Source: Caldicellulosiruptor diazotrophicus (lineage in GTDB: Bacteria > Bacillota > Thermoanaerobacteria > Caldicellulosiruptorales > Caldicellulosiruptoraceae). Taken from it: a stretch of 64,000 nucleotides of DNA. The notes below the pieces were generated by a model, which saw nothing but the letters and a program-made list of their open reading frames with translations, was not told the DNA's origin and did no database searches. Positions within the stretch are counted from its first letter, which is position 1; the number at the start of each line of letters is the position of its first letter. The stretch is from contig NZ_AP024480.1 in the NCBI RefSeq assembly GCF_017347585.1, positions 1,944,001 to 2,008,000 on the forward strand, written 5' to 3'. Position numbers and translations under genes: made by a program. This document shows, one piece after another, positions 1-64,000 of this stretch.

Positions 1-555
1 TATCATCAAAGCAACAACAATAGCAATTATTGGGTCTATAATGTACACATGTGTAAGTTTTATTGCAACAAGCCCTAAGAATACTCCAAATGAGGTAAAC
101 ACATCTGTGAAAAGATGCATAGCATCTGCTTCCAAAGCCACAGAATCTGTTTTTTTAGCTACTTTAAAGAGTTTTGAAGATATAAAAAGGTTTACAACGG
201 CTGAGATTAGCATAACCAAAAGCCCTGCTTCTATTTTCTCAACTTCTCCACCCTTTACAATCTTTTTTATTGCCTCATAAATAATCATAGCTGCTGCTAA
301 AAATATTAATATTGCCTCAAATGCACCAGAGACATTTTCAAACTTGCCATGACCAAAAGGATGGTCACTGTCTGCTGGTTTTCTTGCTTGTTTGATGGAA
401 AAATACGCAACCAAGCTTGCTAAAAGGTCAATGCCAGAATGAATCGCTTCTGATATAACAGACACAGAACCCATAATGCTGCCTGCAATAAGTTTGAATA
501 AAACCAATGCTGTATTAGAAAAAACTGACAAAAGCGCCGCACCTTGTTTTTCCAT
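1..555 (-). CDS. Cation diffusion facilitator (CDF) family transporter, C-terminus cut by window edge
   Basis: This is the N-terminal 185 residues or so of a CDF metal/proton antiporter in the cytoplasmic membrane, exporting divalent cations such as Zn, Co, Ni, Fe or Mn. The translation contains the family pattern SDHPFGHGK, an early transmembrane helix with SEAIHSGID (a CDF metal-site region) and a later EADAMHLFTDV segment holding the second His/Asp pair. The ATG at 555 follows AAGG and an in-frame stop lies just upstream, so the start is secure. The gene follows a structured leader RNA (611-730) that could control it. Which metal it handles cannot be read from the visible part. Confidence 0.9.
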   Translation of the reverse strand, partial: MEKQGAALLSVFSNTALVLFKLIAGSIMGSVSVISEAIHSGIDLLASLVAYFSIKQARKPADSDHPFGHGKFENVSGAFEAILIFLAAAMIIYEAIKKIVKGGEVEKIEAGLLVMLISAVVNLFISSKLFKVAKKTDSVALEADAMHLFTDVFTSFGVFLGLVAIKLTHVYIIDPIIAIVVALMI

Positions 556-610
556 ATACCTTCATTAAAACCCCTTTCATTATAATCTTCTTCGCAAAAC
601 TATTAAAACA

Positions 611-730
611 ATAAAAAAATCCTGCCAAGACTCATGTTTTGTAAAAAACATGGGTCCCGCAGGATTTTTAATCCCTGCTGCCTGGTAAAATCCCCAGGCC
701 CGAAAAGAGCTTTTGAACTCTTTTCTGACC
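611..730 (-). promoter_or_regulatory. Structured leader RNA with terminator/antiterminator architecture upstream of the CDF gene
   Basis: Read on the minus strand, four perfect or near-perfect hairpins follow each other: 725-702 (8 bp), 699-680 (6 bp), 678-659 (8 bp with one bulge) and 652-633 (8 bp). A 4-bp pairing of 730-727 with 656-653 would close the first three into a four-way junction. The arm 666-659 can instead pair perfectly with 625-618, giving a stem followed by seven U residues, which is an intrinsic terminator. Mutually exclusive pairing of one arm is typical of a transcription attenuator or riboswitch. I could not match it to a known class. It contains GGGAC and GCAGCAGGG, which faintly recall NiCo (czcD) RNAs, but the full consensus is missing. 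Confidence 0.6.
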
Positions 731-762
731 GCTTTTTAATAGAGAATATTAACTTATTCATG

Positions 763-1632
763 TTACTTGAGCTTTATTTTAACATCAAAGAGGTCTTTTG
801 TAAAGATTTTTTTAGCATCTGAAAAGTTATTTATTGTTGTAAAAAGAAGCTTTTCACAAATGATTTCAACCATGTTAATAGGCAAATTGATAAAGGGTGT
901 CACGTTATATATACATATATCTTTCAGAGGAAGAAAATCAACACAAATCTCAGAAAGAAAAAAGAACTTCTTCAAAAATTCAAAATCTTCTACCACACCC
1001 TTTTCAGGATAGCATACCATCCCTCTTTTTAACGCATAAGCTGTCTTGTCTAACTCTCTGAACACAAACACTAGATCAGCATTTTCAAACAATTTCTCTT
1101 CTTCCCAGCAGTTTATTATAACTGTTCCGAACTCTCCCAAAAGTTCATCAGCTATTTTTGTCTCTTGAAATGAAGCAAATGAAGTATAAAGAATATCTGT
1201 ATTTTCCGCAAGCTCATATAAAAGTCCATTTTTTTTAGCTTTTTCAAGTCCAATTATTCCTATTTTTCTGTTTTTTAAACGCTGACCATATTTTTTTAAT
1301 ACTTCTCTTACAATATAATATGCAATAAAACAATTAATGTGAATGTTTTGTTCATACGTCCAATCAAAATGTATAACTCTTCCTTTTCTTTGTTGGTCAA
1401 TAAAATGTCTTATTTTTTTATGTTTTTTAGAAATATTTTTTGTTTCTGGAAACATGAAAAATTCCAATCTCATCTCTATTCCACTAATTAGCCTTATATA
1501 TTCTTCAAACTTAGGTTGTGAATTTGCAACCAAAATTTTTCTTAAAAATAGAGGAAATAACTTTGCATATTCTGGAACGAAAATCCTATTTTCACTTTCT
1601 AAAACAAATGTAACAGTATAAATTTTTATCAA
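763..1632 (-). CDS. Conserved hypothetical protein, possibly Rossmann-like
   Basis: I do not recognise this 289-residue protein. The middle (about 120-200) alternates short hydrophobic strands and helices, with IGIIGLEKAKKNG followed by ILYTS, VIINCW and LVFVFRE, which resembles a nucleotide-binding Rossmann-like fold but lacks a clear GxGxxG. There is no signal peptide or membrane segment. It starts with TTG 20 bases after the stop of the quinate dehydrogenase-like gene and has no strong ribosome binding site, so translational coupling to that gene is likely. Function is unknown; the next gene in the same direction is the CDF transporter. Confidence 0.6.
   Translation of the reverse strand: MIKIYTVTFVLESENRIFVPEYAKLFPLFLRKILVANSQPKFEEYIRLISGIEMRLEFFMFPETKNISKKHKKIRHFIDQQRKGRVIHFDWTYEQNIHINCFIAYYIVREVLKKYGQRLKNRKIGIIGLEKAKKNGLLYELAENTDILYTSFASFQETKIADELLGEFGTVIINCWEEEKLFENADLVFVFRELDKTAYALKRGMVCYPEKGVVEDFEFLKKFFFLSEICVDFLPLKDICIYNVTPFINLPINMVEIICEKLLFTTINNFSDAKKIFTKDLFDVKIKLK
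776..804 (-). promoter_or_regulatory. Candidate sigma-A promoter for the CDF leader RNA
   Basis: On the minus strand TTTACA (804-799) is separated by 17 bases from TAAAAT (781-776), inside the 3' end of the preceding coding region. Initiation near 769 would put the structured leader at the 5' end of the CDF transcript. Confidence 0.45.
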
Positions 1633-1651
1633 CCCAAGAAAATATCTTCTA

Positions 1652-2563
1652 CTAATAGAATATTTCTACTCTGGGCTTAAAATCAATCTCTTTTATGAGC
1701 TTTTCTATCTCTTTTTGGCTCATATCTTCCAATTTTTTACCCGTCAGGGCAACTAAAATAGCCTCAACAACATTTGTTCCAAAAGATCTGCCCTCAAATT
1801 CAGGTGTTGTAGTAACAAGCATCTTTAGTTTTCTTTTTTTAAGCTCTTCAACATCCTCTTTTGTAATGGTATTTGTGATGATTATCTTTCCTTCCAAACT
1901 ATCTGGCATGTACTTTTGAATGTATTTATAATCTCCCGCAATGATGTCTGCCATTTTAAAATATTTCCAATACTTTCTAAGCTTTTTAGGGTTTTCTTCT
2001 TTTTTGTCATCATTGGGATACAACATTTTAAAAGGCAGCTTTATTATCAATGGGACAAGCAAAGCCGCAAGATAGTAAAATACCCTGAGACTCTTTATCA
2101 TAAGTGGAATTCCCAAGGCAAATAGGGCATCACCAAGCAAAAGCTTACATCCAGCTTCATATAGTCCCTCTGCAAGTTTGTATCTATCAAGTGCACATAC
2201 AACAAGTGCCGTTTTTCCTTTGAAATCTATTATGCTGTTGTCTTGAAGATATTTTATAACCCATTTTTCAAAGGTATTTTTAACACCTGTGCCGTCCACA
2301 AGAGGAGTTTTTTGAGCAGCATTTTTTATAGGAATAGCCTCTCTTATGACATAATTTTTACCTCCACCGTAAAGTACAATGTCAATTCCTCCCATACCAA
2401 AGGCATCTACTTTACCATCTAATGACTTTATAATCTCTATTGCCTTTTTTATATCTCCATCCGTTCCTATTCTTTCAATCTCAAAGTCAATACCCATTAT
2501 TTTAGCTTGGGTTTTGTGATCTCTCTTGCTCGAACCAATGCTGACACTCACTACCCTTTTCAT
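1652..2563 (-). CDS. Quinate 5-dehydrogenase-like protein (family label uncertain)
   Basis: This 303-residue protein matches my memory of a clostridial family automatically labelled quinate 5-dehydrogenase. Visible features are an N-terminal VSVSIGSSKRD motif, FGMGGIDIVLYGG around residue 55, VVCALDRYKLAEGL near 120 and a very hydrophobic stretch at about 150-185 that could be one or two membrane helices. A C-terminal segment has TTTPEFEGRSFGTNVVEA. No canonical dehydrogenase nucleotide motif is evident, so the label should not be taken as a demonstrated activity. It lies 27 bases downstream of an HTH regulator gene and just upstream of an unknown protein, probably one transcript. Confidence 0.6.
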   Translation of the reverse strand: MKRVVSVSIGSSKRDHKTQAKIMGIDFEIERIGTDGDIKKAIEIIKSLDGKVDAFGMGGIDIVLYGGGKNYVIREAIPIKNAAQKTPLVDGTGVKNTFEKWVIKYLQDNSIIDFKGKTALVVCALDRYKLAEGLYEAGCKLLLGDALFALGIPLMIKSLRVFYYLAALLVPLIIKLPFKMLYPNDDKKEENPKKLRKYWKYFKMADIIAGDYKYIQKYMPDSLEGKIIITNTITKEDVEELKKRKLKMLVTTTPEFEGRSFGTNVVEAILVALTGKKLEDMSQKEIEKLIKEIDFKPRVEIFY

Positions 2564-2590
2564 GCAAAAAACATCTCCTTTTCCTTCTTG

Positions 2591-3139
2591 CTACTTCACA
2601 ATAGAATCTAAAATTCTCTTCAGCTCTTCCACATCCACTTCAACATCATATTTGAGCGGAGATTTTCCCAGAGGTATCGTAATGACCTCACAATCAAGAA
2701 AAGCTTTGAACCAGTTTAGTCTAAAGTCCGAACCCATGGCAATTACAATGTCAAACATTTTAAAATTATTTATATATTCACTCATGATATTTAAAAGCTC
2801 AGCAGCAGAAAGGGAGTTTATAAAACTATTTCTTTCTTCTTCTGTCATTAACAGATAGTAGTTTATTCCGTAACTCTTCAATACCTGCTCTACCTCATGC
2901 TTGTTTTTTACAGGAAATCCAATTGCAGCAATTTTTTTGCCCTTGCGTACTTCTCCAAGCCCTTCAAGCTTTGAGATAAAAGACCTGTCTATTTTCAGCT
3001 TTTCGGCAACCTCAATCTGCGAAAATCCTTTTTGACGAAGGTCCAATATTTTCTTGACTTCATCCACTATTTTTTGAAGACTTATGACCTTATCACCAAC
3101 CCTGTAAAAATCCATTTCTTTATCACACTCAACCGCCAT
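2591..3139 (-). CDS. HTH transcriptional regulator with uncharacterised C-terminal domain
   Basis: Residues about 30-60 form a helix-turn-helix (GFSQIEVAEKLKIDRSFISK), a sigma-70 region 4 or Xre-like recognition unit. The following 120 residues look like a small alpha/beta sensor domain (KKIAAIGFP, then FDIVIAMGSDFRLNWF) of unknown ligand. It is first in a same-strand cluster with the quinate dehydrogenase-like gene and probably regulates that cluster. A promoter at 3152-3180 puts the expected transcription start only about 5 bases before this ATG, so translation is either leaderless or begins at an inner ATG at 3112. Confidence 0.75.
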   Translation of the reverse strand: MAVECDKEMDFYRVGDKVISLQKIVDEVKKILDLRQKGFSQIEVAEKLKIDRSFISKLEGLGEVRKGKKIAAIGFPVKNKHEVEQVLKSYGINYYLLMTEEERNSFINSLSAAELLNIMSEYINNFKMFDIVIAMGSDFRLNWFKAFLDCEVITIPLGKSPLKYDVEVDVEELKRILDSIVK

Positions 3140-3151
3140 TTGTTTTATTCT

Positions 3152-3180
3152 ATATTACCACAAAAGCCTCTTTATGTTAA
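3152..3180 (-). promoter_or_regulatory. Candidate promoter of the HTH regulator cluster
   Basis: Minus strand TTAACA (3180-3175), 17-base spacer, TAATAT (3157-3152). Only 12 bases separate the -10 from the ATG at 3139, and no Shine-Dalgarno is present there. Confidence 0.45.
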
Positions 3181-3211
3181 CATTTTTGTGCACATAGTTT
3201 TCAAAAAAATT

Positions 3212-3838
3212 TTAACTTAGCAGCTTTTTAATATCCTCTTCAGAGACCTGTGAAAAGTTGACATAAAACTGTCCAACTGCCCAAAATGGTTCACTACTTA
3301 CAATATAAAAGATACCATCACATTCTTTTTCCAGTTCTTTTAACGTCGAAGGTGCAATTACCGGTGTTGCAACGTATATCTTTTTAGGATTTAGTTTTGA
3401 AAGAAACCTTATACATGCTTTTGTTGTTGCGCCTGTTGCAATTCCATCGTCTACTATTATAGCCTCCTTATTTTCCAAGCTTTTATATTCGATAGAACCC
3501 CTGTACTCAATAAGCTGGTCCTTCAAGCCCACTAAGACTCTTTTCTTTTGGTGTTCAATATATTCGTCTTTCATAGAAAAATATTCTAAATACTCATTAT
3601 TTAAAACCACATCCCCATTTATGTCCACTGCGGCAATAGCAAACTCTCTGTTAAAAGGGGCACCTATCTTTTTTGCCAACACAATATCCAAAGGGATTTT
3701 GAGCCTATCTGCAATTACTTTTGCGACAACCAGTCCACCTCTTGGAACTGCAAAAATTACAACATCTTGCCTTCCCTTAAATATTTCTAATTTCTTAGCT
3801 AACTTTTCTCCAGCATCTACCCTGTCTTTAAAAAGCAT
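3212..3838 (-). CDS. Phosphoribosyltransferase family protein
   Basis: A 208-residue type I phosphoribosyltransferase-fold protein. The PRPP-binding loop is AIIVDDGIATGATTKA (about residues 148-163), with the two acidic residues and the TGAT turn intact. An N-terminal VPRGGLVVAKVIADRL segment supplies the pyrophosphate-binding region. The family is often annotated only as putative phosphoribosyltransferase, and the base acceptor cannot be deduced. I chose the ATG at 3838, which has GGGAGAGGG seven to eight bases upstream; a TTG two codons earlier overlaps that site. It stands alone, after the terminator of the cyclase gene. Confidence 0.85.
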   Translation of the reverse strand: MLFKDRVDAGEKLAKKLEIFKGRQDVVIFAVPRGGLVVAKVIADRLKIPLDIVLAKKIGAPFNREFAIAAVDINGDVVLNNEYLEYFSMKDEYIEHQKKRVLVGLKDQLIEYRGSIEYKSLENKEAIIVDDGIATGATTKACIRFLSKLNPKKIYVATPVIAPSTLKELEKECDGIFYIVSSEPFWAVGQFYVNFSQVSEEDIKKLLS

Positions 3839-3884
3839 TTTCAAAACCCTCTCCCTTTGTTAAATGACTTAATCTTTAACCTTA

Positions 3885-3927
3885 AAAACAAAAATGGCAC
3901 CTACATTTATTTTACCACATTGGTGCC
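3885..3927 (-). terminator. Intrinsic terminator after the cyclase gene
   Basis: Minus-strand GGCACC (927-922 of the 3.9 kb region) pairs with GGTGCC and is followed by ATTTTTGTTTTT. The loop is about 20 bases, so the stem is short but the U tract is strong. Confidence 0.6.
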
Positions 3928-3982
3928 TTCTAAAAATCGCTTTAATTTTGAAATCCTTAATTTCACACATTAACAAAGAAAC

Positions 3983-4612
3983 TTAGTCTTCAATCAACAC
4001 CACCCTTGCAGGTGCACCGTCGCAGTCTTTTATTTTTAGCGGCAGTGCTGCATACCTGTATTTCCCTCTACATACCTGTGAAAGGTCTAAACCTTCAATA
4101 ATCACCACATCATTGGAAAGAAGTAGCTTGTGCACAGCAAAATCGTAGGAAGCAAATTCCTCTATCGAAAGACAATCAATCCCCACAACCTGAACTTTCT
4201 TTTCGATGAGAAACTGGGCTGCCTCTAAGCTCAAATAAACATAATTTTCATAGAACTCTGAGGTGTTGCTAAGATACTGAGAATTTTTGGTCTTGAAAAA
4301 TATCCTATCACCATAGTCTATGTCCTTGCTTTCAAGAAACTCTCTGGTTATACTATCGTTATCATAGACTTCAAAAACCTTGACTTCTCCTATCAAGTAT
4401 TCCAAAGGAATCTGGTCAACTGTCCTACCATCCTTTATAAAATGAGCTGGGGCGTCAATGTGCGTCCCTGTGTGTGATGAAAGTATGAGCTTGCTCACGT
4501 TTGCTGCTTCTCCTTTTTCAATGCTATAAACCTTTGATATTTGTGGTTTTGGGTCACCAGGAAAATAAACCATACTATTTGAAATTGGACTGCTAACATC
4601 AATAATCCTCAT
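3983..4612 (-). CDS. Cyclase family protein (kynurenine formamidase-like metal hydrolase)
   Basis: The 209-residue product carries the hallmark SHTGTHIDAPAHF motif (about residues 45-57), whose His and Asp residues bind the metal in kynurenine formamidase (KynB) and related amide or ester hydrolases. VVGIDCLSIE and a C-terminal cluster of small residues match the rest of the fold. No tryptophan-degradation genes are nearby, so the physiological substrate is open; many clostridial members are of unknown role. The ATG at 4612 is preceded by AAGGAGG at a good spacing; a TTG at 4618 is too close to that site. Confidence 0.85.
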   Translation of the reverse strand: MRIIDVSSPISNSMVYFPGDPKPQISKVYSIEKGEAANVSKLILSSHTGTHIDAPAHFIKDGRTVDQIPLEYLIGEVKVFEVYDNDSITREFLESKDIDYGDRIFFKTKNSQYLSNTSEFYENYVYLSLEAAQFLIEKKVQVVGIDCLSIEEFASYDFAVHKLLLSNDVVIIEGLDLSQVCRGKYRYAALPLKIKDCDGAPARVVLIED

Positions 4613-4654
4613 TTTCAAAACCTCCTTGAACTAAAAATTTTTCTTAAAAATAAC

Positions 4655-4684
4655 AAAAAGGGGCTTCTGTCTAAAGCCCCTTTT
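4655..4684 (-). terminator. Intrinsic terminator of proS
   Basis: Minus-strand AAAAGGGGCTT and AAGCCCCTTTT form an 11-bp stem with a seven-base loop and a U-rich tail. Confidence 0.85.
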
Positions 4685-4703
4685 GCTGACAAGCATTTCA
4701 AAC

Positions 4704-6422
4704 TTATATTTGGTATTTTGCTTTTTCTTCCTTGATTAGATTCATTACAAACTCTATTGCTTTCTCAATTTCAACTTCAAAAGATTCTTTTGTTCTTCTG
4801 TTTCTAATCTCAAGCTTTCCTTCTGATATTTTCTTCCCAACAGTAACTCTGAACGGAATTCCAATCAAATCTGCATCCTTGAACTTAACGCCCGCTCTTT
4901 CATCTCTGTCATCAATCAAAACCTCAACTCCATTTTTCTGAAGGTTTTCATAAATCTCAAATGCAATCTTGTTCTGATTTTCATCTTTTACATTTACAGG
5001 CACAACAATTACCTCATACGGTGCAACAGTAATTGGCCAGATTATACCGTCCTCATCGTGCATCTGTTCAATGATAGCTGCAGCTGTCCTGTTGATACCA
5101 ATACCATAACATCCCATTATCATTAGCTTCTTCTCGCCTTTTTCATCTGTATAAACACAATTAAATGCCTCTGTATACTTTGTACCAAGCTTAAATATAT
5201 GTCCAACTTCAATTCCTCTTTCAATTGTCACCTTTTGAGAGTGGCATTTTGGACAAAGGTCGTCTTGTGTTATATTCCTGAGGTCAGCAAACTTTGTTAC
5301 TTTAAAATCTGAAAGATTAACATTCTTTATATGGTAATCTGTCTTATTTGCGCCAACCACAAAGTTTTTGAGATATTTTATCTCGTTGTCTGCATACACA
5401 TCTATCGGCAGTCCAATTGGCCCGGCAAATCCCACCTTTGCACCTGTAATTTTCTCTACATCTTCTGCCGATGCAAGCTCAAGGTCTGTAGCTCCTAAAA
5501 GATTTTTTAATTTTGTTTCATTTACCTCTCTATCTCCTCTCACCAGCACTGCAACAAACTTGTCATCTGCCTTGTAAATCATTGTTTTTACAAACCTTGT
5601 ACTGTCAATACCCAGGAAGTTCACAAGCTCCTCAATTGTTCTTACATTTGGAGTGTAGACTTCCTGTTTTTCTTTTAGCTCCTCATTGTTTTCAACTGGT
5701 GTGTCCAAACACTCTGCCTTTTCCAAGTTTGCAGCATATCCGCAGGCTTTACAATATGCAATCTCTGCCTCGCCAACAGATGATGGAACCATAAACTCAT
5801 GTGAACTTGCTCCGCCCATTGCCCCTGTGTCTGCCTCGACAATCTTTACATCAAGTCCGCATCTTTTGAATATCCTTACATATGCATCATACATCTTTTG
5901 GTACGATATTTCTAAGCCTTTTTCATCAATGTCAAAAGAATAAGCATCTTTCATTGTAAACTCTCGGCAGCGCATAACCCCAAACCGTGGTCTTCTTTCA
6001 TCACGAAACTTTGTTTGAATTTGATACAAAATTTTTGGAAGATCCCTGTAAGATGAAATCTCATTCCTGACTATATAAGTAAATGCTTCTTCGTGAGTAG
6101 GTCCCAAACAGTACTCCCTTTCATTTCTATCCTTTATTCTAAACATCTCTGGTCCAAATACTGCCCACCTGCCTGACTCTTCCCAAAGCTCTTTTGGCAT
6201 AAGTGCAGACATATGAACTTCTTGCGCACCGCTTCTATCCATCTCTTCACGAACAATATTCTCAATTTTTCTGAGTACTCTATAACCAAGCGGAAGATAA
6301 ACATAGATACCTGAAGAAAGTTGTCTCATAAATCCTGATCTTAGCATAAGCTTGTGCGACTCTATCTCTGTATCAGAAGGTGTTTCTTTCATTGTTGGCA
6401 TAAAAAGTTCTGAAACTTTCAT
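4704..6422 (-). CDS. proS: Prolyl-tRNA synthetase
   Basis: A full-length (572 residue) bacterial-type class II prolyl-tRNA synthetase, charging tRNA-Pro in the cytoplasm. Class II motifs are visible: [14 protein letters not shown]-like motif 2 around 138-150 (here [18 protein letters not shown]) and the motif 3 region [14 protein letters not shown] near 440. The segment between them, about 225-400, is the YbaK-like insertion that edits mischarged Ala-tRNA, as expected for the bacterial type. The C-terminal anticodon-binding domain contains [21 protein letters not shown]. It lies 38 bases downstream of the MscS gene's neighbourhood on the same strand but has its own terminator. Confidence 0.97.
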
Positions 6423-6460
6423 CTTTGTTCTATACTACCCCTTTCCAAGCTTTTAGTTTT

Positions 6461-7249
6461 TTAGTTTACAAAAAGCTTTTCAATAATCTTTTTTCTCATC
6501 GCCCTCTCTAAATCCCAATGTCGAAGAGGTTTTGTCTCTGTCACAATTCTGAGTGTATATTCTATCCAGTTTGTGTCCACAATACCAACAATCTGCGGTG
6601 GTGTAACAATGTCTTCTTTGAATTCTTCTTCAATCTCTTTGAACACCTCTTGAAGCTTCAAAGACACCTCATCAAAGTTCATTTTTGTGTTGAGCTTAAC
6701 ATCCACAATTGCCTTTGAGTTGTGCCTCGACCAGTTAGTAATAGCCCCTATGGAACCATTTGGAATAATATGGATTGAGCCGTTGTAGTCTTGAATTTTA
6801 ATTGTCTTTATTCCCATTTCTTTTACGGTACCACTTCTCCCATCAATTGTGACATAGTCACCAACAGACAGCTGGTCTTCTATAATTAAAAAAAGACCTG
6901 CTATTACATCTTTAATTAAACTCTGTGCACCAAAACCTATTGCAAGTCCACCTATTCCTGCAACAGCTAAGATTGTTTTGATTGAAACGTTAAAGTTTTC
7001 AAGAATGAGTACAATTATCAAAAAATATATAGAGTATTTTATAATACTTTTGAAAAGTGCTGCAAGAGTATCTATCCTTTTTTGATTGATAGGAAATACA
7101 GAACTTCTCTGTTTTTTCTTCCATTTCTCAAGCATTCTATTAGAAAACTTCAAAAATAAAAAACCTACAACTATGATGATTAAAGAGTAGATTATTTTAC
7201 CACTGTACTTCAAAATCATATCAGATATTTTACCAATATTCAAATACAT
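6461..7249 (-). CDS. MscS-family small-conductance mechanosensitive channel
   Basis: About 262 residues with three N-terminal transmembrane segments (roughly 15-33, 65-83 and 88-110). The third carries the glycine-rich pore helix AVAGIGGLAIGFGAQSLIKD typical of MscS TM3. The beta domain follows with EDQLSVGDYVTIDGRSGTVKEMGIKT and IPNGSIGAITNWSR, both family signatures. It protects the cell against hypo-osmotic lysis. The ATG at 7249 overlaps the stop of the amidotransferase gene as TGATG, so the two are translationally coupled. Confidence 0.93.
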   Translation of the reverse strand: MYLNIGKISDMILKYSGKIIYSLIIIVVGFLFLKFSNRMLEKWKKKQRSSVFPINQKRIDTLAALFKSIIKYSIYFLIIVLILENFNVSIKTILAVAGIGGLAIGFGAQSLIKDVIAGLFLIIEDQLSVGDYVTIDGRSGTVKEMGIKTIKIQDYNGSIHIIPNGSIGAITNWSRHNSKAIVDVKLNTKMNFDEVSLKLQEVFKEIEEEFKEDIVTPPQIVGIVDTNWIEYTLRIVTETKPLRHWDLERAMRKKIIEKLFVN

Positions 7250-7932
7250 CACCCTTCCAGAAACCTCTCAAAAAGCTCTTTTTGATAAAGGTTATTTTTT
7301 ACCATAAGCTCGGGATGCCATTGCACACCTACAAAAAAACTTCTGTCCTTTTTTGAAATTGCCTCCACTATACCATCTGCTGATACAGCCTCTATTTCAA
7401 AACCAGGTGCTACCTCTTCTATTGCCTGATGGTGAAAAGAGTTTACTAAAATCCTTCGGCTCCCAAAGATGCTGGCTAATAACCCTCCAACAATCTCCAC
7501 AGTGTGATATCCATATATACCATCAAGATTCTGGTAATGAGAAATGGTTGTTTTTCTTTCTAAGTCCTGTATCAAAGTCCCACCAAACGCAACATTCATA
7601 ACCTGCAAACCTCTACAAATTGCCAAAACCCTTCTGTCCATCTCATATGAAATTTTTATTGCTTCAAGTTCTATTTCATCTCTCAAAAGATTGATTTTTC
7701 TTATTCCTACTTGAGGTTCTTTGCCATAAAATTTAGGATGAACATCCTCACCTCCACAAAAAAGAACACATTCACACATCTGTATGTACTCTTTCAAAAA
7801 CTTGGTTGACAAAGCGCTTATTGGGAAAATTATAGGTTTTGCATTTAATATTAAAAGTACTTCTACATATTCACTCATGACATAAAGTCTTCTATTTTCT
7901 CTATCAAACCCTCCAAATACAAGTACATTCAT
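7249..7932 (-). CDS. Class-I glutamine amidotransferase-like gamma-glutamyl hydrolase (peptidase C26, PuuD-like)
   Basis: A 227-residue C26 peptidase or gamma-glutamyl-gamma-aminobutyrate hydrolase. The nucleophile elbow is LAICRGLQVMNVAFGG, and the His-Glu pair is in GVQWHPELM. FCGGEDVHPKFYG matches the PuuD oxyanion region. The family removes the glutamyl group from gamma-glutamyl amides. I chose the ATG at 7932 because AAGG lies eight bases upstream and the protein then begins with the conserved MNVLVFGG-type strand; a start at 7971 would overlap the ANTAR gene by 25 bases without a ribosome binding site. Its pairing with an ANTAR gene suggests a nitrogen-related role. Confidence 0.88.
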   Translation of the reverse strand: MNVLVFGGFDRENRRLYVMSEYVEVLLILNAKPIIFPISALSTKFLKEYIQMCECVLFCGGEDVHPKFYGKEPQVGIRKINLLRDEIELEAIKISYEMDRRVLAICRGLQVMNVAFGGTLIQDLERKTTISHYQNLDGIYGYHTVEIVGGLLASIFGSRRILVNSFHHQAIEEVAPGFEIEAVSADGIVEAISKKDRSFFVGVQWHPELMVKNNLYQKELFERFLEG

Positions 7933-7946
7933 TAGATTTGCCTTAC

Positions 7947-8531
7947 CTATTTTGAATTTTTCAATTTCCATTCTATGATTCTCTTTGCAACTTCTTTAAT
8001 GGGCATCTGATGGTCCATACTAAGTTTTTGAAGTTTTTTCATTGCACTTTCTTCATCAAGCTTTAGATCTTTCATTAAAATCCCTTTTGCCCTTTCAACA
8101 AGTTTTCTCGTTTCTAAATCATCCTGAAGCTTTCTTATTTGTTCTTCCAGTTTTCTTAATCTTATCCAATTCTTGACAATAGTTTCAACAAAAGATATAA
8201 AAGCCCACTTATTAAATGGGCTATACAAAAAAATATTAAATTCATCGTCCTCTAAGATTACACTTTCTATATTAGACCTTTGTGCTTGGTTTGCCAAAAT
8301 GATAACAGGACATATTCTATCGTTTTTTAGAATATCAATCATCTCTACAATACTTCCAACACTAAAACCATACTCCATAATAACAATATCTGGTTTTAAA
8401 ACTCTTATCTTCCTCAGACAATCTGCAAAGTCTGAAGCAGTATCAGCAATAGTATAACCATTTTCAATAAGGGAATTTTTTACAACAGAATGCAACTTTT
8501 TGTTCTTTATTGCTAAAATCACCTTGAACAT
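7947..8531 (-). CDS. ANTAR-domain antitermination regulator with pseudo-receiver
   Basis: 194 residues: an N-terminal receiver-like domain (about 1-120), a coiled-coil linker (about 122-145) and a C-terminal ANTAR RNA-binding domain (ERAKGILMKDLKLDEESA onward). ANTAR proteins bind tandem hairpins in leader RNAs and prevent termination, often for nitrogen or amine metabolism. At the position of the usual phospho-acceptor Asp in the receiver the sequence reads PDIVIMEYGF, that is Glu (about residue 53), and the later KP motif is replaced by SPF. Phosphorylation control is therefore doubtful. It sits 15 bases upstream of the amidotransferase gene. Confidence 0.9.
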   Translation of the reverse strand: MFKVILAIKNKKLHSVVKNSLIENGYTIADTASDFADCLRKIRVLKPDIVIMEYGFSVGSIVEMIDILKNDRICPVIILANQAQRSNIESVILEDDEFNIFLYSPFNKWAFISFVETIVKNWIRLRKLEEQIRKLQDDLETRKLVERAKGILMKDLKLDEESAMKKLQKLSMDHQMPIKEVAKRIIEWKLKNSK

Positions 8532-8592
8532 CTTTGTTTTTCCCTCTTATCAATACTTATTTAATAATTTTAACACACTCCTTATTCTTTTT

Positions 8593-10080
8593 CTATAAAA
8601 ACATCACTAAACCCTTTTGTGCTAAATTAATTAGCTTTTCCACTATAGTAGTATCGAATTGACTACCATCACACTTTTTCATTTCGTTAAGTGCTGCTTG
8701 TTTATCAAAAGCTCTTCTATATGGTCTATCAGAAGTCATTGCATCATAAGCATCAGCAACAGCTACAATCTTTGCAAGAAGGTCTATTTCTTCATCTTTC
8801 AGACCAAATGGATAACCTCTGCCATCTACCCTTTCATGGTGCTGAAGTACAACCTTTTTTATTCTGTCAGTAAACTCTAAATCTTTCAAAATATTGTAAC
8901 CTATTAGAGGATGTTTTTGTATTTCCTTATACTCATGAGCTTCTAAAGAACCTTTTTTGTTCAGTATATCTTCTTTCACACCAATCTTCCCTATATCATG
9001 TAAAAGACAAGCAACTTTTAGAATATCTTTCTCTTCATCTGAAAGTGATAGTTCCTCGGCAATTTTCAAAGCAATGTTTTGAACTCTTTCACAATGTCCT
9101 TTTGTATACATATCCTTGTACTCAATTGCTTTGGATAAACACAAGATTGTTTCATAAAAAAACTTTTCAATCTCCTGGTTTTTCTTTTCAAGCTCAGCCT
9201 TTGATTTATTTAACTCCTCAATTGTTTCTTTTAACTTTTCGTTCATGTAAGTGCTTTTCTCGTATAAATCTTCTATTTCCGATTTCTGTTTTTTAAGATT
9301 TGAATAATAGATAGCATTTTTAATGGCTATAGTGATAAAATTGCACAGGCTTATATAATACTCAACATCTTCGCTTGAGGTACTTTTGCATTCAATACCA
9401 TAAAAACAAATGCCCTCACATCTCTCTTCTGAAACAACCGGAATAGCTACTTTTACCAAGTTATTATTTTCTATCTTGTAAGTTATATTGATATCCTCTT
9501 TTGCTCTGCTCAGAAGAATCTCTTCATGAACATCCTTTTGCCCATACTGCCCCAAAATTTTGAATCTTTTATCATCACCATCATGATAAATGCTTATACG
9601 AAAAAACCTTAAAGTTCTATGGCTATACTCACCAATAACCTCAACTATATTTTCTACATTTGAAAGACTAATAATTTTAGTCGAAAGCTCAAAAAAATTT
9701 TTAAACCATTCATTCTTTTCTCTTAAATCCCTTTCGGTATCAATTAACCTCTTTACAATATTTGTCATTTCCTTGTTCAGTCGAATACTATCAATATAAT
9801 TCTTTTCAATACTATCTTTTTCCTCTTTTAGCTTTTTAATTATGACCTTTTGTTTTTTCTCAAACACTTTATATTTTTTCAAAACACTGCCATATCTGAG
9901 AATATAAAAAACTGTAAAAAACACCACTGCAAAGAACAGGGTTACAATTTGAAGATATTCAATGATTGGTTTTTTAACATGAAAAAACATTTCAGCAATT
10001 TGAACTGCCAGTGGAAAACTTATCAAAAAGAAGAGAAAAAATTCAAAAATCCTCATCCATAAATTCTTTTGTAGCTTCAA
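8593..10080 (-). CDS. Membrane-anchored GAF and HD-GYP domain protein (putative c-di-GMP phosphodiesterase)
   Basis: 495 residues. Two transmembrane helices at about 12-32 and 40-62 are followed by a coiled coil (70-125), a GAF-like sensor domain (about 130-265), another coiled coil (265-310) and an HD-GYP domain. The catalytic motifs are complete: LLHDIGKIGVKED, QHHERVDGRGYPFGL and VADAYDAMTSDRPYR. HD-GYP enzymes hydrolyse cyclic di-GMP or related dinucleotides. The start is TTG at 10080, supported by AGGGGG eight bases before it; an ATG at 10056 has no such site. It is monocistronic, after the xylB terminator. Confidence 0.92.
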   Translation of the reverse strand: MKLQKNLWMRIFEFFLFFLISFPLAVQIAEMFFHVKKPIIEYLQIVTLFFAVVFFTVFYILRYGSVLKKYKVFEKKQKVIIKKLKEEKDSIEKNYIDSIRLNKEMTNIVKRLIDTERDLREKNEWFKNFFELSTKIISLSNVENIVEVIGEYSHRTLRFFRISIYHDGDDKRFKILGQYGQKDVHEEILLSRAKEDINITYKIENNNLVKVAIPVVSEERCEGICFYGIECKSTSSEDVEYYISLCNFITIAIKNAIYYSNLKKQKSEIEDLYEKSTYMNEKLKETIEELNKSKAELEKKNQEIEKFFYETILCLSKAIEYKDMYTKGHCERVQNIALKIAEELSLSDEEKDILKVACLLHDIGKIGVKEDILNKKGSLEAHEYKEIQKHPLIGYNILKDLEFTDRIKKVVLQHHERVDGRGYPFGLKDEEIDLLAKIVAVADAYDAMTSDRPYRRAFDKQAALNEMKKCDGSQFDTTIVEKLINLAQKGLVMFL

Positions 10081-10162
10081 TCTTCAGTCCCCCTGTTAAA
10101 AAAGTCACACACCTTATTATTTCGACAAAAGGTACAAAAATCCTTCAAACAAAATGACAAAA

Positions 10163-10186
10163 AAGAGAGCCAATCGTGGCTCTCTT
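10163..10186 (-). terminator. Intrinsic terminator of xylB
   Basis: A perfect 10-bp stem (AAGAGAGCCA with TGGCTCTCTT) and a four-base loop, followed on the minus strand by six T residues. It overlaps the xylB stop codon. Confidence 0.9.
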
Positions 10187-11693
10187 ATGCATTAAATAAA
10201 TCTTTTACTCTTGGATATATGCTATTATAAAGTTTGTAAGTCTTTCTATATACTTCAAATAAGTCTTTATTTGGACTACAGCTTTCAACCTTCTGAATCA
10301 TAACATCACACGCTTCTTCTACTTTGTTATATTCGTTGGCACCAACTGCTGCCAGAATAGCCGCACCAAATGCAGGTCCTTCTTTGGAATTCAGCGTCCA
10401 CACATCCATCTCAAATATGTCTGCTTGCATCTGTCTCCACAGCTTACTCTTTGCACCACCGCCTGAAACTCTTACTTCTTTTACTTCGATTCCCATCTCA
10501 TATAAAATATCAAGACAGTTTTTAAGTGAAAATACAACACCTTCCATGACAGCTCGAATAAACTCTCTTCGTGTATGCTTTGCTGTGATTCCAAAGAAAA
10601 CTCCTTTTGCATATGGGTCTAAAATTGGTGTTCTTTCACCCATTAAATATGGCAGGAAAACAAGTCCATCTGCGCCTGGGTTTGCAAGTTCTGCCTCCTG
10701 GTCCATCAAAATGTATGGGTCTTTGTCAATAAACTCAAACGCAGCCTTTTCGATGTGAGCAAAGTTGTCTCTAAACCACTTGAGAGAAAGCCCGGCACCT
10801 TGTGTTACACCCATCACATGCCACTTTCCCGGTACTGCATGACAAAATGTATGAACCCTTCCCTGTGGGTCAATCTTAAACTCGTCAAGATGAGCAAACA
10901 CAACGCCAGACGAACCGATTGTAGATGAAATCACTCCAGTCTTTACTATGCCATTTCCAACAGCACCTGCTGCCTGGTCTCCTCCACCTGCAACAACAAG
11001 CGTCCCTTCACAAAGACCTGTAATCTCACTTGCAGCTTTATTTATTTTACCAGTAACCTCTGGTGATTCGTAAACCTTGCCCAACAAATCCTTGTCTATC
11101 TCAAGCTTTTCAAGAACCTCATCAGACCAGCACCTGTTTTTAATGTCCAAAAGCTGCATACCAGATGCATCCGACACATCTGTTGCAAACTCGCCTGTAA
11201 GCTTAAATCTTATATAGTCTTTGGGAAGCAAAATCTTGTAAACCTTCTCATAGTTTTGAGGCTCGTTGTTCCTCACCCACAGAATCTTTGACGCTGTAAA
11301 ACCTGTCAGTGCAGGGTTTGCTGTTATCTCAATAAGTCTTTCCTTGCCAACTTTTTCTGTAATCTCATCACATTCTTTAGCCGTTCTCTGGTCACACCAG
11401 ATGATTGATGGTCTTATAACGTTGTAGCTTTTGTCAAGCATCACAAGCCCGTGCATCTGCCCTGTAAGTCCCACAGCTTTGACTTCTTTGGGGTCTACCT
11501 TTGACTTTTCAAGCACAGCTTTAATTCCTTTTACGCTTGCATCCCACCAGTCTTCGGGATTTTGCTCAGCCCAGCCAATCTGAGGCTGATAAAGAGGATA
11601 CTCAAATGTGGCAGAAGATAAAATCTCACCTTTTGAATCAATCAGAATTGTCTTTGTTCCAGATGTTCCAACATCAATTCCAATAAAATACAT
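10185..11693 (-). CDS. xylB: Xylulokinase
   Basis: A 502-residue FGGY-family kinase that phosphorylates D-xylulose to xylulose 5-phosphate, feeding the pentose phosphate pathway. It begins MYFIGIDVGTSGTKT (phosphate-1 motif). GLTGQMHGLVMLD (about 76-88) is the diagnostic xylulokinase substrate segment. GGGDQAAGAVGNG near 235 carries the catalytic Asp region, and VRVSGGGAKSKLWRQMQAD near 405 is the adenosine motif. Length is normal for XylB. It follows the LacI regulator by 46 bases in one transcript. Xylose isomerase is not in the window. Confidence 0.96.
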   Translation of the reverse strand: MYFIGIDVGTSGTKTILIDSKGEILSSATFEYPLYQPQIGWAEQNPEDWWDASVKGIKAVLEKSKVDPKEVKAVGLTGQMHGLVMLDKSYNVIRPSIIWCDQRTAKECDEITEKVGKERLIEITANPALTGFTASKILWVRNNEPQNYEKVYKILLPKDYIRFKLTGEFATDVSDASGMQLLDIKNRCWSDEVLEKLEIDKDLLGKVYESPEVTGKINKAASEITGLCEGTLVVAGGGDQAAGAVGNGIVKTGVISSTIGSSGVVFAHLDEFKIDPQGRVHTFCHAVPGKWHVMGVTQGAGLSLKWFRDNFAHIEKAAFEFIDKDPYILMDQEAELANPGADGLVFLPYLMGERTPILDPYAKGVFFGITAKHTRREFIRAVMEGVVFSLKNCLDILYEMGIEVKEVRVSGGGAKSKLWRQMQADIFEMDVWTLNSKEGPAFGAAILAAVGANEYNKVEEACDVMIQKVESCSPNKDLFEVYRKTYKLYNSIYPRVKDLFNA

Positions 11694-11739
11694 ACAAAAT
11701 ACACCTTCCTTTTTTGAATTTTTATATTAAAAACATATT

Positions 11740-12726
11740 TTACGCAGACTGTCTTATTATAAGCTGAGTGTCAAGAATATATTCACTTTTGAATTTTTTG
11801 GCCGGATCATCTATTTTTTCAAAAAGAATATCGCAAGCAGTTTTTGCCATAAGATTAATTGGCTGACGTATTGTTGTAAGTCTTGGCATTTTGCTAAGTT
11901 GAAGTCCTACCAAATCTACATCGTCAAATCCAACTACTTTTACCTCATTTGGAACAGATATTCCCATTTCATCCAAAGCATACATACTTGCATATGCCAT
12001 AAGGTCATTTGCTGCAAATATGCCATCTATTTTTTTGTTTTGTAAAAGCTTTTTAGTATTTTCATACGCCTTTTGAAACATGAAATCGCCTTCAATAACA
12101 AGTTCCTCATCAAATTCGAGTCCAAAGTCTCTTAATGCTGCCTTATACCCTTCATATCTTGCAACACTTTCAAAAGACTCAAGAGGTCCTGATATATGTA
12201 GAATCTTTCTACATCCTTTTTCTATAAGATACTTTGTTGCAATATAGCCCCCTTGCATATTGTTTACATTTATTCTTGGAACATTGGGGAACTCAGTATT
12301 ATTTTCAGCAAGAACAACTGGAACATTGTTAGCATTCAAAAGTTTTAATGCTTGTTTATCAATATTTTTATATCCAAAAACTATGACCCCGTCAACTCTT
12401 CCTACCAAGAACTTGAAGTAGTCAATATTATCTATTAGCTGACAAAATATAGCCCCGTAACCACGCTGGGTTATGTATTGGTTGAGCAAACCCACAACTT
12501 CACTGTAAAACCAACTGCTGAGCTGTTGGATTATAATTCCAATTGTATCTGTTTTTCTTCTTGCTAAATTTTTGGCCGTTACATTTGGAGTGTAATTCAA
12601 TGCTTTAATAGCTTCTAAGACAGCCTTTTTCTTTTTTTCAGATACATTTGCTGTTCCATTTATAACTCTTGATACAGTTGCCTTTGAAACACCTGCTCTT
12701 TTTGCAACATCTTCTATCGACGGCAA
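11740..12726 (-). CDS. LacI-family transcriptional regulator, likely local xylB regulator
   Basis: 328 residues with a textbook LacI N-terminal DNA-binding domain (SIEDVAKRAGVSKATVSRVI, residues 3-22, then the hinge LARRKTDTIGIII) and a periplasmic-binding-protein-like sugar sensor domain containing IDGIFAANDLMAYA and VVGFDDVDL. The start is TTG at 12726 with GGAGG eight bases upstream. Because it is cotranscribed with xylB, a pentose or xylo-oligosaccharide effector is plausible but not shown. A LacI/cre-type operator lies in its own promoter region at 12778-12791. Confidence 0.93.
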   Translation of the reverse strand: MPSIEDVAKRAGVSKATVSRVINGTANVSEKKKKAVLEAIKALNYTPNVTAKNLARRKTDTIGIIIQQLSSWFYSEVVGLLNQYITQRGYGAIFCQLIDNIDYFKFLVGRVDGVIVFGYKNIDKQALKLLNANNVPVVLAENNTEFPNVPRINVNNMQGGYIATKYLIEKGCRKILHISGPLESFESVARYEGYKAALRDFGLEFDEELVIEGDFMFQKAYENTKKLLQNKKIDGIFAANDLMAYASMYALDEMGISVPNEVKVVGFDDVDLVGLQLSKMPRLTTIRQPINLMAKTACDILFEKIDDPAKKFKSEYILDTQLIIRQSA

Positions 12727-12777
12727 ATACTCTGCCTCCTTTCATTATTCTTTTTTAACTTTATCAAATACAGGTTT

Positions 12778-12791
12778 TGCAAGCGATTTCG
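12778..12791 (-). promoter_or_regulatory. LacI/CcpA-type operator (cre-like) upstream of the lacI-xylB pair
   Basis: Minus-strand CGAAATCGCTTGCA matches the cre pattern TGNAANCGNNNNCA at all fixed positions but the first. It lies about 50 bases upstream of the regulator start and just downstream of a promoter-like TTGATA-18-TAAAGT, a position that would repress lacI-xylB. Confidence 0.5.
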
Positions 12792-12959
12792 ATTATTCTT
12801 TGTTATATACTTTATCACATTGGCAGTTGATTTATCAACAAAAATTTTAAAAATAGTAAGTTAGGGTATTTGAATTTTTAATTATATATTACAAAAACAT
12901 TTATTGACGTTTCTTTCTCTAATAACAAAATGGAAATAATGGTTATGGGGGTGATTAAG

Positions 12960-13211
12960 GTGGAAAGTGAATGGCTTCTAATTGGAAGTGTAGTCGTTCT
13001 AGAAGGTGGAAACAAACCATTAATGATTTATGGTCGAAAACAGTTCAATTCGCGAACAGGGCATGAATTTGATTATGTTGCTTGTTTTTATCCTGAGGGA
13101 AACCTTTCGGCTGATTACAACATTTTCTTTAACAAGGAAGACATTGATAAAGTACTATTCAAAGGGTACGAGGATGAACTTGAATTTGAAATGAGAAAAA
13201 TGCTAAAATAA
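12960..13211 (+). CDS. DUF4176 domain protein
   Basis: 83 residues when started at GTG 12960, which has GGGGGTG six bases upstream; an in-frame ATG at 12930 lacks a ribosome site. The sequence (LLIGSVVVLEGGNKPLMIYG, then DYVACFYPEGN and FNKEDIDKVLFKGYED) fits the DUF4176 family. That family is commonly found near WXG100/LXG type VII secretion cargo and polymorphic toxin loci. No such toxin is recognisable here, so this could be a remnant of a larger locus. Its role is unknown. Confidence 0.75.
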   Translation: MESEWLLIGSVVVLEGGNKPLMIYGRKQFNSRTGHEFDYVACFYPEGNLSADYNIFFNKEDIDKVLFKGYEDELEFEMRKMLK

Positions 13212-13224
13212 GGGGTGATAAAAA

Positions 13225-13555
13225 GTGTATGCAGTTCAAGCCTACTGTGGTTCTTCAAATAAAAATTCTTTGTTTTCTATTGGCGTTTCAAGTTTTGGAA
13301 CTAATAAACAAGGACAAATTACAGCTTATGGAGAGGCATCTATTAATATTGGAAAAGCTATGGTGTCTGCTATTGAAATTAAACAAAGTTTTGGGTTGAG
13401 TATTGGTGGCATTACTGTCGAAGTTGGCTAAAAAAGGTTATGCTGGTACGTTGAGAGCAGAAGGTAAATTTAATTTTTCATCAAGCGGAATATCAATAAG
13501 TGGCGGGCTTGCTGCTAAAGTAGGTGCTGGAGTTTTCATAAATATTAGATGGTAA
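13225..13555 (+). pseudogene. Small glycine/serine-rich protein gene interrupted by a frameshift
   Basis: The 5' part starts at GTG 13225 (GGGGTGATAAAAA upstream) and reads 68 codons to a stop at 13429-13431. The neighbouring frame is open from just before that point to TAA at 13553-13555 and encodes AKKGYAGTLRAEGKFNFSSS and GLAAKVGAGVFINIRW. The two halves have the same composition (Gly, Ser, Ile, alternating polar/non-polar) and would join into about 109 residues if one G were absent from GTTGGCT near 13423-13429. The result looks like a beta-rich tail domain. I do not recognise the family. A sequencing error or programmed shift is also possible. Confidence 0.55.
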
Positions 13556-13582
13556 TAAAGTTTTTTGGAGGAAAACTGTAAA

Positions 13583-13942
13583 ATGAATGAAAAATTATTG
13601 AGAATTTATAGAATTTTCTTTTACATGCTTGTTATATTAGCTACAATTGGCTCTGTAATTAGTTCAATTCTTGAAAAAAATGCTTTTTATATAGTTGGAA
13701 CAATTGTTCTTGGTGTATTTTATATTTTAATGATAGAATTTTTTCTTTTCCCCTTTGTTTTTGGAACAAAGTCTGCGAAATATTTTAAAAAATTTTTAGG
13801 GTTATTTTTAGCTTTTGGTATAATTTTGAGTATTATTGTGTTTTTGATTGTAGGAATTACAAGCAAGAAATTTGAGATAATATATTTTGGCGTTCCATTA
13901 TTGGTCTTAAGCCTTGCTGTGGTCTACAAAGTTTGGATATAA
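13583..13942 (+). CDS. Small integral membrane protein, unknown function
   Basis: 119 residues, predicted to cross the membrane four times (about 9-29, 35-58, 73-94 and 99-117). The ATG at 13583 follows GGAGG by 11 bases; a TTG at 13565 overlaps that site and is unlikely. It immediately follows the frameshifted gene and precedes the riboflavin operon promoter. No family recognised. Confidence 0.6.
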   Translation: MNEKLLRIYRIFFYMLVILATIGSVISSILEKNAFYIVGTIVLGVFYILMIEFFLFPFVFGTKSAKYFKKFLGLFLAFGIILSIIVFLIVGITSKKFEIIYFGVPLLVLSLAVVYKVWI

Positions 13943-13956
13943 GGTAAATTTTGCTA

Positions 13957-13985
13957 TTGAAATTTTGTAAATTTACGAATATAAT
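13957..13985 (+). promoter_or_regulatory. Sigma-A promoter of the riboflavin operon
   Basis: TTGAAA (13957-13962), 17-base spacer, TATAAT (13980-13985). The predicted start near 13992 lies about 30 bases before the FMN riboswitch. Confidence 0.75.
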
Positions 13986-14020
13986 GAAATGTAAAATTGA
14001 ATATAAATTTCTGTTCAAGG

Positions 14021-14150
14021 TCCATCCTTCGGGGCGGGGTGAAATTCCCCACTGGCGGTAAAAGCCCGCGAGCAAAAGCCTTTTTGGCTTTTGCAGAACC
14101 GGTGGAATTCCGGTGCCAACGGTTACAGTCCGGATGGGAGAAGGAATGGA
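14021..14150 (+). promoter_or_regulatory. FMN riboswitch (RFN element)
   Basis: The conserved RFN segments appear in order: TTCGGGGCGGGGTGAAATTC, CCCCACTGGCGGT, AGCCCGCGAGC, a variable hairpin (GCAAAAGCC with GGCTTTTGC), CCGGTGGAATTCCGGTGCC, and CAACGGTTACAGTCCGGATG ending in GGGAGAAG. It binds flavin mononucleotide and here probably acts by transcription termination, since a terminator follows at 14193-14237. Confidence 0.97.
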
Positions 14151-14192
14151 TGTGTAAGGATGATTTTCTTATACATCTTGTCAAAAGCCCAA

Positions 14193-14237
14193 AAAGCCTC
14201 GAAGGTGGAAAATCCACTTTCGAGGCTTTAGTTTTTT
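14193..14237 (+). terminator. Riboswitch-controlled terminator of the rib operon
   Basis: A 17-bp stem (left arm 14193-14209, right arm 14213-14229, one G-U wobble) with a three-base loop and TTTTTT at 14232-14237, between the FMN aptamer and ribD. Confidence 0.9.
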
Positions 14238-14272
14238 GTCCATTTAATTACACCGTAGAAAGGAGGAAGCAT

Positions 14273-15388
14273 TTGAGGACTCTTTCACATAGCTACTACA
14301 TGAACATAGCACTTGAGCTGGCAAAAGAAGCTTCTCCTTTGGTACTGCCAAATCCAAGAGTTGGATGTGTGATTGTAAAAAAAGGAACAATAATCGGAAA
14401 GGGATATCATCAAAAATATGGTGAAAAACATGCTGAAGTTTTAGCAATCGAGGATGCAATAAAAAATGGCAACTCGCTCAAAAACGCAACAATGTATGTC
14501 TCCTTAGAGCCATGCTGTCATTTTGGCAAACAGCCACCTTGCACGGATGCAATTATAAAAAGTGGCATTAAAAAAGTTGTGGTTGCCATCAAAGACCCAA
14601 ATCCTCTTGTCAATGGCAAGGGCATACAAATTTTAAAACAGCACGGAATAGAAGTTATAGAAGGTATTTTAGAAAAAGAAGCAGAAAGTGTCAACAAAGA
14701 CTTTTTTAAATACATGAAAAAGGGTATTCCCTACATTGCCATAAAAGTTGCCCAGAGTATTGATGGCAAAATTGCAACACCTTCAAATAAGCGATTTTTG
14801 TTTAACACAGATGACGAAAACATCTTTGTGCACAGTCTTCGTCAAAAATATATGGCAACAATGGTTTCTGTAAATACTGTAATTTCAGATAACCCAATTT
14901 TAAATGCAAGGTATGGCCCGATTGTAAGGCAGCCTATAAGAGTTGTGCTTGATTCAAAGCTTCGAATTCCTTTAGATTGCAATATCGTAAAAACCTCTGA
15001 CAAGTATTCTACCTACATTGTGTGCAGTGAAAATGTTAATGATGTTCGAAAAATAGAACTTCTTTCTAAAAAAGGAATAAAAATAATTTTTGCAACGTCG
15101 TCAGAAGATGGTCATCTTGACCTTTTAGATGCATTTTCAAAACTTGCACAGCAAAAGATAGTATCAGTCCTTGTTGAGGGAGGAAGTTTATTAAATTTTT
15201 CTCTTTTGAAGCAAAGAGTTGTGGATTACTGGTATTCATTGATATTCAATGTTTTCATCGGTGGGCAGAACACAAAAAGTGTGGTAGGTGGAGAAGGCTT
15301 TGAGGACTTTTTCCCAAAGCTTGTAAATACAAAAGTTACAACATTTAAAAACTCTACTATTATTGAAGGAGATATAACCTATGTTTAG
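14273..15388 (+). CDS. ribD: Bifunctional diaminohydroxyphosphoribosylaminopyrimidine deaminase / 5-amino-6-(5-phosphoribosylamino)uracil reductase
   Basis: 371 residues catalysing the second and third steps from the GTP side of riboflavin synthesis. The N-terminal deaminase domain has the zinc motifs HAEVLAIEDA and PCCHFGKQPPCTDAI. The C-terminal reductase starts near residue 150 (YIAIKVAQSIDGKIATP) and ends with LVEGGSLLNFSLL. The start is TTG at 14273 with AGGAGG six bases upstream; the longer frame upstream runs through the riboswitch and is not coding. It overlaps ribE by eight bases. Confidence 0.96.
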   Translation: MRTLSHSYYMNIALELAKEASPLVLPNPRVGCVIVKKGTIIGKGYHQKYGEKHAEVLAIEDAIKNGNSLKNATMYVSLEPCCHFGKQPPCTDAIIKSGIKKVVVAIKDPNPLVNGKGIQILKQHGIEVIEGILEKEAESVNKDFFKYMKKGIPYIAIKVAQSIDGKIATPSNKRFLFNTDDENIFVHSLRQKYMATMVSVNTVISDNPILNARYGPIVRQPIRVVLDSKLRIPLDCNIVKTSDKYSTYIVCSENVNDVRKIELLSKKGIKIIFATSSEDGHLDLLDAFSKLAQQKIVSVLVEGGSLLNFSLLKQRVVDYWYSLIFNVFIGGQNTKSVVGGEGFEDFFPKLVNTKVTTFKNSTIIEGDITYV

Positions 15389-15959
15389 CGGTATTGTTGA
15401 AGAGGTTGGCAGGGTTGTTCTAATGAGAAAAATTGAAGATATTGTAAAGCTGAGTGTAGAAGTAAAAAAGATAGATGCAAAAATTGGTGACAGTATAGCA
15501 GTTGATGGTGTGTGCCTGACAGTTACAAATATTTCAAATGGAATTTTTGATTTTGACCTGTCACCTGAGACAATTGAAAGGACCACACTTAAATTTTTAA
15601 AAGAGGGGATGCCAGTTAATCTGCAGCCTGCTTTGAAGATGGGAGACAGAATTGGCGGTCACATTGTTCTTGGCCATGTTGACTGTATTGGCACAATTTG
15701 TATGCAAAAAATTCAGGGAAAAAGTAGAATAATTGGGATAAAACCATCTGAAGATTTTAAAGGCCTTGTTATCAGAAAAGGTTCTGTTGCAATTGATGGT
15801 ATTTCTCTTACAGTTGTAGATAGCTTTGACACATACTTTACAATATCTTTGATTCCACATACCATTGAAAATACTACCTTGAAGTACAAAAAGGTAGGTA
15901 GCTGGGTAAACATTGAGTTTGACTACATTGCAAAGATTGTGAAAGAGAATTTGAGGTGA
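15381..15959 (+). CDS. ribE: Riboflavin synthase, alpha subunit
   Basis: 192 residues made of two tandem lumazine-binding barrels. It starts MFSGIVEEVGRV, the invariant N-terminus of the family. The first barrel has DSIAVDGVCLTVT and the second KGSVAIDGISLTVV, with GGHIVLGHVDCIG between them. It dismutates two 6,7-dimethyl-8-ribityllumazine molecules to riboflavin. Its start overlaps the end of ribD. Confidence 0.96.
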   Translation: MFSGIVEEVGRVVLMRKIEDIVKLSVEVKKIDAKIGDSIAVDGVCLTVTNISNGIFDFDLSPETIERTTLKFLKEGMPVNLQPALKMGDRIGGHIVLGHVDCIGTICMQKIQGKSRIIGIKPSEDFKGLVIRKGSVAIDGISLTVVDSFDTYFTISLIPHTIENTTLKYKKVGSWVNIEFDYIAKIVKENLR

Positions 15960-15964
15960 TAGAC

Positions 15965-17173
15965 ATGTATGTGTTAAAAGATGTAATAGAAAATCTTAAA
16001 AATGGAGAGTTTGTAATAGTATTTGATAGCCAAAACCGTGAAGATGAGGCAGACTTAATTCTGCCCGCTCAGTTTTCAACACCAGATAAAATAAGCTTTG
16101 TTTTGAATCACGCAAAGGGAATGTTCTGTGTTGCGATAGATAAGGAAATTCAAAGACGCTTGAATTTGTATGTTCCTTACAATACTCAAGACAGTTGCGC
16201 TTTTACAGTTACTGTTGACCACAAAGACACAAAAACAGGTATAACTGCTATCGAGAGAAGCAAAACAAGCAAAGAGCTTGCAAACCCAAATGCGATGGCT
16301 TCTGACTTTAAAATTCCAGGTCATGTAAATCCTGTTGTTGCTCATGAAGGAGGTGTTTTGACAAGGAAAGGTCACACAGAGGCAGCTGTAGAACTTTGCA
16401 GGATCTCAAAGCTTTTTCCTGCTGCGGTGATGATTGAAATCTTAGACGAAAAAGGAGATAGTCACAACAAAGAGTATGTAAAAAGCTTGGCAAAGAAATT
16501 TTCAATACCTATTACCACAATTGATGAGATTGAAAAATATATTCTATTAAACCAGCCCACAGTCCAAAAAGAAGCTGAAGCAGACCTTCCAACACAGTAT
16601 GGAAAGTTTAAGATTTTTGCTTTTAAAAACCATTTTTCGCAAAAAGAACACGCTGTGCTGATAAACCAGACTTTTAATCCAAGCCAGCCGGTAAATGTTC
16701 GAATACACTCTTCCTGCAAAACAGGAGATGTTTTTCATAGCCTGAGGTGCGATTGTCATCAGCAGCTTGAATTTTTCTTGCAGTTTATGGCAGAGAACAA
16801 AAACTGTATGCTTATTTACCTTGACCAAGAAGGAAGAGGAATTGGATTTGCCAACAAGATTAAAGCATACGCATTTCAAGAGCAAGGCTTTGACACCTAT
16901 GAGGCAAACAATCTACTTGGCTTTGACGATGATTTGAGAGATTACTTCGATGCTCTGCATATTTTAAGGTTCTTTGGTATAAGCAAAATTAATCTTGCAA
17001 CATCCAATCCTGAAAAGGTTTCTTTTTTGCAGGATTGCGGAATTGAAATTTTAAAGAGAATATCTATTCCGATTGTTATAAATCCATATAACAGGAAATA
17101 TATACATTCGAAAATATTAAAGAAAAAGCATGAAATCTTAATAAAAGGAGAGGGTGTCTTTGAGAACTTTTGA
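15965..17173 (+). CDS. ribBA: Bifunctional 3,4-dihydroxy-2-butanone 4-phosphate synthase / GTP cyclohydrolase II
   Basis: 402 residues. The N-terminal half (about 1-200) is the RibB domain, with [12 protein letters not shown] and [18 protein letters not shown]. The C-terminal half is the RibA domain, with [19 protein letters not shown] (zinc cysteines) and [17 protein letters not shown]. It supplies both precursors of riboflavin, from ribulose 5-phosphate and from GTP. The motifs HSSC and REDEAD differ slightly from the common HSEC and RENEGD, but the key residues are retained. The ATG at 15965 has GAGGTG six bases upstream. Confidence 0.95.
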
Positions 17174-17630
17174 AGGAAGCTTTTGTGGAAAAAATTTGAA
17201 TTTTGCAATTGTCGTCTCAAGATTTAACTCATTTATTACAGATGAGCTTTTAAAAGGATGCTTGGATGGTCTTTCTCGGCATGAGGTGGACAGTGAAAAT
17301 ATCGACGTATATTACGTACCAGGTGCCTTTGAAATACCACTTGTTGCTAAAAAGCTTGCAAAGTCAAAAAAATACAATGCAATAATTGCACTGGGTGCAG
17401 TGATTCGCGGCAGCACACCACATTTTGAGTATGTGAGTGCAGAGGTCTCAAAAGGCATTGCAAACGTCTCTTTAGAACAAGAAGTCCCAGTTATATTTGG
17501 TGTTCTAACATGCGATACAGTCGACCAGGCAATCGAAAGAGCGGGTACAAAAGCAGGAAACAAAGGATTTGACGCAGCTCTGTCTGCCCTGGAGATGGCA
17601 AATTTGATGAAAAATATTTCTGAATCTTAA
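17160..17630 (+). CDS. ribH: 6,7-dimethyl-8-ribityllumazine synthase
   Basis: 156 residues forming the lumazine synthase beta subunit, which condenses the two RibBA/RibD products. Family motifs are [15 protein letters not shown] at the N-terminus, [29 protein letters not shown] (catalytic His region) and [16 protein letters not shown]. The TTG at 17160 is six bases after GGAGAGG; a GTG at 17154 is too near that site. It overlaps the end of ribBA and is last in the rib operon, ending four bases into the convergent HEPN gene. Confidence 0.95.
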
Positions 17631-18031
17631 ATTGGCAATAGATTTTTTACAAATTGACAAATTTTTCGAGCAATTTCAAATGCTCTTTCTGCATCATCTT
17701 TGTTCGGCAAACCATCTGGAAGGCTTCCAAGGGGCGCGTTAGGATACCTTGAGGGGATGTAGAAAACATCGATTACACGCGCCTCTTCTTCAAATTTTCC
17801 AAAATTCTTTTCAATATTAGCACACATCTCAATTAAATATACTATGCTATGTGTTCGGGATGGATTTACACCATTATATACCAAAAACGCTTTCAAATAT
17901 TTTTCAATTGCCTGCTGAGAATGGAAACACACAATATTATAAAGTTTTGAGTTTAACAGCTCTTGAGCAGCTTTTAGATCATTTTCTGCATACATTACCC
18001 ATTGTTCAAATTCAGTTTTTCCTTTTTTCAT
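17627..18031 (-). CDS. HEPN domain protein, partner of an MNT nucleotidyltransferase
   Basis: 134 residues of helical HEPN type (COG2250-like). It has [16 protein letters not shown] and [19 protein letters not shown], then [10 protein letters not shown] with the conserved Arg-x-His. HEPN proteins paired with minimal nucleotidyltransferases are two-gene toxin-antitoxin modules in some cases, the HEPN part being an RNase silenced by AMP-ylation. It starts inside the MNT gene (20-base overlap) with its own GGAG. Confidence 0.85.
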
Positions 18032-18359
18032 AGAGTATAACTCCTTTTTTTAAAATTTCTTCCGTGTAGAACAAATGGTTATTTTTTATAAATTCTTCTT
18101 CCTCTTCTGGAGTATAGACCAAAAAATCTACAGGTGCTTCAGGTTTTACAGTCTGCGCAAGATGTAATAATCTTTCTATAAACCTAAGGTTAGTAGGCAT
18201 TATTACCACCAAGTCAATATCGCTCGATTCATTAAAATTCCCATTTGCCATTGACCCAAACAGTATCACCTTTTCAGGATTGAAATTTTCAATAATTATG
18301 TTTAATATTCTATCTAATTCATTCTTCAAAGAACCATTGACAACCGAAATTGCTGGCAT
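18012..18359 (-). CDS. Minimal nucleotidyltransferase (MNT) domain protein
   Basis: About 115 residues with the polymerase-beta-type signature ILFGSMANGNFNESSDIDLV, including the GS and DxD elements that hold ATP and metal. It would be the AMP-transferring antitoxin of the following HEPN protein. A Met/Asn replaces the usual basic residues after GS. The ATG at 18359 is nine bases from GGAG, whereas the one at 18368 directly abuts it. Confidence 0.87.
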   Translation of the reverse strand: MPAISVVNGSLKNELDRILNIIIENFNPEKVILFGSMANGNFNESSDIDLVVIMPTNLRFIERLLHLAQTVKPEAPVDFLVYTPEEEEEFIKNNHLFYTEEILKKGVILYEKRKN

Positions 18360-18462
18360 CGCAATCATCTCCTATTATTTCTTCAATTATTAGTATACCA
18401 CAAAACTTATAGACAGCTAACAAGTTATTTATGACACTCAGTCATTTTGGAAAGCATTTCAT

Positions 18463-18492
18463 TTGAGTTGAGTAAAAACATGGTTTTATAAT
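18463..18492 (+). promoter_or_regulatory. Candidate promoter of the LysM protein gene
   Basis: TTGAGT (18463-18468), 18-base spacer, TATAAT (18487-18492), about 35 bases before the start codon. Confidence 0.55.
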
Positions 18493-18533
18493 GAAAATAT
18501 ATTAAAACCTAAACAGAAAAAGGCGGGGTTTTT

Positions 18534-20057
18534 ATGAAAAGTTTATTAAGATTTTGGCTGTTTGTTGTTACTATTATAATCTTATCTTTAGTCATAGTTT
18601 TTCCTTCGTTTGCCTCTGGTATTCAAAAAGAAGAGGCTCTAATTTTTGATGCAAATGGCAACCCATCTTATATTACCATTATTAACAAAAGCTCAGTAGA
18701 GTACCTATCACCTTATGAACTTTCAAGGATACTGAGTGGAAGTTTTGCTTTCGATCCAAAAGACTATAACTTTCTTCAGTCAAAGCTTATCGTTGACCAA
18801 AATGAACTTATATTCAAGCTTGATAGCAATGTAGTAACATTTAATGGAAAAAACTTTTACATGGACGGACCAATGCAAATCATACAAAATAGAATTTATG
18901 TACCTTATTCTACTTTCAAAACTTACTTGAATTTATTTGAATATCGTCATTATTCATCAGGAAAACGAATGATATTCAAGCCAAACGGAAACTACATAGT
19001 CTACAGTGTTCAAAGCGGTGACTCTCTCTGGATATTGTCTCAAACTTTCGGAACATCTATTGAAACTATTAAAAGCCTCAATAGCCTTACAAGCGACACA
19101 CTCTATGTTGGACAAAAGCTAATTGTAAAAAAGGTAAGTATTAACCCTGTCCAAATTACTGGAATAATAAAGTGGTGGACATATGTAAAAACTTCTCCTT
19201 CTTCGTCAGCGCAAAATCTATTTTATCTTACCCAAGGACAAACTGCAAACATCATTGGAAAGCAATCAGAATTCTATAAAATTTCATCAGCAAAAGGAAC
19301 TGGTTTTGTTTCAATCTGGGCAGTAGATATAAAACAAGATATTTCTGACCTCTCAAAACCAAGTAGCTATTTTTATTCTTATATACCTGTTGATACTTCA
19401 GGTGACTATGTAAGCTATACATACTACAAGGTGCAAAGTGGAGATACAATATGGTCGATTGCAGTAAAATTTGGAATACCCGACTATGAACTTATGTCGG
19501 CAAATAATTTGAATGAAAACTCATACATCTATGCAGGACAAACCTTAAAAGTGCCTGTTCACACAGTTGCTGTGCATTTAAATGAGTACGGAGTTGAAAT
19601 GCTCGACTGGTTTTCGCAGGGAAATTATGTATTCCCGATCGGCAGCGTTGGCAAGTTTATTGACATCCAGACAGGAAAGTACTTTTTAGCAAAAAGAACA
19701 ATGGGTGCAAGCCATGCCGATGTTGAAACCTTGAGTTTTAAAGACACTCAAATCATGAAAGAGACATTTGGTGGCAGCTTTTCATGGGAAAGACGTCCGT
19801 TCATACTTGAAGTAAATGGAAGAAGAATAGCCGTGTCAGTTTCTGGCATGCCTCACGCAGGGGTGGACGGCGTTCCTTACAATCAAAATGTTGCAAACAG
19901 AAGCGGTGGATATGGCTACGGTCCAAACCTTGATACAATTGTAAATGGAATGGATGGACATTTTGATGTGTATACACTCAATGGACTTCGCCACAAAGAT
20001 GGTCAAATTGACCCTCAGCATCAGCTGACAGTTTCAATTGCTGCAGGGTTGAAGTAA
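18534..20057 (+). CDS. Secreted LysM-repeat cell-wall protein with unknown C-terminal domain
   Basis: 507 residues. A signal peptide (about 1-27, ending SFAS) is followed by a copper-amine-oxidase-like N-terminal module (about 45-145), LysM 1 (YSVQSGDSLWILSQTFGTS, about 157-202), an SH3-like stretch (210-265) and LysM 2 (YKVQSGDTIWSIAVKFGIP, about 298-345). The final 150 residues form a conserved-looking domain rich in His and Asp (GASHADVETL, GMPHAGVDGVP, MDGHFDVYTL, GLRHKDGQIDPQHQ). LysM units bind peptidoglycan. The C-terminal part may be catalytic, but I do not recognise a named enzyme family. Monocistronic, GGCGGGG ribosome site. Confidence 0.88.
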   Translation: MKSLLRFWLFVVTIIILSLVIVFPSFASGIQKEEALIFDANGNPSYITIINKSSVEYLSPYELSRILSGSFAFDPKDYNFLQSKLIVDQNELIFKLDSNVVTFNGKNFYMDGPMQIIQNRIYVPYSTFKTYLNLFEYRHYSSGKRMIFKPNGNYIVYSVQSGDSLWILSQTFGTSIETIKSLNSLTSDTLYVGQKLIVKKVSINPVQITGIIKWWTYVKTSPSSSAQNLFYLTQGQTANIIGKQSEFYKISSAKGTGFVSIWAVDIKQDISDLSKPSSYFYSYIPVDTSGDYVSYTYYKVQSGDTIWSIAVKFGIPDYELMSANNLNENSYIYAGQTLKVPVHTVAVHLNEYGVEMLDWFSQGNYVFPIGSVGKFIDIQTGKYFLAKRTMGASHADVETLSFKDTQIMKETFGGSFSWERRPFILEVNGRRIAVSVSGMPHAGVDGVPYNQNVANRSGGYGYGPNLDTIVNGMDGHFDVYTLNGLRHKDGQIDPQHQLTVSIAAGLK

Positions 20058-20068
20058 CTAAAATAAAC

Positions 20069-20094
20069 TGGGGCTGCTCACTTTAGCAGCCCCA
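20069..20094. terminator. Bidirectional hairpin between convergent LysM and radC genes
   Basis: TGGGGCTGCT pairs with AGCAGCCCCA (10 bp, six-base loop). The U tract is better on the minus strand (AGTTTATTTT), so it ends radC, and it may also end the LysM transcript. Confidence 0.75.
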
Positions 20095-20110
20095 TTAAAT
20101 ATTTGCTATT

Positions 20111-20803
20111 TCATATCTGCGGTTGGGGCAGCATCCCATTTTGCGCAAAGCTGTAATACTCATCTTTGGCCACTATAAAATGGTCATTTACGGCAACACC
20201 TATTGTAGAAAGAGCATTAACAATCTTTTGAGTTGTCTTAATGTCATCCATTGAAGGTCTTACCGACCCACCTGGATGATTGTGAGCCAAAATTACACTG
20301 CTTGCATTATAGCGAATAACACACTCAACAACTTTTCGTGGATATACCACTGCTTCTTTAACTGTACCCTCAAAAAGTGGCACAGAATATATCACATTTA
20401 ACTGAGTATCAAGGCAAATAACATAAAACACCTCATTTTTCCTGCCAACAAACAAACTCTTTATGTACTCTGCTGCTACTTCTACATTCCTCAGCTGAAA
20501 GGTTTTTCTATTTTTATCAGCAAGATATCTTCTTGATATTTGAGAAATAAGAGATATCAAAATGGCAGAATTTTCTCCAACACCATCTATTTTCTGAAGT
20601 TCTTTTGGGTGAGCTTCAAAGACATTTGATATGCTCCCAAAAGTTGAAATTAACCTGTGTGCAATCTCATTTGTGTCTTTCCTTGGAATGCTGAAAAATA
20701 AAAGAAGCTCTAATACCTGATGATCTTCAAAACCATCAAGCCCTTGTTCGACAAATCTTTTTTTGAGCCTTTCTCTGTGTCCTTCATGCATGTTCTGAGG
20801 CAA
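20111..20803 (-). CDS. radC: RadC-family JAB/MPN domain protein
   Basis: 230 residues. The N-terminal part has helix-hairpin-helix features (LQKIDGVGENSAILIS). The C-terminal JAB metalloprotease-like domain carries ILAHNHPGGSVRPSMDD, the metal-binding HxH and Asp. RadC is a widespread protein once linked to DNA repair whose biochemical role remains unsettled. The start is TTG at 20803 with GAGGAGAG upstream; ATG 20791 is the alternative. Confidence 0.93.
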   Translation of the reverse strand: MPQNMHEGHRERLKKRFVEQGLDGFEDHQVLELLLFFSIPRKDTNEIAHRLISTFGSISNVFEAHPKELQKIDGVGENSAILISLISQISRRYLADKNRKTFQLRNVEVAAEYIKSLFVGRKNEVFYVICLDTQLNVIYSVPLFEGTVKEAVVYPRKVVECVIRYNASSVILAHNHPGGSVRPSMDDIKTTQKIVNALSTIGVAVNDHFIVAKDEYYSFAQNGMLPQPQI

Positions 20804-21102
20804 ATTTATGCACTCTCCTCTGATTAATTTTACTTCGAATATTTTAATTACATTTTATTTTGATTATATCATTAATTAGTAATAATGATGTACAAATTTT
20901 GGGTATTAAGTATTTTAAGAAAAAAATTTTTGTTGCTTTAATTTTACAATAATGTTATAATTGAATTTGTATTTTGTTTGTTTTGTATAATTTATTAGTT
21001 GTTGTTTTAATAAAATTGATTACGGTATTTTCTACTAACACTTACTTAAATTTTGTGAACATTTATCTTTCCCATATATGAAATTCTATGGGGGTGCACA
21101 AT
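20804..21102. other. Intergenic region between divergent radC and glgB
   Basis: About 300 bases of very AT-rich sequence. It holds the glg promoter at 20933-20961 and a second TATAAT at about 20986 with a weaker -35. I see no riboswitch or conserved hairpin. Confidence 0.6.
20933..20961 (+). promoter_or_regulatory. Candidate promoter of the glycogen operon
   Basis: TTGCTT (20933-20938), 17-base spacer, TATAAT (20956-20961), giving a leader of about 130 bases before glgB. Confidence 0.55.
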
Positions 21103-23055
21103 ATGATAAAAAAAGTAAAATCTACTATTTACCTATCTGACATAAAAAAATTTGAATCAGGAGAGCATTTCGAAAGTTACAAGTTCTTGGGGAGCAGAGT
21201 TATAAACTATAGAGGTAAGGTTGGAACAGTTTTTTGTGTGTGGGCACCAAATGCTAAAAGCGTATCTGTTGTTGGAAATTTTAATAATTGGTGCGGTGAA
21301 AACCACAAGATGATGAGAGTCTATGGAAGCGGATTTTGGTGGTTGTTTGTAGAAGGTATTGGTGAAGGAGAACTTTACAAATATGAGATTATTGGTGCTG
21401 ATGGAAAAAGGGTTTTAAAAGCTGACCCCTATGCCATCTACTCTGAGAAACGTCCCAACACAGCATCAATAGTAAGAAATATCCCTGACTATGAGTGGCA
21501 TGACCAGGAATGGATGGAAAAAAGAAAAACAACTCCACCGTATGACAAGCCCATCAATATATATGAGGTGCACCTTGCATCATGGAAAATGAAAAAAGAT
21601 GGAACTGTAGAAAAAGCTGGAGAATTTTTTAACTATCGGGAACTTGCCCATATGCTTGCAGACTACATAAAAGAAATGAACTATAACTACATTGAACTTT
21701 TGCCAGTTTTAGAACACCCTCTTGACATGTCATGGGGTTACCAGCCAACAGGTTACTTTTCTCTCACATCACGCTACGGTAGTATTGAGGATTTTATGTA
21801 TTTTGTAGACTATATGCACCAAAATGGAATTGGAGTAATAGTTGACTGGGTACCAGCTCATTTTTGCAAAGATGAGCATGGACTCTATAAGTTTGACGGA
21901 ACATTTTTATATGAATATGAGAATGAGCTTTTGAGAGAAAACTACACATGGGGTACTGCCACATTTGACTTTTCAAAACCACAGGTGCAAAGCTTTCTTA
22001 TCTCAAGCGCCATGTTTTGGTTTGATGTTTATCACATTGACGGAATAAGGGTAGATGCTGTTTCTCACATCATTTACATGAACAACAACCAGAAAAATAG
22101 ATATGGCGGACATGAAAACATAGAAGGAATTGAATTTATAAAAAAGCTCAACAAGGCAATATTCTCAAAATATCCAAATGTCCTGATGATTGCCGAAGAG
22201 TCAACTGCATTTCCTTTGGTCACATATCCAACATACGATGGAGGGCTTGGCTTTAATTACAAGTGGAACATGGGATGGATGAACGACACTTTAAAGTACA
22301 TGCAAAAACATCCCAACGAGAGAAAACATCATCACAATCTTTTGACATTTTCCATAATGTACGCATTTTCTGAAAATTTCATATTACCTTTTTCACACGA
22401 TGAGGTTGTTCATGGAAAAAAATCTCTGCTTGATAAAATGCCAGGTGATTACAATCAAAAATTTGCAAACTTAAGGCTTCTTTATGGTTATATGTACACA
22501 CATCCGGGCAAAAAGCTCCTTTTTATGGGTGGAGAGTTTGGTCAGTTCATCGAATGGAGATTCTATGCGTCGCTTGACTGGCTACTTTTGGACTACCCCA
22601 TGCACCGCATGCTTCAGCACTATGTTAAATATTTAAACAGATTCTACTTAGAAAACAAAGCTCTGTGGGAGCTTGACCATAAAATGGATGGTTTTAGATG
22701 GATAGACGTTCACAATTGGGAGCAGAGCGTCATATCATACCTGAGATTTTCAAAAGACCCTGATGATTTCCTTGTTGTCATTTGTAATTTTGGTCTTGCT
22801 TCATATGAAAATTACAAAATAGGCGTGCCAAGAAAGGGTATGTATTTGGAAGTATTTAACAGTGATAAAGCTGAATTTGGTGGTAATAATATAGTAAACA
22901 CAGAAAAACTTAAAACAATTGATGAAGTGTGGCATGGATACAACCAGTGTATAGAATTCAGGCTTCCTGCACTTTCGTGTTTAATTTTTAAACCTATTGA
23001 ATTTTTCAATGTTAAAGAAAAAAAGAATCAAAATGACAATATTATTCAGACATAG
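21103..23055 (+). CDS. glgB: 1,4-alpha-glucan branching enzyme
   Basis: About 650 residues, GH13 family. An N-terminal CBM48-like domain ([20 protein letters not shown]) precedes the catalytic barrel. Barrel motifs are [17 protein letters not shown] (nucleophile Asp), IAEESTAFP (acid Glu) and [10 protein letters not shown]. It introduces alpha-1,6 branches into glycogen. The ATG at 21103 has GGGGGTG six bases upstream; ATG 21088 lies before that site. It is the first gene of a five-gene operon. Confidence 0.96.
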
Positions 23056-23068
23056 GGTGGTGATTAAA

Positions 23069-24247
23069 ATGAACGGTCCCAAGCGTGAGATTATAGCAAT
23101 GATTTTAGCTGGCGGGCAAGGAAGCAGGCTAAAAGACCTTACCAAAACAAATGCAAAGCCTGCTGTGGAGTTTGGTGGAAAGTATCGGATAATTGACTTT
23201 ACACTAAGCAACTGTACAAATTCATCAATTGACGTTGTTGGAGTTTTGACTCAGTACCAGCCTTTTACATTACACTGTCATATTGGAATCGGGACTGCAT
23301 GGGATTTGGACCGCACAAAAGGCGGTGTTTACATCCTACCACCTCACACAAATGACAGTGGTGGAAATTGGTACAAAGGTACTGCAGATAGTATTTACCA
23401 AAATATGAACTTTGTGGAGTTGTTTTCGCCTGAGTATCTTTTAGTACTGTCTGGCGACCACATCTATACCATGGACTATCAAGAGATGTTTAAATTCCAT
23501 AAGGAAAAGAAAGCTGATGTGACAATTGCATGTATTGAAGTTCCTATCCAAGAGGCTTCAAGATTTGGAATTATGAATACAAAAGAAGACGGTAGAATAT
23601 ATGAGTTTGAAGAAAAGCCAAAACATCCAAAAAACAATCTTGCATCAATGGGAATATACATTTTTAATTGGGACAAACTAAAGAGGTATCTGAAAGAAGA
23701 TGCAAAAGATGAAGAATCTGCACACGATTTTGGAAAAAATATAATTCCTAAGATGTTAAAAGGTGGTGAAAAATTATTTGCATACAGGTTCAAGGGTTAC
23801 TGGAAAGATGTGGGAACTGTTGAGTCTTACTGGGAGGCGAATATGGACCTTTTAAATGAAGAGTGTAAATTAGATGAGCCAAGCTGCATATTAGATTTGT
23901 ATAATGAAGAGACAAAGGTTTATACATCATCAATTGCATATCCACCTCAATACATAGCTCCTTGTGCAAAGGTCAAAAAGTCTATGGTAGTAGAAGGTTG
24001 TAGTATCTGGGGTGAGGTTTATAATTCAGTTTTGTCATACAACGTGTACGTAGGCCAAAATGCTAAAGTTATAAGCTCTGTTTTACTTAGCAGCGCATCA
24101 ATCGAAGATGGTGCTATCGTTGAAAATGCAATTGTATGCTCAGGGGCAAGAGTTACAAAAGGTTGCAAAGTTATTGGAAAACCGGGAAAAATTGCAGTTG
24201 TTTCTGAAAACAAAAAGGTGACTTCTGACATCATAATCTCAGAATAA
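23069..24247 (+). CDS. glgC: Glucose-1-phosphate adenylyltransferase, catalytic subunit
   Basis: 392 residues making ADP-glucose from ATP and glucose 1-phosphate, the committed step of glycogen synthesis. The nucleotide loop [20 protein letters not shown] and [11 protein letters not shown] (metal Asp) are intact, as are FEEKPKHP and [18 protein letters not shown]-terminal left-handed beta-helix (about 290-390) follows. The ATG at 23069 lies eight bases after GGGTGGTG, 13 bases past glgB. Confidence 0.96.
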
Positions 24248-24266
24248 TAAAGTGGAGGAGATTAAA

Positions 24267-25409
24267 ATGCTTACAAATTACTTAGGTATTGTAAGCCTTA
24301 CAGAAAATGAAAGTAAACTCAAAAGCCTTACAGCAACAAGGCCTTTAGCCTCAATTCCTATATTTGGCAGATACAGGGTTATTGATTTTGTGCTTTCAAA
24401 TCTTGTCAATGCAGGCATCACAAACGTGGGGATTTTGGCTCCAACTAAGTCCAGGTCCTTGATAGACCATGTTGGAACAGGCAAACCCTGGGATTTGAAC
24501 CGCAAGGTTGATGGCCTTTACATCTTCAACTATTCCTATGAACCGCCTTCCATAAGTGACATAAAACTTTTGAAAAGTAATATGGAATTTTTACTTCGTA
24601 GTAGAAAGGAAATGGTAATTTTTGCTTCATCTTATATGATTTGCAATATAGATTTTAAAGATGTAGCAAAATTCCATGAAGAAAGTGGTGCCGATGTGAC
24701 AGTTGTATACAAAAAGATTACTAACGAAGATGAACATTTTTTTGAACTTCCTACCTTGATGATTGACCAAAACTTAAACGTGATTGGAGTTGGAAAAAAC
24801 ATAGGTAGACGCACAACTGTTAACATATCTTTGGACATGTTTGTACTCAGTAAAGAATTCTTAATTGATTGTATTTTGACATGTCTTGAAAATGGCAACT
24901 GCATAATGTTTAGAGATTTTATATACAAAAATGTCCAGAATATTAACTTAAAAGCTTATGAGTTTAAAGGATATGTAGGATGTATAAACTCTATCTCCTC
25001 ATACTTCAAAGTATCAATGGACATGTTAAATGTTGATATCCAGCGTGAACTTTTTTCAGAGGAAAGACCAATTTACACAAAGTCCAACGACTCGCCACCG
25101 ACAAGATATTTTTCAACATGTGAAGTTGAAAACTCATTTATATCCAACGGATGCCTTATTGCAGGCAAGGTAAAAAATAGCATAATATCAAGAGGAGTTG
25201 TAATTGAAAAAGATGCAATTGTTGAAAACAGCATAATATTTTCAAAGTGCATTATTAAAAGCGGTGCCATATTGAAAAATGTCATTTTAGATAAAAACGT
25301 GGTAATAGATGAAAATGCGACACTTATCGGGCATAACAAAAATCCTCTTGTGATGGAAAAACAAAGCTTTATAAATTTGAGCCAGTTAAAAGAGGTGAAA
25401 AGGGTATGA
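24267..25409 (+). CDS. glgD: Glucose-1-phosphate adenylyltransferase, regulatory subunit
   Basis: 380 residues homologous to GlgC but with the GGxGxRL nucleotide loop lost (LTATRPLASIPIFGRYRVID follows an altered N-terminus), typical of GlgD in Bacillota, which modulates GlgC in a mixed tetramer. The RPLASIP and DFVLSNL segments and the C-terminal beta-helix are preserved. The ATG at 24267 is well placed after GGAGGAG. It overlaps glgA by four bases (ATGA). Confidence 0.94.
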   Translation: MLTNYLGIVSLTENESKLKSLTATRPLASIPIFGRYRVIDFVLSNLVNAGITNVGILAPTKSRSLIDHVGTGKPWDLNRKVDGLYIFNYSYEPPSISDIKLLKSNMEFLLRSRKEMVIFASSYMICNIDFKDVAKFHEESGADVTVVYKKITNEDEHFFELPTLMIDQNLNVIGVGKNIGRRTTVNISLDMFVLSKEFLIDCILTCLENGNCIMFRDFIYKNVQNINLKAYEFKGYVGCINSISSYFKVSMDMLNVDIQRELFSEERPIYTKSNDSPPTRYFSTCEVENSFISNGCLIAGKVKNSIISRGVVIEKDAIVENSIIFSKCIIKSGAILKNVILDKNVVIDENATLIGHNKNPLVMEKQSFINLSQLKEVKRV

Positions 25410-26842
25410 AAGTTTTATTTGCAGTGTCTGAAGCATTTCCTTTTGCCAAAAGTGGAGGTCTTGCAGATGTGGCATATTCTCTGCCAAAAGCGCTAAGAAA
25501 ACTGGGAATTGACGTGAGAGTCATTATGCCTAAGTACGGTGATATTAGCTCCGACTTTTCCACAAAGATGAAACATCTGTGTCACTTTACTGTCCCTGTT
25601 GGCTGGCGAAACCAGTACTGTGGTATTGAGTATTTAAACTTAGATGACGTTCCATTCTATTTTATAGACAATGAATATTACTTCAAAAGACCAGGATATT
25701 ATGGCTACTATGATGATGGAGAAAGGTTTTCATTCTTTTCAAGAGCTGTATGTGAAGCTGTGTATCATCTTGACTTTGACGTGGATATCATTCACGTAAA
25801 CGATTGGCACACAAGCATAATCCCGGTTTTATTGAAAGCTCATTATATGCATTCTGAAAAGCATCGGAAAATAAAGACAGTTCTCACGATACACAATTTG
25901 AAGTATCAGGGTGTCTTCCCAAAAGAAGTTATGCATGATCTCCTTTCCCTTCCTGATGAATACTTTGATGAAAACAGGCTCAAATTCTATGATGCAATTT
26001 CATTCTTAAAAGGAGGCATAATCTACTCTGACAAGGTTGTAACTGTGAGCAAAACATATGCAAACGAAATCAGAACACTTTCTCACGGCGAAGGACTACA
26101 TGGGCTTTTGTCTGGAATTGGAGAAAAATTAATAGGTATTGTTAACGGAATTGACTATGAAGTTTACAACCCTGCAACGGACAAATTTATCTTTGTAAAT
26201 TATGATGCAAATACATTTGAAAGCCGTAAAAAGACAAACAAATTTAGACTCCAGCAAATGTTAAATTTACCTGTTACAGATGAAATTGTAGTCATTGGTA
26301 TGGTCTCAAGACTGACAAAGGAAAAGGGAATTGATCTTATAGAAAAAATTTTAAGTAGGCTTTTGACACTGCCAGTTCAGCTTGTTGTCTTAGGGGCTGG
26401 TGATTACCATTATGAGCAGATGTTAAAACAATACGCAGGAGCATTTCCTTCAAAGGTGTCGGCTAATATTTGTTATAGCGAAGAACTCGCACGAAAAATT
26501 TATGCCGGCTCTGATATGTATCTTATGCCGTCTTTGACAGAACCTTGCGGGATATCTCAGCTGATTGCCATGAGGTATGGAAGTGTACCGATTGTCAGAG
26601 AGACAGGTGGACTTAAAGATACAGTAAAACCTTATAATCAGTTTACAGGAGAGGGCTGGGGATTTTCGTTTGCAAACTATGACCCTGCAGAACTTTTTGC
26701 TATCATAAAATATGCACTTTCAATATACCCTGATAAAAGTCAATGGAAATCTATTGTTCATCAGGCAATGACAAGAGACAATTCGTGGAATGTTTCAGCC
26801 TACGAATATCAAAAGGTTTATGAAAGTCTTTTAAACTCATAA
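25406..26842 (+). CDS. glgA: Glycogen synthase (ADP-glucose type)
   Basis: 478 residues, GT5 family, extending alpha-1,4-glucan from ADP-glucose. The N-terminal motif FAKSGGLADVAYSLPKAL (ADP-glucose binding), HVNDWHTSIIP and the C-terminal PSLTEPCGISQLIAMRYGS (sugar-nucleotide and catalytic region) and RETGGLKDTV are all visible. Length is normal. The start ATG overlaps the glgD stop. Confidence 0.97.
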   Translation: MKVLFAVSEAFPFAKSGGLADVAYSLPKALRKLGIDVRVIMPKYGDISSDFSTKMKHLCHFTVPVGWRNQYCGIEYLNLDDVPFYFIDNEYYFKRPGYYGYYDDGERFSFFSRAVCEAVYHLDFDVDIIHVNDWHTSIIPVLLKAHYMHSEKHRKIKTVLTIHNLKYQGVFPKEVMHDLLSLPDEYFDENRLKFYDAISFLKGGIIYSDKVVTVSKTYANEIRTLSHGEGLHGLLSGIGEKLIGIVNGIDYEVYNPATDKFIFVNYDANTFESRKKTNKFRLQQMLNLPVTDEIVVIGMVSRLTKEKGIDLIEKILSRLLTLPVQLVVLGAGDYHYEQMLKQYAGAFPSKVSANICYSEELARKIYAGSDMYLMPSLTEPCGISQLIAMRYGSVPIVRETGGLKDTVKPYNQFTGEGWGFSFANYDPAELFAIIKYALSIYPDKSQWKSIVHQAMTRDNSWNVSAYEYQKVYESLLNS

Positions 26843-26870
26843 AAATTCAGACTCAGGAGGAAAATTTTTG

Positions 26871-29333
26871 ATGATAGGTGGAATTAAGGGTCTTTCAAAA
26901 GAAGAACTCAAAGAAAAGATAAAGCAGGATTTTCAGCGAAAGATTATATCCCTTTTTGCAATTGACCCAAAAGAAGCAACAACTTATCAGCAATATCTTG
27001 CTCTTGGCGAGGTCATAAAAGAATACTCTTTTGAGAGATGGCTTCAGACAAATAAATACTATAAGCAAAACGATGTAAAACAGGTGTATTACTTTTCAAT
27101 AGAGTTTCTTCTTGGCAAACTTCTTGTTAACAATCTTATAAACTTAGGGATTCGTGATGTCTGCAGAGAAGCTTTGAGCGAACTGGGCATAACTCTTGAA
27201 GACATTGAAGAGGCAGAAAGAGAACCAGGACTTGGCAACGGCGGGCTTGGAAGACTTGCTGCATGTTTTTTGGATTCTATGGCATCAATGGGTCTTGCCG
27301 GTCATGGAAACGGAATAAGATACCGATATGGCCTTTTTGAGCAAAAAATCCAAAACGGATATCAGGTTGAAGTGCCTGACAATTGGCTTTCTGAAGAGTA
27401 CGTATGGGAGGTAAAACGAAGTGATAGAGCCTGCATTGTAAAATTTGGTGGAACAGTGCGTTTTGATATTGTTGACGGAAAACTAAAAGCATTCCATGAA
27501 AACTATGAACCTGTGTGGGCAATACCTTATGATATTCCTATAATTGGATATGGCTGTAACACCGTAAACACCTTGAGGCTTTGGAGTGCAGAACCGTTCG
27601 AAAATGTATTTGATTTTGCTTCGTTTTCAAGAGGTGATTATATCAAAGCTGTGGAATACAGGTATATGGTCCAATCTATCACCCAAGTTTTGTATCCAGA
27701 TGACACAAACGAGCAAAACAGGATTTTGAGGCTCAAACAGGAATACTTTTTTGTGTCAGCCGGTGTTCAAAGTATAATAAGGTCGTTCAAAAAACGTGGA
27801 AAACCAATTTATGAACTTCCAAACTATGTAATGATCCAAATCAACGACACACATCCAGCACTCGTTATACCAGAACTTATGAGGATACTGATTGACGAAG
27901 AGGGACTTCCATGGGAAAATGCATGGGATATAACAACAAAAACTGTGGCTTACACAAATCACACCATCATGGTTGAGGCGCTTGAAAAGTGGCCAATTGA
28001 CATGGTAAAAACCCTTCTTCCAAGGATATATACGATAATCGAAGAGATAAATAGGAGATTCTGCAGCGAGATGCTCGAACGCACAGGTGGGGACTGGCAA
28101 AAGGTTTGTAATATGGCTATCATCCATGACGGTCAAATAAATATGGCACACTTGGCTGTTATTGGTAGCAGCTCTGTAAATGGGGTTTCAAAACTTCATA
28201 CAGAGATTTTAAAAAATGAAGTTTTGAAATGTTTTTACACGTTATACCCAGAAAAATTTAATAACAAAACAAATGGTATTACCCACAGAAGATGGCTTGT
28301 TGAAGCAAACCCAGATTTGGCAAGGCTTATCTCTGAAACTTTGCAGACAGACAGGTGGATAAAAGAGCCTATGCTCATGCTTAGATTCAAAGATTTTGCA
28401 GAAGATAAGCTCACACAGGAGCTTGTCGCGAATATTAAATTTAACAACAAGGTCAAACTTGCCAAGTATATAAAAGAAAAATACAACATCATAGTTGACC
28501 CGCGCTCAATATTTGACGTGCAGGCAAAAAGGCTTCACGCATACAAGCGCCAACTTCTGAACGCTCTTCATATTTTGCATCTTTACAATATGTTAAAAGA
28601 AAATTCCAGCTTGGATATTTATCCGCGAACCTTTATCTTTGCAGCAAAAGCAGCACCTGGGTATATTCTTGCAAAAAAGATTATAAAACTCATAAATTCT
28701 ATTGCTGAAAAGGTCAACAAAGACCCAGATGTAAAAGATAAGTTAAAGGTTGTATTTTTAGAAAACTACTGCGTGTCCTTAGCAGAAAAGATTATTCCTG
28801 CAGCTGATGTCTCAGAGCAAATCTCAACAGCCTCAAAAGAAGCATCTGGCACTGGCAACATGAAGTTTATGATGAACGGCGCAATTACTATTGGAACTTT
28901 AGACGGCGCAAATGTTGAAATAAAAGAAGCAGTGGGTGATGAGAATATCGTGATATTTGGACTTTTGGCAGAAGAGGTCTTGGACTACTATAAAAATGGC
29001 GGTTACAGTAGTAGTCAGCTTTACCAAAAAGATTTGAGAATCAGAAGGCTCATTGACCAATTAATCGGAAACTTTTTTGACGTGCCATCTGGTGAGTTTA
29101 TGGATATTTATAATCACTTGATAACATATAACGATGAATATTTTGTATTGAAAGATTTTGACTCTTATCATGAGGCTCAAATGAAGATTGATAAGCTTTA
29201 TAGAGACACAAAACGCTGGCGAAAAATGATGATAATTAACATAGGTGCATCTGGAATTTTTTCAAGCGACAACACAATTCAAAAGTATGCCGATGAAATC
29301 TGGCATATAAAAAGAGTTGAAATTCCTGATTAA
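26871..29333 (+). CDS. glgP: Glycogen/starch phosphorylase
   Basis: About 820 residues, GT35 family, releasing glucose 1-phosphate from glycogen. It has EPGLGNGGLGRLAACFLDS in the N-terminal half and the pyridoxal-phosphate site EASGTGNMKFMMNGA (Lys at about 668) and TIGTLDGANVEI in the C-terminal half. AGGAGG precedes the start by 10 bases to ATG 26871 (TTG 26868 is the alternative). Being in the synthesis operon, it lets the cell make and use glycogen from one transcript. Confidence 0.96.
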   Translation: MIGGIKGLSKEELKEKIKQDFQRKIISLFAIDPKEATTYQQYLALGEVIKEYSFERWLQTNKYYKQNDVKQVYYFSIEFLLGKLLVNNLINLGIRDVCREALSELGITLEDIEEAEREPGLGNGGLGRLAACFLDSMASMGLAGHGNGIRYRYGLFEQKIQNGYQVEVPDNWLSEEYVWEVKRSDRACIVKFGGTVRFDIVDGKLKAFHENYEPVWAIPYDIPIIGYGCNTVNTLRLWSAEPFENVFDFASFSRGDYIKAVEYRYMVQSITQVLYPDDTNEQNRILRLKQEYFFVSAGVQSIIRSFKKRGKPIYELPNYVMIQINDTHPALVIPELMRILIDEEGLPWENAWDITTKTVAYTNHTIMVEALEKWPIDMVKTLLPRIYTIIEEINRRFCSEMLERTGGDWQKVCNMAIIHDGQINMAHLAVIGSSSVNGVSKLHTEILKNEVLKCFYTLYPEKFNNKTNGITHRRWLVEANPDLARLISETLQTDRWIKEPMLMLRFKDFAEDKLTQELVANIKFNNKVKLAKYIKEKYNIIVDPRSIFDVQAKRLHAYKRQLLNALHILHLYNMLKENSSLDIYPRTFIFAAKAAPGYILAKKIIKLINSIAEKVNKDPDVKDKLKVVFLENYCVSLAEKIIPAADVSEQISTASKEASGTGNMKFMMNGAITIGTLDGANVEIKEAVGDENIVIFGLLAEEVLDYYKNGGYSSSQLYQKDLRIRRLIDQLIGNFFDVPSGEFMDIYNHLITYNDEYFVLKDFDSYHEAQMKIDKLYRDTKRWRKMMIINIGASGIFSSDNTIQKYADEIWHIKRVEIPD

Positions 29334-29347
29334 TTTTCTAAAAATAG

Positions 29348-29386
29348 ATATGGGCAGGCTTACTTTCTGTGCCTGCCCATATTTTG
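29348..29386. terminator. Hairpin between glgP and the convergent esterase gene
   Basis: ATATGGGCAGGC pairs with GCCTGCCCATAT (12 bp, 11-base loop), followed by TTTTGGG on the plus strand; probably ends both transcripts. Confidence 0.8.
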
Positions 29387-29391
29387 GGTAA

Positions 29392-30036
29392 TTAAAATCC
29401 AATAGCTTTCAAAAACTCATTTGCTATAATCGTATGTCCTGTTAAATTCGGATGAATTCTGTCAAGCGCAAGTGCATATGAATGATAGTATTTTAAAAAT
29501 CTATCGAAAGCCTCTTGAACATCCACAAAAATGGCACCATGTTTTTGTGCTATTTCTTTCATTGCAAACCTGTATTCATCCATTTTCTTTCTCATTGCAT
29601 CTTCTTTATTGTCCTCTATAATAAATGGTGACATCAAAACAAGCCCTTTTAAGTTTGACTTGGTCAAGTTTATAAGCTCCTCCAAAGTAGACTTGTACTC
29701 ATCCAAATATACGTGACATTCAGGAATAAGTGGATTATCAAACTGTCTCCAAACATCATTTATACCTATCATGATAGAAAGCCAGTCAGGTTTTAAATCT
29801 AAAACATCTGTCTGCCAGCGTGCTCTGAGATGCCTTACTGTATCTCCCCCAACACCCATATTGATAACTCTTATTCCGCTTTCTGGGTACTTTGCAAGAA
29901 TCTGTGCTTGTACAATAGAAACATATCCGTTGCCAAGGTTATTCCAGTGAAGACCTTCTCCAACAGGTCTTGCCCTGCCACAGTCTGTAATTGAATCGCC
30001 AATAAAAAGAAGTTTGCTTCCATTTTCAATCTTCAT
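29392..30036 (-). CDS. SGNH-family esterase, Axe2-like acetylxylan esterase
   Basis: 214 residues with the four SGNH blocks: LLFIGDSITDCGRARP (nucleophile Ser), INMGVGGDTVRHL (Gly), MIGINDVWRQFD (Asn) and ALDRIHPNLTGH (Asp, His). The opening and the GINDVWRQ block closely resemble, from memory, the intracellular Geobacillus acetylxylan esterase Axe2, which deacetylates imported xylo-oligosaccharides. There is no signal peptide, consistent with a cytoplasmic role. It lies 36 bases downstream of glucokinase on the same strand. Confidence 0.88.
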   Translation of the reverse strand: MKIENGSKLLFIGDSITDCGRARPVGEGLHWNNLGNGYVSIVQAQILAKYPESGIRVINMGVGGDTVRHLRARWQTDVLDLKPDWLSIMIGINDVWRQFDNPLIPECHVYLDEYKSTLEELINLTKSNLKGLVLMSPFIIEDNKEDAMRKKMDEYRFAMKEIAQKHGAIFVDVQEAFDRFLKYYHSYALALDRIHPNLTGHTIIANEFLKAIGF

Positions 30037-30072
30037 TTTTTACTTACCCACCTTCTTTTGTAATTTTACATT

Positions 30073-31023
30073 TCACAGCTGCTTTGCTAAAAGTGCAGCC
30101 CCTATTATACCAGCATCATTTCCCAAAACGGCAGGAATGATTTTTGGCATTGGAACCTGTTTGCAGTAGAATTTTTCATATACAAGCCTTCTCACAGGCT
30201 CTAAAAGATACTCTCCTTCTTTGCTAACTCCACCGCCAATACATATAACTTCGGGTTCAAATATATTGCAGATGTTTGCAAGGCCTTCAGCAAGGTATTT
30301 TACATACCTGTCAACAATTGCTGCACCAGTGCTGTCTCCCATTCGCTTTGCATCAAAAGCTGTTTTTGCATCAATCTTTGAAATATCGCCATTTACAAGT
30401 TTCATGATAGTACCATTGATATTTCTTGCTGCAGCCTCTCTTGTCATACGAATAAGGGCTGTTGCAGACGCATACGCTTCCCAGCACCCTTTTCGGCCAC
30501 ATGTGCACTGCTCACCGTCAACACAAATCACCATGTGCCCAAGCTCAGCACCTGCATGATGTGCCCCGGTGTATATTTTCCCATCGATTATAATTCCCCC
30601 GCCAATGCCAGTTCCCAATGTGATTGTAACAGAAATCCTTGTGCCTTTTGCACCACCTGCTATATATTCACCATATGCTGCACAGTTTGCATCGTTTTCT
30701 ATGTTAACAGGCTTTGGAATATATTTTTGTATCTCTTCTCTCATAGGAACGTTTAAAAAAGCAATGTTGTTGCTGTAAAGAATCATGCCTTTTTCATTGT
30801 CAGGTGCACCTGGACTTCCAATTCCAACAGAATGAATATCATCAAGTGTAAGTCCACATTCCTTTACAAGATTTAAAGAAAGCTCAGCCATATCCTTCAT
30901 AATCTCTGTATAATGTCTGTGAGCACCTGTTGGCACAGAACCTTTTTTTATAATCTTCCCTTCTTCATCCACAATGCCTGCTGCAATGTTTGTTCCTCCC
31001 AAGTCAATTCCTATGTAATACAC
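30073..31023 (-). CDS. glcK: ROK-family glucokinase
   Basis: About 316 residues. The ATP phosphate motif is IGIDLGGTNIAAGIVDE at the N-terminus. The ROK zinc motif reads CTCGRKGCWEAYAS, and the catalytic ENDANCAAYGEY and VTLGTGIGGG segments are intact. It phosphorylates glucose for glycolysis and, via glucose 1-phosphate, glycogen. The GTG at 31023 has AAGGAGAG just upstream; the TTG at 31041 overlaps that site. It is cotranscribed with the esterase gene. Confidence 0.9.
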   Translation of the reverse strand: MYYIGIDLGGTNIAAGIVDEEGKIIKKGSVPTGAHRHYTEIMKDMAELSLNLVKECGLTLDDIHSVGIGSPGAPDNEKGMILYSNNIAFLNVPMREEIQKYIPKPVNIENDANCAAYGEYIAGGAKGTRISVTITLGTGIGGGIIIDGKIYTGAHHAGAELGHMVICVDGEQCTCGRKGCWEAYASATALIRMTREAAARNINGTIMKLVNGDISKIDAKTAFDAKRMGDSTGAAIVDRYVKYLAEGLANICNIFEPEVICIGGGVSKEGEYLLEPVRRLVYEKFYCKQVPMPKIIPAVLGNDAGIIGAALLAKQL

Positions 31024-31060
31024 CTTCTCTCTCCTTTCCAATTCTTAAGATTTTGATTTT

Positions 31061-31089
31061 ATTATATCAACAAAAAGAAATTAAGTAAA
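31061..31089 (-). promoter_or_regulatory. Candidate promoter of the glucokinase-esterase unit
   Basis: Minus strand TTTACT (31089-31084), 17-base spacer, TATAAT (31066-31061), about 38 bases upstream of the start codon. Confidence 0.6.
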
Positions 31090-31222
31090 ATAGACTTTTT
31101 AGCCTTTATTTTTAGATATTTTACATAATAAGTTTGCATAAAAATTAAATATTTTTGTTAGCTACAAGAATTGTTTTTTTGATATTATAAAAAAAATCTG
31201 CAACATATATAGAGGAGAAGCT

Positions 31223-31594
31223 ATGAAATTAATAGGCAAAATATTTGAAGCCTTTTTTAAATATTTTGTTTTAGTTCCTGCCCTTATTGGCTTTATTGGG
31301 GGTACTATTCTTTCCATTATTAACAAATCATTCGGTGGTTTGCTATTAATGCTAAGTGTTATAATTGTCTATTTGTTTTTACCCGAATTAGCATTGCTCA
31401 TAGGAAGATATGGATTTGAAGAGATATGGAAACAATTTGTAGTTCAAGCAAAACCTGACTTTACAAGACCGTGGAAACTAACTAGAGTAGTATTATTAAC
31501 ATCCTTTTGCACAGCAATAATAATTTCTATTTTGAAAACAATCGAAACTAAAAACTTCTTCTATCTTTTTGGTATCCCAATTAGTGGTTTGTAG
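31223..31594 (+). CDS. Small membrane protein, unknown function
   Basis: 123 residues with about three predicted membrane segments (14-34, 38-60 and 89-106) and a polar loop containing EEIWKQFVVQAKPDF. GAGGAG precedes the ATG by five bases. I recognise no family. It forms a plus-strand pair with the next gene, between two minus-strand genes. Confidence 0.6.
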   Translation: MKLIGKIFEAFFKYFVLVPALIGFIGGTILSIINKSFGGLLLMLSVIIVYLFLPELALLIGRYGFEEIWKQFVVQAKPDFTRPWKLTRVVLLTSFCTAIIISILKTIETKNFFYLFGIPISGL

Positions 31595-31685
31595 TTTTAT
31601 CTGGTATTGATAGCAGATAAATTAATCCTTAAATTTATCTCAAACAAAAACCTGTAAAATAAAAATCCTAAGGGGACTGAGAAAT

Positions 31686-32090
31686 TTGAGAAATAAAGTG
31701 TTTTCTAAAAGTTCTATAGTAAAACTTTTGAGAATATTTGTATGGGCAACACAAATTCTATTATTAATCTTTGGAATATATTTTTCAATAACCTCAAAGA
31801 ATATGTTATTTATTGAAATATTTTTAATTGTTAGTATAAGCGGTATTTTATTTTTTGAAACCATTGTCAAAAATTTTACTACAAATATCCCTGTTAAACT
31901 TAAAGTGTGGAATATGTCCAAAATATCATGGTTTATAGCCTGCGCTATCATAGTTGTAGTATTAGTAAACTATGAACCTAAAATTTCAATGGATTATCTT
32001 CTGTTAGTAGTAAGCATAATAATCTTATCAATAGCAGCAATCTTCATAATTGATAAAAAAATGAAAAATCGGGACATAAAAAAGAGCTAA
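31686..32090 (+). CDS. Small membrane protein, unknown function
   Basis: 134 residues with four predicted membrane helices (about 14-33, 39-56, 79-92 and 99-121) and a basic tail. The start is TTG at 31686 with AAGGGG about ten bases upstream. It resembles in layout the membrane proteins at 31223 and 13583 but shows no clear sequence identity to them. Function unknown. Confidence 0.55.
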   Translation: MRNKVFSKSSIVKLLRIFVWATQILLLIFGIYFSITSKNMLFIEIFLIVSISGILFFETIVKNFTTNIPVKLKVWNMSKISWFIACAIIVVVLVNYEPKISMDYLLLVVSIIILSIAAIFIIDKKMKNRDIKKS

Positions 32091-32131
32091 TCAGTGTGTG
32101 AAAAAACACATCTGATTAGCTCTCTTTGTTT
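32081..32131. terminator. Bidirectional terminator between membrane protein and nrdD
   Basis: GAGCTAATCAG pairs with CTGATTAGCTC (11 bp) around a 17-base loop. T-rich tails occur on both strands (TCTTTGTTTTT on plus, TTTTTTATG on minus), so it serves both convergent genes. Confidence 0.85.
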
Positions 32132-32151
32132 TTAAAGTAAAGTTTTCATCT

Positions 32152-34239
32152 TTACCTTCTCACAGCAATCTTATACTCTTTTCTGAACTTAAACTCCTCT
32201 TGCTTGCCTTTGTTCCAGCACTGAACGGGTCTGTAGTAGCCAACAACTCTTGAGTAAACCTCACACTCTTTGCCGCATGTCGGACAGCTAAAGTGTTCAC
32301 CTGCAACATATCCATGGTCTGGGCATACAGAGAATGTCGGTGTTATTGTATAGTATGGAATTCTATAGTTATATGCAATCTTTTTGACTATCTCTTTGCA
32401 AACTTGAATATCATCAATCTTTTCACCAACAAACCCGTGCAAAACAGTTCCGCCTGTGTAGCGAATCTGAAGCTCTTCTTGATGGTCCAAAGCTGTGAAT
32501 ATGTCATCTGTATAGTCAACAGGAAGCTGGGTTGAGTTTGTGTAAAATGGCTCGTCCTTGCCTGATGTAATTATGTCCGGGAACATCTGCTTGTCTTTTC
32601 TTGCAAGCCTGTATGATGTTCCTTCTGCAGGTGTTGCCTCAAGATTGTAAAGAATACCTGTCTCTTCTTGGTACTTTCTTATTCTTTCTCTCATAAAGTC
32701 AAGCACTTTTATAGCAAACTTTCTTCCCTCTTTTGTATCAATTCCAACACCCATAAAGTTGAGCAGGCTTTCGTGCATACCAACAATTCCAATTGTATTA
32801 AAGTGGTTCTTCCAATACTCACCATAACGTGCATAGATGTCGCGCAGGTAAAATCTTGAATATGGATACAAACCTTTCTTGGTAAGATCTTCTAATACCT
32901 CTCTTTTTATTTCAAGGCTTGTCTTTGCAATGTCCATAAGTCTTGCTAATCTTTCAAAATACTCATCTTCAGACTTTGACAAATACCCTATTCTTGGCAG
33001 GTTAATTGTCACAACACCAATTGAACCAGTCAGCGGATTTGCGCCAAAAAGTCCCCCTCCACGTTTTCTGAGTTCACGGTTATCCAATCTTAACCTGCAA
33101 CACATACTTCTGGCATCTTCAGGTTTCATATCTGAATTTACAAAATTGCTGAAATAAGGTAGCCCATACTTTGCTGTCATCTCCATTATCTTGTTTACAA
33201 CCGGACTGTCCCAGTCGAAGTCTTTTGTGATGTTGTATGTGGGAATTGGGAATGAGAAAATTCTCCCTTTTGCGTCCCCTTCCATCATGACCTCAGCAAA
33301 TGCCATGTTGAACATATCCATCTCGCGCTGAAATTCTTTGTAGGTCCTGTCCATAATCTGTCCGCCAATAATAACAGGCTCGTCCTTTAAAGTAGAAGGT
33401 GGAACTAAATCCAGTGTAATATTTGTAAACGGACTTTGGAAACCTACCCTTGTTGGCACATTTGTATTGAACACAAACTCTTGCAGAGCCTGTTTTACAT
33501 CAGTGTATGTGAGCTTGTCGTAGTATATAAAAGGTGCAAGGTATGTGTCAAAGTTAGAAAATGCCTGTGCACCTGCTGCCTCACCTTGAAGTGTATAGAA
33601 GAAGTTTACAATCTGACCAAGAGCACTTCTAAAATGTTTTGCCGGCTTTGATGCAACCTTTCCTTCAACTCCTGTAAAACCGTTTAAAAGAAGGTCTCTC
33701 AAATCCCAGCCACAGCAGTATACCCCTAAAACTCCCAAATCATGAAGATGAAAATCACCGTTTATATGCGCCTCTGCAACCTCTTTTGGGTATATCTTGT
33801 TTAGCCAGTACTTTGAAATAACTGCCGTTGATATGTGGTTATTGAGCCCCTGAAGTGAATAGCTCATGTTACTGTTTTCATTGACTCTCCAGTCCATCTT
33901 TCCAATGTACTGGTCAACGGTGTTTTCAATGTCCAAAAACAAGTTTTTGAACTCTCTCATGTCTTGGTGCTGTTTCCTGTAGAGAATATAAGCCTTTGCT
34001 GTCTTTGCATGACCGTTTTCTATCAAAACCTTTTCCACTATATCCTGAATATCCTCTACATGCGGAATTGAATAGCCGAATTTTTGCTCTAAGATTTCAA
34101 TAACTTGGTCTGTGAGCTTTTCAGCAATTGAGTAGTCGGAACCACCAACAGCCTTTGCTGCCTTAAAGATTGCATTTTCTATCTTTTTGCGGTCAAAATC
34201 AACAATTGTCCCATCCCTTTTCATTACCTTTGTTATCAT
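32152..34239 (-). CDS. nrdD: Anaerobic (class III) ribonucleoside-triphosphate reductase
   Basis: About 695 residues. An ATP-cone (about 1-90, MKRDGTIVDFDRKKIENAI) is followed by the glycyl-radical reductase fold. The C-terminus has the zinc cysteines (CPDHGY, CPTCGKEC) and the radical motif RVVGYYRPVQCWNKGKQEEF. It reduces NTPs to dNTPs anaerobically. The ATG at 34239 follows AAGGAG by nine bases; the earlier in-frame codon at 34278 has no site. The activase gene nrdG is not adjacent. Two NrdR boxes overlap its promoter. Confidence 0.95.
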   Translation of the reverse strand: MITKVMKRDGTIVDFDRKKIENAIFKAAKAVGGSDYSIAEKLTDQVIEILEQKFGYSIPHVEDIQDIVEKVLIENGHAKTAKAYILYRKQHQDMREFKNLFLDIENTVDQYIGKMDWRVNENSNMSYSLQGLNNHISTAVISKYWLNKIYPKEVAEAHINGDFHLHDLGVLGVYCCGWDLRDLLLNGFTGVEGKVASKPAKHFRSALGQIVNFFYTLQGEAAGAQAFSNFDTYLAPFIYYDKLTYTDVKQALQEFVFNTNVPTRVGFQSPFTNITLDLVPPSTLKDEPVIIGGQIMDRTYKEFQREMDMFNMAFAEVMMEGDAKGRIFSFPIPTYNITKDFDWDSPVVNKIMEMTAKYGLPYFSNFVNSDMKPEDARSMCCRLRLDNRELRKRGGGLFGANPLTGSIGVVTINLPRIGYLSKSEDEYFERLARLMDIAKTSLEIKREVLEDLTKKGLYPYSRFYLRDIYARYGEYWKNHFNTIGIVGMHESLLNFMGVGIDTKEGRKFAIKVLDFMRERIRKYQEETGILYNLEATPAEGTSYRLARKDKQMFPDIITSGKDEPFYTNSTQLPVDYTDDIFTALDHQEELQIRYTGGTVLHGFVGEKIDDIQVCKEIVKKIAYNYRIPYYTITPTFSVCPDHGYVAGEHFSCPTCGKECEVYSRVVGYYRPVQCWNKGKQEEFKFRKEYKIAVRR

Positions 34240-34293
34240 CCTTATTTTCTCCTTTCGCAAACTTTTTTGAACCGGCAAACTTTTTATTGCAAA

Positions 34294-34341
34294 CTACTAT
34301 ATATTGTGTAGATTATTTTTTCTCAACACAATATATTATAT
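34294..34341 (-). promoter_or_regulatory. nrdD promoter with two NrdR boxes
   Basis: Box 1 (34294-34309, CTACTATATATTGTGT) and box 2 (34326-34341, ACACAATATATTATAT) each match the NrdR palindrome ACACWATATWTWGTGT at 14 of 16 positions. Their centres are 32 bp apart, three helical turns, as in known NrdR sites. They overlap a promoter on the minus strand: TTGAGA (34326-34321), 17-base spacer, TATATA (34303-34298). Confidence 0.85.
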
Positions 34342-34388
34342 TCCAAGCCTATTTCCAAATCAATGGGGAACAAAAAATTTTTTAAAAA

Positions 34389-34430
34389 ACAAAAGGCAGG
34401 CATATTCTAAAAAATTGGTGCCCACCTTTT
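34389..34430 (-). terminator. Intrinsic terminator of the Fe-S protein gene
   Basis: Minus-strand AAAAGGTGGGCA pairs with TGCCTGCCTTTT (12 bp including two G-U pairs) and is followed by TTTTGTTTTTT, right after the stop codon. Confidence 0.7.
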
Positions 34431-34432
34431 AC

Positions 34433-35107
34433 TCAAGCCATTTCAATTGCATTTTTAGGACATACCAGTCTGCAGCTTTCGCATTTTATACAGTTAACAC
34501 TTTCAATGTTTCCATTTTCTTTGAAATAACAAACCTCTACTTCCATCGGACAATTTTTGTTGCAAAGCTTGCAGCTTATACATTTTTGTGCATCTATCTT
34601 GAGCACTCCTCTTTTTTTGCCCACAACTCCGCTAACTGTCCCCATCGGACATAAAACACACCATGTCCTTGCTCTAAATAAAATTCCTAAAATTATTGCA
34701 ATCAAAGTTGTAACCCATAAAAGCATCACAACACCTTTCCCAAATCTCTCTAAATCTCCCCCGCTTAAAATAGCATTTGCACTCATCATCACAACAAAAA
34801 ATGTAAGCATAAATGCTTTTGCAACCTTTGACTTTAAAACTGCAGGAATATTTTTATTAAAGCTTGCTTTTGCAACAAACTCATCTAAAAACACTCCTCT
34901 CGGACAAAACCTGTAGCACCAGTACCTTCCTTTGTAAAAGCTTAGCAAAACACTACCTGTCATACATACAAATGCAAATAAGCCTATTTTTGGATAAAAA
35001 AGTCCTACTACTAAAACTCCAAAAAATACAAAAAACAAAAACATCCTTTCAATGCGACTTTTGTCCAAATTCAATCTTTTTTTATTTTTTCTTTTCAGTA
35101 TTTCCAT
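34433..35107 (-). CDS. Membrane protein with NapH/YccM-like 4Fe-4S domains
   Basis: 224 residues. Membrane helices are predicted at about 22-60, 95-112 and 125-145. Two cysteine clusters occur on a loop (CYRFCPRG and CVLCPMG). The C-terminus has two 4Fe-4S ferredoxin motifs (CISCKLCNKNCPMEV and CIKCESCRLVCPKNAI). It probably transfers electrons at the membrane, as NapH or NosR-type proteins do, with unknown partner. GGGGG precedes the ATG by eight bases. Its promoter contains an unusual inverted repeat (35153-35179), suggesting dedicated control. Confidence 0.85.
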   Translation of the reverse strand: MEILKRKNKKRLNLDKSRIERMFLFFVFFGVLVVGLFYPKIGLFAFVCMTGSVLLSFYKGRYWCYRFCPRGVFLDEFVAKASFNKNIPAVLKSKVAKAFMLTFFVVMMSANAILSGGDLERFGKGVVMLLWVTTLIAIILGILFRARTWCVLCPMGTVSGVVGKKRGVLKIDAQKCISCKLCNKNCPMEVEVCYFKENGNIESVNCIKCESCRLVCPKNAIEMA

Positions 35108-35438
35108 GTCAAATACCCCCTTACATTTTTCTTTTGTATCATATGCATTCCAGGTATTTTTTATACCATGGGTAGGTATTGTATGTCAATTAGAAAGCCT
35201 TTATGAAATTTGCTAATAAATGTGAAAAATAAATTTTCTAAATTGCACAATCAGTTTATCTTTGCTGTAAATTTCGAAACTAAATTACACTTTCATAAAT
35301 CTGATGTTTTATGTTAAAATATCACTAAATCCAATTTGGACTTTATAAACTCGATTAAAGCAAATCAATATTGTTAATAAATCATATCAGTCAGAATACT
35401 ATACGATGTTACACTAAATCTTGAGGGAGGGGTTCTCG
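35108..35438. other. Intergenic region between divergent Fe-S protein and aminotransferase genes
   Basis: 330 AT-rich bases. The left part holds the Fe-S gene promoter and inverted repeats (35153-35189). In the right part I see only a weak promoter for the aminotransferase (TTTCAT-18-TAAAAT around 35292-35320) and no conserved RNA structure. Confidence 0.5.
35153..35189 (-). promoter_or_regulatory. Promoter of the Fe-S protein gene with three ATACC/GGTAT half-sites
   Basis: Minus strand TTGACA (35189-35184), 18-base spacer, TATAAA (35165-35160). In the spacer ATACC and GGTAT form an inverted repeat with a seven-base centre (35179-35163). The GGTAT half pairs again with ATACC at 35157-35153 with a five-base centre. 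Repeats inside a -35/-10 spacer are typical targets of metal- or redox-responsive regulators (CsoR, MerR types); the regulator is unknown. Confidence 0.6.
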
Positions 35439-36674
35439 GTGGAAAGCTTTATTCAGAACATGTTTGCAGACAGAATTGGCGGAAGCAAATTTGGTAAAGA
35501 AACAGTACTTTACAAGTTTGAAAAAATTAAAAGGGCAAAGGCAAAAGCAAAAGAGCTTCACCCTGACATGCAGCTTATTGATATGGGTGTCGGTGAACCT
35601 GATGAAAAAGCTGATATGGGTATAATTGGAACGCTTGCCTATGAGGCAGGAAAAGATGAAAACAGAGGATATGCTGACAATGGAATTTATGAATTTAAAG
35701 TAGCAGCTGCCAAATACTTAGAAAGAGTGTACGGCGTCAAGGGTATTAACCCTGATACAGAGGTAAACCACGCGATTGGTTCAAAGTCAGCCTTAGCACT
35801 TTTGCCCTATGCATTTATAAACCCTGGTGATGTAACAATAATGACTGTGCCAGGCTACCCTGTTTTAGGAACAATCACAAAATGGCTTGGTGGCGAAGTG
35901 TATAACGTACCTCTTTTGAAAGAGAATAATTTCCTGCCAGATTTGTCATCAATCCCGGCTGATATAAGAAAAAGGGCAAAACTTATGTATTTGAACTATC
36001 CTAACAATCCATGCGGTGCTGTTGCAACAAAAGAGTTTTTTGAAGAGGTGGTAAAATTCGCAATGGAAAACAACATAATAGTTGTGCACGATGCAGCATA
36101 TGCAGCTTTGGTGTTTGACGGTTACAAGCCACTATCCTTCTTGTCGGTTGAAGGGGCAAAAGAAGTTGGTGTTGAGATTCATTCTCTATCTAAAGCGTAC
36201 AATATGACCGGGTGGCGACTTGCATTTGTTGCAGGAAATGAGCTTGTTGTAAAGGCATTCGCAGCTGTCAAAGACAACAACGATTCTGGTCAATTCAAGG
36301 CTATACAAAAAGCAGGAATTTATGCACTTGAGCATCCTGAGATTACTGAGAAAATCAATGAAAAATATTCACGCCGTCATGACCTTCTTGTAAAAACATT
36401 GAGAGAACTTGGTTTTGATGCTCAAAAGCCAAAGGGGTCTTTCTATTTGTACGTTGAGATTCCAAAGGGCATTAAAAATGGCCGAAGGTTTGAGACAGCT
36501 GAAGAGTTTTCGGAATACTTAATCACAGAAAAGTGCATCTCAACAGTTCCATGGGATGACGCAGGACATTTTGTGAGGTTCTCTGTCACATTTGAAGCAA
36601 AGACACCTGAGGACGAAATAAGAGTTATGGATGAACTCAAAAGAAGACTTTCTGATGTGGAATTTGAATTTTAG
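35439..36674 (+). CDS. dapL: LL-diaminopimelate aminotransferase-like class I aminotransferase
   Basis: 411 residues, fold-type I PLP aminotransferase. The PLP lysine is in HSLSKAYNMTGWRLAF. Conserved IDMGVGEPDE, YADNGIYEFK, YPNNPCG and VVHDAAYAAL match DapL-type enzymes, which convert tetrahydrodipicolinate directly to LL-diaminopimelate for lysine and peptidoglycan. No other lysine genes are nearby, so the substrate call rests on family resemblance only. The GTG at 35439 has GGGAGGGG six bases upstream. Confidence 0.8.
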   Translation: MESFIQNMFADRIGGSKFGKETVLYKFEKIKRAKAKAKELHPDMQLIDMGVGEPDEKADMGIIGTLAYEAGKDENRGYADNGIYEFKVAAAKYLERVYGVKGINPDTEVNHAIGSKSALALLPYAFINPGDVTIMTVPGYPVLGTITKWLGGEVYNVPLLKENNFLPDLSSIPADIRKRAKLMYLNYPNNPCGAVATKEFFEEVVKFAMENNIIVVHDAAYAALVFDGYKPLSFLSVEGAKEVGVEIHSLSKAYNMTGWRLAFVAGNELVVKAFAAVKDNNDSGQFKAIQKAGIYALEHPEITEKINEKYSRRHDLLVKTLRELGFDAQKPKGSFYLYVEIPKGIKNGRRFETAEEFSEYLITEKCISTVPWDDAGHFVRFSVTFEAKTPEDEIRVMDELKRRLSDVEFEF

Positions 36675-36686
36675 GAGGTTTTTTTG

Positions 36687-37007
36687 ATGATTGTTACAAC
36701 AACTCCATCTATTGAGGGCAAAAAAATTGTGGAATATAAAGGAATTGTAAGCAGTGAGGTAATTGTCGGAGTCAATCTTGTAAAAGACTTTATAGCTTCT
36801 ATCACAGACATATTTGGAGGAAGGTCTGGAACATATGAAAATGAGCTTATAAGAGCAAGAGAAGAAGCTTTGCAAGAACTTCAAAATAGGGCTGCAATGC
36901 TCGGTGCAAATGCAGTTGTTGGAATTGACATAGACTATGAAGTTTTGGGTGCAAATGGAAGTATGCTGATGGTTTCAGTTACAGGAACTGCAGTTGTTGT
37001 GGAATAA
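36687..37007 (+). CDS. YbjQ family (UPF0145) protein
   Basis: 106 residues with the family pattern: [18 protein letters not shown] at the start, [19 protein letters not shown] in the middle and [17 protein letters not shown] near the end. The family forms ring oligomers and has no established function; it is sometimes called a heavy-metal-binding domain protein. AGGAGG precedes the start; ATG 36687 is preferred over TTG 36684. It sits 12 bases after the aminotransferase gene. Confidence 0.9.
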
Positions 37008-37028
37008 CTCTTTAATAGGTGAGAAAAA

Positions 37029-37817
37029 ATGAAGGATAAACTTTTAGTTGTTGACATCGGCAATACTAATATTGTGTTCGGTGTTTACAAAGGGAAAGAT
37101 TTAATAGCAAGTTACAGGATGAAGACTGACAAAGAAAAGGCTGCTGATGAGTTTGGAATACTTATGACACAGATGCTTCTGTATAGCGGCATAAACCCAC
37201 TTGATATAATGGATGTCATAATATCATCAGTTGTACCACCAATAATGTATTCATTCGAAAGAGCAATACAAAAGTATTTTGGAACAAACCCTATGGTGGT
37301 AGGTCCAGGCATCAAAACGGGACTAAACATAAAAACTGAAAACCCAAAAGAGGTTGGCTCAGATAGAATTGTCAATGCAGTTGCAGTAAACGAACTTTAT
37401 GGAGGCCCTGCGGTAATAATTGATTTTGGAACAGCAACAACCTTCTGCGCCCTCTCAAGAAAATCAGAATACTTAGGTGGTGCAATTGCACCAGGCATTA
37501 AAATTTCGGCAGAGGCACTTTTCTCTCATGCAAGCAGGCTTCACAGAATAGAACTTCAAAAGCCACCAAATGTAATTGGTAAAAATACAGTACATGCCAT
37601 GCAGTCAGGTATCATCTATGGTTATGTTGGTCTTGTGGATTACATGGTGGAAAGGATAAAAGAAGAAATGGGTGAAATAAACGCAAAAGTTATTGCAACA
37701 GGTGGTCTTGCAAGGCTTATTGCTGAAGAATCAAAAACAATTCAGATTGTAAACCCAATCTTGACATTAGAAGGCCTAAGGATAATATACTATAAAAACA
37801 AACAGGTATCAGTTTAG
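37029..37817 (+). CDS. coaX: Type III pantothenate kinase
   Basis: 262 residues of the CoaX family, phosphorylating pantothenate in the first step of coenzyme A synthesis. Motifs are [15 protein letters not shown] (phosphate 1), [36 protein letters not shown] and [18 protein letters not shown] precedes the ATG. Last gene of the aminotransferase-ybjQ-coaX unit. Confidence 0.95.
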
Positions 37818-37840
37818 AAATGAATAAAAAAAATAAACAC

Positions 37841-37889
37841 GGGGCAATAAAACCTTAAAAAAACAGCAGGTTTTGTTGCCCCTTCTTTT
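37841..37889. terminator. Terminator between convergent coaX and CotS-like genes
   Basis: GGGGCAATAAAACCT pairs with AGGTTTTGTTGCCCC (14-15 bp including a wobble) and is followed by TTCTTTTT on the plus strand; A-rich flanks give a tail on the minus strand too. Confidence 0.85.
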
Positions 37890-38881
37890 TATATCTGTTT
37901 TTCAAGCCATCTAATAAAATCATAGTGAAATTCTTTTTCTGCAATAACTTCATGAAGCTTGTTTGTAAATGCTTTCTCAGACCAGCTCTTTTTGCCATTA
38001 TAATATCTGTTGCATGTTTTCCAATATCTGTATGGAAAAAGTAGAATTATATAGACAAGTTCAAGCTCGTCTTTGTTCAGTGGCGATACATTTGAATACC
38101 AGTTTAAAATACTTTCACCTGTTTTTATATCCCAGTGAATCCTTTTTAACACTTTTTGCATAAAGCTTGTGAGGTCAATTATTCTAAGGTCATAGGTAAG
38201 ATAATCAAAGTCTATAATATATACATCTCCATCGTGAGTGTAAAGAATATTGTGATAAGAGTAATCTCTATGAATGAATCCCCTTTTTTCTCTCGCCTCA
38301 TCACAAAGTTTTAAGTAACTTGAACTTTTAAGTTTTTCAAGCGCTTCCTTTGCAAGGTCAAAATAATATGAGTATGTAAATAAATATTCATAATCAAAAG
38401 TACTCTTTTTCTTCTCTGCCATTTTTCTCATACGCAAAAATTCATTGCAGCGCTTTTCAAACTTAGTCAAAAGTTTCCCCAAATCATCTCTCACCCTTGC
38501 ACCTTCTGGAACATTTGTATAACCTATTGATGCTTCGTGCATCATAGCAAGTTTTTCTGTCGCAGCTTTCAGTTCTATCGGGTTTTCAAGTTCACACTCT
38601 CTTGCATCAATCCAATCTGTTAGTACATATATTTCATCACCTAACATAACATAAGGCAAGCCTTCCTTGCTTAAATTAAACCTGTCAATGTCTATAAATC
38701 CCCTCGAAACAAGGTGTTCTTTTCCACCGTGAATAAACAGAAGCGTTTCTATCGAATAGTCTATCTTTTTAAAACACTTAAGTCCTCTGTCTGTTGAAAG
38801 AACTAAAATATCACGGATAGGCATAAAATAAAAAACTTCTATATCAAAAAATTGGGTTATCTCCTCTCTCAGAGCAATCAT
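37889..38881 (-). CDS. CotS-like kinase family protein (aminoglycoside phosphotransferase fold)
   Basis: 330 residues, APH-like small-molecule kinase fold as in the CotS/YutH spore-coat family. The catalytic loop FIHRDYSYHNILYTHDGDVY and metal motif YIIDFDYLTYDLRIIDL are intact, so it may be an active kinase. The ATG at 38881 lies eight bases after GGGAGGTG; the ATG at 38899 precedes that site. It is third in a row of CotS-like genes. Substrate unknown. Confidence 0.85.
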   Translation of the reverse strand: MIALREEITQFFDIEVFYFMPIRDILVLSTDRGLKCFKKIDYSIETLLFIHGGKEHLVSRGFIDIDRFNLSKEGLPYVMLGDEIYVLTDWIDARECELENPIELKAATEKLAMMHEASIGYTNVPEGARVRDDLGKLLTKFEKRCNEFLRMRKMAEKKKSTFDYEYLFTYSYYFDLAKEALEKLKSSSYLKLCDEAREKRGFIHRDYSYHNILYTHDGDVYIIDFDYLTYDLRIIDLTSFMQKVLKRIHWDIKTGESILNWYSNVSPLNKDELELVYIILLFPYRYWKTCNRYYNGKKSWSEKAFTNKLHEVIAEKEFHYDFIRWLEKQI

Positions 38882-38926
38882 AATAAAAACACCTCCCATT
38901 AAAAACTATATGATTTTACTGCTTTT

Positions 38927-39895
38927 TTAATGCAGGGAGGCTAAAATTTTGTTTTTATATTGGTCCTTTTCACATAACCTTTTAAACTTTTCTTCAAATC
39001 CTTCAGATGCCCAGTCCAAATCTCTAAACCTAATAATTTTCTTGAGAAGAGAAAAATACTCATACGGCAGAAGTATCATAGCTAAGACTAACAATTTTTT
39101 ATAATTGTTATATGATGCATTGTAAAATTTACTTATACAGTCTTCAAAATCAAAATTTTTGTCTATTCTAAGCAGGCTTTTTATAAATGTGGCTATGTCT
39201 TTTTCACGCACATTTAGCTCTAAGTCAAACATATTTCCAAGTCTCAATTTGTTGTAGCATTTGTATATATTGTTAATAGTCAGCTTGCCATGTATGAATC
39301 TATTTTCTTGCATGCTGCGCGAGGTTACCTCAAGATACCTATCATCTTCTAAAATTTCTAATGCTTTTTTTACATATTCGATATTTGTATCAATCGTTCT
39401 TATAATTATGTCTCTCAACTTTTCATTTTTTATTAACTGAGGTTTTTCTTTTAGCTTAATGAACATCGAATACATATTTCGTGCAGCAATCCTATCTTTT
39501 CCATATTGAACATTGTACCTTGCACCTACAGCTAATTTTAAGTTGGTAGACGCTGCATGAAAAGAATTTATAAATTCTATACAGTTGAGTATTTGTTTTT
39601 CAGAAAGTTCAACTGGTTCTTTTTTAAAATATTCTACCAGCACATATGTTAACTTGTTAAACCTTAGATATGGACAACCATCCTTTGTGGGAATAATTTT
39701 TTCAAAATTAACAAATTTATTGTCTTTTAAATGCTGATGACAGTGAAATATAAAGACAATTTCAGCCGGCGACATTCTGGTCTTTTTTAAAAGGTATTCA
39801 GCATTGCCCATTTTTAACAAATACCCATCTTTGAATTTCTTGAGCTCTTTTATGTCAAAGCCATAGCAGAGCTTAAATTTTTGTTTCAATGCCAT
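38927..39895 (-). CDS. CotS-like protein with degenerate kinase motifs (probable pseudokinase)
   Basis: 322 residues with overall layout matching its two neighbours (N-lobe with YLLKKTRMS, helical C-lobe with LPYEYFSLLKKIIRF). Where the catalytic loop HRD or HxD is expected it reads FIHGKLTINNIYK, and the metal-binding DFD is replaced by MFDLEL. The catalytic base Asp is therefore lost, suggesting a structural or regulatory role. AGGAGGG precedes the ATG. It overlaps the upstream CotS-like gene by ten bases, so the two are made together. Confidence 0.8.
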   Translation of the reverse strand: MALKQKFKLCYGFDIKELKKFKDGYLLKMGNAEYLLKKTRMSPAEIVFIFHCHQHLKDNKFVNFEKIIPTKDGCPYLRFNKLTYVLVEYFKKEPVELSEKQILNCIEFINSFHAASTNLKLAVGARYNVQYGKDRIAARNMYSMFIKLKEKPQLIKNEKLRDIIIRTIDTNIEYVKKALEILEDDRYLEVTSRSMQENRFIHGKLTINNIYKCYNKLRLGNMFDLELNVREKDIATFIKSLLRIDKNFDFEDCISKFYNASYNNYKKLLVLAMILLPYEYFSLLKKIIRFRDLDWASEGFEEKFKRLCEKDQYKNKILASLH

Positions 39896-40887
39896 TTAAA
39901 ACACCCTCCTGAAAACTCTTTTATTATCATCTCCTTCCCATGTTGTATTCTTTCTGCTCCTTTGAGTCTTTTGAGAAAATACTCTTCTGTCCATGGCTGT
40001 TTCTCGAAATAATATTGAAGTCCTACCTGCCATATCTCTTGTGGAAAATACATTAAAATCCAAAATATCTGCAACCATAATTTTTTTGAGATATTTATAT
40101 CATGTAGAAATTTTAAATAAATTCGAAATATATTCCTGTCCCAATCATTTGTTTTTAAAACTCTTACACCGAGGTTTACAAAGTCATGTACACTATAATC
40201 TACCATGGCATAGTCGAAGTCGATGAGGTATACCCCTTTTTCAGAAAATATAAAATTGTGATGGGCAGGGTCATGATGAATGAGTACTCTCCTATTTTCT
40301 TTTCTGAAATAGTTTTCTATTGTTTTTATCATATTAATGCTGTAGACAAACCTGTCTTCAAATTTGCTTAAAATATTTAAGAACATCTCATCAAAATAGC
40401 CAAGACTATTTTTTCGATGTATAATATTCTTCATTTGAATAACTTGTAAATACTTTTTTCTAAACACTTCTTGATAAGATGGATAAAAACTGCCTTCTAT
40501 TTTATCAGCAAAAGAAAGCGAGGCTAAATGAAGGTGGTGCAAGATTGAAACTGCTCTTCTCAAATCAAAAACATTTCTAAAATCTGCGCTTCTGCCGTCT
40601 ATCCACTTACATAGAAGATAAACCTTTTTATTTTCATCTAAAAAATAAAAGCCACCGTCAATGGTCTTCTGAAAATCTATCAGGTGGCTTTTGAAACTTG
40701 TATTTTTCAGGTGTGAAAAAATCTTGATAATAAAATCAACATGTTCTTTGTCAACTCTGCTGACCTTTAAAAAAAATTCTTTACCATCTTTTGTCTTTAC
40801 AAAATAGGCATTAGATTTTATTTGCTTTATTTTTTCTATCCTTAGATAATAATTTTCTTCAACTAACTTTAGTTCAAGAGTTCCCAT
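39886..40887 (-). CDS. CotS-like kinase family protein (aminoglycoside phosphotransferase fold)
   Basis: 333 residues. The catalytic loop is LIHHDPAHHNFIFS and the metal motif VYLIDFDYAMVDYSVHD, both complete. It belongs to the same family as the genes at 37889 and 38927 but is well diverged from both. The start ATG at 40887 has no clear ribosome site. First of the three kinase-like genes, 57 bases after the DUF2156 gene; the four probably form one transcript. Confidence 0.83.
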   Translation of the reverse strand: MGTLELKLVEENYYLRIEKIKQIKSNAYFVKTKDGKEFFLKVSRVDKEHVDFIIKIFSHLKNTSFKSHLIDFQKTIDGGFYFLDENKKVYLLCKWIDGRSADFRNVFDLRRAVSILHHLHLASLSFADKIEGSFYPSYQEVFRKKYLQVIQMKNIIHRKNSLGYFDEMFLNILSKFEDRFVYSINMIKTIENYFRKENRRVLIHHDPAHHNFIFSEKGVYLIDFDYAMVDYSVHDFVNLGVRVLKTNDWDRNIFRIYLKFLHDINISKKLWLQIFWILMYFPQEIWQVGLQYYFEKQPWTEEYFLKRLKGAERIQHGKEMIIKEFSGGCFKWH

Positions 40888-40943
40888 GAAATTCTATTTT
40901 TTTCAATGCTCAATTTCATTATATGGTAAACTTGCAGTTAGTG

Positions 40944-41840
40944 TTAATCAAAAAGAATAGTAAACTTTTCTGCAAATTTAAACGGATGGTAAGACATTTT
41001 TGCCTTTCTTATCCCCTCCTTCCCCAAATCTTCTTCACGGTTTACAAACTCAAAATCCTGCCAAAATTCTGCTAAAAATTTTTGGTTAATAAAAGCATAA
41101 AGCCCTTCAACATCTGGATCTGCCTTTTCTATATGTATGACCACTGTATTTTTATTTAAAGGTTCTCCAAATGTAAAAGCTTTTATTTTTCCATCAATAA
41201 AAACTACCATACCTTCATAAGAAAGTTTATCAAAATTTCTTATTGCCCTTTCTATGGCCATTTTCTCAAATGTAAGTCCTATATCCTCCTTCCCGTTTCT
41301 TTTTTCATACCATTCACATTCAAAGTCCCAGCAAAGCTTTATTATTTCTTCATCTATTTTTTTCCACTCACATCTATCTGAATAGAGCCTTAAAAACTTG
41401 TTAATATGGTTCTTTTTGGGATGATATTTCTTTCCCTTTAGTTGAATCAAATCTCCAACTTTGTAAACATAGTCAGAAAGGTCTCTCTCAAAAATACTTT
41501 TGAACTTTATTTTACACTCTGAAAGCATATCCACTGTCTTTTTAGAAGCTCTTTTTATCATGAAACTATATCCTTCAGATTCAAAAAAACTCTTGGCTTT
41601 TTCTATTACAATAGGAAGTTTATCTAAATCTTTGCCCACAGGTCCATGTAAAAAAGGAGGCTGGTTGTATGGCTTTGCCATGATGAGCAAAAAATTATCT
41701 TCTTCGGTAAAATGAATATCATAAAACGGATCCCACATAAAGAGGTTTGTAAACGTCAGGTCAGCAATTTCGGGCTCAAATTCAGCAAAATACTGGTCAA
41801 AAATTCTTTTGTGTGAAATGTCTATTTTATAAAATTTCAT
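40944..41840 (-). CDS. DUF2156 / phosphatidylglycerol lysyltransferase-like domain protein
   Basis: 298 residues of a GNAT-like double-acyltransferase fold. Visible family features are ADLTFTNLFMWDPFYDIHF near the start, KGKKYHPKKNHINKFLR (about 125-145) and HIEKADPDVEGLYAFINQ followed by FVNREEDLGKEGIRKAK. Related domains occur at the end of MprF lysyl-phosphatidylglycerol synthases, but without the membrane part the substrate is unknown. The ATG at 41840 follows GGGGGT by seven bases; an earlier ATG at 41885 has none. Confidence 0.85.
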   Translation of the reverse strand: MKFYKIDISHKRIFDQYFAEFEPEIADLTFTNLFMWDPFYDIHFTEEDNFLLIMAKPYNQPPFLHGPVGKDLDKLPIVIEKAKSFFESEGYSFMIKRASKKTVDMLSECKIKFKSIFERDLSDYVYKVGDLIQLKGKKYHPKKNHINKFLRLYSDRCEWKKIDEEIIKLCWDFECEWYEKRNGKEDIGLTFEKMAIERAIRNFDKLSYEGMVVFIDGKIKAFTFGEPLNKNTVVIHIEKADPDVEGLYAFINQKFLAEFWQDFEFVNREEDLGKEGIRKAKMSYHPFKFAEKFTILFD

Positions 41841-41948
41841 AAAATCTACCCCCATATCGATACAAAAGTTTTGAATAAAACACAAATAAAATATATAATA
41901 TCATTATAGAAGGTTTCTGTAATCCATAAAAATAAAGGATGGTAGACA

Positions 41949-42455
41949 ATGGCTACATATATAGTGTTGTATTGTTTGTACTTTTTAAAAGTATTTTTTC
42001 TTGTAAGCCTAATTTTAAGTTTGTTTGGTGTATGCTACAGTATAAAAAAAGTTATAGTTGTGAGCTTTATTCAAGCTTTTTGGGATACTATTGTATTTGG
42101 CAACCATATAAATCTTATGCTGGGACTTATACTTATGACTACTTGCCTAATACTTTTGTATATCCTATACCTCAAACTTCTACCCTTATATGGTATCATC
42201 TTAGGACTTATTTCGCAATCCTTATGTCTGGCACTAAAATTTGGAGGTTATTCAATAATTAGTACAATTGCTAATAATCTCTCGCTGGCACCATCAGTGC
42301 TTGCATGTGACATAACAACACTTGTAATTGAAATAGCTGTTATGAGTGTACTTCTTGTTATTATAAAGAGTAGAAACTACTTGGTATTTGAAATTTGCAA
42401 AATATTGCCTTCACATATTGATAAAGGGAATGAGGTAAAGTATGAAGAAAAATGA
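41949..42455 (+). CDS. Multi-pass membrane protein paired with a sensor kinase
   Basis: 168 residues with about five predicted membrane helices and very little extramembrane sequence. It overlaps the following histidine kinase gene by 14 bases, so the two are made together. The layout (membrane protein then Spo0B-type kinase) resembles peptide or ligand sensing units in Bacillota, but no Agr-type processing residues are recognisable. It may form the sensing part for the kinase. Confidence 0.7.
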   Translation: MATYIVLYCLYFLKVFFLVSLILSLFGVCYSIKKVIVVSFIQAFWDTIVFGNHINLMLGLILMTTCLILLYILYLKLLPLYGIILGLISQSLCLALKFGGYSIISTIANNLSLAPSVLACDITTLVIEIAVMSVLLVIIKSRNYLVFEICKILPSHIDKGNEVKYEEK

Positions 42456-43314
42456 CCATACAAAGCTTTTGATATCAATGCTATTTTTACTTGCACTTAT
42501 TATGTTTTTACTCATCTATTCGATATACTTTATTAACACAGAATTCATTAAACATCAAAAGATACCTCAGTGGCAAAGAACACTTGTTATATATTCTTTT
42601 ACTCTGCTTGCAATCTTAAATTTGTATACTGTCAAAAACCTTTTTTCAGCACTAAGTATACTAAAGACAACACAAGTTTATAAAGACAATATAAAATCAC
42701 TGGACAATTTTATAAACATCTTAAGAGCTCAAAGACATGAGTTTAACAACCATCTTCAAATAATATGGGGACTTATTTGTGTTGGAAAATACAATGACGC
42801 TGTACGTTATATTGAGCAAATCAGCGAAAACCTCAAAAATACATCAAAATTTTACGGGCTTGGGTGTGCAGAACTTTCTGCTTTGATATTCGCAAAAAGT
42901 GCTTTGGCTGAGAAGTACGATATAAATTTTGAATTCCATTACAGCGTAGACTTTAGTAATCTTAAGTTTGATTCAATGGACCTTATAAATATCTGTGGCA
43001 ATCTAATCGATAATGCATTTTTCTATGCAAAATCTTCATTTTCAAAATATGTCGGGCTTAATATAGAAGATGAAGGAAATTGGATTGAAATCACAGTAAC
43101 AAATTCAGGTTCTTATGTAGATAAATGTAAAAAAGATAAAATATTTGAGCTTGGATATTCCACAAAAAATTCAAGTGGGCTTGGTCTTTTTATTGTAAAA
43201 TCAACAGTGGAAAAATACAAAGGTAAAATTGACGTTTTTTCAGAGTACAGGACTCTTGAGAAAATGGAAGAAGGATACACAACCTTTAGAGTAATTCTGC
43301 CAAAAAAAATATAA
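42442..43314 (+). CDS. Sensor histidine kinase with Spo0B/AgrC-type phosphoacceptor domain, no adjacent response regulator
   Basis: 290 residues: two membrane helices (about 9-32 and 46-66), then the dimerisation/phosphoacceptor segment RAQRHEFNNHLQIIWGL (His at about residue 98) and a GHKL ATPase domain with NICGNLIDNAFFYAK (N box) and SSGLGLFIVKSTVEKYKGK (G box). The His-Glu-Phe-Asn-Asn pattern is that of the Spo0B_a family (DpiB, CitA, AgrC). The gene ends in its own terminator before a tRNA gene, so its response regulator must be encoded elsewhere. Confidence 0.9.
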   Translation: MKKNDHTKLLISMLFLLALIMFLLIYSIYFINTEFIKHQKIPQWQRTLVIYSFTLLAILNLYTVKNLFSALSILKTTQVYKDNIKSLDNFINILRAQRHEFNNHLQIIWGLICVGKYNDAVRYIEQISENLKNTSKFYGLGCAELSALIFAKSALAEKYDINFEFHYSVDFSNLKFDSMDLINICGNLIDNAFFYAKSSFSKYVGLNIEDEGNWIEITVTNSGSYVDKCKKDKIFELGYSTKNSSGLGLFIVKSTVEKYKGKIDVFSEYRTLEKMEEGYTTFRVILPKKI

Positions 43315-43350
43315 CCTCTTCAGCTTTTCATTTGAAGAGGTTATATTTTT
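43312..43350 (+). terminator. Intrinsic terminator of the sensor kinase gene
   Basis: TAACCTCTTCA pairs with TGAAGAGGTTA (11 bp, ten-base loop), followed by TATTTTTATTT. The stem includes the stop codon. Confidence 0.88.
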
Positions 43351-43377
43351 ATTTCAACTCATTTACTTTTTATTTGC

Positions 43378-43470
43378 TGGCGGAGAAGGAGGGACTCGAA
43401 CCCTCGCGCCGGTTTTACCCGACCTACGCCCTTAGCAGGGGCGCCTCTTCACCAACTTGAGTACTTCTCC
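43378..43470 (-). tRNA. tRNA-Ser (anticodon GCU)
   Basis: A 93-base class II tRNA. The acceptor GGAGAAG pairs with CTTCTCC, followed by discriminator G and an encoded CCA. The anticodon loop is CTGCTAA (GCU, reading AGC/AGU). There is a long variable arm and the T arm GAGGGTTCGAGTCCCTC. It closely resembles Bacillota tRNA-Ser(GCU). Confidence 0.97.
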
Positions 43471-43495
43471 GCATCTTCTAAATGACACATTAATT

Positions 43496-43524
43496 ATTAT
43501 ACCCAAACCTTTTGTTCTTGTCAA
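43496..43524 (-). promoter_or_regulatory. Consensus sigma-A promoter of tRNA-Ser
   Basis: Minus strand TTGACA (43524-43519), 17-base spacer, TATAAT (43501-43496). The -35 element overlaps the last codons of the alcohol dehydrogenase gene. Confidence 0.88.
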
Positions 43525-44498
43525 GGTTGGACAACTACTTTTAATTGATTTTCAAATCTTCTTGAAAGTGCCTCACAAAGTTTATCAAGCGAAATTTTGT
43601 GAGTTATTATGTGTTTCAAATTTATTTTTCCTTGTTGCAGAAGATCAATTGCAAGCTTTTGTGTAAATGGGTTTACAAACGACCAAAAAATCTGGGCTTC
43701 TTTTTTGAACATCTCAAACGGATAAATTTCAGTAGCAACAACCGGTGACGGTACAGAAAACACCAAAATTCTGCCGCCTTTCCCTATCTTTTTAAACGCC
43801 ATTTCGATACTCTCTTTTGTTCCTGCACACTCAATTACAACATCAAAACTTTCTTCTTCCCAATTTTCATCAACAATTACTTTAACCCCATAGCTTTTAG
43901 CAACATTTTTTCTAAAATTATCAACCTCATAGCCAAAGATATTGTCAGCCCCATACATTTTTATAAGCTCAAGCATTATAAGACCAATTGGACCAAAACC
44001 TATTATCAAAACTTTGTCGGTGGGAAAAATCTTTATTCTATTAAGTCCATGAAGACAGCAAGCCAGAGGCTCTGCCAGTGCCGCCTCAGCAAAATCTATA
44101 TTATCAAATTTTATCGCCTGTTTTTCTGGCACAGCGGCATATTGTGCAAACCCACCGTTTATGTTCACACCAAGCGCTGTTAAATTTTCGCAAAGCTGAG
44201 GTCTTCCACTTTTACAAAACTTACACACTCCACAGTAGATGTTAGGATCAATACTCACCTTGTCTCCTACATTGAAAAGTTTAGATTTTGTCTCAACAAC
44301 AGTGCCACAAAACTCATGACCCAACACTACCGGCGGTGTGACCTTTGCAGACCCTTCTTCGCCATTGAATATATGGATATCTGTGCCGCAAATGCCACAT
44401 GCCTCAACCTTGACTAAAATCTCTCCTTCTTTTATTGCTGGCAAGGTAACATCTTCTACTTTTAAGTTTCTCTTACCATAAAATATGGCTGCTTTCAT
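43521..44498 (-). CDS. Zinc-dependent alcohol dehydrogenase (MDR superfamily, polyol/threonine dehydrogenase-like)
   Basis: 325 residues. The catalytic zinc residues are in EACGICGTDIHIF and VLGHEFCGTVVE. The structural zinc loop is CGVCKFCKSGRPQLCENL. The NAD(P) Rossmann motif is VLIIGFGPIGLIMLELIK, with GYEVDNFRK after it, the acidic residue favouring NAD. The substrate is probably a sugar alcohol or related secondary alcohol, undetermined here. It follows the GH130 gene by 74 bases on the same strand, so a link to mannoside or polyol use is possible. Confidence 0.9.
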   Translation of the reverse strand: MKAAIFYGKRNLKVEDVTLPAIKEGEILVKVEACGICGTDIHIFNGEEGSAKVTPPVVLGHEFCGTVVETKSKLFNVGDKVSIDPNIYCGVCKFCKSGRPQLCENLTALGVNINGGFAQYAAVPEKQAIKFDNIDFAEAALAEPLACCLHGLNRIKIFPTDKVLIIGFGPIGLIMLELIKMYGADNIFGYEVDNFRKNVAKSYGVKVIVDENWEEESFDVVIECAGTKESIEMAFKKIGKGGRILVFSVPSPVVATEIYPFEMFKKEAQIFWSFVNPFTQKLAIDLLQQGKINLKHIITHKISLDKLCEALSRRFENQLKVVVQP

Positions 44499-44572
44499 TG
44501 TCTTTTTTAAACCCTCTTTGATAAAGTTTTGGATTTTCTATTATAAAGTTTATCACTAAATTGAAAGATACT

Positions 44573-45466
44573 TCAATCAAATTTTATCTTCTCTTTATTA
44601 AATTTTGCAACTCCAATTACAGTGTCAGCACCACCATAGTATACCCAGACCTCATCGCCAACCTCTGCATGACCACAGCTGAAAACCACATTAGGTATGT
44701 ATCCATCAACTTCCCATGAAAGTTCAGGCTCCAAAATTGGCTCTGAAAAACGAGACAGAATCTTTGTTGGGTCCTTTGCATCCAAAAGAACTGCTCCAAG
44801 CCTGTAAACGTTTTTGTGGTCTGCTGCATGGTAAATTACCAGCCAGCCAAATTTGACCTTTATTGGTGGTCCTGCAATACCTATGCGGCTACTTTCCCAC
44901 GAATTTTCTCTTACAGTCATTATCTGAACATGGTCTGTCCAATTTATCATATCGTCAGAAAATGCAAGCCACATATTTGGATATCTTCTGTGAAACATAA
45001 CATACCTGCCGTTTATCTTTTCTGGGAAAAGTGCTGCATCTTTGTTTGGTTCGTCAAGTGCAATCCCCATTCTCTCCCATTTTATAAGATTTTTTGATTT
45101 CGCTATCATTATTCTAAAATCGCCATCATATCTTCCGCCAAAACCTGTATATGTCATATAAAATGTTCCATCAATTTCAACTATACGCGGGTCTTCAATC
45201 CCTCTTCTTTCCTGTTCGTTTTCTGCCACCATTATAGGCTTATCAAGTCTGTAAAAGTTAATTCCATCTGTTGATACAGCGTATCCTATTGTAGACACAT
45301 ATTCACCATAATCCTTGTGAGGTGGGATGTTTGTAGCCCTGTAAATTAAATGAAAAAGTCCTCTGTGATATATTGCTGCAGCGTTGAAAACTGCACTTCT
45401 TTCCCACTCATTTTCATGTTTTGGCTTTAAAACTGGTTTATCAGTCACTCTTTGAAGTTTAAACAT
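44573..45466 (-). CDS. GH130-family glycoside phosphorylase/hydrolase
   Basis: 297 residues with a five-bladed beta-propeller repeat pattern. GIEDPRIVEIDGTFYMTYTGF holds the proposed general-acid Asp of GH130. KDAALFPEKINGRYVMFHRR and the GGADTVIGVA end are also family-typical. GH130 members are mostly phosphorylases of beta-1,4- or beta-1,2-mannosidic linkages, a few hydrolases. The exact linkage cannot be assigned. No signal peptide, so cytoplasmic. Confidence 0.9.
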   Translation of the reverse strand: MFKLQRVTDKPVLKPKHENEWERSAVFNAAAIYHRGLFHLIYRATNIPPHKDYGEYVSTIGYAVSTDGINFYRLDKPIMVAENEQERRGIEDPRIVEIDGTFYMTYTGFGGRYDGDFRIMIAKSKNLIKWERMGIALDEPNKDAALFPEKINGRYVMFHRRYPNMWLAFSDDMINWTDHVQIMTVRENSWESSRIGIAGPPIKVKFGWLVIYHAADHKNVYRLGAVLLDAKDPTKILSRFSEPILEPELSWEVDGYIPNVVFSCGHAEVGDEVWVYYGGADTVIGVAKFNKEKIKFD

Positions 45467-45621
45467 AAAAGTATCCTGCGCCCCCTCTGGTTCTTTATCA
45501 TATGATTGTCTTTTGAAACTTCAACACATAATTTTAATTCAAGTTTTGAAAATTTCAATTGAAAAAATAACCTGAACTTTTCTTTACCTAAATTTTTGAA
45601 AATGATATGTTACATTTTAAC

Positions 45622-45652
45622 AACAAAAGAGCCTCCTTTTTGTCAAGGAGGC
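45622..45652 (-). terminator. Intrinsic terminator of the G5/3D protein gene
   Basis: Minus-strand GCCTCCTT pairs with AAGGAGGC around a short loop and is followed by TCTTTTGTTG. Confidence 0.75.
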
Positions 45653-45672
45653 CTTGTTTTTTGTCTAATTTT

Positions 45673-46701
45673 TTAGTTTGCCAGCACATAAACTTTTACA
45701 CGCCGCACACCAAATTTATACGCATCCTTTTCGACAAACACATCTATCCTGTTCCCCTTGATAGCAGAACCTGTATCAAGAGCTGTTGCAAAACCATACC
45801 CTTCCACATACAGCCTTGTGCCAAGCGGAATTACCCGCGGGTCAACCGCAACAACACCGCGCTTTACTTTGTGACCCGTTGCAGTCCTGCCATAGTCGGG
45901 GTGAGATGGACTTTTTCCTGTGTCACTGGGAGTCAAAGAATATGCAGTTGCTATCATTGTATAAACTTTTCTGTATCTGACAACCTCTCCTCTTGACGTC
46001 TTGAACCACCTTATACTTCCTACTTCAACAATCCTCGGCTTCTGAGGTTTAACAACTTTTTCCTCAATCAACTTTCTCTCAACTTCTTTACCATTTTCCA
46101 AAACAACTTTGTATCTTATTTCTTTGATACCATCTTGCCCTTGCTGGACAACCTTTTGCTTTCCATAGTCCATATTGTAGTTTGTTTTTGTCACTGTACT
46201 GAAAGGTATCTTTTGTTTTTCTACGACCACCTTCTCTGTTACCTTAGTAATTTTAATGACAGTAGGCTTGTCAAGAAGCTGAGAAAGAGGCAGATTTACC
46301 CTGTCTAACTTCCCAAGAACAATCCCTGCTTTTTTGATTGCATCCTCAACAGTACCGCTTGGAATATATACAACTTTTTCCTCGTTACCAACAAGTATTT
46401 TCACTTCAAAAGATCTTTTTATTATAATCTGGGTATTTTCATCTATCTTTGAATCCAAAGATGGCGAGATATAGTCATCTTTAGTCAGGTGAATTTGATT
46501 TTCTTCTAAAACCTCTCTTACAGTGGACTTAATTGTTTTATAATAAAATGTCTTACCGTCAATTGTTATGCTAACTTCTTTCACCAGTGCCTGTGCAGTC
46601 ATAGCGCCAAGCAGAACTGACAAAACAAATACAATGACAAAAGCCAGGATAAGCTTCTTCATATCCCTTGGCCTTGCCACAAGGCACCTCAGTTTATTCA
46701 T
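45673..46701 (-). CDS. Secreted G5 and 3D domain cell-wall protein (YabE/resuscitation-factor-like)
   Basis: 342 residues. An N-terminal membrane/signal segment (about 15-40) is followed by two DUF348 repeats (VKEVSITIDGKTFYYKT and FEVKILVGNEEKVVYIP), a G5 domain (VTEKVVVEKQKIPFSTVTK, about 155-230) and a C-terminal 3D domain with the acidic triad (MIATAYSLTPSDTGKSP, GVVAVDPRVIPLGTRL, ALDTGSAIKGNRIDVF). The family includes B. subtilis YabE and acts as a lytic murein enzyme. The ATG at 46701 has AGGAGG six bases upstream. Confidence 0.92.
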   Translation of the reverse strand: MNKLRCLVARPRDMKKLILAFVIVFVLSVLLGAMTAQALVKEVSITIDGKTFYYKTIKSTVREVLEENQIHLTKDDYISPSLDSKIDENTQIIIKRSFEVKILVGNEEKVVYIPSGTVEDAIKKAGIVLGKLDRVNLPLSQLLDKPTVIKITKVTEKVVVEKQKIPFSTVTKTNYNMDYGKQKVVQQGQDGIKEIRYKVVLENGKEVERKLIEEKVVKPQKPRIVEVGSIRWFKTSRGEVVRYRKVYTMIATAYSLTPSDTGKSPSHPDYGRTATGHKVKRGVVAVDPRVIPLGTRLYVEGYGFATALDTGSAIKGNRIDVFVEKDAYKFGVRRVKVYVLAN

Positions 46702-46749
46702 AATCAACCTCCTACAAAATGGATTTGTTTTCTAAAAAACTTCTTTGTT

Positions 46750-46778
46750 ATTTTAATTTAAAAAAAATTTTTTGTCAA
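46750..46778 (-). promoter_or_regulatory. Promoter of the G5/3D protein gene
   Basis: Minus strand TTGACA (46778-46773), 17-base spacer of A/T runs, TAAAAT (46755-46750). Confidence 0.65.
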
Positions 46779-46788
46779 ATCACCTTAA

Positions 46789-46811
46789 AAGTCAAGAAAT
46801 TTTCTTGACTT
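46789..46811. repeat. 23-bp perfect palindrome upstream of the G5/3D promoter
   Basis: Two 11-base arms (AAGTCAAGAAA and TTTCTTGACTT) flank a single T, starting ten bases upstream of the -35 element. With no U tract or gene end nearby it is more likely a protein-binding site than a terminator. Confidence 0.6.
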
Positions 46812-47062
46812 GCAACACCTTTCATATATGAATTTTATACCTTTTGCCCATATTCTATACAAAAATTTTATCAACTTTAAACTAATTTTTATGCCATTTG
46901 TGTTCCTTGAAAGTATTTTATTGGTTTGAATTTTCTTTTTTGTATTTTACAAAATTTCAAAAAAGTCTTATATACAAATCCAAAGTTTATCTTTCTGTTT
47001 ATTCTATGAAAAAAAGAGTAAAATAGATAATGTAAAAACTTGTTTTAAGAGATGATGAAAAT

Positions 47063-47668
47063 ATGATTGAATTTTTGAAATACATGGTTGACAATTTCGG
47101 TCTTTGGGGAATATTTTTGATATTGGCTGTGGAAGGGCTTGGAATTCCATTCCCTACCCAGATTGCTTACCTTGGCGCAGTAGCACTTTTAAACTTTCAC
47201 AAATTTACACCTTTTACATTGATAATGGTAATATCTCTGGGAAATCTTTGTGGAAATGTTGTTGTGAACCTTCTTCTTAGAAGTGGAAGAAAGAAAATAA
47301 TAAGTTTTTTTGAAAGGCTTTTGAGAATAAAAAAAGAGACGCTTGAGAGCGTCAATAACTTTTTTATAAAGTATGGAATATTTGCTGTGCCAGTAGCAAG
47401 AATAATAGGCATTCCTCGTACCCCCGTTATTTTCTTGGCAGGAATTAGTAAAATGAATTTCTATGAATATGTTATATCTTCATTTATTGGAAATACTCTC
47501 TGGGCAACATTTTATGTGTACTTTTATTGGTATGGGTATAGTTTTTTCAAATTCCTTTACAAAAAAGACACACATCTTTTCTGGCTTGCCATCTTAGTGT
47601 TGGTTTTTATTGTAATATTAGCATGGACCATATTTTTAAAGCTATGGAGAAGAAGGAAAAGAGTCTGA
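47063..47668 (+). CDS. DedA-family membrane protein
   Basis: 201 residues, with the DedA/SNARE-associated pattern: VEGLGIPFPTQIAYLGAVAL near residue 25, LGNLCGNVVVNLLLRSGRKK, ARIIGIPRTPVIFLAG and SFIGNTLWATFYVYFYW. About five membrane segments. DedA proteins are thought to flip lipids such as undecaprenyl phosphate or phosphatidylethanolamine. Its end overlaps the convergent reductase gene by 27 bases. Confidence 0.9.
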   Translation: MIEFLKYMVDNFGLWGIFLILAVEGLGIPFPTQIAYLGAVALLNFHKFTPFTLIMVISLGNLCGNVVVNLLLRSGRKKIISFFERLLRIKKETLESVNNFFIKYGIFAVPVARIIGIPRTPVIFLAGISKMNFYEYVISSFIGNTLWATFYVYFYWYGYSFFKFLYKKDTHLFWLAILVLVFIVILAWTIFLKLWRRRKRV

Positions 47669-49330
47669 AGTATTTTTTTCAAGCAGCTGATCCAAAGTCA
47701 CGTTTGAAATTCCGCCTGAGAGGTTATAAACCTTTCTAAACCCGTTTTGCTGAAGGATATTTTGGGCAATATTTGAACTTACCCCGCTGTTACAGTATAC
47801 AATTATCTGCTTGTCTTTTGGAAGCAGATTCATTTTATTTTGCAACATCTCAAGAGGAATATTTACAGCACCTTTTATATGCTTGATTTTATACTGATCA
47901 GGTGTTCGAACATCCAGAACAACAAAATCTTCTCCTTTTTGCATCTTTTCCAAAAGTTTTTCCTGCGTACAATTAAATTTTCTCTTGTCAAGAAAGTTTG
48001 ACATAACCATACCAACATAGTGAACAGGGTCCTTTGCAGATGAAAATGGTGGTGCATATGCTAAATCAAGCTGGAAAAGGTCATCTGTTGTAAGCCCTGC
48101 AAAGATTGCTGTTGCCAAGACATCAATTCTTTTGTCAACTCCTTTTGTACCAACAATTTGAGCACCTATAACCTTTCGAGAGGAAAGTTCTGCCAAAGCT
48201 TTTATTGTCATTTTTTCAGCCCCTGGATATGCTGTTGTGATATGTGGTTTTGTAATGTGACCTACCTCATATTCAATTCCATCTTGCTGTGCCATTTTTT
48301 CTGTGTAACCTGTTTGCGCAACTGTAAGGTCAAATACTTTGAAAATTGATGTTGCCAAAATACCACTGAACTTCATGCTCCCACCTGTTGCATTTTCACC
48401 TGCTATCCTTCCCATTTTGTTAGCAGTAGATCCAAGTGGCATGTATATAGTTTTGCCATTTAGCTTAAAATACACTGAAGCACAGTCACCTGCCGCAAAG
48501 ATTCCATCAATGTTTGTTCTCATATACTCATCAACCTGAATAGATCCATTTGGCAAAAGGTGTATTCCACTTCCTTCCAAAAACTGGGTAGAAGGTCTTA
48601 CTCCCACTGCAAGCAAAACAAAGTCTGCCTCTATTTTACTACCGTCGCTCAAAATAGCTCTTTTTACTCTCTTGTCTCCTTCAAACCTCAAAACTGACGT
48701 GTTCTTTTTTATCATAACATCTTTTTCTTCAAGATAGCTCTCAACAAGCCTTGCCATATCACTGTCTAAATTAGAAAGAATATTTTCCTGTTTTTCAACA
48801 ATAAGTATATCCATTCCTAAAATTTTCAGAGCTTCGGCCATTTCAAGTCCAATATACCCGCCACCAACTATCAAGGCTTTCTTAGGAAAATAAGTATTTA
48901 TAAACTCTTTTATTCTATCTGCATCCTTGACATTTCGAAGTACAAATATGCCTTCAAGTTCTATACCATCAATCTGAGGTATCACAGGATGTGCTCCTGT
49001 TGCTATAATTAATTTGTCAAAACCATCCTCAAAAACATTACCAGTATTTAAATCCTTGACAATCACCTTATTATTTTGTGTGTCAACTTTTAAAACCTCA
49101 TGAGCTGTTTTTACATCAACATTAAACTTCTTAAAATATTGTTTATCTCTTGGAACAATGCTTTTCCTGTTATCTATCGCCCCCGAAATATAGTATGCAA
49201 GAGAACAACCAGAATATGATATGTCAGTGTCTTTGTCATATACAATAATCTCAGCTTTGTCATCATTTCGTCTTATCTTCATTGCAGCTGTCATCCCACC
49301 TGCGACAGCACCAATCACTATATACTTCAT
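47642..49330 (-). CDS. CoA-disulfide reductase / NADH oxidase-type flavoprotein with C-terminal rhodanese domain
   Basis: 562 residues. The N-terminal FAD-binding GAVAGGMTAAMKIRR, active-site Cys in SYSGCSLAYYISG (Cys about 42), NAD(P) motif VGGGYIGLEMAEALK and GIFAAGDCASV define a CoA-disulfide reductase-type enzyme. Residues about 460-550 are a rhodanese domain with active-site Cys in IVYCNSGVSSNIA. Such fusions (CoADR-RHD) reduce CoA disulfides or polysulfides and help with sulfur and oxygen stress. Single gene, convergent with dedA. Confidence 0.92.
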   Translation of the reverse strand: MKYIVIGAVAGGMTAAMKIRRNDDKAEIIVYDKDTDISYSGCSLAYYISGAIDNRKSIVPRDKQYFKKFNVDVKTAHEVLKVDTQNNKVIVKDLNTGNVFEDGFDKLIIATGAHPVIPQIDGIELEGIFVLRNVKDADRIKEFINTYFPKKALIVGGGYIGLEMAEALKILGMDILIVEKQENILSNLDSDMARLVESYLEEKDVMIKKNTSVLRFEGDKRVKRAILSDGSKIEADFVLLAVGVRPSTQFLEGSGIHLLPNGSIQVDEYMRTNIDGIFAAGDCASVYFKLNGKTIYMPLGSTANKMGRIAGENATGGSMKFSGILATSIFKVFDLTVAQTGYTEKMAQQDGIEYEVGHITKPHITTAYPGAEKMTIKALAELSSRKVIGAQIVGTKGVDKRIDVLATAIFAGLTTDDLFQLDLAYAPPFSSAKDPVHYVGMVMSNFLDKRKFNCTQEKLLEKMQKGEDFVVLDVRTPDQYKIKHIKGAVNIPLEMLQNKMNLLPKDKQIIVYCNSGVSSNIAQNILQQNGFRKVYNLSGGISNVTLDQLLEKNTSDSFPSSP

Positions 49331-49521
49331 CTTTTATTTTCACCATCCTTTTTAAAAGTTTTTTCTATTCTAATATACCCTTTTGCTATCCATTTAAAAA
49401 CATATCTTTGTGTAAAAATTTTCCTTAAAAATATTTTTACAATTGCGAAACACAAAACCCAATTTTATGTGGGATAATATAATTGAAAGAAAAATTCAAA
49501 ATAAAAAGAGGTGATTTTTCA

Positions 49522-50409
49522 GTGAAAAGGATAAAGACAATAATTGGTATAGGACTTATTGCAATCCTGATTTTAAGTGTAAGCCTTGCATTTGCAGGTT
49601 CTTCAAAAGCAAGTCTTCCACTAGCTTTCAAGGGCAATCTTACAAAGCTTTGTTTTGGAAAATTTGGAAAAGATACTGCTGGTATAAACCTTGACATCGC
49701 TGGCACAATTGAAAGTATCCTTGGCATGAAAAAAGAGGATATTCAAAAACAAATTCAGAGTGGAAAGTCCTTCACAGATATCTTAAAGGATAAAGGTCTA
49801 ACACTTGACCAGTTCAAATCAAAACTTTTAGAAAGTCTTTATGCAAAGATTGATGATGCTGTTAAAAATAACAAAATAACAAATGACAAAGCAACCCAGT
49901 TAAAACAGAACTTAAAACAGAAAATAGACAGTTGGGACGGAAAGCTTCCTTTCATTGGTTTTAAATTCAAAGCATTCTTAAAAGACTTTTACAACCTTGA
50001 CATGTTAAGTGATATTGCAACAATCCTTGGTATGACAAAAGATAGCCTTTTAAATGAGCTGAAAAGTGGAAAGACCATTGCAGACTTAATCAAGTCCAAG
50101 AATATTCTTGAGTCGGACTTCAAAAACAAACTAATCTCAATGCAGACTTCGAAAATTGATAAACTCTTACAAGAAGGTAAAATAACAAAAGACCAGGCAG
50201 ACAAAATGAAAGAAGCTATCAAAACAAAAATTTCAAACTGGGATCTTTCAAAGGAATTTGCTCCACGAGGATTTGGCAGAAAATTCAAAGGTGCAGCAGG
50301 AATGGACGGCACCATGATGCGCGGATTTGGTACAAGAATGAAAGGATTTTGGCCAAATCAGGGAACAAATCAGAACTCTAATAACTTCTCAACAAATGTG
50401 ACATTCTAA
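49522..50409 (+). CDS. Secreted protein with two internal helical repeats
   Basis: 295 residues. A signal peptide (VKRIKTIIGIGLIAILILSV, cut near AFAGSS) is followed by two copies of an about 80-residue unit. The first begins IESILGMKKEDIQKQIQSGK (about 65-145) and the second IATILGMTKDSLLNELKSGK (about 165-245); each ends in a NKITNDKA or GKITKDQA motif and a Trp. A Gly/Arg/Phe-rich tail follows. GTG at 49522 is eight bases after GAGGTG. I do not know a function. Confidence 0.75.
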   Translation: MKRIKTIIGIGLIAILILSVSLAFAGSSKASLPLAFKGNLTKLCFGKFGKDTAGINLDIAGTIESILGMKKEDIQKQIQSGKSFTDILKDKGLTLDQFKSKLLESLYAKIDDAVKNNKITNDKATQLKQNLKQKIDSWDGKLPFIGFKFKAFLKDFYNLDMLSDIATILGMTKDSLLNELKSGKTIADLIKSKNILESDFKNKLISMQTSKIDKLLQEGKITKDQADKMKEAIKTKISNWDLSKEFAPRGFGRKFKGAAGMDGTMMRGFGTRMKGFWPNQGTNQNSNNFSTNVTF

Positions 50410-50414
50410 AAAAT

Positions 50415-50457
50415 AAGGGGCTTGAGGGGAAATCCCCCAAAAAAGCCCTTTTTCTTC
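50415..50457. terminator. Terminator between convergent secreted-protein and nucleoside kinase genes
   Basis: AAGGGGCTT with AAGCCCTT encloses an inner GGGGAAATCCCC hairpin; U-rich tails occur on both strands. Confidence 0.8.
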
Positions 50458-52122
50458 TTAGAAGTCATAAAAACAAGACCCTCCAATGAACTCTCTTATG
50501 ATGGATTGTGGTGGAATTTCTCTTTCGTCCTCAATTGTAAGGATAAAACTCAAAAAATGCAAAAGCCTCTGCGCTTCGCTATATTCCTCATCTTCTCTTG
50601 TGATTGTCTTAAGTAGTGGAACAGCATATTTTTTCAAAACTGCAAGCTCATAGATCAAAGCTGAATTGAACATGGCATCTGCCATCTCTTGGTATGGAAA
50701 AATGTTTTTCTCCTCGCCGTTTCTGACAGACGGCCACATAGAAATTGTTCTTTTAGCAGATGCGCCTCTTGTCCTGGCATCTCTTACAATTCTTCTTAAT
50801 ATCCTGTAGTCTGTAGTTTGGATTCTGTTGTGCTTGTCAAGGTTCAGGTGTGTCAGGGCACTTACGTATATTTTAAATTTGTTTTCATCAGGTATCATTG
50901 GAGTAAGAGCATTATTTAATCCATGTATCCCTTCAATTATTATTATATCGTTCTTTTCAAGCTTCACAGTTCTTTCAAACGTCCTTTTACGTTCTATGAA
51001 ATTAAACCGTGGCAGAACAACCTCTTTACCATCAATCAAATCTTTTAGCTGTTTGTTAAAAAGCTCCACATCAATAGCTTCAATGGACTCATAGTCAGGC
51101 TTGCCGTTTTCGTCAAGCGGAACTCTATCTTCAAAGAAATAGTCGTCAAGTCCTATATAAACAGGATTTTTGCCATTTACTTTAAGTTGGATAGAAAGCC
51201 TCTGTGCAAATGTTGTTTTCCCAGAGGACGATGGTCCTGATATCAAAACAACTTTTATCTGCTGATTTTGGGAAATCTGGTCAGCTAAGTATGCTATCTT
51301 TTTTTCGTGCAGAGCTTCTGAAACCCTTATAAATTCTCTTATTTTTCCGCTTGCTATCACCTCATTGAGCTCACCGATGCTGCTTACTCCAAGTATTTTG
51401 CCCCAGTTTTTATATTCATGGTAGACTGTAAACAATTTTTTATTCTCAACAAACTCTTGAAGCTTAAACGGGTCTGTTTTGTCTGGATACAAAAGTACCA
51501 TACCATCATGATATTGAATTAGATCAAAAATTTTTAGATATCCTGTAGAGGGCACAAGATGTCCATAAAAATAATCAACATAATCCCCACAATAGTAAAT
51601 GTAAACATAGTTGTTTTCTGAAAACTTTATTGTTCTTGCTTTATCGTAAAATCCTTTCTCTTCAAAAAGCTTAACTGCATCCTCTTTTAACACCTTTTCT
51701 CTTTTAAATTGAAAATCCTGTTCTATTATCCATTTCATTTGTTGTTTTATAAGATTTATATCTTCAGGTGTCAATTTTTTGTTTTCAACCTCACAATAAA
51801 GTCCTTTTGATAGAGAATGCTGAACATTTATAGTTTCCTCAAAAAGCATCCTTGTTGCAACTATTAAAACAAAAATGAGACTTCTTCTATAAATTCTCAT
51901 ACCATCTTCCTGTGTCATATCAATAAACTTTACTCTACAATCCCTATGAATTACATATTTTAATTCTTTAATCTCATTGTCCACCTTTGCTGCAACTATT
52001 GGAGATTTAAAGTAACATTCAAATTTAGGAACAAAAGTCAAAAGATTTGTGCCCAATTCTACCTCTTCATATACGTTTGCGTCTTCAAAAAAGACTTTTG
52101 CTGTATTACTTTGTTTTCCCAT
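50458..52122 (-). CDS. Nucleoside (uridine) kinase with N-terminal TGS/ThrRS-like region
   Basis: 554 residues. The C-terminal 260 or so form a P-loop kinase related to uridine kinase and phosphoribulokinase (ISGPSSSGKTTFAQRLS, YIGLDDYFFEDR, IIIEGIHGLN). The N-terminal 270 resemble a TGS-like start and a threonyl-tRNA synthetase second additional domain-type region (YGHLVPSTGYLKIFDLIQYH). This combination is frequent in clostridia and annotated only as nucleoside kinase. The ATG at 52122 has AAGGTG upstream and lies inside the 3' end of the GGDEF gene. Confidence 0.88.
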   Translation of the reverse strand: MGKQSNTAKVFFEDANVYEEVELGTNLLTFVPKFECYFKSPIVAAKVDNEIKELKYVIHRDCRVKFIDMTQEDGMRIYRRSLIFVLIVATRMLFEETINVQHSLSKGLYCEVENKKLTPEDINLIKQQMKWIIEQDFQFKREKVLKEDAVKLFEEKGFYDKARTIKFSENNYVYIYYCGDYVDYFYGHLVPSTGYLKIFDLIQYHDGMVLLYPDKTDPFKLQEFVENKKLFTVYHEYKNWGKILGVSSIGELNEVIASGKIREFIRVSEALHEKKIAYLADQISQNQQIKVVLISGPSSSGKTTFAQRLSIQLKVNGKNPVYIGLDDYFFEDRVPLDENGKPDYESIEAIDVELFNKQLKDLIDGKEVVLPRFNFIERKRTFERTVKLEKNDIIIIEGIHGLNNALTPMIPDENKFKIYVSALTHLNLDKHNRIQTTDYRILRRIVRDARTRGASAKRTISMWPSVRNGEEKNIFPYQEMADAMFNSALIYELAVLKKYAVPLLKTITREDEEYSEAQRLLHFLSFILTIEDEREIPPQSIIREFIGGSCFYDF

Positions 52123-53782
52123 CAAAGTCACCTTCCTTGTTTTTTAGTTTTTCTTCATACATTCTTAAGTCTGCAATCTTCAAAAGTTCATCAAGACTTG
52201 TGGTATCGTCAGGATATACGGCAATTCCACAACTTACTTTTATCTTTTTTGGAAGTTGCTGTTCAGATTCTTTTTCTATAAGGTGCTTTATTGTACTTAT
52301 TCTATCTTCTATTACCTCTTTACTGCAATTTTTAAATATGACTGCAAACTCGTCTCCACCAAGCCTTGCAGGAATATCTGTTTTTCTGATATTATCTCTT
52401 ATAATCCTTCCTATCATCCTGATAGCTTTGTCACCCACACTGTGTCCATAAAAATCATTCAAAAGCTTCAAATTATCCATATCAAAGAAAGCTATACAAA
52501 ACTTGCTTTTGTACCTATCTGCAGATATTGATTCCAAAATAAGCTCTTTCATAAAATATCTCCTATTATATATTCCTGTCAGCTCATCTTCTGTTGATAG
52601 ATTTTTAATTTTTTCAATTCTATCAATTTGAAAAAGAAGAGCTTGGGAAAAATTCATAAAAATAGTAAGTCCATCCTTTATCTCATCTGTAAGATTAAAG
52701 TCTTTAAGCTTAGAATAACAAATCAAAAATCCAACAAGTTTATTATACATCAAAACAGGAACAAATACGGCAATTTTGAAAATCTCAGAATTCACAGTTT
52801 CTAAAGTTTCACAGTCAAAAAGTCTCCCAAAGTCTTCAATAGTAAAGGTATTAATTCTATTGAGTTGCAAAAGTTCTTGACTTGCTTTAATTTGAAGGTC
52901 TGAACTTATATTACTATTTTGTTTGTCTTCATCTTTAAATACCACAAGCCTGTAGTTATCATCTTCATGCCAGTAATAAAAACACATCCTTGGAAATATC
53001 TTTGAATACGCCTCATATACAAACTCTACAAGAAGCTCAAAACTCTTCTGTACATCAAGCCTTTCTTTTAACACTTCAGTGCTAAATTTTGATAAACTGT
53101 GTAAAAACCTGAACCTCTGCATTGCAACTGCAAGGAAAATTGCAATAAAAAGATAAAGCAAAGCACCGTTTTGAATTGCTTCTGTATATAAAATTCCTCT
53201 TCTTTTCAATATGGCCAAAAAAACTTCTCCTGCAGCAAATGTTAAAACAAATATTCTAAAACTTTTTGTTTGTTTGAAATAAAAATTTGTAAAGCTTAAA
53301 TATAATAAAATCAAAATTCCAATTGCAACTACTGTTTCACAAAAAATATAAACGTTTGTGGCAGTTATTTGAGAAGTCAGAAAAACTAAATATTTTGAGT
53401 TTCTTATTTTTTCAAACACAAAAAAAACTATCATTGTTATACCTATATTGATTAAAATTGCAGTTTTTTCTAAAAACTTTTTTAGTTTTTCTTGGCACAG
53501 AACTGAAAATATAAGTGCATATATCATTAAAAATTTTAAAGTTATATTTAAAAAAACAAGAGCCTGGACTCTTTCAACTTTGTTTATAACATCTTTTTCT
53601 AAGTTTAGTACATACAAAAACTTTAAAATAACAAGTGACAAAAATATCTTCCCAAAGCTATAAATCAATGTATTTTTTAGTTCCTTCCCTAAAAAAACAG
53701 AAACAATAAATATGCCACTTATAGCGACAACACCAACCATTTCAAAAAGCTTATAAAGACAGAATTCCAACTGAGAACTCAT
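52106..53782 (-). CDS. Membrane-anchored diguanylate cyclase (GGDEF) with GAF-like sensor
   Basis: 558 residues. The N-terminal 220 residues contain about seven membrane helices, followed by a GAF-like domain (about 230-385) and a GGDEF domain. The GGDEF domain shows DELTGIYNRRYFMKELI, AFFDMDNLKLLNDFYGHSVG and PARLGGDEFAVIF, with active-site residues intact, so it probably makes cyclic di-GMP. It overlaps the nucleoside kinase gene by 17 bases. Confidence 0.93.
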   Translation of the reverse strand: MSSQLEFCLYKLFEMVGVVAISGIFIVSVFLGKELKNTLIYSFGKIFLSLVILKFLYVLNLEKDVINKVERVQALVFLNITLKFLMIYALIFSVLCQEKLKKFLEKTAILINIGITMIVFFVFEKIRNSKYLVFLTSQITATNVYIFCETVVAIGILILLYLSFTNFYFKQTKSFRIFVLTFAAGEVFLAILKRRGILYTEAIQNGALLYLFIAIFLAVAMQRFRFLHSLSKFSTEVLKERLDVQKSFELLVEFVYEAYSKIFPRMCFYYWHEDDNYRLVVFKDEDKQNSNISSDLQIKASQELLQLNRINTFTIEDFGRLFDCETLETVNSEIFKIAVFVPVLMYNKLVGFLICYSKLKDFNLTDEIKDGLTIFMNFSQALLFQIDRIEKIKNLSTEDELTGIYNRRYFMKELILESISADRYKSKFCIAFFDMDNLKLLNDFYGHSVGDKAIRMIGRIIRDNIRKTDIPARLGGDEFAVIFKNCSKEVIEDRISTIKHLIEKESEQQLPKKIKVSCGIAVYPDDTTSLDELLKIADLRMYEEKLKNKEGDFDGKTK

Positions 53783-53877
53783 CAATTTATCATTCCTTCA
53801 TTTAAATTTCTTATTCGCCCACATAATAATATATTCCTTGAAAAGTGGGATTGATTTTTATTATACTCTACTTCATA

Positions 53878-53913
53878 TAAAATTTAAAAGGGAGACTTTT
53901 CAAAATCTCCCTT
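53878..53913 (-). terminator. Intrinsic terminator of the 53935 gene
   Basis: Minus-strand AAGGGAGA pairs with TCTCCCTT (8 bp, ten-base loop), then TTAAATTTT. Confidence 0.7.
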
Positions 53914-53934
53914 GGTTTTCGACCAATTCTTTTA

Positions 53935-54339
53935 TTATTCAACTTTGAACATCTCATCAGAAATTAAAATGAAACTACTCAAGTCAAAGAGCAAACTTCC
54001 TTCTGCAAAAAGCTCGTAGAGCAAAATTTTTTTGTTTGCATGCAAAGTCTCACTCCAAGCTTTTAAATGTTTTAAATCTACAAAGTGGTTTTTTATAGTA
54101 GTAACATCGATAAACGCAACATCAAAGGATTCTTGCCAGAACTCTACGCAAACGTTTGGGAAAAGAAGTTTTTTGAGTCGCTGGTAAACCTTTTCAGAAC
54201 CAAAAAAAGAAAACCTCTCAAGTTCGAGAAGTCGTGTAAGAACTAGAATACTTGAGATAAGATGAGCCTCTCCCACATAGGGTTTTAGAACAGTTATAGC
54301 ATGGGAGGTCACAAGTTCATGTCCTTCAAGAACTATCAT
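53935..54339 (-). CDS. Conserved hypothetical protein of unknown function
   Basis: 134 residues, no recognised family, no signal peptide. It has an amphipathic helical first half and a Leu/Phe-rich end. The frame extends upstream into the SRP RNA gene, but I place the start at ATG 54339: GGGAGG precedes it by 11 bases and a perfect promoter (54385-54413) lies between it and the SRP RNA, so the upstream frame is not coding. Confidence 0.6.
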   Translation of the reverse strand: MIVLEGHELVTSHAITVLKPYVGEAHLISSILVLTRLLELERFSFFGSEKVYQRLKKLLFPNVCVEFWQESFDVAFIDVTTIKNHFVDLKHLKAWSETLHANKKILLYELFAEGSLLFDLSSFILISDEMFKVE

Positions 54340-54384
54340 TTGTATCTTATCCTCCCTTTGTAAACCTCTGTTATACTTTTCTAT

Positions 54385-54413
54385 ATTATATTCTAAATCT
54401 AAGTACCTGTCAA
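54385..54413 (-). promoter_or_regulatory. Consensus sigma-A promoter downstream of the SRP RNA
   Basis: Minus strand TTGACA (54413-54408), 17-base spacer, TATAAT (54390-54385), driving the gene at 53935-54339. Confidence 0.88.
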
Positions 54414-54465
54414 TAAAATTATTTACTTTTAGATTTTTATTCCTGGAAAAAGACAAAAATAAAAT

Positions 54466-54740
54466 GGCTGTGCAACCAGCTTCGATATAACCCTCCTGGT
54501 GAAATAGCAGACCTGCCAGGCTCCTGTCATGCACCCCTGCGGCACACGCAAAAAACTGCTTACCGTTGCTTCCTTCCGGACCTGGCGGGGTTCACAGCCT
54601 TCGCGTTGCGCAGGACACAACCATCCTCACCCCGGCCTGCCCTCAATGCCAAAAGGGTTATACCTCAGTCTGGCTATTCGACCCCGCTTTAGCGGATTGC
54701 GGGTTACAGGGCACCGCTACCTCCCCGTCATAGCACAGCC
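54466..54740 (-). ncRNA. ffs: Signal recognition particle RNA, large bacterial type
   Basis: About 275 bases. The conserved Ffh-binding hairpin is present (CAGGTCCGGAAGGAAGCAAC). The 5' end GGCTGTGC pairs with the 3' end GCACAGCC, and an Alu-like 5' domain (GGGGAGGTAGCGG, then the stem CCGCAATCCGCTAAAGCGG) is present, as in Bacillota. A TTTTATTTTTG tail after the terminal stem marks termination. It guides signal-peptide proteins to the membrane with Ffh. Confidence 0.96.
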
Positions 54741-54746
54741 AATTCT

Positions 54747-54775
54747 ATTATACTCTCAAAACCTTATAAAATCAA
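54747..54775 (-). promoter_or_regulatory. Promoter of the SRP RNA
   Basis: Minus strand TTGATT (54775-54770), 17-base spacer, TATAAT (54752-54747). Seven bases later is the predicted first nucleotide at 54740. Confidence 0.82.
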
Positions 54776-54785
54776 CTGCTAAAAT

Positions 54786-55073
54786 TTACTTGCCGTTAGC
54801 CTGAACAAGCCATACATGAGCAAGTTCAAGTGCCTTGTAAAGATTGTCTGCCTCAGCTTTTTTCACAACTCTTTCTCTAACAGTGAGCTTTGGATTGTTT
54901 ATCTGAAGTTCAACCGAAATAGGTGAAGATATTTTATATCCTTTGTAATCTTCTGTTCCCAGAACAACAAACACCGCAACAAATTTGTCGTCTGGATTTC
55001 CATAGTGGATAAGGTTATTTCGAATTTTATAAACCTCTCTCCCTCTATATTTGAACACCTGTGGTAGGCTCAT
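54786..55073 (-). CDS. Small hypothetical protein
   Basis: 95 residues, mixed alpha/beta, soluble, with no recognised family. AGGAG precedes the ATG by 11 bases. It lies 77 bases after the cyanophycin synthetase-like gene on the same strand and just before the SRP RNA promoter. The product might be cotranscribed with the ligase. Confidence 0.6.
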   Translation of the reverse strand: MSLPQVFKYRGREVYKIRNNLIHYGNPDDKFVAVFVVLGTEDYKGYKISSPISVELQINNPKLTVRERVVKKAEADNLYKALELAHVWLVQANGK

Positions 55074-55150
55074 AACAAAATCAACTCCTAATCACCATAA
55101 ATTTTAAAAACTTTTCATAGTGGATATGATACTAAACTTTATTTCGTTTT

Positions 55151-57376
55151 TCAAGCATTGTTTACGAAATTCTTTTTCCTTTTTGCCAGTGCCTCTCTTA
55201 TTTCAAACGTAATATCTCTATTTAATGGCTCTGGCAGAATGATAAAAACACCATCTCCCTTCTTTGCCTTTTTTATGCCCTCAGATACCATCTCAACCAC
55301 ATCTGCAAATTTTGTTATTCTTTTATATATAATTTTACTTCTGTCTTCTATAAAATCCAAATTTTGTTCTTTACCTTCTTCGCACACAAAATAAAGATTT
55401 TTAATTCCAATTGAGTTGAGGCTCAAAGTAAGAATTTTTATATGTTCCTTTTTGTTAACGCTATCAATAATTACTTTTACACCATTTATATCAAATATAT
55501 TAAACTTCCCTGGATTTTGATGTGAATCATTCTTGTACTCAGTCAGAAATTTATATATAATCTCAATATCAACGCCGTAAAAATATAGCGCTGCAATCGT
55601 CTGGAGAATATTGTCAACCGCAAACATAAGCTTGCCTTCGTATGAGTACGGAATCTCCTTGATGTTGCAAAATGAAAAAATCTGTTGACCATCAAAAATC
55701 TTCACAACATCATTATCCAGATACACACATGGCTTTTTCATTTCTATATGAGCCTTTAAATCTGGATGATGATTCGAGATAGATGTAAATACAATCTTAC
55801 ATCTGGCTTTTGCACTGTATAGGTATTTATAAGCATCGTTGATGTTCATAATTAAATACCCATCTTCTTTAATACTTTTACAAAACAAAAGGTTTCTTTC
55901 TATCTGGTTTTGGAAAAATGTATTGGTAATAATACCTACGTAAGGTTCTATCTCTATCTCCTCAATACACTTTTCTGGATTGAATTCAACGAGTTTTATG
56001 TCTGACAAGTCTTCAAAATTTCTGAGATAGAAATTTTCGATTTCACTATCAATTGATGTTTCCAAACCACATCTTTGTAAAATGTACCTCATTATTTGCA
56101 AAATTGTGCTTTTCCCATAAGTCCCTGACACAGCTATTATCGGTACAGCAGGATTTGGCATCTTTTCAAAATACACATCCAAAATAGTGTTGAAAATATC
56201 GCAGTTGCACGTCTGTGAAAATATACGAAGGTCGCAACTTGTCTCAACATCAACAACATATCCTCCAACAACCGAATATGGTAGGGAAATATCTTCTGTA
56301 ACAAAGTCTATAATGGTCACTATATATCCAAACTTTTCTGCAATCTTAATAAAAAGCTGTTGGTTTTCGTATGCTACCTTTTCTGTAACATCTGTAGTTA
56401 TACATCCTGTTTTAAAACTACTCGGTTCCTTTAAGAAAACCTTCATTCCTTTCGGTAAAATATCATCTAACGTAAAACCTTGTTTTAAAATATTCTTTTG
56501 AATATGTTTATTACTTCTCTCACCTTGGTCTAAAAGTTCTGAAATTCTCCTCTTACCATCGCCTATAATGTATGGAGAGGTTCTTTCAATAGCTGCCACA
56601 ACTTTTCCATTTACAACCAGGATCTTGTAGCTTTTACCTGGCACATATCTCTCAACAATTACTCTATTTTCAATACTTTTGACCATATCAAATGCTTCTA
56701 ATGCTTGTTGATTTGTTCTGATATTACCTATATTGGGAGAATCTTTTCTACAACCTTTTATTGAAACTGGAAAGCCTAATTTTTTTATACTGTCTATTAA
56801 TTGGTCAGATGTAAAAACTATATCAAATGGTACAACAGGAAAAGAATAAAGCTTTAAAAACCTCCGAAAAAGTTCTCTGTCACCAGCCAAACCAACTTTG
56901 CTAAAGTCCTGTTCACTTATAATAGACGAAAAAAGTTTTGCATACTTTCCCTCACCAAGCATAAATGTATCAGTATATCCGATTCTTGTAAATCTAATGC
57001 CTCTTTTCATACAAGCATTCTTTAAAAGCCTCGTATTGGGTGAAAGTTCTGTTTCAATTGTAAGTTTCTTTAATTTTGAAATCTTGTCAGGAAAATGTTC
57101 AGGCTCAAATCCTTTTTCTATACACTCTAAAGCAAACTCTATGACCTTGTGTACAAGCATTTGATTGTCATGTTCAATTACAACTTCTATATAGTCATCA
57201 AAATCTAAACATTCACTGTACTCAACCAAGTTATATCCTAAAAGGTTTTGAATATGGATACAAAGCTTTGCAAAGTTTTTTGCTTCTTCGATGTCTCCTT
57301 TTACCTTTAATACTATAACTTTTTTGTCTGAGTATATATTTCTGTAATTGTAAACTTTAATCTTTTCAATCTTCAT
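55151..57376 (-). CDS. Cyanophycin synthetase-like ATP-grasp and Mur ligase fusion, shortened and divergent
   Basis: 741 residues, shorter than typical CphA (about 870). The N-terminal part (about 1-160) precedes an ATP-grasp domain with GFPVSIKG, VERYVPGKSYKILVVNGK, YIIGDGKRRISELLD and SSFKTGCITTDVTEK, all strongly CphA-like. A Mur-ligase-like domain starts near 410 with the P-loop VSGTYGKSTILQIM. The expected ExARGG region is replaced by VEFNPEKCIEEIE, so the ligase half is divergent. No cyanophycinase gene is close. The product polymer, if any, is unknown. Confidence 0.8.
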   Translation of the reverse strand: MKIEKIKVYNYRNIYSDKKVIVLKVKGDIEEAKNFAKLCIHIQNLLGYNLVEYSECLDFDDYIEVVIEHDNQMLVHKVIEFALECIEKGFEPEHFPDKISKLKKLTIETELSPNTRLLKNACMKRGIRFTRIGYTDTFMLGEGKYAKLFSSIISEQDFSKVGLAGDRELFRRFLKLYSFPVVPFDIVFTSDQLIDSIKKLGFPVSIKGCRKDSPNIGNIRTNQQALEAFDMVKSIENRVIVERYVPGKSYKILVVNGKVVAAIERTSPYIIGDGKRRISELLDQGERSNKHIQKNILKQGFTLDDILPKGMKVFLKEPSSFKTGCITTDVTEKVAYENQQLFIKIAEKFGYIVTIIDFVTEDISLPYSVVGGYVVDVETSCDLRIFSQTCNCDIFNTILDVYFEKMPNPAVPIIAVSGTYGKSTILQIMRYILQRCGLETSIDSEIENFYLRNFEDLSDIKLVEFNPEKCIEEIEIEPYVGIITNTFFQNQIERNLLFCKSIKEDGYLIMNINDAYKYLYSAKARCKIVFTSISNHHPDLKAHIEMKKPCVYLDNDVVKIFDGQQIFSFCNIKEIPYSYEGKLMFAVDNILQTIAALYFYGVDIEIIYKFLTEYKNDSHQNPGKFNIFDINGVKVIIDSVNKKEHIKILTLSLNSIGIKNLYFVCEEGKEQNLDFIEDRSKIIYKRITKFADVVEMVSEGIKKAKKGDGVFIILPEPLNRDITFEIREALAKRKKNFVNNA

Positions 57377-57444
57377 ATTAATAAAAGTTTCTCTCCTTTT
57401 CGCTTTTTATTTTGTATTCTTCCACTTTAAAAAAAACTAATACC

Positions 57445-57481
57445 TAAAAAAATAAGCAGGGAAAATGCTTATTTCCCTGCT
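57445..57481 (-). terminator. Terminator of the GntR-ended operon
   Basis: Minus-strand AGCAGGGAAA pairs with TTTCCCTGCT and is followed by TATTTTTTT; the stem overlaps the GntR stop. Confidence 0.85.
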
Positions 57482-58164
57482 GCTGTTTTTTCTTCACTCT
57501 TCTTTTGTTCAATTAGATTTTTTGCTGCGTTTTTAACATGAAGTTTCATATATTCTTCAGCCTTATCAGGGTCTCTGCTGACTATTGCATCAAATATAAG
57601 CTTGTGTTCCTCCATAGCCTCCTCAAGTCTGCCAGGTGTCTCAAAAGAAGTTGCTCTTGCCCTTATTATATAGCTATGGAATGTGGATAAAACATGCTCA
57701 AGCGGCTTGCTCTTTGATGCTTTGTAAATGAGCTGGTGAAACTGCGAATCTGTTTTCATAACCTTTGGAACATCTTTTTTCTTTGTATAAAGTTCCATAA
57801 GAGTTATAATTTCAGTAAGCTCGTCTTCTTCATCTTTTGTAATTTTCTGTGCAGCCCAGCGCGCAGCAAGTCCGTCTAAAAGCATTCTTATTGTGTATAT
57901 ATCCTCTATGTCCTGAGCAGTCACAACTGCCACAAACGCACCTTTGTGAGGAATTGAATATACAAGTCCTTCAAGTTCAAGCTGGCGCAGCGCCTCTCTT
58001 ATAGGTGTTCGAGAAACTCCAAGCTCTTCTGCAAGTTTTACTTCAACAAGCGGGTCTCCAGGTTTTAATACTCCCATCAAAATCTTTTCTTTTATAACTT
58101 CAAAAATTTTTTCATATAAAGGAGAATATCTTGAGTCTTTGTCATCTGAATAACTATATACCAT
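57469..58164 (-). CDS. GntR/FadR-family transcriptional regulator
   Basis: 231 residues. The winged helix is at about 15-80 (EVKLAEELGVSRTPIREALR, followed by LEGLVYSIPHKGAFV). A C-terminal all-helical FCD domain follows, with DGLAARWAAQKI, DSQFHQLIYKAS and EEHKLIFDAI, whose His and Asp bind metal and an organic acid. Being last after aconitase and isocitrate dehydrogenase, it may sense a tricarboxylic acid or related metabolite and control them. GAAGGTGG precedes the ATG by eight bases. Confidence 0.92.
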   Translation of the reverse strand: MVYSYSDDKDSRYSPLYEKIFEVIKEKILMGVLKPGDPLVEVKLAEELGVSRTPIREALRQLELEGLVYSIPHKGAFVAVVTAQDIEDIYTIRMLLDGLAARWAAQKITKDEEDELTEIITLMELYTKKKDVPKVMKTDSQFHQLIYKASKSKPLEHVLSTFHSYIIRARATSFETPGRLEEAMEEHKLIFDAIVSRDPDKAEEYMKLHVKNAAKNLIEQKKSEEKTAAGK

Positions 58165-58191
58165 AAAAAACCACCTTCAAAATCCAAATTT

Positions 58192-59199
58192 TTATATTCT
58201 TTCCATTTCGCGTATGACAGCATCTGCAAACTCTTTTGTTCCTGTTGAACCTCCAAGATCATATGTAACCTCTTTACCTTCTTTTATAACTTTAGCCACT
58301 GCCTTCTCAACTCTGTCAGCTGCTTCAAGTTCGCCCAAGTACCTTAGCATCATGACACCAGAAAGTATGGTTGCGGTTGGGTTTGCTAAGTTCTGTCCTG
58401 CTCTTTTTGGCGCAGAACCATGGATTGGCTCAAATACTGCTCCATCTTCGCCAATGTTAGCACCTGGCGCAATACCAAGTCCTCCCACAAGCCCAGCTGC
58501 TAAGTCTGACAGAATATCTCCGTACATGTTTGGCATCACCAAAACATCATAGTTTTCTGGGCTTTGAACAAGCTTCATGCTCATTGCATCAACAATCATA
58601 TCTTCAAACTCTATATCTGGATAATCCTGCGCAACTTTTCTTGCACATTCTAAAAACAAACCATCAGTGAGCTTTTGAATATTTGCTTTATGCACAGCTG
58701 TGACTTTTCTTCTCTTTTCTCTTCTTGCAAGTTCAAATGCATATTTTACAATCCTCTCACTTGCTCTTCTTGTTATTATTTTAACACCAACTGCCGCATC
58801 ATCGCCAGCCATATATTCAATACCTGCATAAAGGTCTTCTGTATTTTCTCTCACAATGATTAAATCCACATTTGTGTATTTTGAAGGGACACCTTCGTAA
58901 GATTTGACAGGTCTTACATTTGCATAGAGGTTAAGAGCTTGTCTGAGCGCAACATTCACACTTCTAAACCCTGTCCCGACTGGTGTTGTAATAGGACCTT
59001 TTAGTGCAACCTTATTTTTCTTTACACTTTCCAAAACATGGTCAGGAAGTGGCGTCCCATACTCCTGCATAACCTTTTCGCCAGCTTCCACAACTTCCCA
59101 CTCTATTTTTACACCTGATGCATCCAAAACTCTTCGTGCTGCCTCTGTGACCTCTGGCCCAATACCATCGCCAGGAATAAGTGTGATTCTATATGACAT
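58192..59199 (-). CDS. Isocitrate dehydrogenase, NAD-type (isocitrate/isopropylmalate dehydrogenase family)
   Basis: 335 residues, converting isocitrate to 2-oxoglutarate. The substrate helix [18 protein letters not shown] has the eukaryotic-IDH3-like Ser/Asn pattern, favouring isocitrate over isopropylmalate. [26 protein letters not shown] and [17 protein letters not shown] are the metal and cofactor segments. Next to aconitase, the assignment is strengthened. Two ATGs follow GAGGAGG; I use the one at 59199. Confidence 0.87.
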
Positions 59200-59240
59200 C
59201 ATCTGTCCTCCTCATATCAAGATTTGTAATAATCTCAATA

Positions 59241-59264
59241 AAGAGGGGATTAAACTCCCCTCTT
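59241..59264 (-). terminator. Hairpin between acn and icd
   Basis: A perfect 9-bp stem (AAGAGGGGA with TCCCCTCTT, six-base loop) with only a short U tail (TATTG). It may end part of the aconitase transcripts or protect the mRNA end. Confidence 0.5.
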
Positions 59265-59270
59265 CATTAT

Positions 59271-61202
59271 TTATTTCATACCCATAGCTTTGGTGAGGTT
59301 TAAAAGCCCGCCATGCAAAATCATCTGACGTTGTCTGTCTGTCAGGTTTAAAATCATTTTGTATTTTAGTCCTTTTGTGACATTTTCAATTATTAAAACA
59401 TCACTTTTTTCTATCTGCTCTCTTGCATTTTCAATTTTGAGCTCATCCAACTCTTCAATTGTATCATAATCACTCGGATTTTCAAACACCATTGGAATGA
59501 TTCCATTGTTAATCAAATTTGCCATGTGAATTCGAGCAAAGCTCTTCGCCAAAACCCCTTTTATACCCAAATAAAGTGGTACAAGTGCTGCATGTTCTCT
59601 GGATGACCCCTGTCCATAGTTTACTCCACCTACTATAAACCCGCCGCCATTTTCGCGTGCTTTTTTAGGAAAATCAGGATCGCATGGTGTCAAGCAGTAG
59701 TCAGACAAATACGGAATGTTTGACCTGTACGGCAAAAGCTTTGCATTTGAAGGCATAATGTGGTCTGTTGTGATATTGTCTCCAAGCTTTATCAGCACTT
59801 TTCCCACAACAATATCTGGCAAAGGTTTTCCTTGCGGGAATGGTTTTATATTAGGTCCTCTTATAACCTCAACCTCGTCAGGATTTTCAGCAGGTGGCAC
59901 TATTAAGTTGTCATTTATAAGAAATCTTTTTGGCATTTCAACTTCTGGTTCATCACCAAGGGTCCGCGGGTCTGTGATATATCCTGTAATTGCTGATGCT
60001 GCAGCAGTTTCAGGAGATACAAGGTAAACTTGAGCAGAAGGTGTGCCACTTCTACCTTCAAAGTTTCTGTTAAAAGTTCTGAGCGAAATACCCCCTGTTC
60101 TTGGTGCTTGCCCCATTCCTATACAAGGACCACACGCACACTCTAAAATCCGTGCACCTGCTCCAACCATTGATGCCAGCGCACCATTTTGAGCAAGCAT
60201 ACTCAATACCTGTTTTGACCCTGGAGATATGACAAGTGATACATGCTCTGCAATGGTTTTCCCTTCCAAAATCTTTGCAACCTTCATGAGGTCTTTGTAA
60301 GATGAATTTGTACAGCTTCCAATTGCAATCTGGTCAACCTTTATACCTTTTAACTCACTCACAGGCACAACATTGTCAGGACTGTGCGGACATGCTGCAA
60401 GTGGCACCAAGCTCGATAAATCTATCTCAATCTCCTCATCATACTGTGCATCGGGATCGGGCAAAATCTCAACAAAGTCAGCCTCTCTTCCTTGTGCCTT
60501 CAAAAATTCGTATGTCACTTCATCAGATGGGAATATAGAAGTTGTTGCACCAAGTTCAGCCCCCATATTTGTAATCGTGGCTCTTTCTGGTATAGATAAA
60601 GTCTTTATACCCTCACCTGTGTATTCAAAAATCTTGCCCACACCACCTTTAACTGTGAGCCTTCTTAAAAGTTCCAAAATAATATCCTTTGCAGAAACCC
60701 AAGGTTGTAGCTTGCCTTTGAGAATTACTTTTACAATCTTTGGCATAATTAAGTAATATTCGCCCCCACCCATTGCAACGGCAACATCCAAACCACCTGC
60801 GCCAATTGCAAGCATGCCTATTCCACCAGCTGTTGGAGTGTGGCTGTCTGAACCCAAAAGTGTTTGACCTGGGACTGCAAACCTTTCAAGATGAACCTGG
60901 TGACAGATTCCATTTCCTGGCTTGGAAAAGTATATACCATATTTTTTGGCAACAGTCTGTATGTAAAGATGATCGTCTGCATTCTCAGGTCCTGTCTGAA
61001 GAGTGTTGTGGTCAATGTATGCAACTGACCTTTTAGTTTTCACCCTGTTAATACCCATTGCTTCAAACTGAAGATATGCCATTGTACCTGTTGAGTCTTG
61101 AGTAAGTGTTTGGTCAATTCTGATTGCTATCTCTTTTCCAGGTACCATTTCACCTCTAACTAAGTGCTGCTTTATAATCTTTTGCGCAACTGTCAAACCC
61201 AT
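59271..61202 (-). CDS. acn: Aconitate hydratase
   Basis: 643 residues interconverting citrate and isocitrate through a 4Fe-4S cluster. Family motifs: GSDSHTPTAGGIGMLAIGAG, SCTNSSYKDL and ECACGPCIGMGQAP (cluster cysteines). The swivelling C-terminal domain has GGVNYGQGSSREHAAL. The ATG at 61202 gives the canonical MGLTVAQKII start, though GGGAGG is 12 bases away; longer starts have no site. First gene of acn-icd-gntR. Confidence 0.95.
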   Translation of the reverse strand: MGLTVAQKIIKQHLVRGEMVPGKEIAIRIDQTLTQDSTGTMAYLQFEAMGINRVKTKRSVAYIDHNTLQTGPENADDHLYIQTVAKKYGIYFSKPGNGICHQVHLERFAVPGQTLLGSDSHTPTAGGIGMLAIGAGGLDVAVAMGGGEYYLIMPKIVKVILKGKLQPWVSAKDIILELLRRLTVKGGVGKIFEYTGEGIKTLSIPERATITNMGAELGATTSIFPSDEVTYEFLKAQGREADFVEILPDPDAQYDEEIEIDLSSLVPLAACPHSPDNVVPVSELKGIKVDQIAIGSCTNSSYKDLMKVAKILEGKTIAEHVSLVISPGSKQVLSMLAQNGALASMVGAGARILECACGPCIGMGQAPRTGGISLRTFNRNFEGRSGTPSAQVYLVSPETAAASAITGYITDPRTLGDEPEVEMPKRFLINDNLIVPPAENPDEVEVIRGPNIKPFPQGKPLPDIVVGKVLIKLGDNITTDHIMPSNAKLLPYRSNIPYLSDYCLTPCDPDFPKKARENGGGFIVGGVNYGQGSSREHAALVPLYLGIKGVLAKSFARIHMANLINNGIIPMVFENPSDYDTIEELDELKIENAREQIEKSDVLIIENVTKGLKYKMILNLTDRQRQMILHGGLLNLTKAMGMK

Positions 61203-61295
61203 TTTGCTTTTAAACCTCCCAAAAATATTGATTGTCATTGTCAAAAATATCTCTTATATTATATCACTGAAGTATACCTGTATACAAGACTTTGC

Positions 61296-61336
61296 AAAAA
61301 TAAATCCCCTCCTCAGCCCATAGCCGATAGAGGGGA
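61296..61336 (-). terminator. Intrinsic terminator after the binding-protein gene
   Basis: Minus-strand TCCCCTC pairs with GAGGGGA around an 18-base loop that may itself fold, followed by TTTATTTTT. Confidence 0.75.
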
Positions 61337-61342
61337 ACTTTC

Positions 61343-62515
61343 TTACGGATTCAATTTTTGTTTAAATTTTTGAACACCATCTTTGATTTCAATTATTACA
61401 GCTGACTTTTTAGCATTATGTTTTGAATCTATTGAAATTATACCAGTAATACCAACAAAGTTCTTGGTGTTTTCAATTGCCCTGCGAAGTTTTTCTTTGT
61501 CAGTGGTTGAATTCGCTCTTTTTATTGCATCTGCTATGAAATAGCCTAAATCATATCCCAATGCTGAAAGCGCGTTTGGTTCAATCTTATACTTTTGCTG
61601 ATATCTTTTTCTAAAATCCTGAACTTTTTTGTCTGTGTCTTGAGAAGAATAATGTGTTGAGAAAAACACATTTGTTGCATATTTGCTGCCTGCTTTTTCT
61701 ATAACTTTTGGATCGTCAAAACCATCAGAACCCAAAATAGGTATCCACATCCCCAGTTCTCTTGCCTGTTTGATGATAAGTCCTGCCTCATCATAATATA
61801 CAGGGGCAAATATTGCTTGTGGTTTTTTGTCTCTTATCTTTGTTAATATTCCATTAAAATCTTGTTCACCTTTTGAAAATGCTTCTTCAGCTACAAGTTT
61901 CCCTCCACTTTTTGTAAATGCCTCTTTGAAATTCTTATAAAGACCCTTGCTGTAATCTGAAGATGCATCATATATCACAGCTGCAGTTTTGACTTTGAGG
62001 GTTTTTAGAGCAAAGTTTGCCATAACACTACCCTGGAACGAGTCATTAAAACAAATCCTAAAAATATAAGCTTTTGTTTTTCCTGTACGTTCATCTACTG
62101 TAACAAGGTCATCTGTTGCTGTAGAGGAAATTAAAGGTATTTTATAACGCTGCGCAGCAACAGAGGCTGATTTTGTTGCCCCTGACGTAACTGGTCCTAA
62201 CATCGCAAAAACATTTTCTTTTGTAGCAAGTTTTGTAGCAACATTCAATGCTTCTGTTTTGTCTGATTTGTTGTCGTAAATCACGAGCTCAATTTTTTTG
62301 CCCAAAACTCCACCCTTATTGTTTATTTCTTCAATTGCCATTTTAAGTCCTTCTAAATTCCTCTGGCCAAACTGTGCAACTGCGCCTGATAGTTCAAGAT
62401 TTACACCAAGTCGTATTGTTTTTGTGTTCGAAGATTCTACACTGGTAAAAAGAGAAATTAATAAAATCAAGACCAGAACAATTCCAATCAGACTCTTCAC
62501 ACTTAACCTTTTCAT
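61343..62515 (-). CDS. ABC transporter substrate-binding protein, branched-chain amino acid (LivJ) type
   Basis: 390 residues. A signal peptide (about 1-28, LIGIVLVLILLISLFTS) is followed by a periplasmic-binding type 1 fold: IRLGVNLELSGAVAQFGQ, GGVLGKKIELVIYDNKSD, AMLGPVTSGATKS and ILGSDGFDDP are typical of Leu/Ile/Val-binding proteins. There is no lipobox Cys, unusual for a Gram-positive solute-binding protein. No liv permease or ATPase genes flank it, so it is an orphan here. Ligand unknown, probably an amino acid or amide. Confidence 0.9.
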   Translation of the reverse strand: MKRLSVKSLIGIVLVLILLISLFTSVESSNTKTIRLGVNLELSGAVAQFGQRNLEGLKMAIEEINNKGGVLGKKIELVIYDNKSDKTEALNVATKLATKENVFAMLGPVTSGATKSASVAAQRYKIPLISSTATDDLVTVDERTGKTKAYIFRICFNDSFQGSVMANFALKTLKVKTAAVIYDASSDYSKGLYKNFKEAFTKSGGKLVAEEAFSKGEQDFNGILTKIRDKKPQAIFAPVYYDEAGLIIKQARELGMWIPILGSDGFDDPKVIEKAGSKYATNVFFSTHYSSQDTDKKVQDFRKRYQQKYKIEPNALSALGYDLGYFIADAIKRANSTTDKEKLRRAIENTKNFVGITGIISIDSKHNAKKSAVIIEIKDGVQKFKQKLNP

Positions 62516-62560
62516 AATCCTACCATCCTCCCGTTAATATAATAATTTGATTTGAATATT

Positions 62561-62605
62561 AAAAAAGGCAAAGGTAACCTCTTCTTGCGGCCCCTTTGCC
62601 TTTTT
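62561..62605 (-). terminator. Intrinsic terminator of the citrate-synthase-like gene
   Basis: Minus-strand AAAAAGGCAAAGG pairs with CCTTTGCCTTTTT (13 bp) around a loop of about 18 bases, with a T run after it. Confidence 0.8.
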
Positions 62606-62690
62606 CCCAAGTCATACTGAAAATATTTTAGCATAATTTTTTATAGCTTTCAACATTTTAAATCTTGTATCTTATAAACAAATCTAAAAC

Positions 62691-63683
62691 TTATACAAAT
62701 TGAAATTTTTCCAAAAACTCTTCAAGTTCATAATATGCTTCGAAATTAAGTTTCAATCTAATCTCTTCTTTTATTTGAATAAGATCAAAAATCAAAATTT
62801 CAAATAAAGCTATGCCTGTTCTCTCACCCACACCCCTGATACAACAATTTACAGTTGATGCTCCAAACAGCCATGCACATACTGCGTTTGCCTGGGCTTT
62901 ATAAAAATCATTGTGACCATGCCATTCAAGCTTTTGATGGGAAAGACCGCAATGCAGCCGCAAGACGTTTATAAGCCTTGGAACACCTCGGGGCAAACTT
63001 GCATACTCGTATGGAACACCCAATCCCAATGTGTCACAAAGTTTATAACGAATCTCTATCCCTGTGTTTTTTGTTTTACTTTCAATTAACAAAATAAAAG
63101 GTATCACAAAGTTTTGGATATCAGCCCTTGTAATATCCTCAAGGTGAATCCTTGGTTTTAAGTTCAAAGCCAGAGCTTCTTCAATTATATCTATATACTC
63201 TTTTGCAACATCAAACCTTGTCTTGCCAAACTTTTTGTAAATATGATAGTCTGATGCTGGCATCAAAATCCCAACCTCATCAAGCCCCAACTCTTTAGCA
63301 ATCTTTAGTTCTTCTTTTTTTGCTCTCACCCACCCCACCACCCGTGGAAATTTGAACCCTTTCTTTAAACACTTTTCAACACATCGTCTGTGATAGTTTG
63401 TATAAAGGAAAAATTCTGAGTATTCTATTGTCCCGGTTTCGTTATCTATATAATGGAAGTATTCAAAAATCCTTTCCACGTTATCTTCTCCTATATACGA
63501 AATTGCTTGCTGACCTTCTCTGAATGTGCTATCTGAAATGCAAAGAGTTTCTGGAATATCTAAAAGAACAGGTGTATCTTCAAAAGGTATCTTTGGTATT
63601 GAGGTGTACGGAAATATATCTTTAAAATAATTTGGTGCGTTTCTTGATAGAACTTCATATTCCTCATTTTCAATTTTTATCAT
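62691..63683 (-). CDS. Re-citrate synthase / homocitrate synthase-like enzyme (HMGL family)
   Basis: 330 residues with the DRE-TIM metallolyase fold: CISDSTFREGQQA (metal Asp and catalytic Arg), RIHLEDITRADI and WHGHNDFYKAQANA (metal His pair), GVGERTGI. It lacks the long C-terminal regulatory domain of isopropylmalate synthase. Close to aconitase and isocitrate dehydrogenase, it is a candidate Re-type citrate synthase, as found in Clostridium kluyveri; homocitrate synthase is the alternative. ATG 63683 is chosen, nine bases after GAGGAG. Confidence 0.75.
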   Translation of the reverse strand: MIKIENEEYEVLSRNAPNYFKDIFPYTSIPKIPFEDTPVLLDIPETLCISDSTFREGQQAISYIGEDNVERIFEYFHYIDNETGTIEYSEFFLYTNYHRRCVEKCLKKGFKFPRVVGWVRAKKEELKIAKELGLDEVGILMPASDYHIYKKFGKTRFDVAKEYIDIIEEALALNLKPRIHLEDITRADIQNFVIPFILLIESKTKNTGIEIRYKLCDTLGLGVPYEYASLPRGVPRLINVLRLHCGLSHQKLEWHGHNDFYKAQANAVCAWLFGASTVNCCIRGVGERTGIALFEILIFDLIQIKEEIRLKLNFEAYYELEEFLEKFQFV

Positions 63684-63712
63684 ACTCCCCATCTCCTCTT
63701 ACTTTTTGAACT

Positions 63713-64000
63713 TTAATAATCAACATTGTTCAAAAGTTTTTTGGTAATATAAAGTAGAAGGTATGAGATGGCTATCATAATAAAACTTACACAGTAAACT
63801 TCATCCTGATTTTGAGCGTAAAGCTTATAAATATAAAGAGAAACTGTTTGAGTTTTGCCGTAAACATTCCCCGCAAAAACAACTGTTGCCCCAAACTCAC
63901 CAAGGGCTCGTGAGAAGGTCCCAAGTATCCCTATCACAATCCCTTTCTTGCAAACAGGCAAATACACTTTAAACAAAAGCCCCAATTCATCCAATCCTAA
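63713..64000 (-). CDS. ModB/CysT-type ABC transporter permease, C-terminal part; N-terminus beyond window
   Basis: The last 95 residues of a molybdate, tungstate or sulfate-type permease. The frame runs to the window edge, so the gene is cut. The family EAA loop and next helix are clear: LGLLFKVYLPVCKKGIVIGI followed by SRALGEFGATVVFAGN. A final membrane helix (about SFIMIAISYLLLYITKKLL) ends the protein. It lies about 29 bases before the citrate-synthase-like gene on the same strand. Confidence 0.85.
   Translation of the reverse strand, partial: LGLDELGLLFKVYLPVCKKGIVIGILGTFSRALGEFGATVVFAGNVYGKTQTVSLYIYKLYAQNQDEVYCVSFIMIAISYLLLYITKKLLNNVDY

Follow-up and report, generated by a model that had tools for sequence, protein, structure and literature searches.

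The leader of the CDF exporter gene at one end of the window (the whole stretch of 64,000 nucleotides of Caldicellulosiruptor diazotrophicus DNA that was analysed) is very probably a NiCo-class riboswitch, running on the minus strand from about position 769 to 556 and acting as an ON switch by transcription attenuation. At the level of sequence, its assignment as a somewhat divergent member of the known NiCo class, with modest lineage-specific changes and not a new kind of switch, is confirmed and well supported. The first-pass annotation, made from the letters of the sequence, had described an unassigned riboswitch-type attenuator, of an architecture proper to metal sensing, in front of a metal exporter; the attenuator and its setting were borne out, whereas the idea that it does not fit the NiCo class is contradicted by a match to Rfam family RF02683 above the curated cut-off. 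What was computed here is the class membership by covariance model, the conservation and covariation, the two exclusive folds, the conserved promoter and the gene linkage; metal binding, the direction of the switch and the identity of the metal are drawn from the literature on the NiCo class.

The leader occupies some 210 nt of the minus strand between the end of the upstream gene (763) and the start of the CDF exporter (555), and the upstream gene cluster runs in the same direction. The transcript start at about 769 was placed from the -10 element. The features are the following:

776 to 804, minus strand: promoter, with -35 TTTACA (804-799), a 17-nt spacer and extended -10 TG.TAAAAT (781-776), found by pattern scan inside the end of the upstream gene
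650 to 742, minus strand: NiCo (czcD) riboswitch aptamer, by RF02683 and the independent covariance model R1
727 to 730, minus strand: 5' strand of P1, GGUC, pairing with GACC at 656-653 in the fold; 97.9% of cells paired in 13 family genomes
702 to 725, minus strand: P2 hairpin of 10 pairs (725-716/711-702) from the fold, without the 2-nt GG bulge of the Rfam consensus
700 to 701, minus strand: GG of J2/3, at the position of metal-binding guanines G46/G47; invariant in 13 family genomes
680 to 699, minus strand: P3 hairpin of 6 pairs (699-694/685-680), from the fold
659 to 678, minus strand: P4 hairpin of 6 pairs (678-673/664-659) from the fold, whose 3' arm (664-659) is the shared arm
657 to 658, minus strand: GG of J4/1, at the position of metal-binding guanines G87/G88; invariant
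615 to 669, minus strand: intrinsic terminator stem-loop from the fold, mutually exclusive with P4 and P1
613 to 619, minus strand: U7 tract of the terminator, its first five U also pairing with the A tract 669-665
1 to 555, minus strand: CDF cation exporter, 5' part of a gene of 285 aa in full that runs off the window

RF02683, whose gathering score is 37, matches positions 742-650 of the minus strand at 38.0 bits, with an E-value of 5.8e-5 over the whole window. No other plausible Rfam match appeared even at a loose threshold, and no other riboswitch family matched between 450 and 1000 at E up to 5. The Rfam scan proposed in the first-pass annotation did find a family; however, it is the NiCo family, which had been set aside at first reading. 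The hesitation is understandable, since 8 of the 12 closest relatives score below the Rfam cut-off, the gathering score being reached by 5 of the 13 family members. As the margin is just one bit, membership was tested with R1, a covariance model trained on 17 NiCo RNAs from other families within the phylum, the host family contributing none. R1 located the window copy at 30.5 bits, with E about 1e-6 over 184 kb. Each of the 12 relatives was recovered as well, at 27.8-37.3 bits, and a single spurious match had an E-value of 0.89. The host genome carries one NiCo copy only.

Left unconstrained, the 742-650 segment folds into a four-way junction of P1 to P4 at -36.2 kcal/mol (z = -4.9; none of 200 shuffles was as good), in agreement with the earlier reading of three minus-strand hairpins closed by a short helix. 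The junction residues A, GG, A and GG are all present and the GGGAC core is invariant. Junction guanines coordinate the metal in the solved NiCo structure from an Erysipelotrichaceae bacterium (PDB 4RUM; PMC7689651). Those of J2/3 and J4/1 (G45-47, G87 and G88) find their counterparts in GGG and GGG of the window RNA, both invariant, the numbers having been mapped by junction position and not by superposition.

The fold of the full leader is the terminator (-52.3 kcal/mol, z = -6.1), in which the 3' arm of P4 is used again, together with the GGGAC core and the 3' P1 strand. An arm shared with a perfect terminator stem had been noted at first reading: the sharing holds, as 666-659 (AAUCCUGC) pairs with GCAGGAUU and seven U follow, but only the outer stem is perfect, and the stem as a whole counts 24 pairs, interrupted by a mismatch at 653/632 and a bulge at 626. 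In each of the 13 family genomes the full leader has the terminator as its minimum free energy state (97.9% of cells paired), and there it is favoured over the fold that keeps the aptamer by 5.3-17.7 kcal/mol at 37°C and by 3.7-10.3 kcal/mol at 70°C, and each of the 13 leaders has a tract of five or more U. When growing transcripts of the window leader were folded, P1 and P4 appeared first and were displaced once the terminator strand emerged. Within the family the terminator pairs hardly covary (1 pair; 99 of 500 shuffles did as well) because their sequence is nearly invariant. The window terminator was not picked up by a terminator pattern scan, whose rules allow no bulge and only short loops. 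The same mechanism, an ON switch with an overlapping terminator, has been published for the NiCo class (PMC7689651; PMC7917058), and from this literature and the exclusivity of terminator and aptamer we infer the ON direction: without bound ligand the leader ends in its terminator fold, and read-through would follow if the junction were stabilised.

According to the first-pass annotation, a lack of covariation among homologous leaders or the absence of the structure before orthologous CDF genes would speak against it; both covariation and structure were found. A NiCo leader precedes the same 285-aa CDF exporter in 13 of 13 host-family genomes, from two genera. In the family aptamer alignment, 98.1% of cells are paired and five pairs, three in P2 and two in P3, show changes on both sides (0 of 500 shuffles; 0 pairs in slid controls); over 39 NiCo RNAs, 20 of 25 pairs covary, in 212 cells (0 of 500 shuffles; slid controls far lower), counts that were judged by shuffles and slid partners and are not tree-corrected, unlike those of R-scape. 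Plain MAFFT misaligned P2 and P3 of divergent and canonical aptamers because the P2 bulge is missing, and a model-based alignment was used instead.

The NiCo element was absent from all 24 other genomes of the host's taxonomic class, and 98 of the 398 genomes sampled across the phylum have it. Of 80 CDF homologues belonging to other phyla, 9 have a clear NiCo match just upstream and the majority do not. The linkage therefore does not extend to every close CDF homologue; the presence of the element before CDF homologues in very different phyla supports a functional link. The nine loci (L029, L030, L031, L054, L068, L072, L075, L089 and L093) are labelled Lentisphaerae, Bacteroidales, Armatimonadetes, Chloroflexi, Raymondbacteria and others, and are mostly metagenome bins whose labels may be wrong. 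A cobalamin riboswitch (L091:1443-1626, plus strand) was seen about 1.4 kb before a CDF homologue in a Thermoanaerobacterales bin. With a model trained on the family, a few similar compact copies were found elsewhere, such as those before CDF genes in L133 and L137, which score 26.2 and 25.7 bits with RF02683. These two and L135, before an ATPase-like frame, are compact NiCo-like leaders at 24-26 bits, well below the Rfam cut-off, that keep the core GG pairs and an overlapping terminator; they are probably real NiCo members missed by Rfam.

The promoter at 804-776 had also been pointed out in the first-pass annotation, and the site is indeed present. The pattern scan alone is not above chance (6 found, 5.0 expected); TTTACA-N17-TAAAAT is kept in all 13 family genomes. 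In a test that counted invariant degenerate codons, the last 14 codons of the upstream gene were codon-identical at 8 of 8 invariant residues, against 7 of 30 over its remaining length (p = 1.3e-4), and the figures became 8 of 9 against 40 of 112 (p = 0.003) when the two most divergent or shortest rows were left out. In one relative, G007 (L008:1440-1520, plus strand), the upstream gene has been cut to a remnant of about 18 codons, with promoter, aptamer and terminator intact. This remnant and the conservation of the putative site are good evidence for a dedicated exporter promoter, and they argue against a structure that merely ends the upstream cluster as an intrinsic terminator, without sensing. 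A terminator is there, the cluster points towards it and its read-through would be stopped too; however, a plain terminator has no need for a covarying four-way junction of 90 nt or for invariant unpaired GG pairs, a conserved promoter stands between it and the cluster, and G007 has kept the whole arrangement after losing nearly all of the last upstream gene. This alternative, which the first reading had left standing, is unsupported, and we regard it as scarcely credible.

A new or highly variant class distinct from NiCo, as first proposed, has in its favour the low Rfam score, with 8 of 12 relatives below the cut-off, and three departures from the NiCo consensus: P2, A+U-rich at its base, is one continuous helix in which the 2-nt GG bulge is lacking; P1 runs straight as GGUC/GACC, with no asymmetric internal loop; and no ACAGUACAA block is found 5' of P1. 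The window terminator also takes the 3' strand of P1, a further difference from the known NiCo (czcD) riboswitch. On the other side, the order of the helices P1 to P4 in the four-way junction, the A/GG/A/GG junction, the GGGAC core, a terminator that overlaps and uses the 3' arm of P4 and a downstream CDF exporter all match RF02683, and the independent NiCo model finds the window copy. The P2 bulge is also absent from L136 (42.2 bits), and the 5' ACAGUA block from L114, L115, L121 and L122, all of them NiCo members above the cut-off, so that the departures were not treated as defining. A separate class is highly improbable. The departures sit in the arms and the metal site is spared; the changes in the arms probably explain why 8 of the 13 family members fall below the Rfam cut-off. 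The Mn(II) riboswitch (yybP-ykoY) likewise senses metal, uses a four-way junction, stands before metal homeostasis genes and controls exporters, and the best-scoring equivalog model for the exporter is MntE, at 131 bits under a cut-off of 500. However, the yybP-ykoY model has no match in the leader at E up to 5 (450-1000), as is the case for every other riboswitch family, and a Mn(II) or another Rfam metal riboswitch has a negligible probability. A docked tertiary interface is present in the Mn class and absent in NiCo (PMC6754395).

In the NiCo attenuation model, RNA polymerase would start at the 804-776 promoter and make the aptamer (742-650) first, which would fold into the four-way junction. 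With too little metal, the strand 640-615 would capture the GGGAC core together with the 3' arm of P4 and the 3' P1 strand to build the U7-tailed terminator, such that transcription would stop before the CDF exporter. With metal bound, the junction guanines (701-700 and 658-657) would hold P1 and P4 together and the terminator would not form; read-through would then allow the exporter to be made and the metal to be exported. The proposed ligand is Ni(II)/Co(II); Fe(II) is an alternative suggested by more recent work on the class. The cell would most likely produce the pump only once a metal, for instance nickel, cobalt or iron, has accumulated.

The downstream gene is a CDF exporter starting at 555, as had been annotated at first: it matches PF01545 (E 1.1e-48) and TIGR01297 (167.7 bits), and the solved structures of FieF, of the FieF/YiiP transporters, align with it over its full length (E 8.5e-37). 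Where FieF has its first site-A aspartate, the aligned residue of the exporter is His39, which gives H39-D43/H147-D151 (HD-HD) and not DD-HD. HD-HD is the common Zn/Co-type CDF site, not a Mn-type one; the site in this exporter does not settle which metal is moved. The NiCo class was first described as Ni/Co-specific; responses to Fe(II) have since been reported from anaerobic experiments, and reviews discuss Fe(II) as a likely cellular ligand of the class (PMC7689651; PMC9434800). A more specific proposal, which we consider rather unlikely, is a lineage-specific NiCo subtype in which the family-wide rebuilding of P1 and P2 would have changed metal selectivity or affinity, for example towards Fe(II) in an anaerobe. 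Related copies from other families of this phylum, bulge-less or compact, would lie well below the Rfam cut-off and be missed.

As a finding, this is an ordinary, textbook case of a known switch. Through it, a CDF exporter is given a regulator and a likely ligand class in an entire bacterial family, and the Rfam NiCo cut-off is shown to miss likely real members, 8 of 13 here plus the candidates before CDF and ATPase-like genes elsewhere. As the natural metal of the NiCo class is debated (Ni/Co versus Fe(II)), the divergent natural variants before one orthologous exporter make a usable test set for this question.

Other riboswitches were also seen. Beyond the window, but still in the host's own genome, a fluoride riboswitch (RF01734, 38.9 bits; L003:437-500, minus strand) lies directly after the CDF gene, as it does in four relatives (L012, L013, L014 and L015), such that one exporter gene is flanked by two ion-sensing riboswitches, NiCo and fluoride. 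Elsewhere in the window, an FMN riboswitch was found at 14021-14149 of the plus strand (118.6 bits).

Follow-up and report, generated by a model that had tools for sequence, protein, structure and literature searches.

A probable sporulation-linked cluster of spore kinase genes with a central pseudokinase in Caldicellulosiruptor

In Caldicellulosiruptor, three tandem genes of the CotS, or bacterial spore kinase (BSK), family share the fate of core sporulation genes, being retained, damaged or missing in the same genomes. Their role is therefore most likely in spore making and not in a new envelope pathway. We consider it quite probable that this triplet is a sporulation-linked BSK cluster, composed of a BSKC2-like gene (K3), a BSKC6L gene (PK) and a BSKC4-like gene (K1), in which PK is a non-catalytic partner. 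All three genes belong to the CotS family and are subject to purifying selection, PK has lost the catalytic residues while keeping the fold, and the entire triplet disappears jointly with sporulation genes. The pseudokinase and its family are already known, having been in print since 2009; for the loss of the triplet alongside spore genes in this genus, and for the evidence of selection, no published account was found in one open-access library.

Background

The bacterial spore kinases were defined, and several of them predicted to be pseudokinases, by Scheeff et al. 2009 (PMC2860764). In the available portions of their text, a non-catalytic BSK function is predicted, non-spore functions are suggested for some BSKs, and no BSK is said to have been assayed for kinase activity as of 2009. 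The same portions describe the BSKC6L proteins of C. saccharolyticus and Anaerocellum thermophilum, with an intact N-lobe and no catalytic residues, as well as a Clostridium BSKC2-6-1 operon with BSKC4 nearby and glycosyltransferases on the flanks. For BSKC4, sporulation-selective expression and conserved sigma-E sites are reported there, and for the BSKC2-6-1 operon, no sigma-E site found upstream (PMC2860764). As for the host, Galperin et al. 2012 (PMC3533761), in the text available, state that Caldicellulosiruptor has not been seen to sporulate, yet possesses spo0A, SASP genes and numerous spore genes. They consider that the conditions for sporulation possibly have not been found and also that the missing genes should prevent it; some spore genes, spoIIIAF among them, are listed as missing in Caldicellulosiruptor in Table 5 of that paper.

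Results

Layout of the locus

The window, namely, the whole 64-kb stretch of Caldicellulosiruptor DNA that was analysed, carries the triplet on the minus strand between positions 37889 and 40887, with a DUF2156 gene upstream and coaX convergent with it (Table 1). Plasmid sequences agree with the host genus, which the earlier note had guessed: in G002, a genome of the same genus with an intact triplet, the first 2000 bases of a 3653-base contig are 100% identical to the C. bescii DSM 6725 plasmid NC_012037.1, and a small contig from the genome of the window matches that plasmid at 83% identity over 91% of a 1500-base query. The stop of K3 and the start of PK overlap by 10 nt in all 10 genus genomes with an intact triplet and in the decayed G008; in the intact genomes, the K1 start lies 43-46 bases beyond PK. 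The true start of K1 is very probably the ATG at 38881, behind GGGAGGTG, because a W codon or a stop stands at the longer start in 7 of these 10 genomes. The DUF2156 reading frame extends over 40944-41885(-), with the likely ATG at 41840. The same gene order, DUF2156-triplet-coaX, is found in a genome of the sister genus (G012), where the pseudokinase has HGN; given this conservation and the intactness of all three frames in 10 of the 12 genus genomes, their tandem arrangement is not due to chance. Two genes at window positions 41949-43314(+) are divergent from DUF2156: one encodes a small membrane-like protein that matches nothing in Pfam or NCBIfam, the other a sensor kinase of the SpoOB-type/HATPase kind. 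A pair similar to these two also adjoins the locus in G012.

Table 1. Features of the triplet locus (positions in the window)
Feature	Position	Strand	Basis
K3, first gene of the triplet, putatively active BSKC2-like spore kinase	39886..40887	-	TIGR02906, APH, tree
PK, pseudokinase (BSKC6L)	38927..39895	-	TIGR02906, lost catalytic residues, AF2 fold
K1, putatively active spore kinase (BSKC4-like), most typical CotS of the triplet	37889..38881	-	TIGR02906, YtaA match
K1, longer ORF	37889-38899	-	open reading frame
Sigma-E-like box before K1, putative promoter	38905..38933	-	GCATTAA-14-CATATAGT
DUF2156 / LPG_synthase_C gene, neighbour outside the functional unit	40944..41840	-	PF09924, 179 bits
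coaX (type III pantothenate kinase), housekeeping flank, control	37029..37817	+	PF03309, 261 bits

Two putative kinases and a pseudokinase

Of the NCBIfam families, the one that K1, K3 and PK each match best is TIGR02906, the CotS family spore coat protein model: with a cut-off of 172.7 bits, K1 scores above it (371.5), K3 just below (171.8) and PK well below (110.2). K3 and PK match over the full length of the profile, K3 orthologs exceed the cut-off in 6 of the 10 intact genomes, and K3 also matches the APH profile (47.9 bits). In the alignment of the triplet and its relatives (A5), K1 has the catalytic motifs H204-R-D206, N211 and D224-F-D226, and K3 has HHDPAHHN and LIDFDY, that is, HHD...N and DFD. 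In PK, H202-G203-K204 occupy the HxD place and N209 is kept; K204 is invariant in the genus (10 of 10 rows) and is replaced by N in the sister genus. The residues of PK opposite DFD are N221-M-F223, of which N221 and F223 are invariant in 8 rows. The structural H113 and D233 of PK, invariant in the same number of rows, lie opposite H115 and D236 of K1, which was aligned to YtaA by HMM; of the equivalent YtaA residues, H148 and D269, the available text of Scheeff et al. (PMC2860764) says that they stabilise the C-terminal lobe and that nearly every BSK pseudokinase retains them. By sequence, K1 matches YtaA (2q83) with an E value of 9.8e-31. The AF2 model of PK has a full N-lobe (of five models, the top one has a mean pLDDT of 88.6 and the poorest 63), and its best PDB match is, again, YtaA 2q83 (TM 0.78). 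Judging from these motifs, K1 and K3 are probably kinases and PK is a pseudokinase of the CotS family.

An earlier note on this DNA had described three tandem CotS-family genes following a DUF2156 gene, the outer two with complete catalytic motifs and the middle one with HGK and FDLE in place of HxD and DFD. The reading frames at this place, the TIGR02906 matches and the intact frames in 10 of 12 genomes bear out the tandem triplet, and the upstream DUF2156 gene and the complete motifs of the outer two genes hold as well. For the middle gene, the HGK substitution stands and the FDLE part does not, FDLE being located 2 residues downstream of the NMF that aligns with DFD and not homologous to it.

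Sigma-E-like boxes

The box before K1 has the same elements and spacing, with a varying spacer, in all 10 intact genus genomes and in G012; in the decayed G008, its -10 element is altered to CTTATAGT. Its -35 part falls in the conserved last codons of PK (S-L-H-stop). The box, which was first seen by eye and tested afterwards, scores 13 of 15 against the sigma-E consensus, a value reached by 0 of 200 shuffles in the genome of the window (G000), 1 in G003 and 3 in G012, and a tighter pattern fitted to it has 1 match in the window, compared with 0.03 expected. From the box, we infer sigma-E control of K1. A sigma-E-like box before K3, TAACACT/A-14-CATATAAT, present in the 10 intact genomes, was set aside as weak: its -35 is poor and, by eye, it also fits a sigma-A promoter. 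Elsewhere in the window, at 35178-35206(-), a close sigma-E-like box, TCATAAA-14-CATACAAT, lies 71 bases before a gene for a 4Fe-4S protein, 34433-35107(-), which is possibly spore-regulated.

Joint loss with sporulation genes

Across 12 species-level Caldicellulosiruptor genomes, the triplet is intact in 10, reduced to five broken pieces in G008 and missing from G007, where DUF2156 and coaX lie ~170 bases apart. The fate of spoIVA is the same: intact in the same 10 genomes, split into two pieces with a stop in G008, and not found in G007. The same 10 genomes have sigE above its cut-off of 348.6 bits; G008 has a match of 320 bits in an open frame, and the best match in G007, 70 bits, is at the level of other sigma factors. 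Weak matches to spoIIIAF (24.5-40.4 bits, cut-off 61.3) likewise occur in these 10 and in neither G007 nor G008. The controls, DUF2156 and coaX, are intact in all 12 genomes, and both spo0A and SASP genes are present in all 12; given the SASP genes in G007 and Spo0A in G007 and G008, the loss is not tracked by every spore gene. In the DUF2156+coaX tree, G007 and G008 are sisters (88/92), so that the joint loss may represent one event rather than two.

The two lineages illustrate an early and a finished stage of spore-gene loss: at the G008 locus (L108), each of the three kinase genes carries frameshifts and stops, and G007 (L107) has a clean deletion. Sequencing error is unlikely to account for the G008 lesions, which hit three genes plus spoIVA while the genes on either side of the triplet are undamaged in that stretch. 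G007, without sigE, spoIVA and the kinases, keeps two SASP genes (G007:C1:1430525-1430695 and 1085363-1085530), as if they were used outside spores. In the genome of the window, the SpoIIIAF match (G000:C1:1552643-1552936, L124) scores 26.5 bits and is probably a diverged copy, although spoIIIAF is among the genes given as missing in Table 5 of PMC3533761.

These patterns bear directly on the suggestion of the earlier note that, in a non-sporulating host, such kinases would be out of context and might act on envelope lipids or glycans, with the DUF2156 protein as an acyltransferase-like partner. A search of the genome recovered spo0A, spoIVA, sigE, SASP genes and a weak spoIIIAF, and thus gave no support to the view that the kinases are out of context. 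The idea that they have been re-used in vegetative cells for phosphorylation of envelope lipids or glycans together with DUF2156 appears unlikely to us: the description of the genus as non-sporulating (PMC3533761, in the text available), the retention of the DUF2156-triplet-coaX order in the sister genus, and the Clostridium BSKC2-6-1 operon without a sigma-E site (PMC2860764, likewise in the available text) would all be compatible with it, but the genomes with a missing or damaged triplet are exactly those with a missing or damaged spoIVA, no spoIIIAF match, and sigE either absent or under its cut-off. DUF2156 does not follow this pattern, being intact in 12 of 12 genomes, the triplet-less G007 included, compared with 10 of 12 for the triplet; it is therefore not a dedicated partner of the kinases. 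In all 5 of the more distant loci examined, it stands without these kinases, and its upstream regions in the genus contain no sigma-E-like box better than shuffles (best score 11-11.5, reached by 65-69% of shuffles in the three tested); in G012, the corresponding score is 13, reached by 6.5% of shuffles. On the strength of the retention of DUF2156 and its occurrence without kinases, an envelope role with a DUF2156 partner was rejected.

Purifying selection on all three genes

Selection was assessed as the pairwise median of Nei-Gojobori dN/dS; the 10 intact genomes gave 45 pairs for each gene, and those with dS outside 0.05-1.5 were dropped. K1, PK and K3 are all under purifying selection, with median dN/dS of 0.053, 0.139 and 0.162, respectively (29 pairs each). 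The corresponding values are 0.077 for DUF2156 and 0.054 for coaX (28 pairs each), 0.060 for spoIVA (39 pairs) and 0.074 for sigE (28 pairs). The low ratio of PK implies that the pseudokinase is maintained like its active neighbours. Selection on all three genes would also be expected if they served the vegetative envelope. It is difficult to reconcile with the proposal that the triplet, inherited from an ancestor that made spores, no longer functions and has merely not decayed yet. For this proposal, the report of a non-sporulating genus with some spore genes missing (PMC3533761 Table 5, in the available text) and the decay, ongoing in G008 and finished in G007, might be invoked. With dN/dS between 0.05 and 0.16 at a median dS of 0.28-0.43 for the triplet pairs, not a single stop was found in 10 genomes, and spoIVA and sigE behave alike, whereas neutral drift at such divergence should yield broken frames, as it did in G008. 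The dN/dS of the triplet, spoIVA and sigE led us to reject relic status, which we regard as highly improbable, even more so than envelope re-use.

Relatives in other Clostridia

Scanning genome contigs with K1 yielded 9 loci, all from Clostridia and 8 of them from Clostridiaceae. By local profiles and the tree, all 9 encode a K3-like kinase; 7 have a short pseudokinase matched by PK, and 7 have a K1-like kinase, which yabG adjoins in every case. Among the remainder, L135 is a 4.4-kb contig, and L133 has in the pseudokinase position an unmatched 228-aa ORF that is BSKC6-like by eye only. K1 is 39-43% identical to genes in seven Clostridiaceae loci, each beside yabG, and the order in the Clostridium/Caloramator loci is glycosyltransferase, kinase, short pseudokinase, kinase, glycosyltransferase, K1 relative, yabG. 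The Caldicellulosiruptor locus (L100-L112) has no match to a glycosyltransferase or yabG, and yabG, sought as a common spore-coat neighbour, was found in none of the 12 genus genomes; thus, the Clostridium setting is only half kept. The PK profile, run over 398 genomes of the phylum, has matches at E <= 1e-8 in 22, including 7 in the genus.

A tree of 43 rows places K3 together with the kinase that comes first in the Clostridium cluster (100/99). The same tree splits 11 pseudokinases from 32 kinases (100/99), with a warning from the program about long branches meeting, and with the BSKC6 of Scheeff et al. matched by description. PK may thus be of one lineage with the short pseudokinase of Clostridium, whose position in the gene order it shares. 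Whether K1 and the BSKC4-like genes form a single clade is left unsettled by this tree because the outcome depends on the root. The labels BSKC2 for K3 and BSKC4 for K1 are, accordingly, a mapping from gene order and the available text of PMC2860764.

Discussion

The closest published counterparts of PK are the BSKC6L and BSKC6 proteins of Scheeff et al. (PMC2860764), with which it shares the loss of the catalytic residues and the retained structural His and Asp and, in the case of BSKC6L, the genus and the full N-lobe. No departure of PK from BSKC6L was found; the description of the latter, in the available text, is without the K3 and K1 neighbours in the genus, the joint loss or the selection reported here. 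The locus as a whole resembles the Clostridium BSKC2-6-1 operon in that a kinase is followed by a pseudokinase with a K1/BSKC4-like gene close by. It differs from that operon in lacking BSKC1, both glycosyltransferases and yabG, in having the BSKC4-like gene directly next to the pseudokinase, and in the N-terminal lobe, which the Caldicellulosiruptor pseudokinase retains, in contrast to the short one of Clostridium. With the CotS/YtaA(CotI)-CotSA cluster of B. subtilis, the triplet has in common the TIGR02906 family and the fold, YtaA (2q83) being, among solved structures, the closest to K1 in sequence and to PK in fold; unlike that cluster, it has no neighbouring glycosyltransferase or nucleotide-sugar genes.

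A scenario can be outlined for the triplet as a sporulation-linked cluster. Most likely, sigma-E directs the expression of K1, PK and K3 in the mother cell of sporulating cells, as the joint loss with spore genes and the sigma-E-like box indirectly suggest. The two putative kinases, K1 and K3, with their choline-kinase-like fold, might phosphorylate a component of the spore envelope, be it a small molecule, a glycan precursor or a coat protein. PK, presumably made in step with K3 by virtue of the 10-base overlap of the two genes, could contribute without catalysis, as a coat-assembly or docking partner, conceivably a scaffold in contact with K3.

Conclusions

What still surprises is the host: in a genus called "non-sporulating", spore genes continue to be selected for. 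In view of the joint loss and the evidence of selection, it is fair to hypothesise that Caldicellulosiruptor has a hidden capacity to sporulate. In the form that we would put forward, and to which we assign even chances, most species of the genus are hidden spore formers, 10 of the 12 species-level genomes actively maintain, by selection, a sporulation programme with sigma-E, SpoIVA and a kinase trio with a non-catalytic middle member, and only the branch of G007 and G008 has truly lost it. The 10 genomes that keep these genes and the two sister genomes that lose them offer a natural comparison that ties the kinases, the dead one included, to sporulation. Plant-biomass-converting organisms that are called non-sporulating may, then, sporulate under conditions not yet tried.
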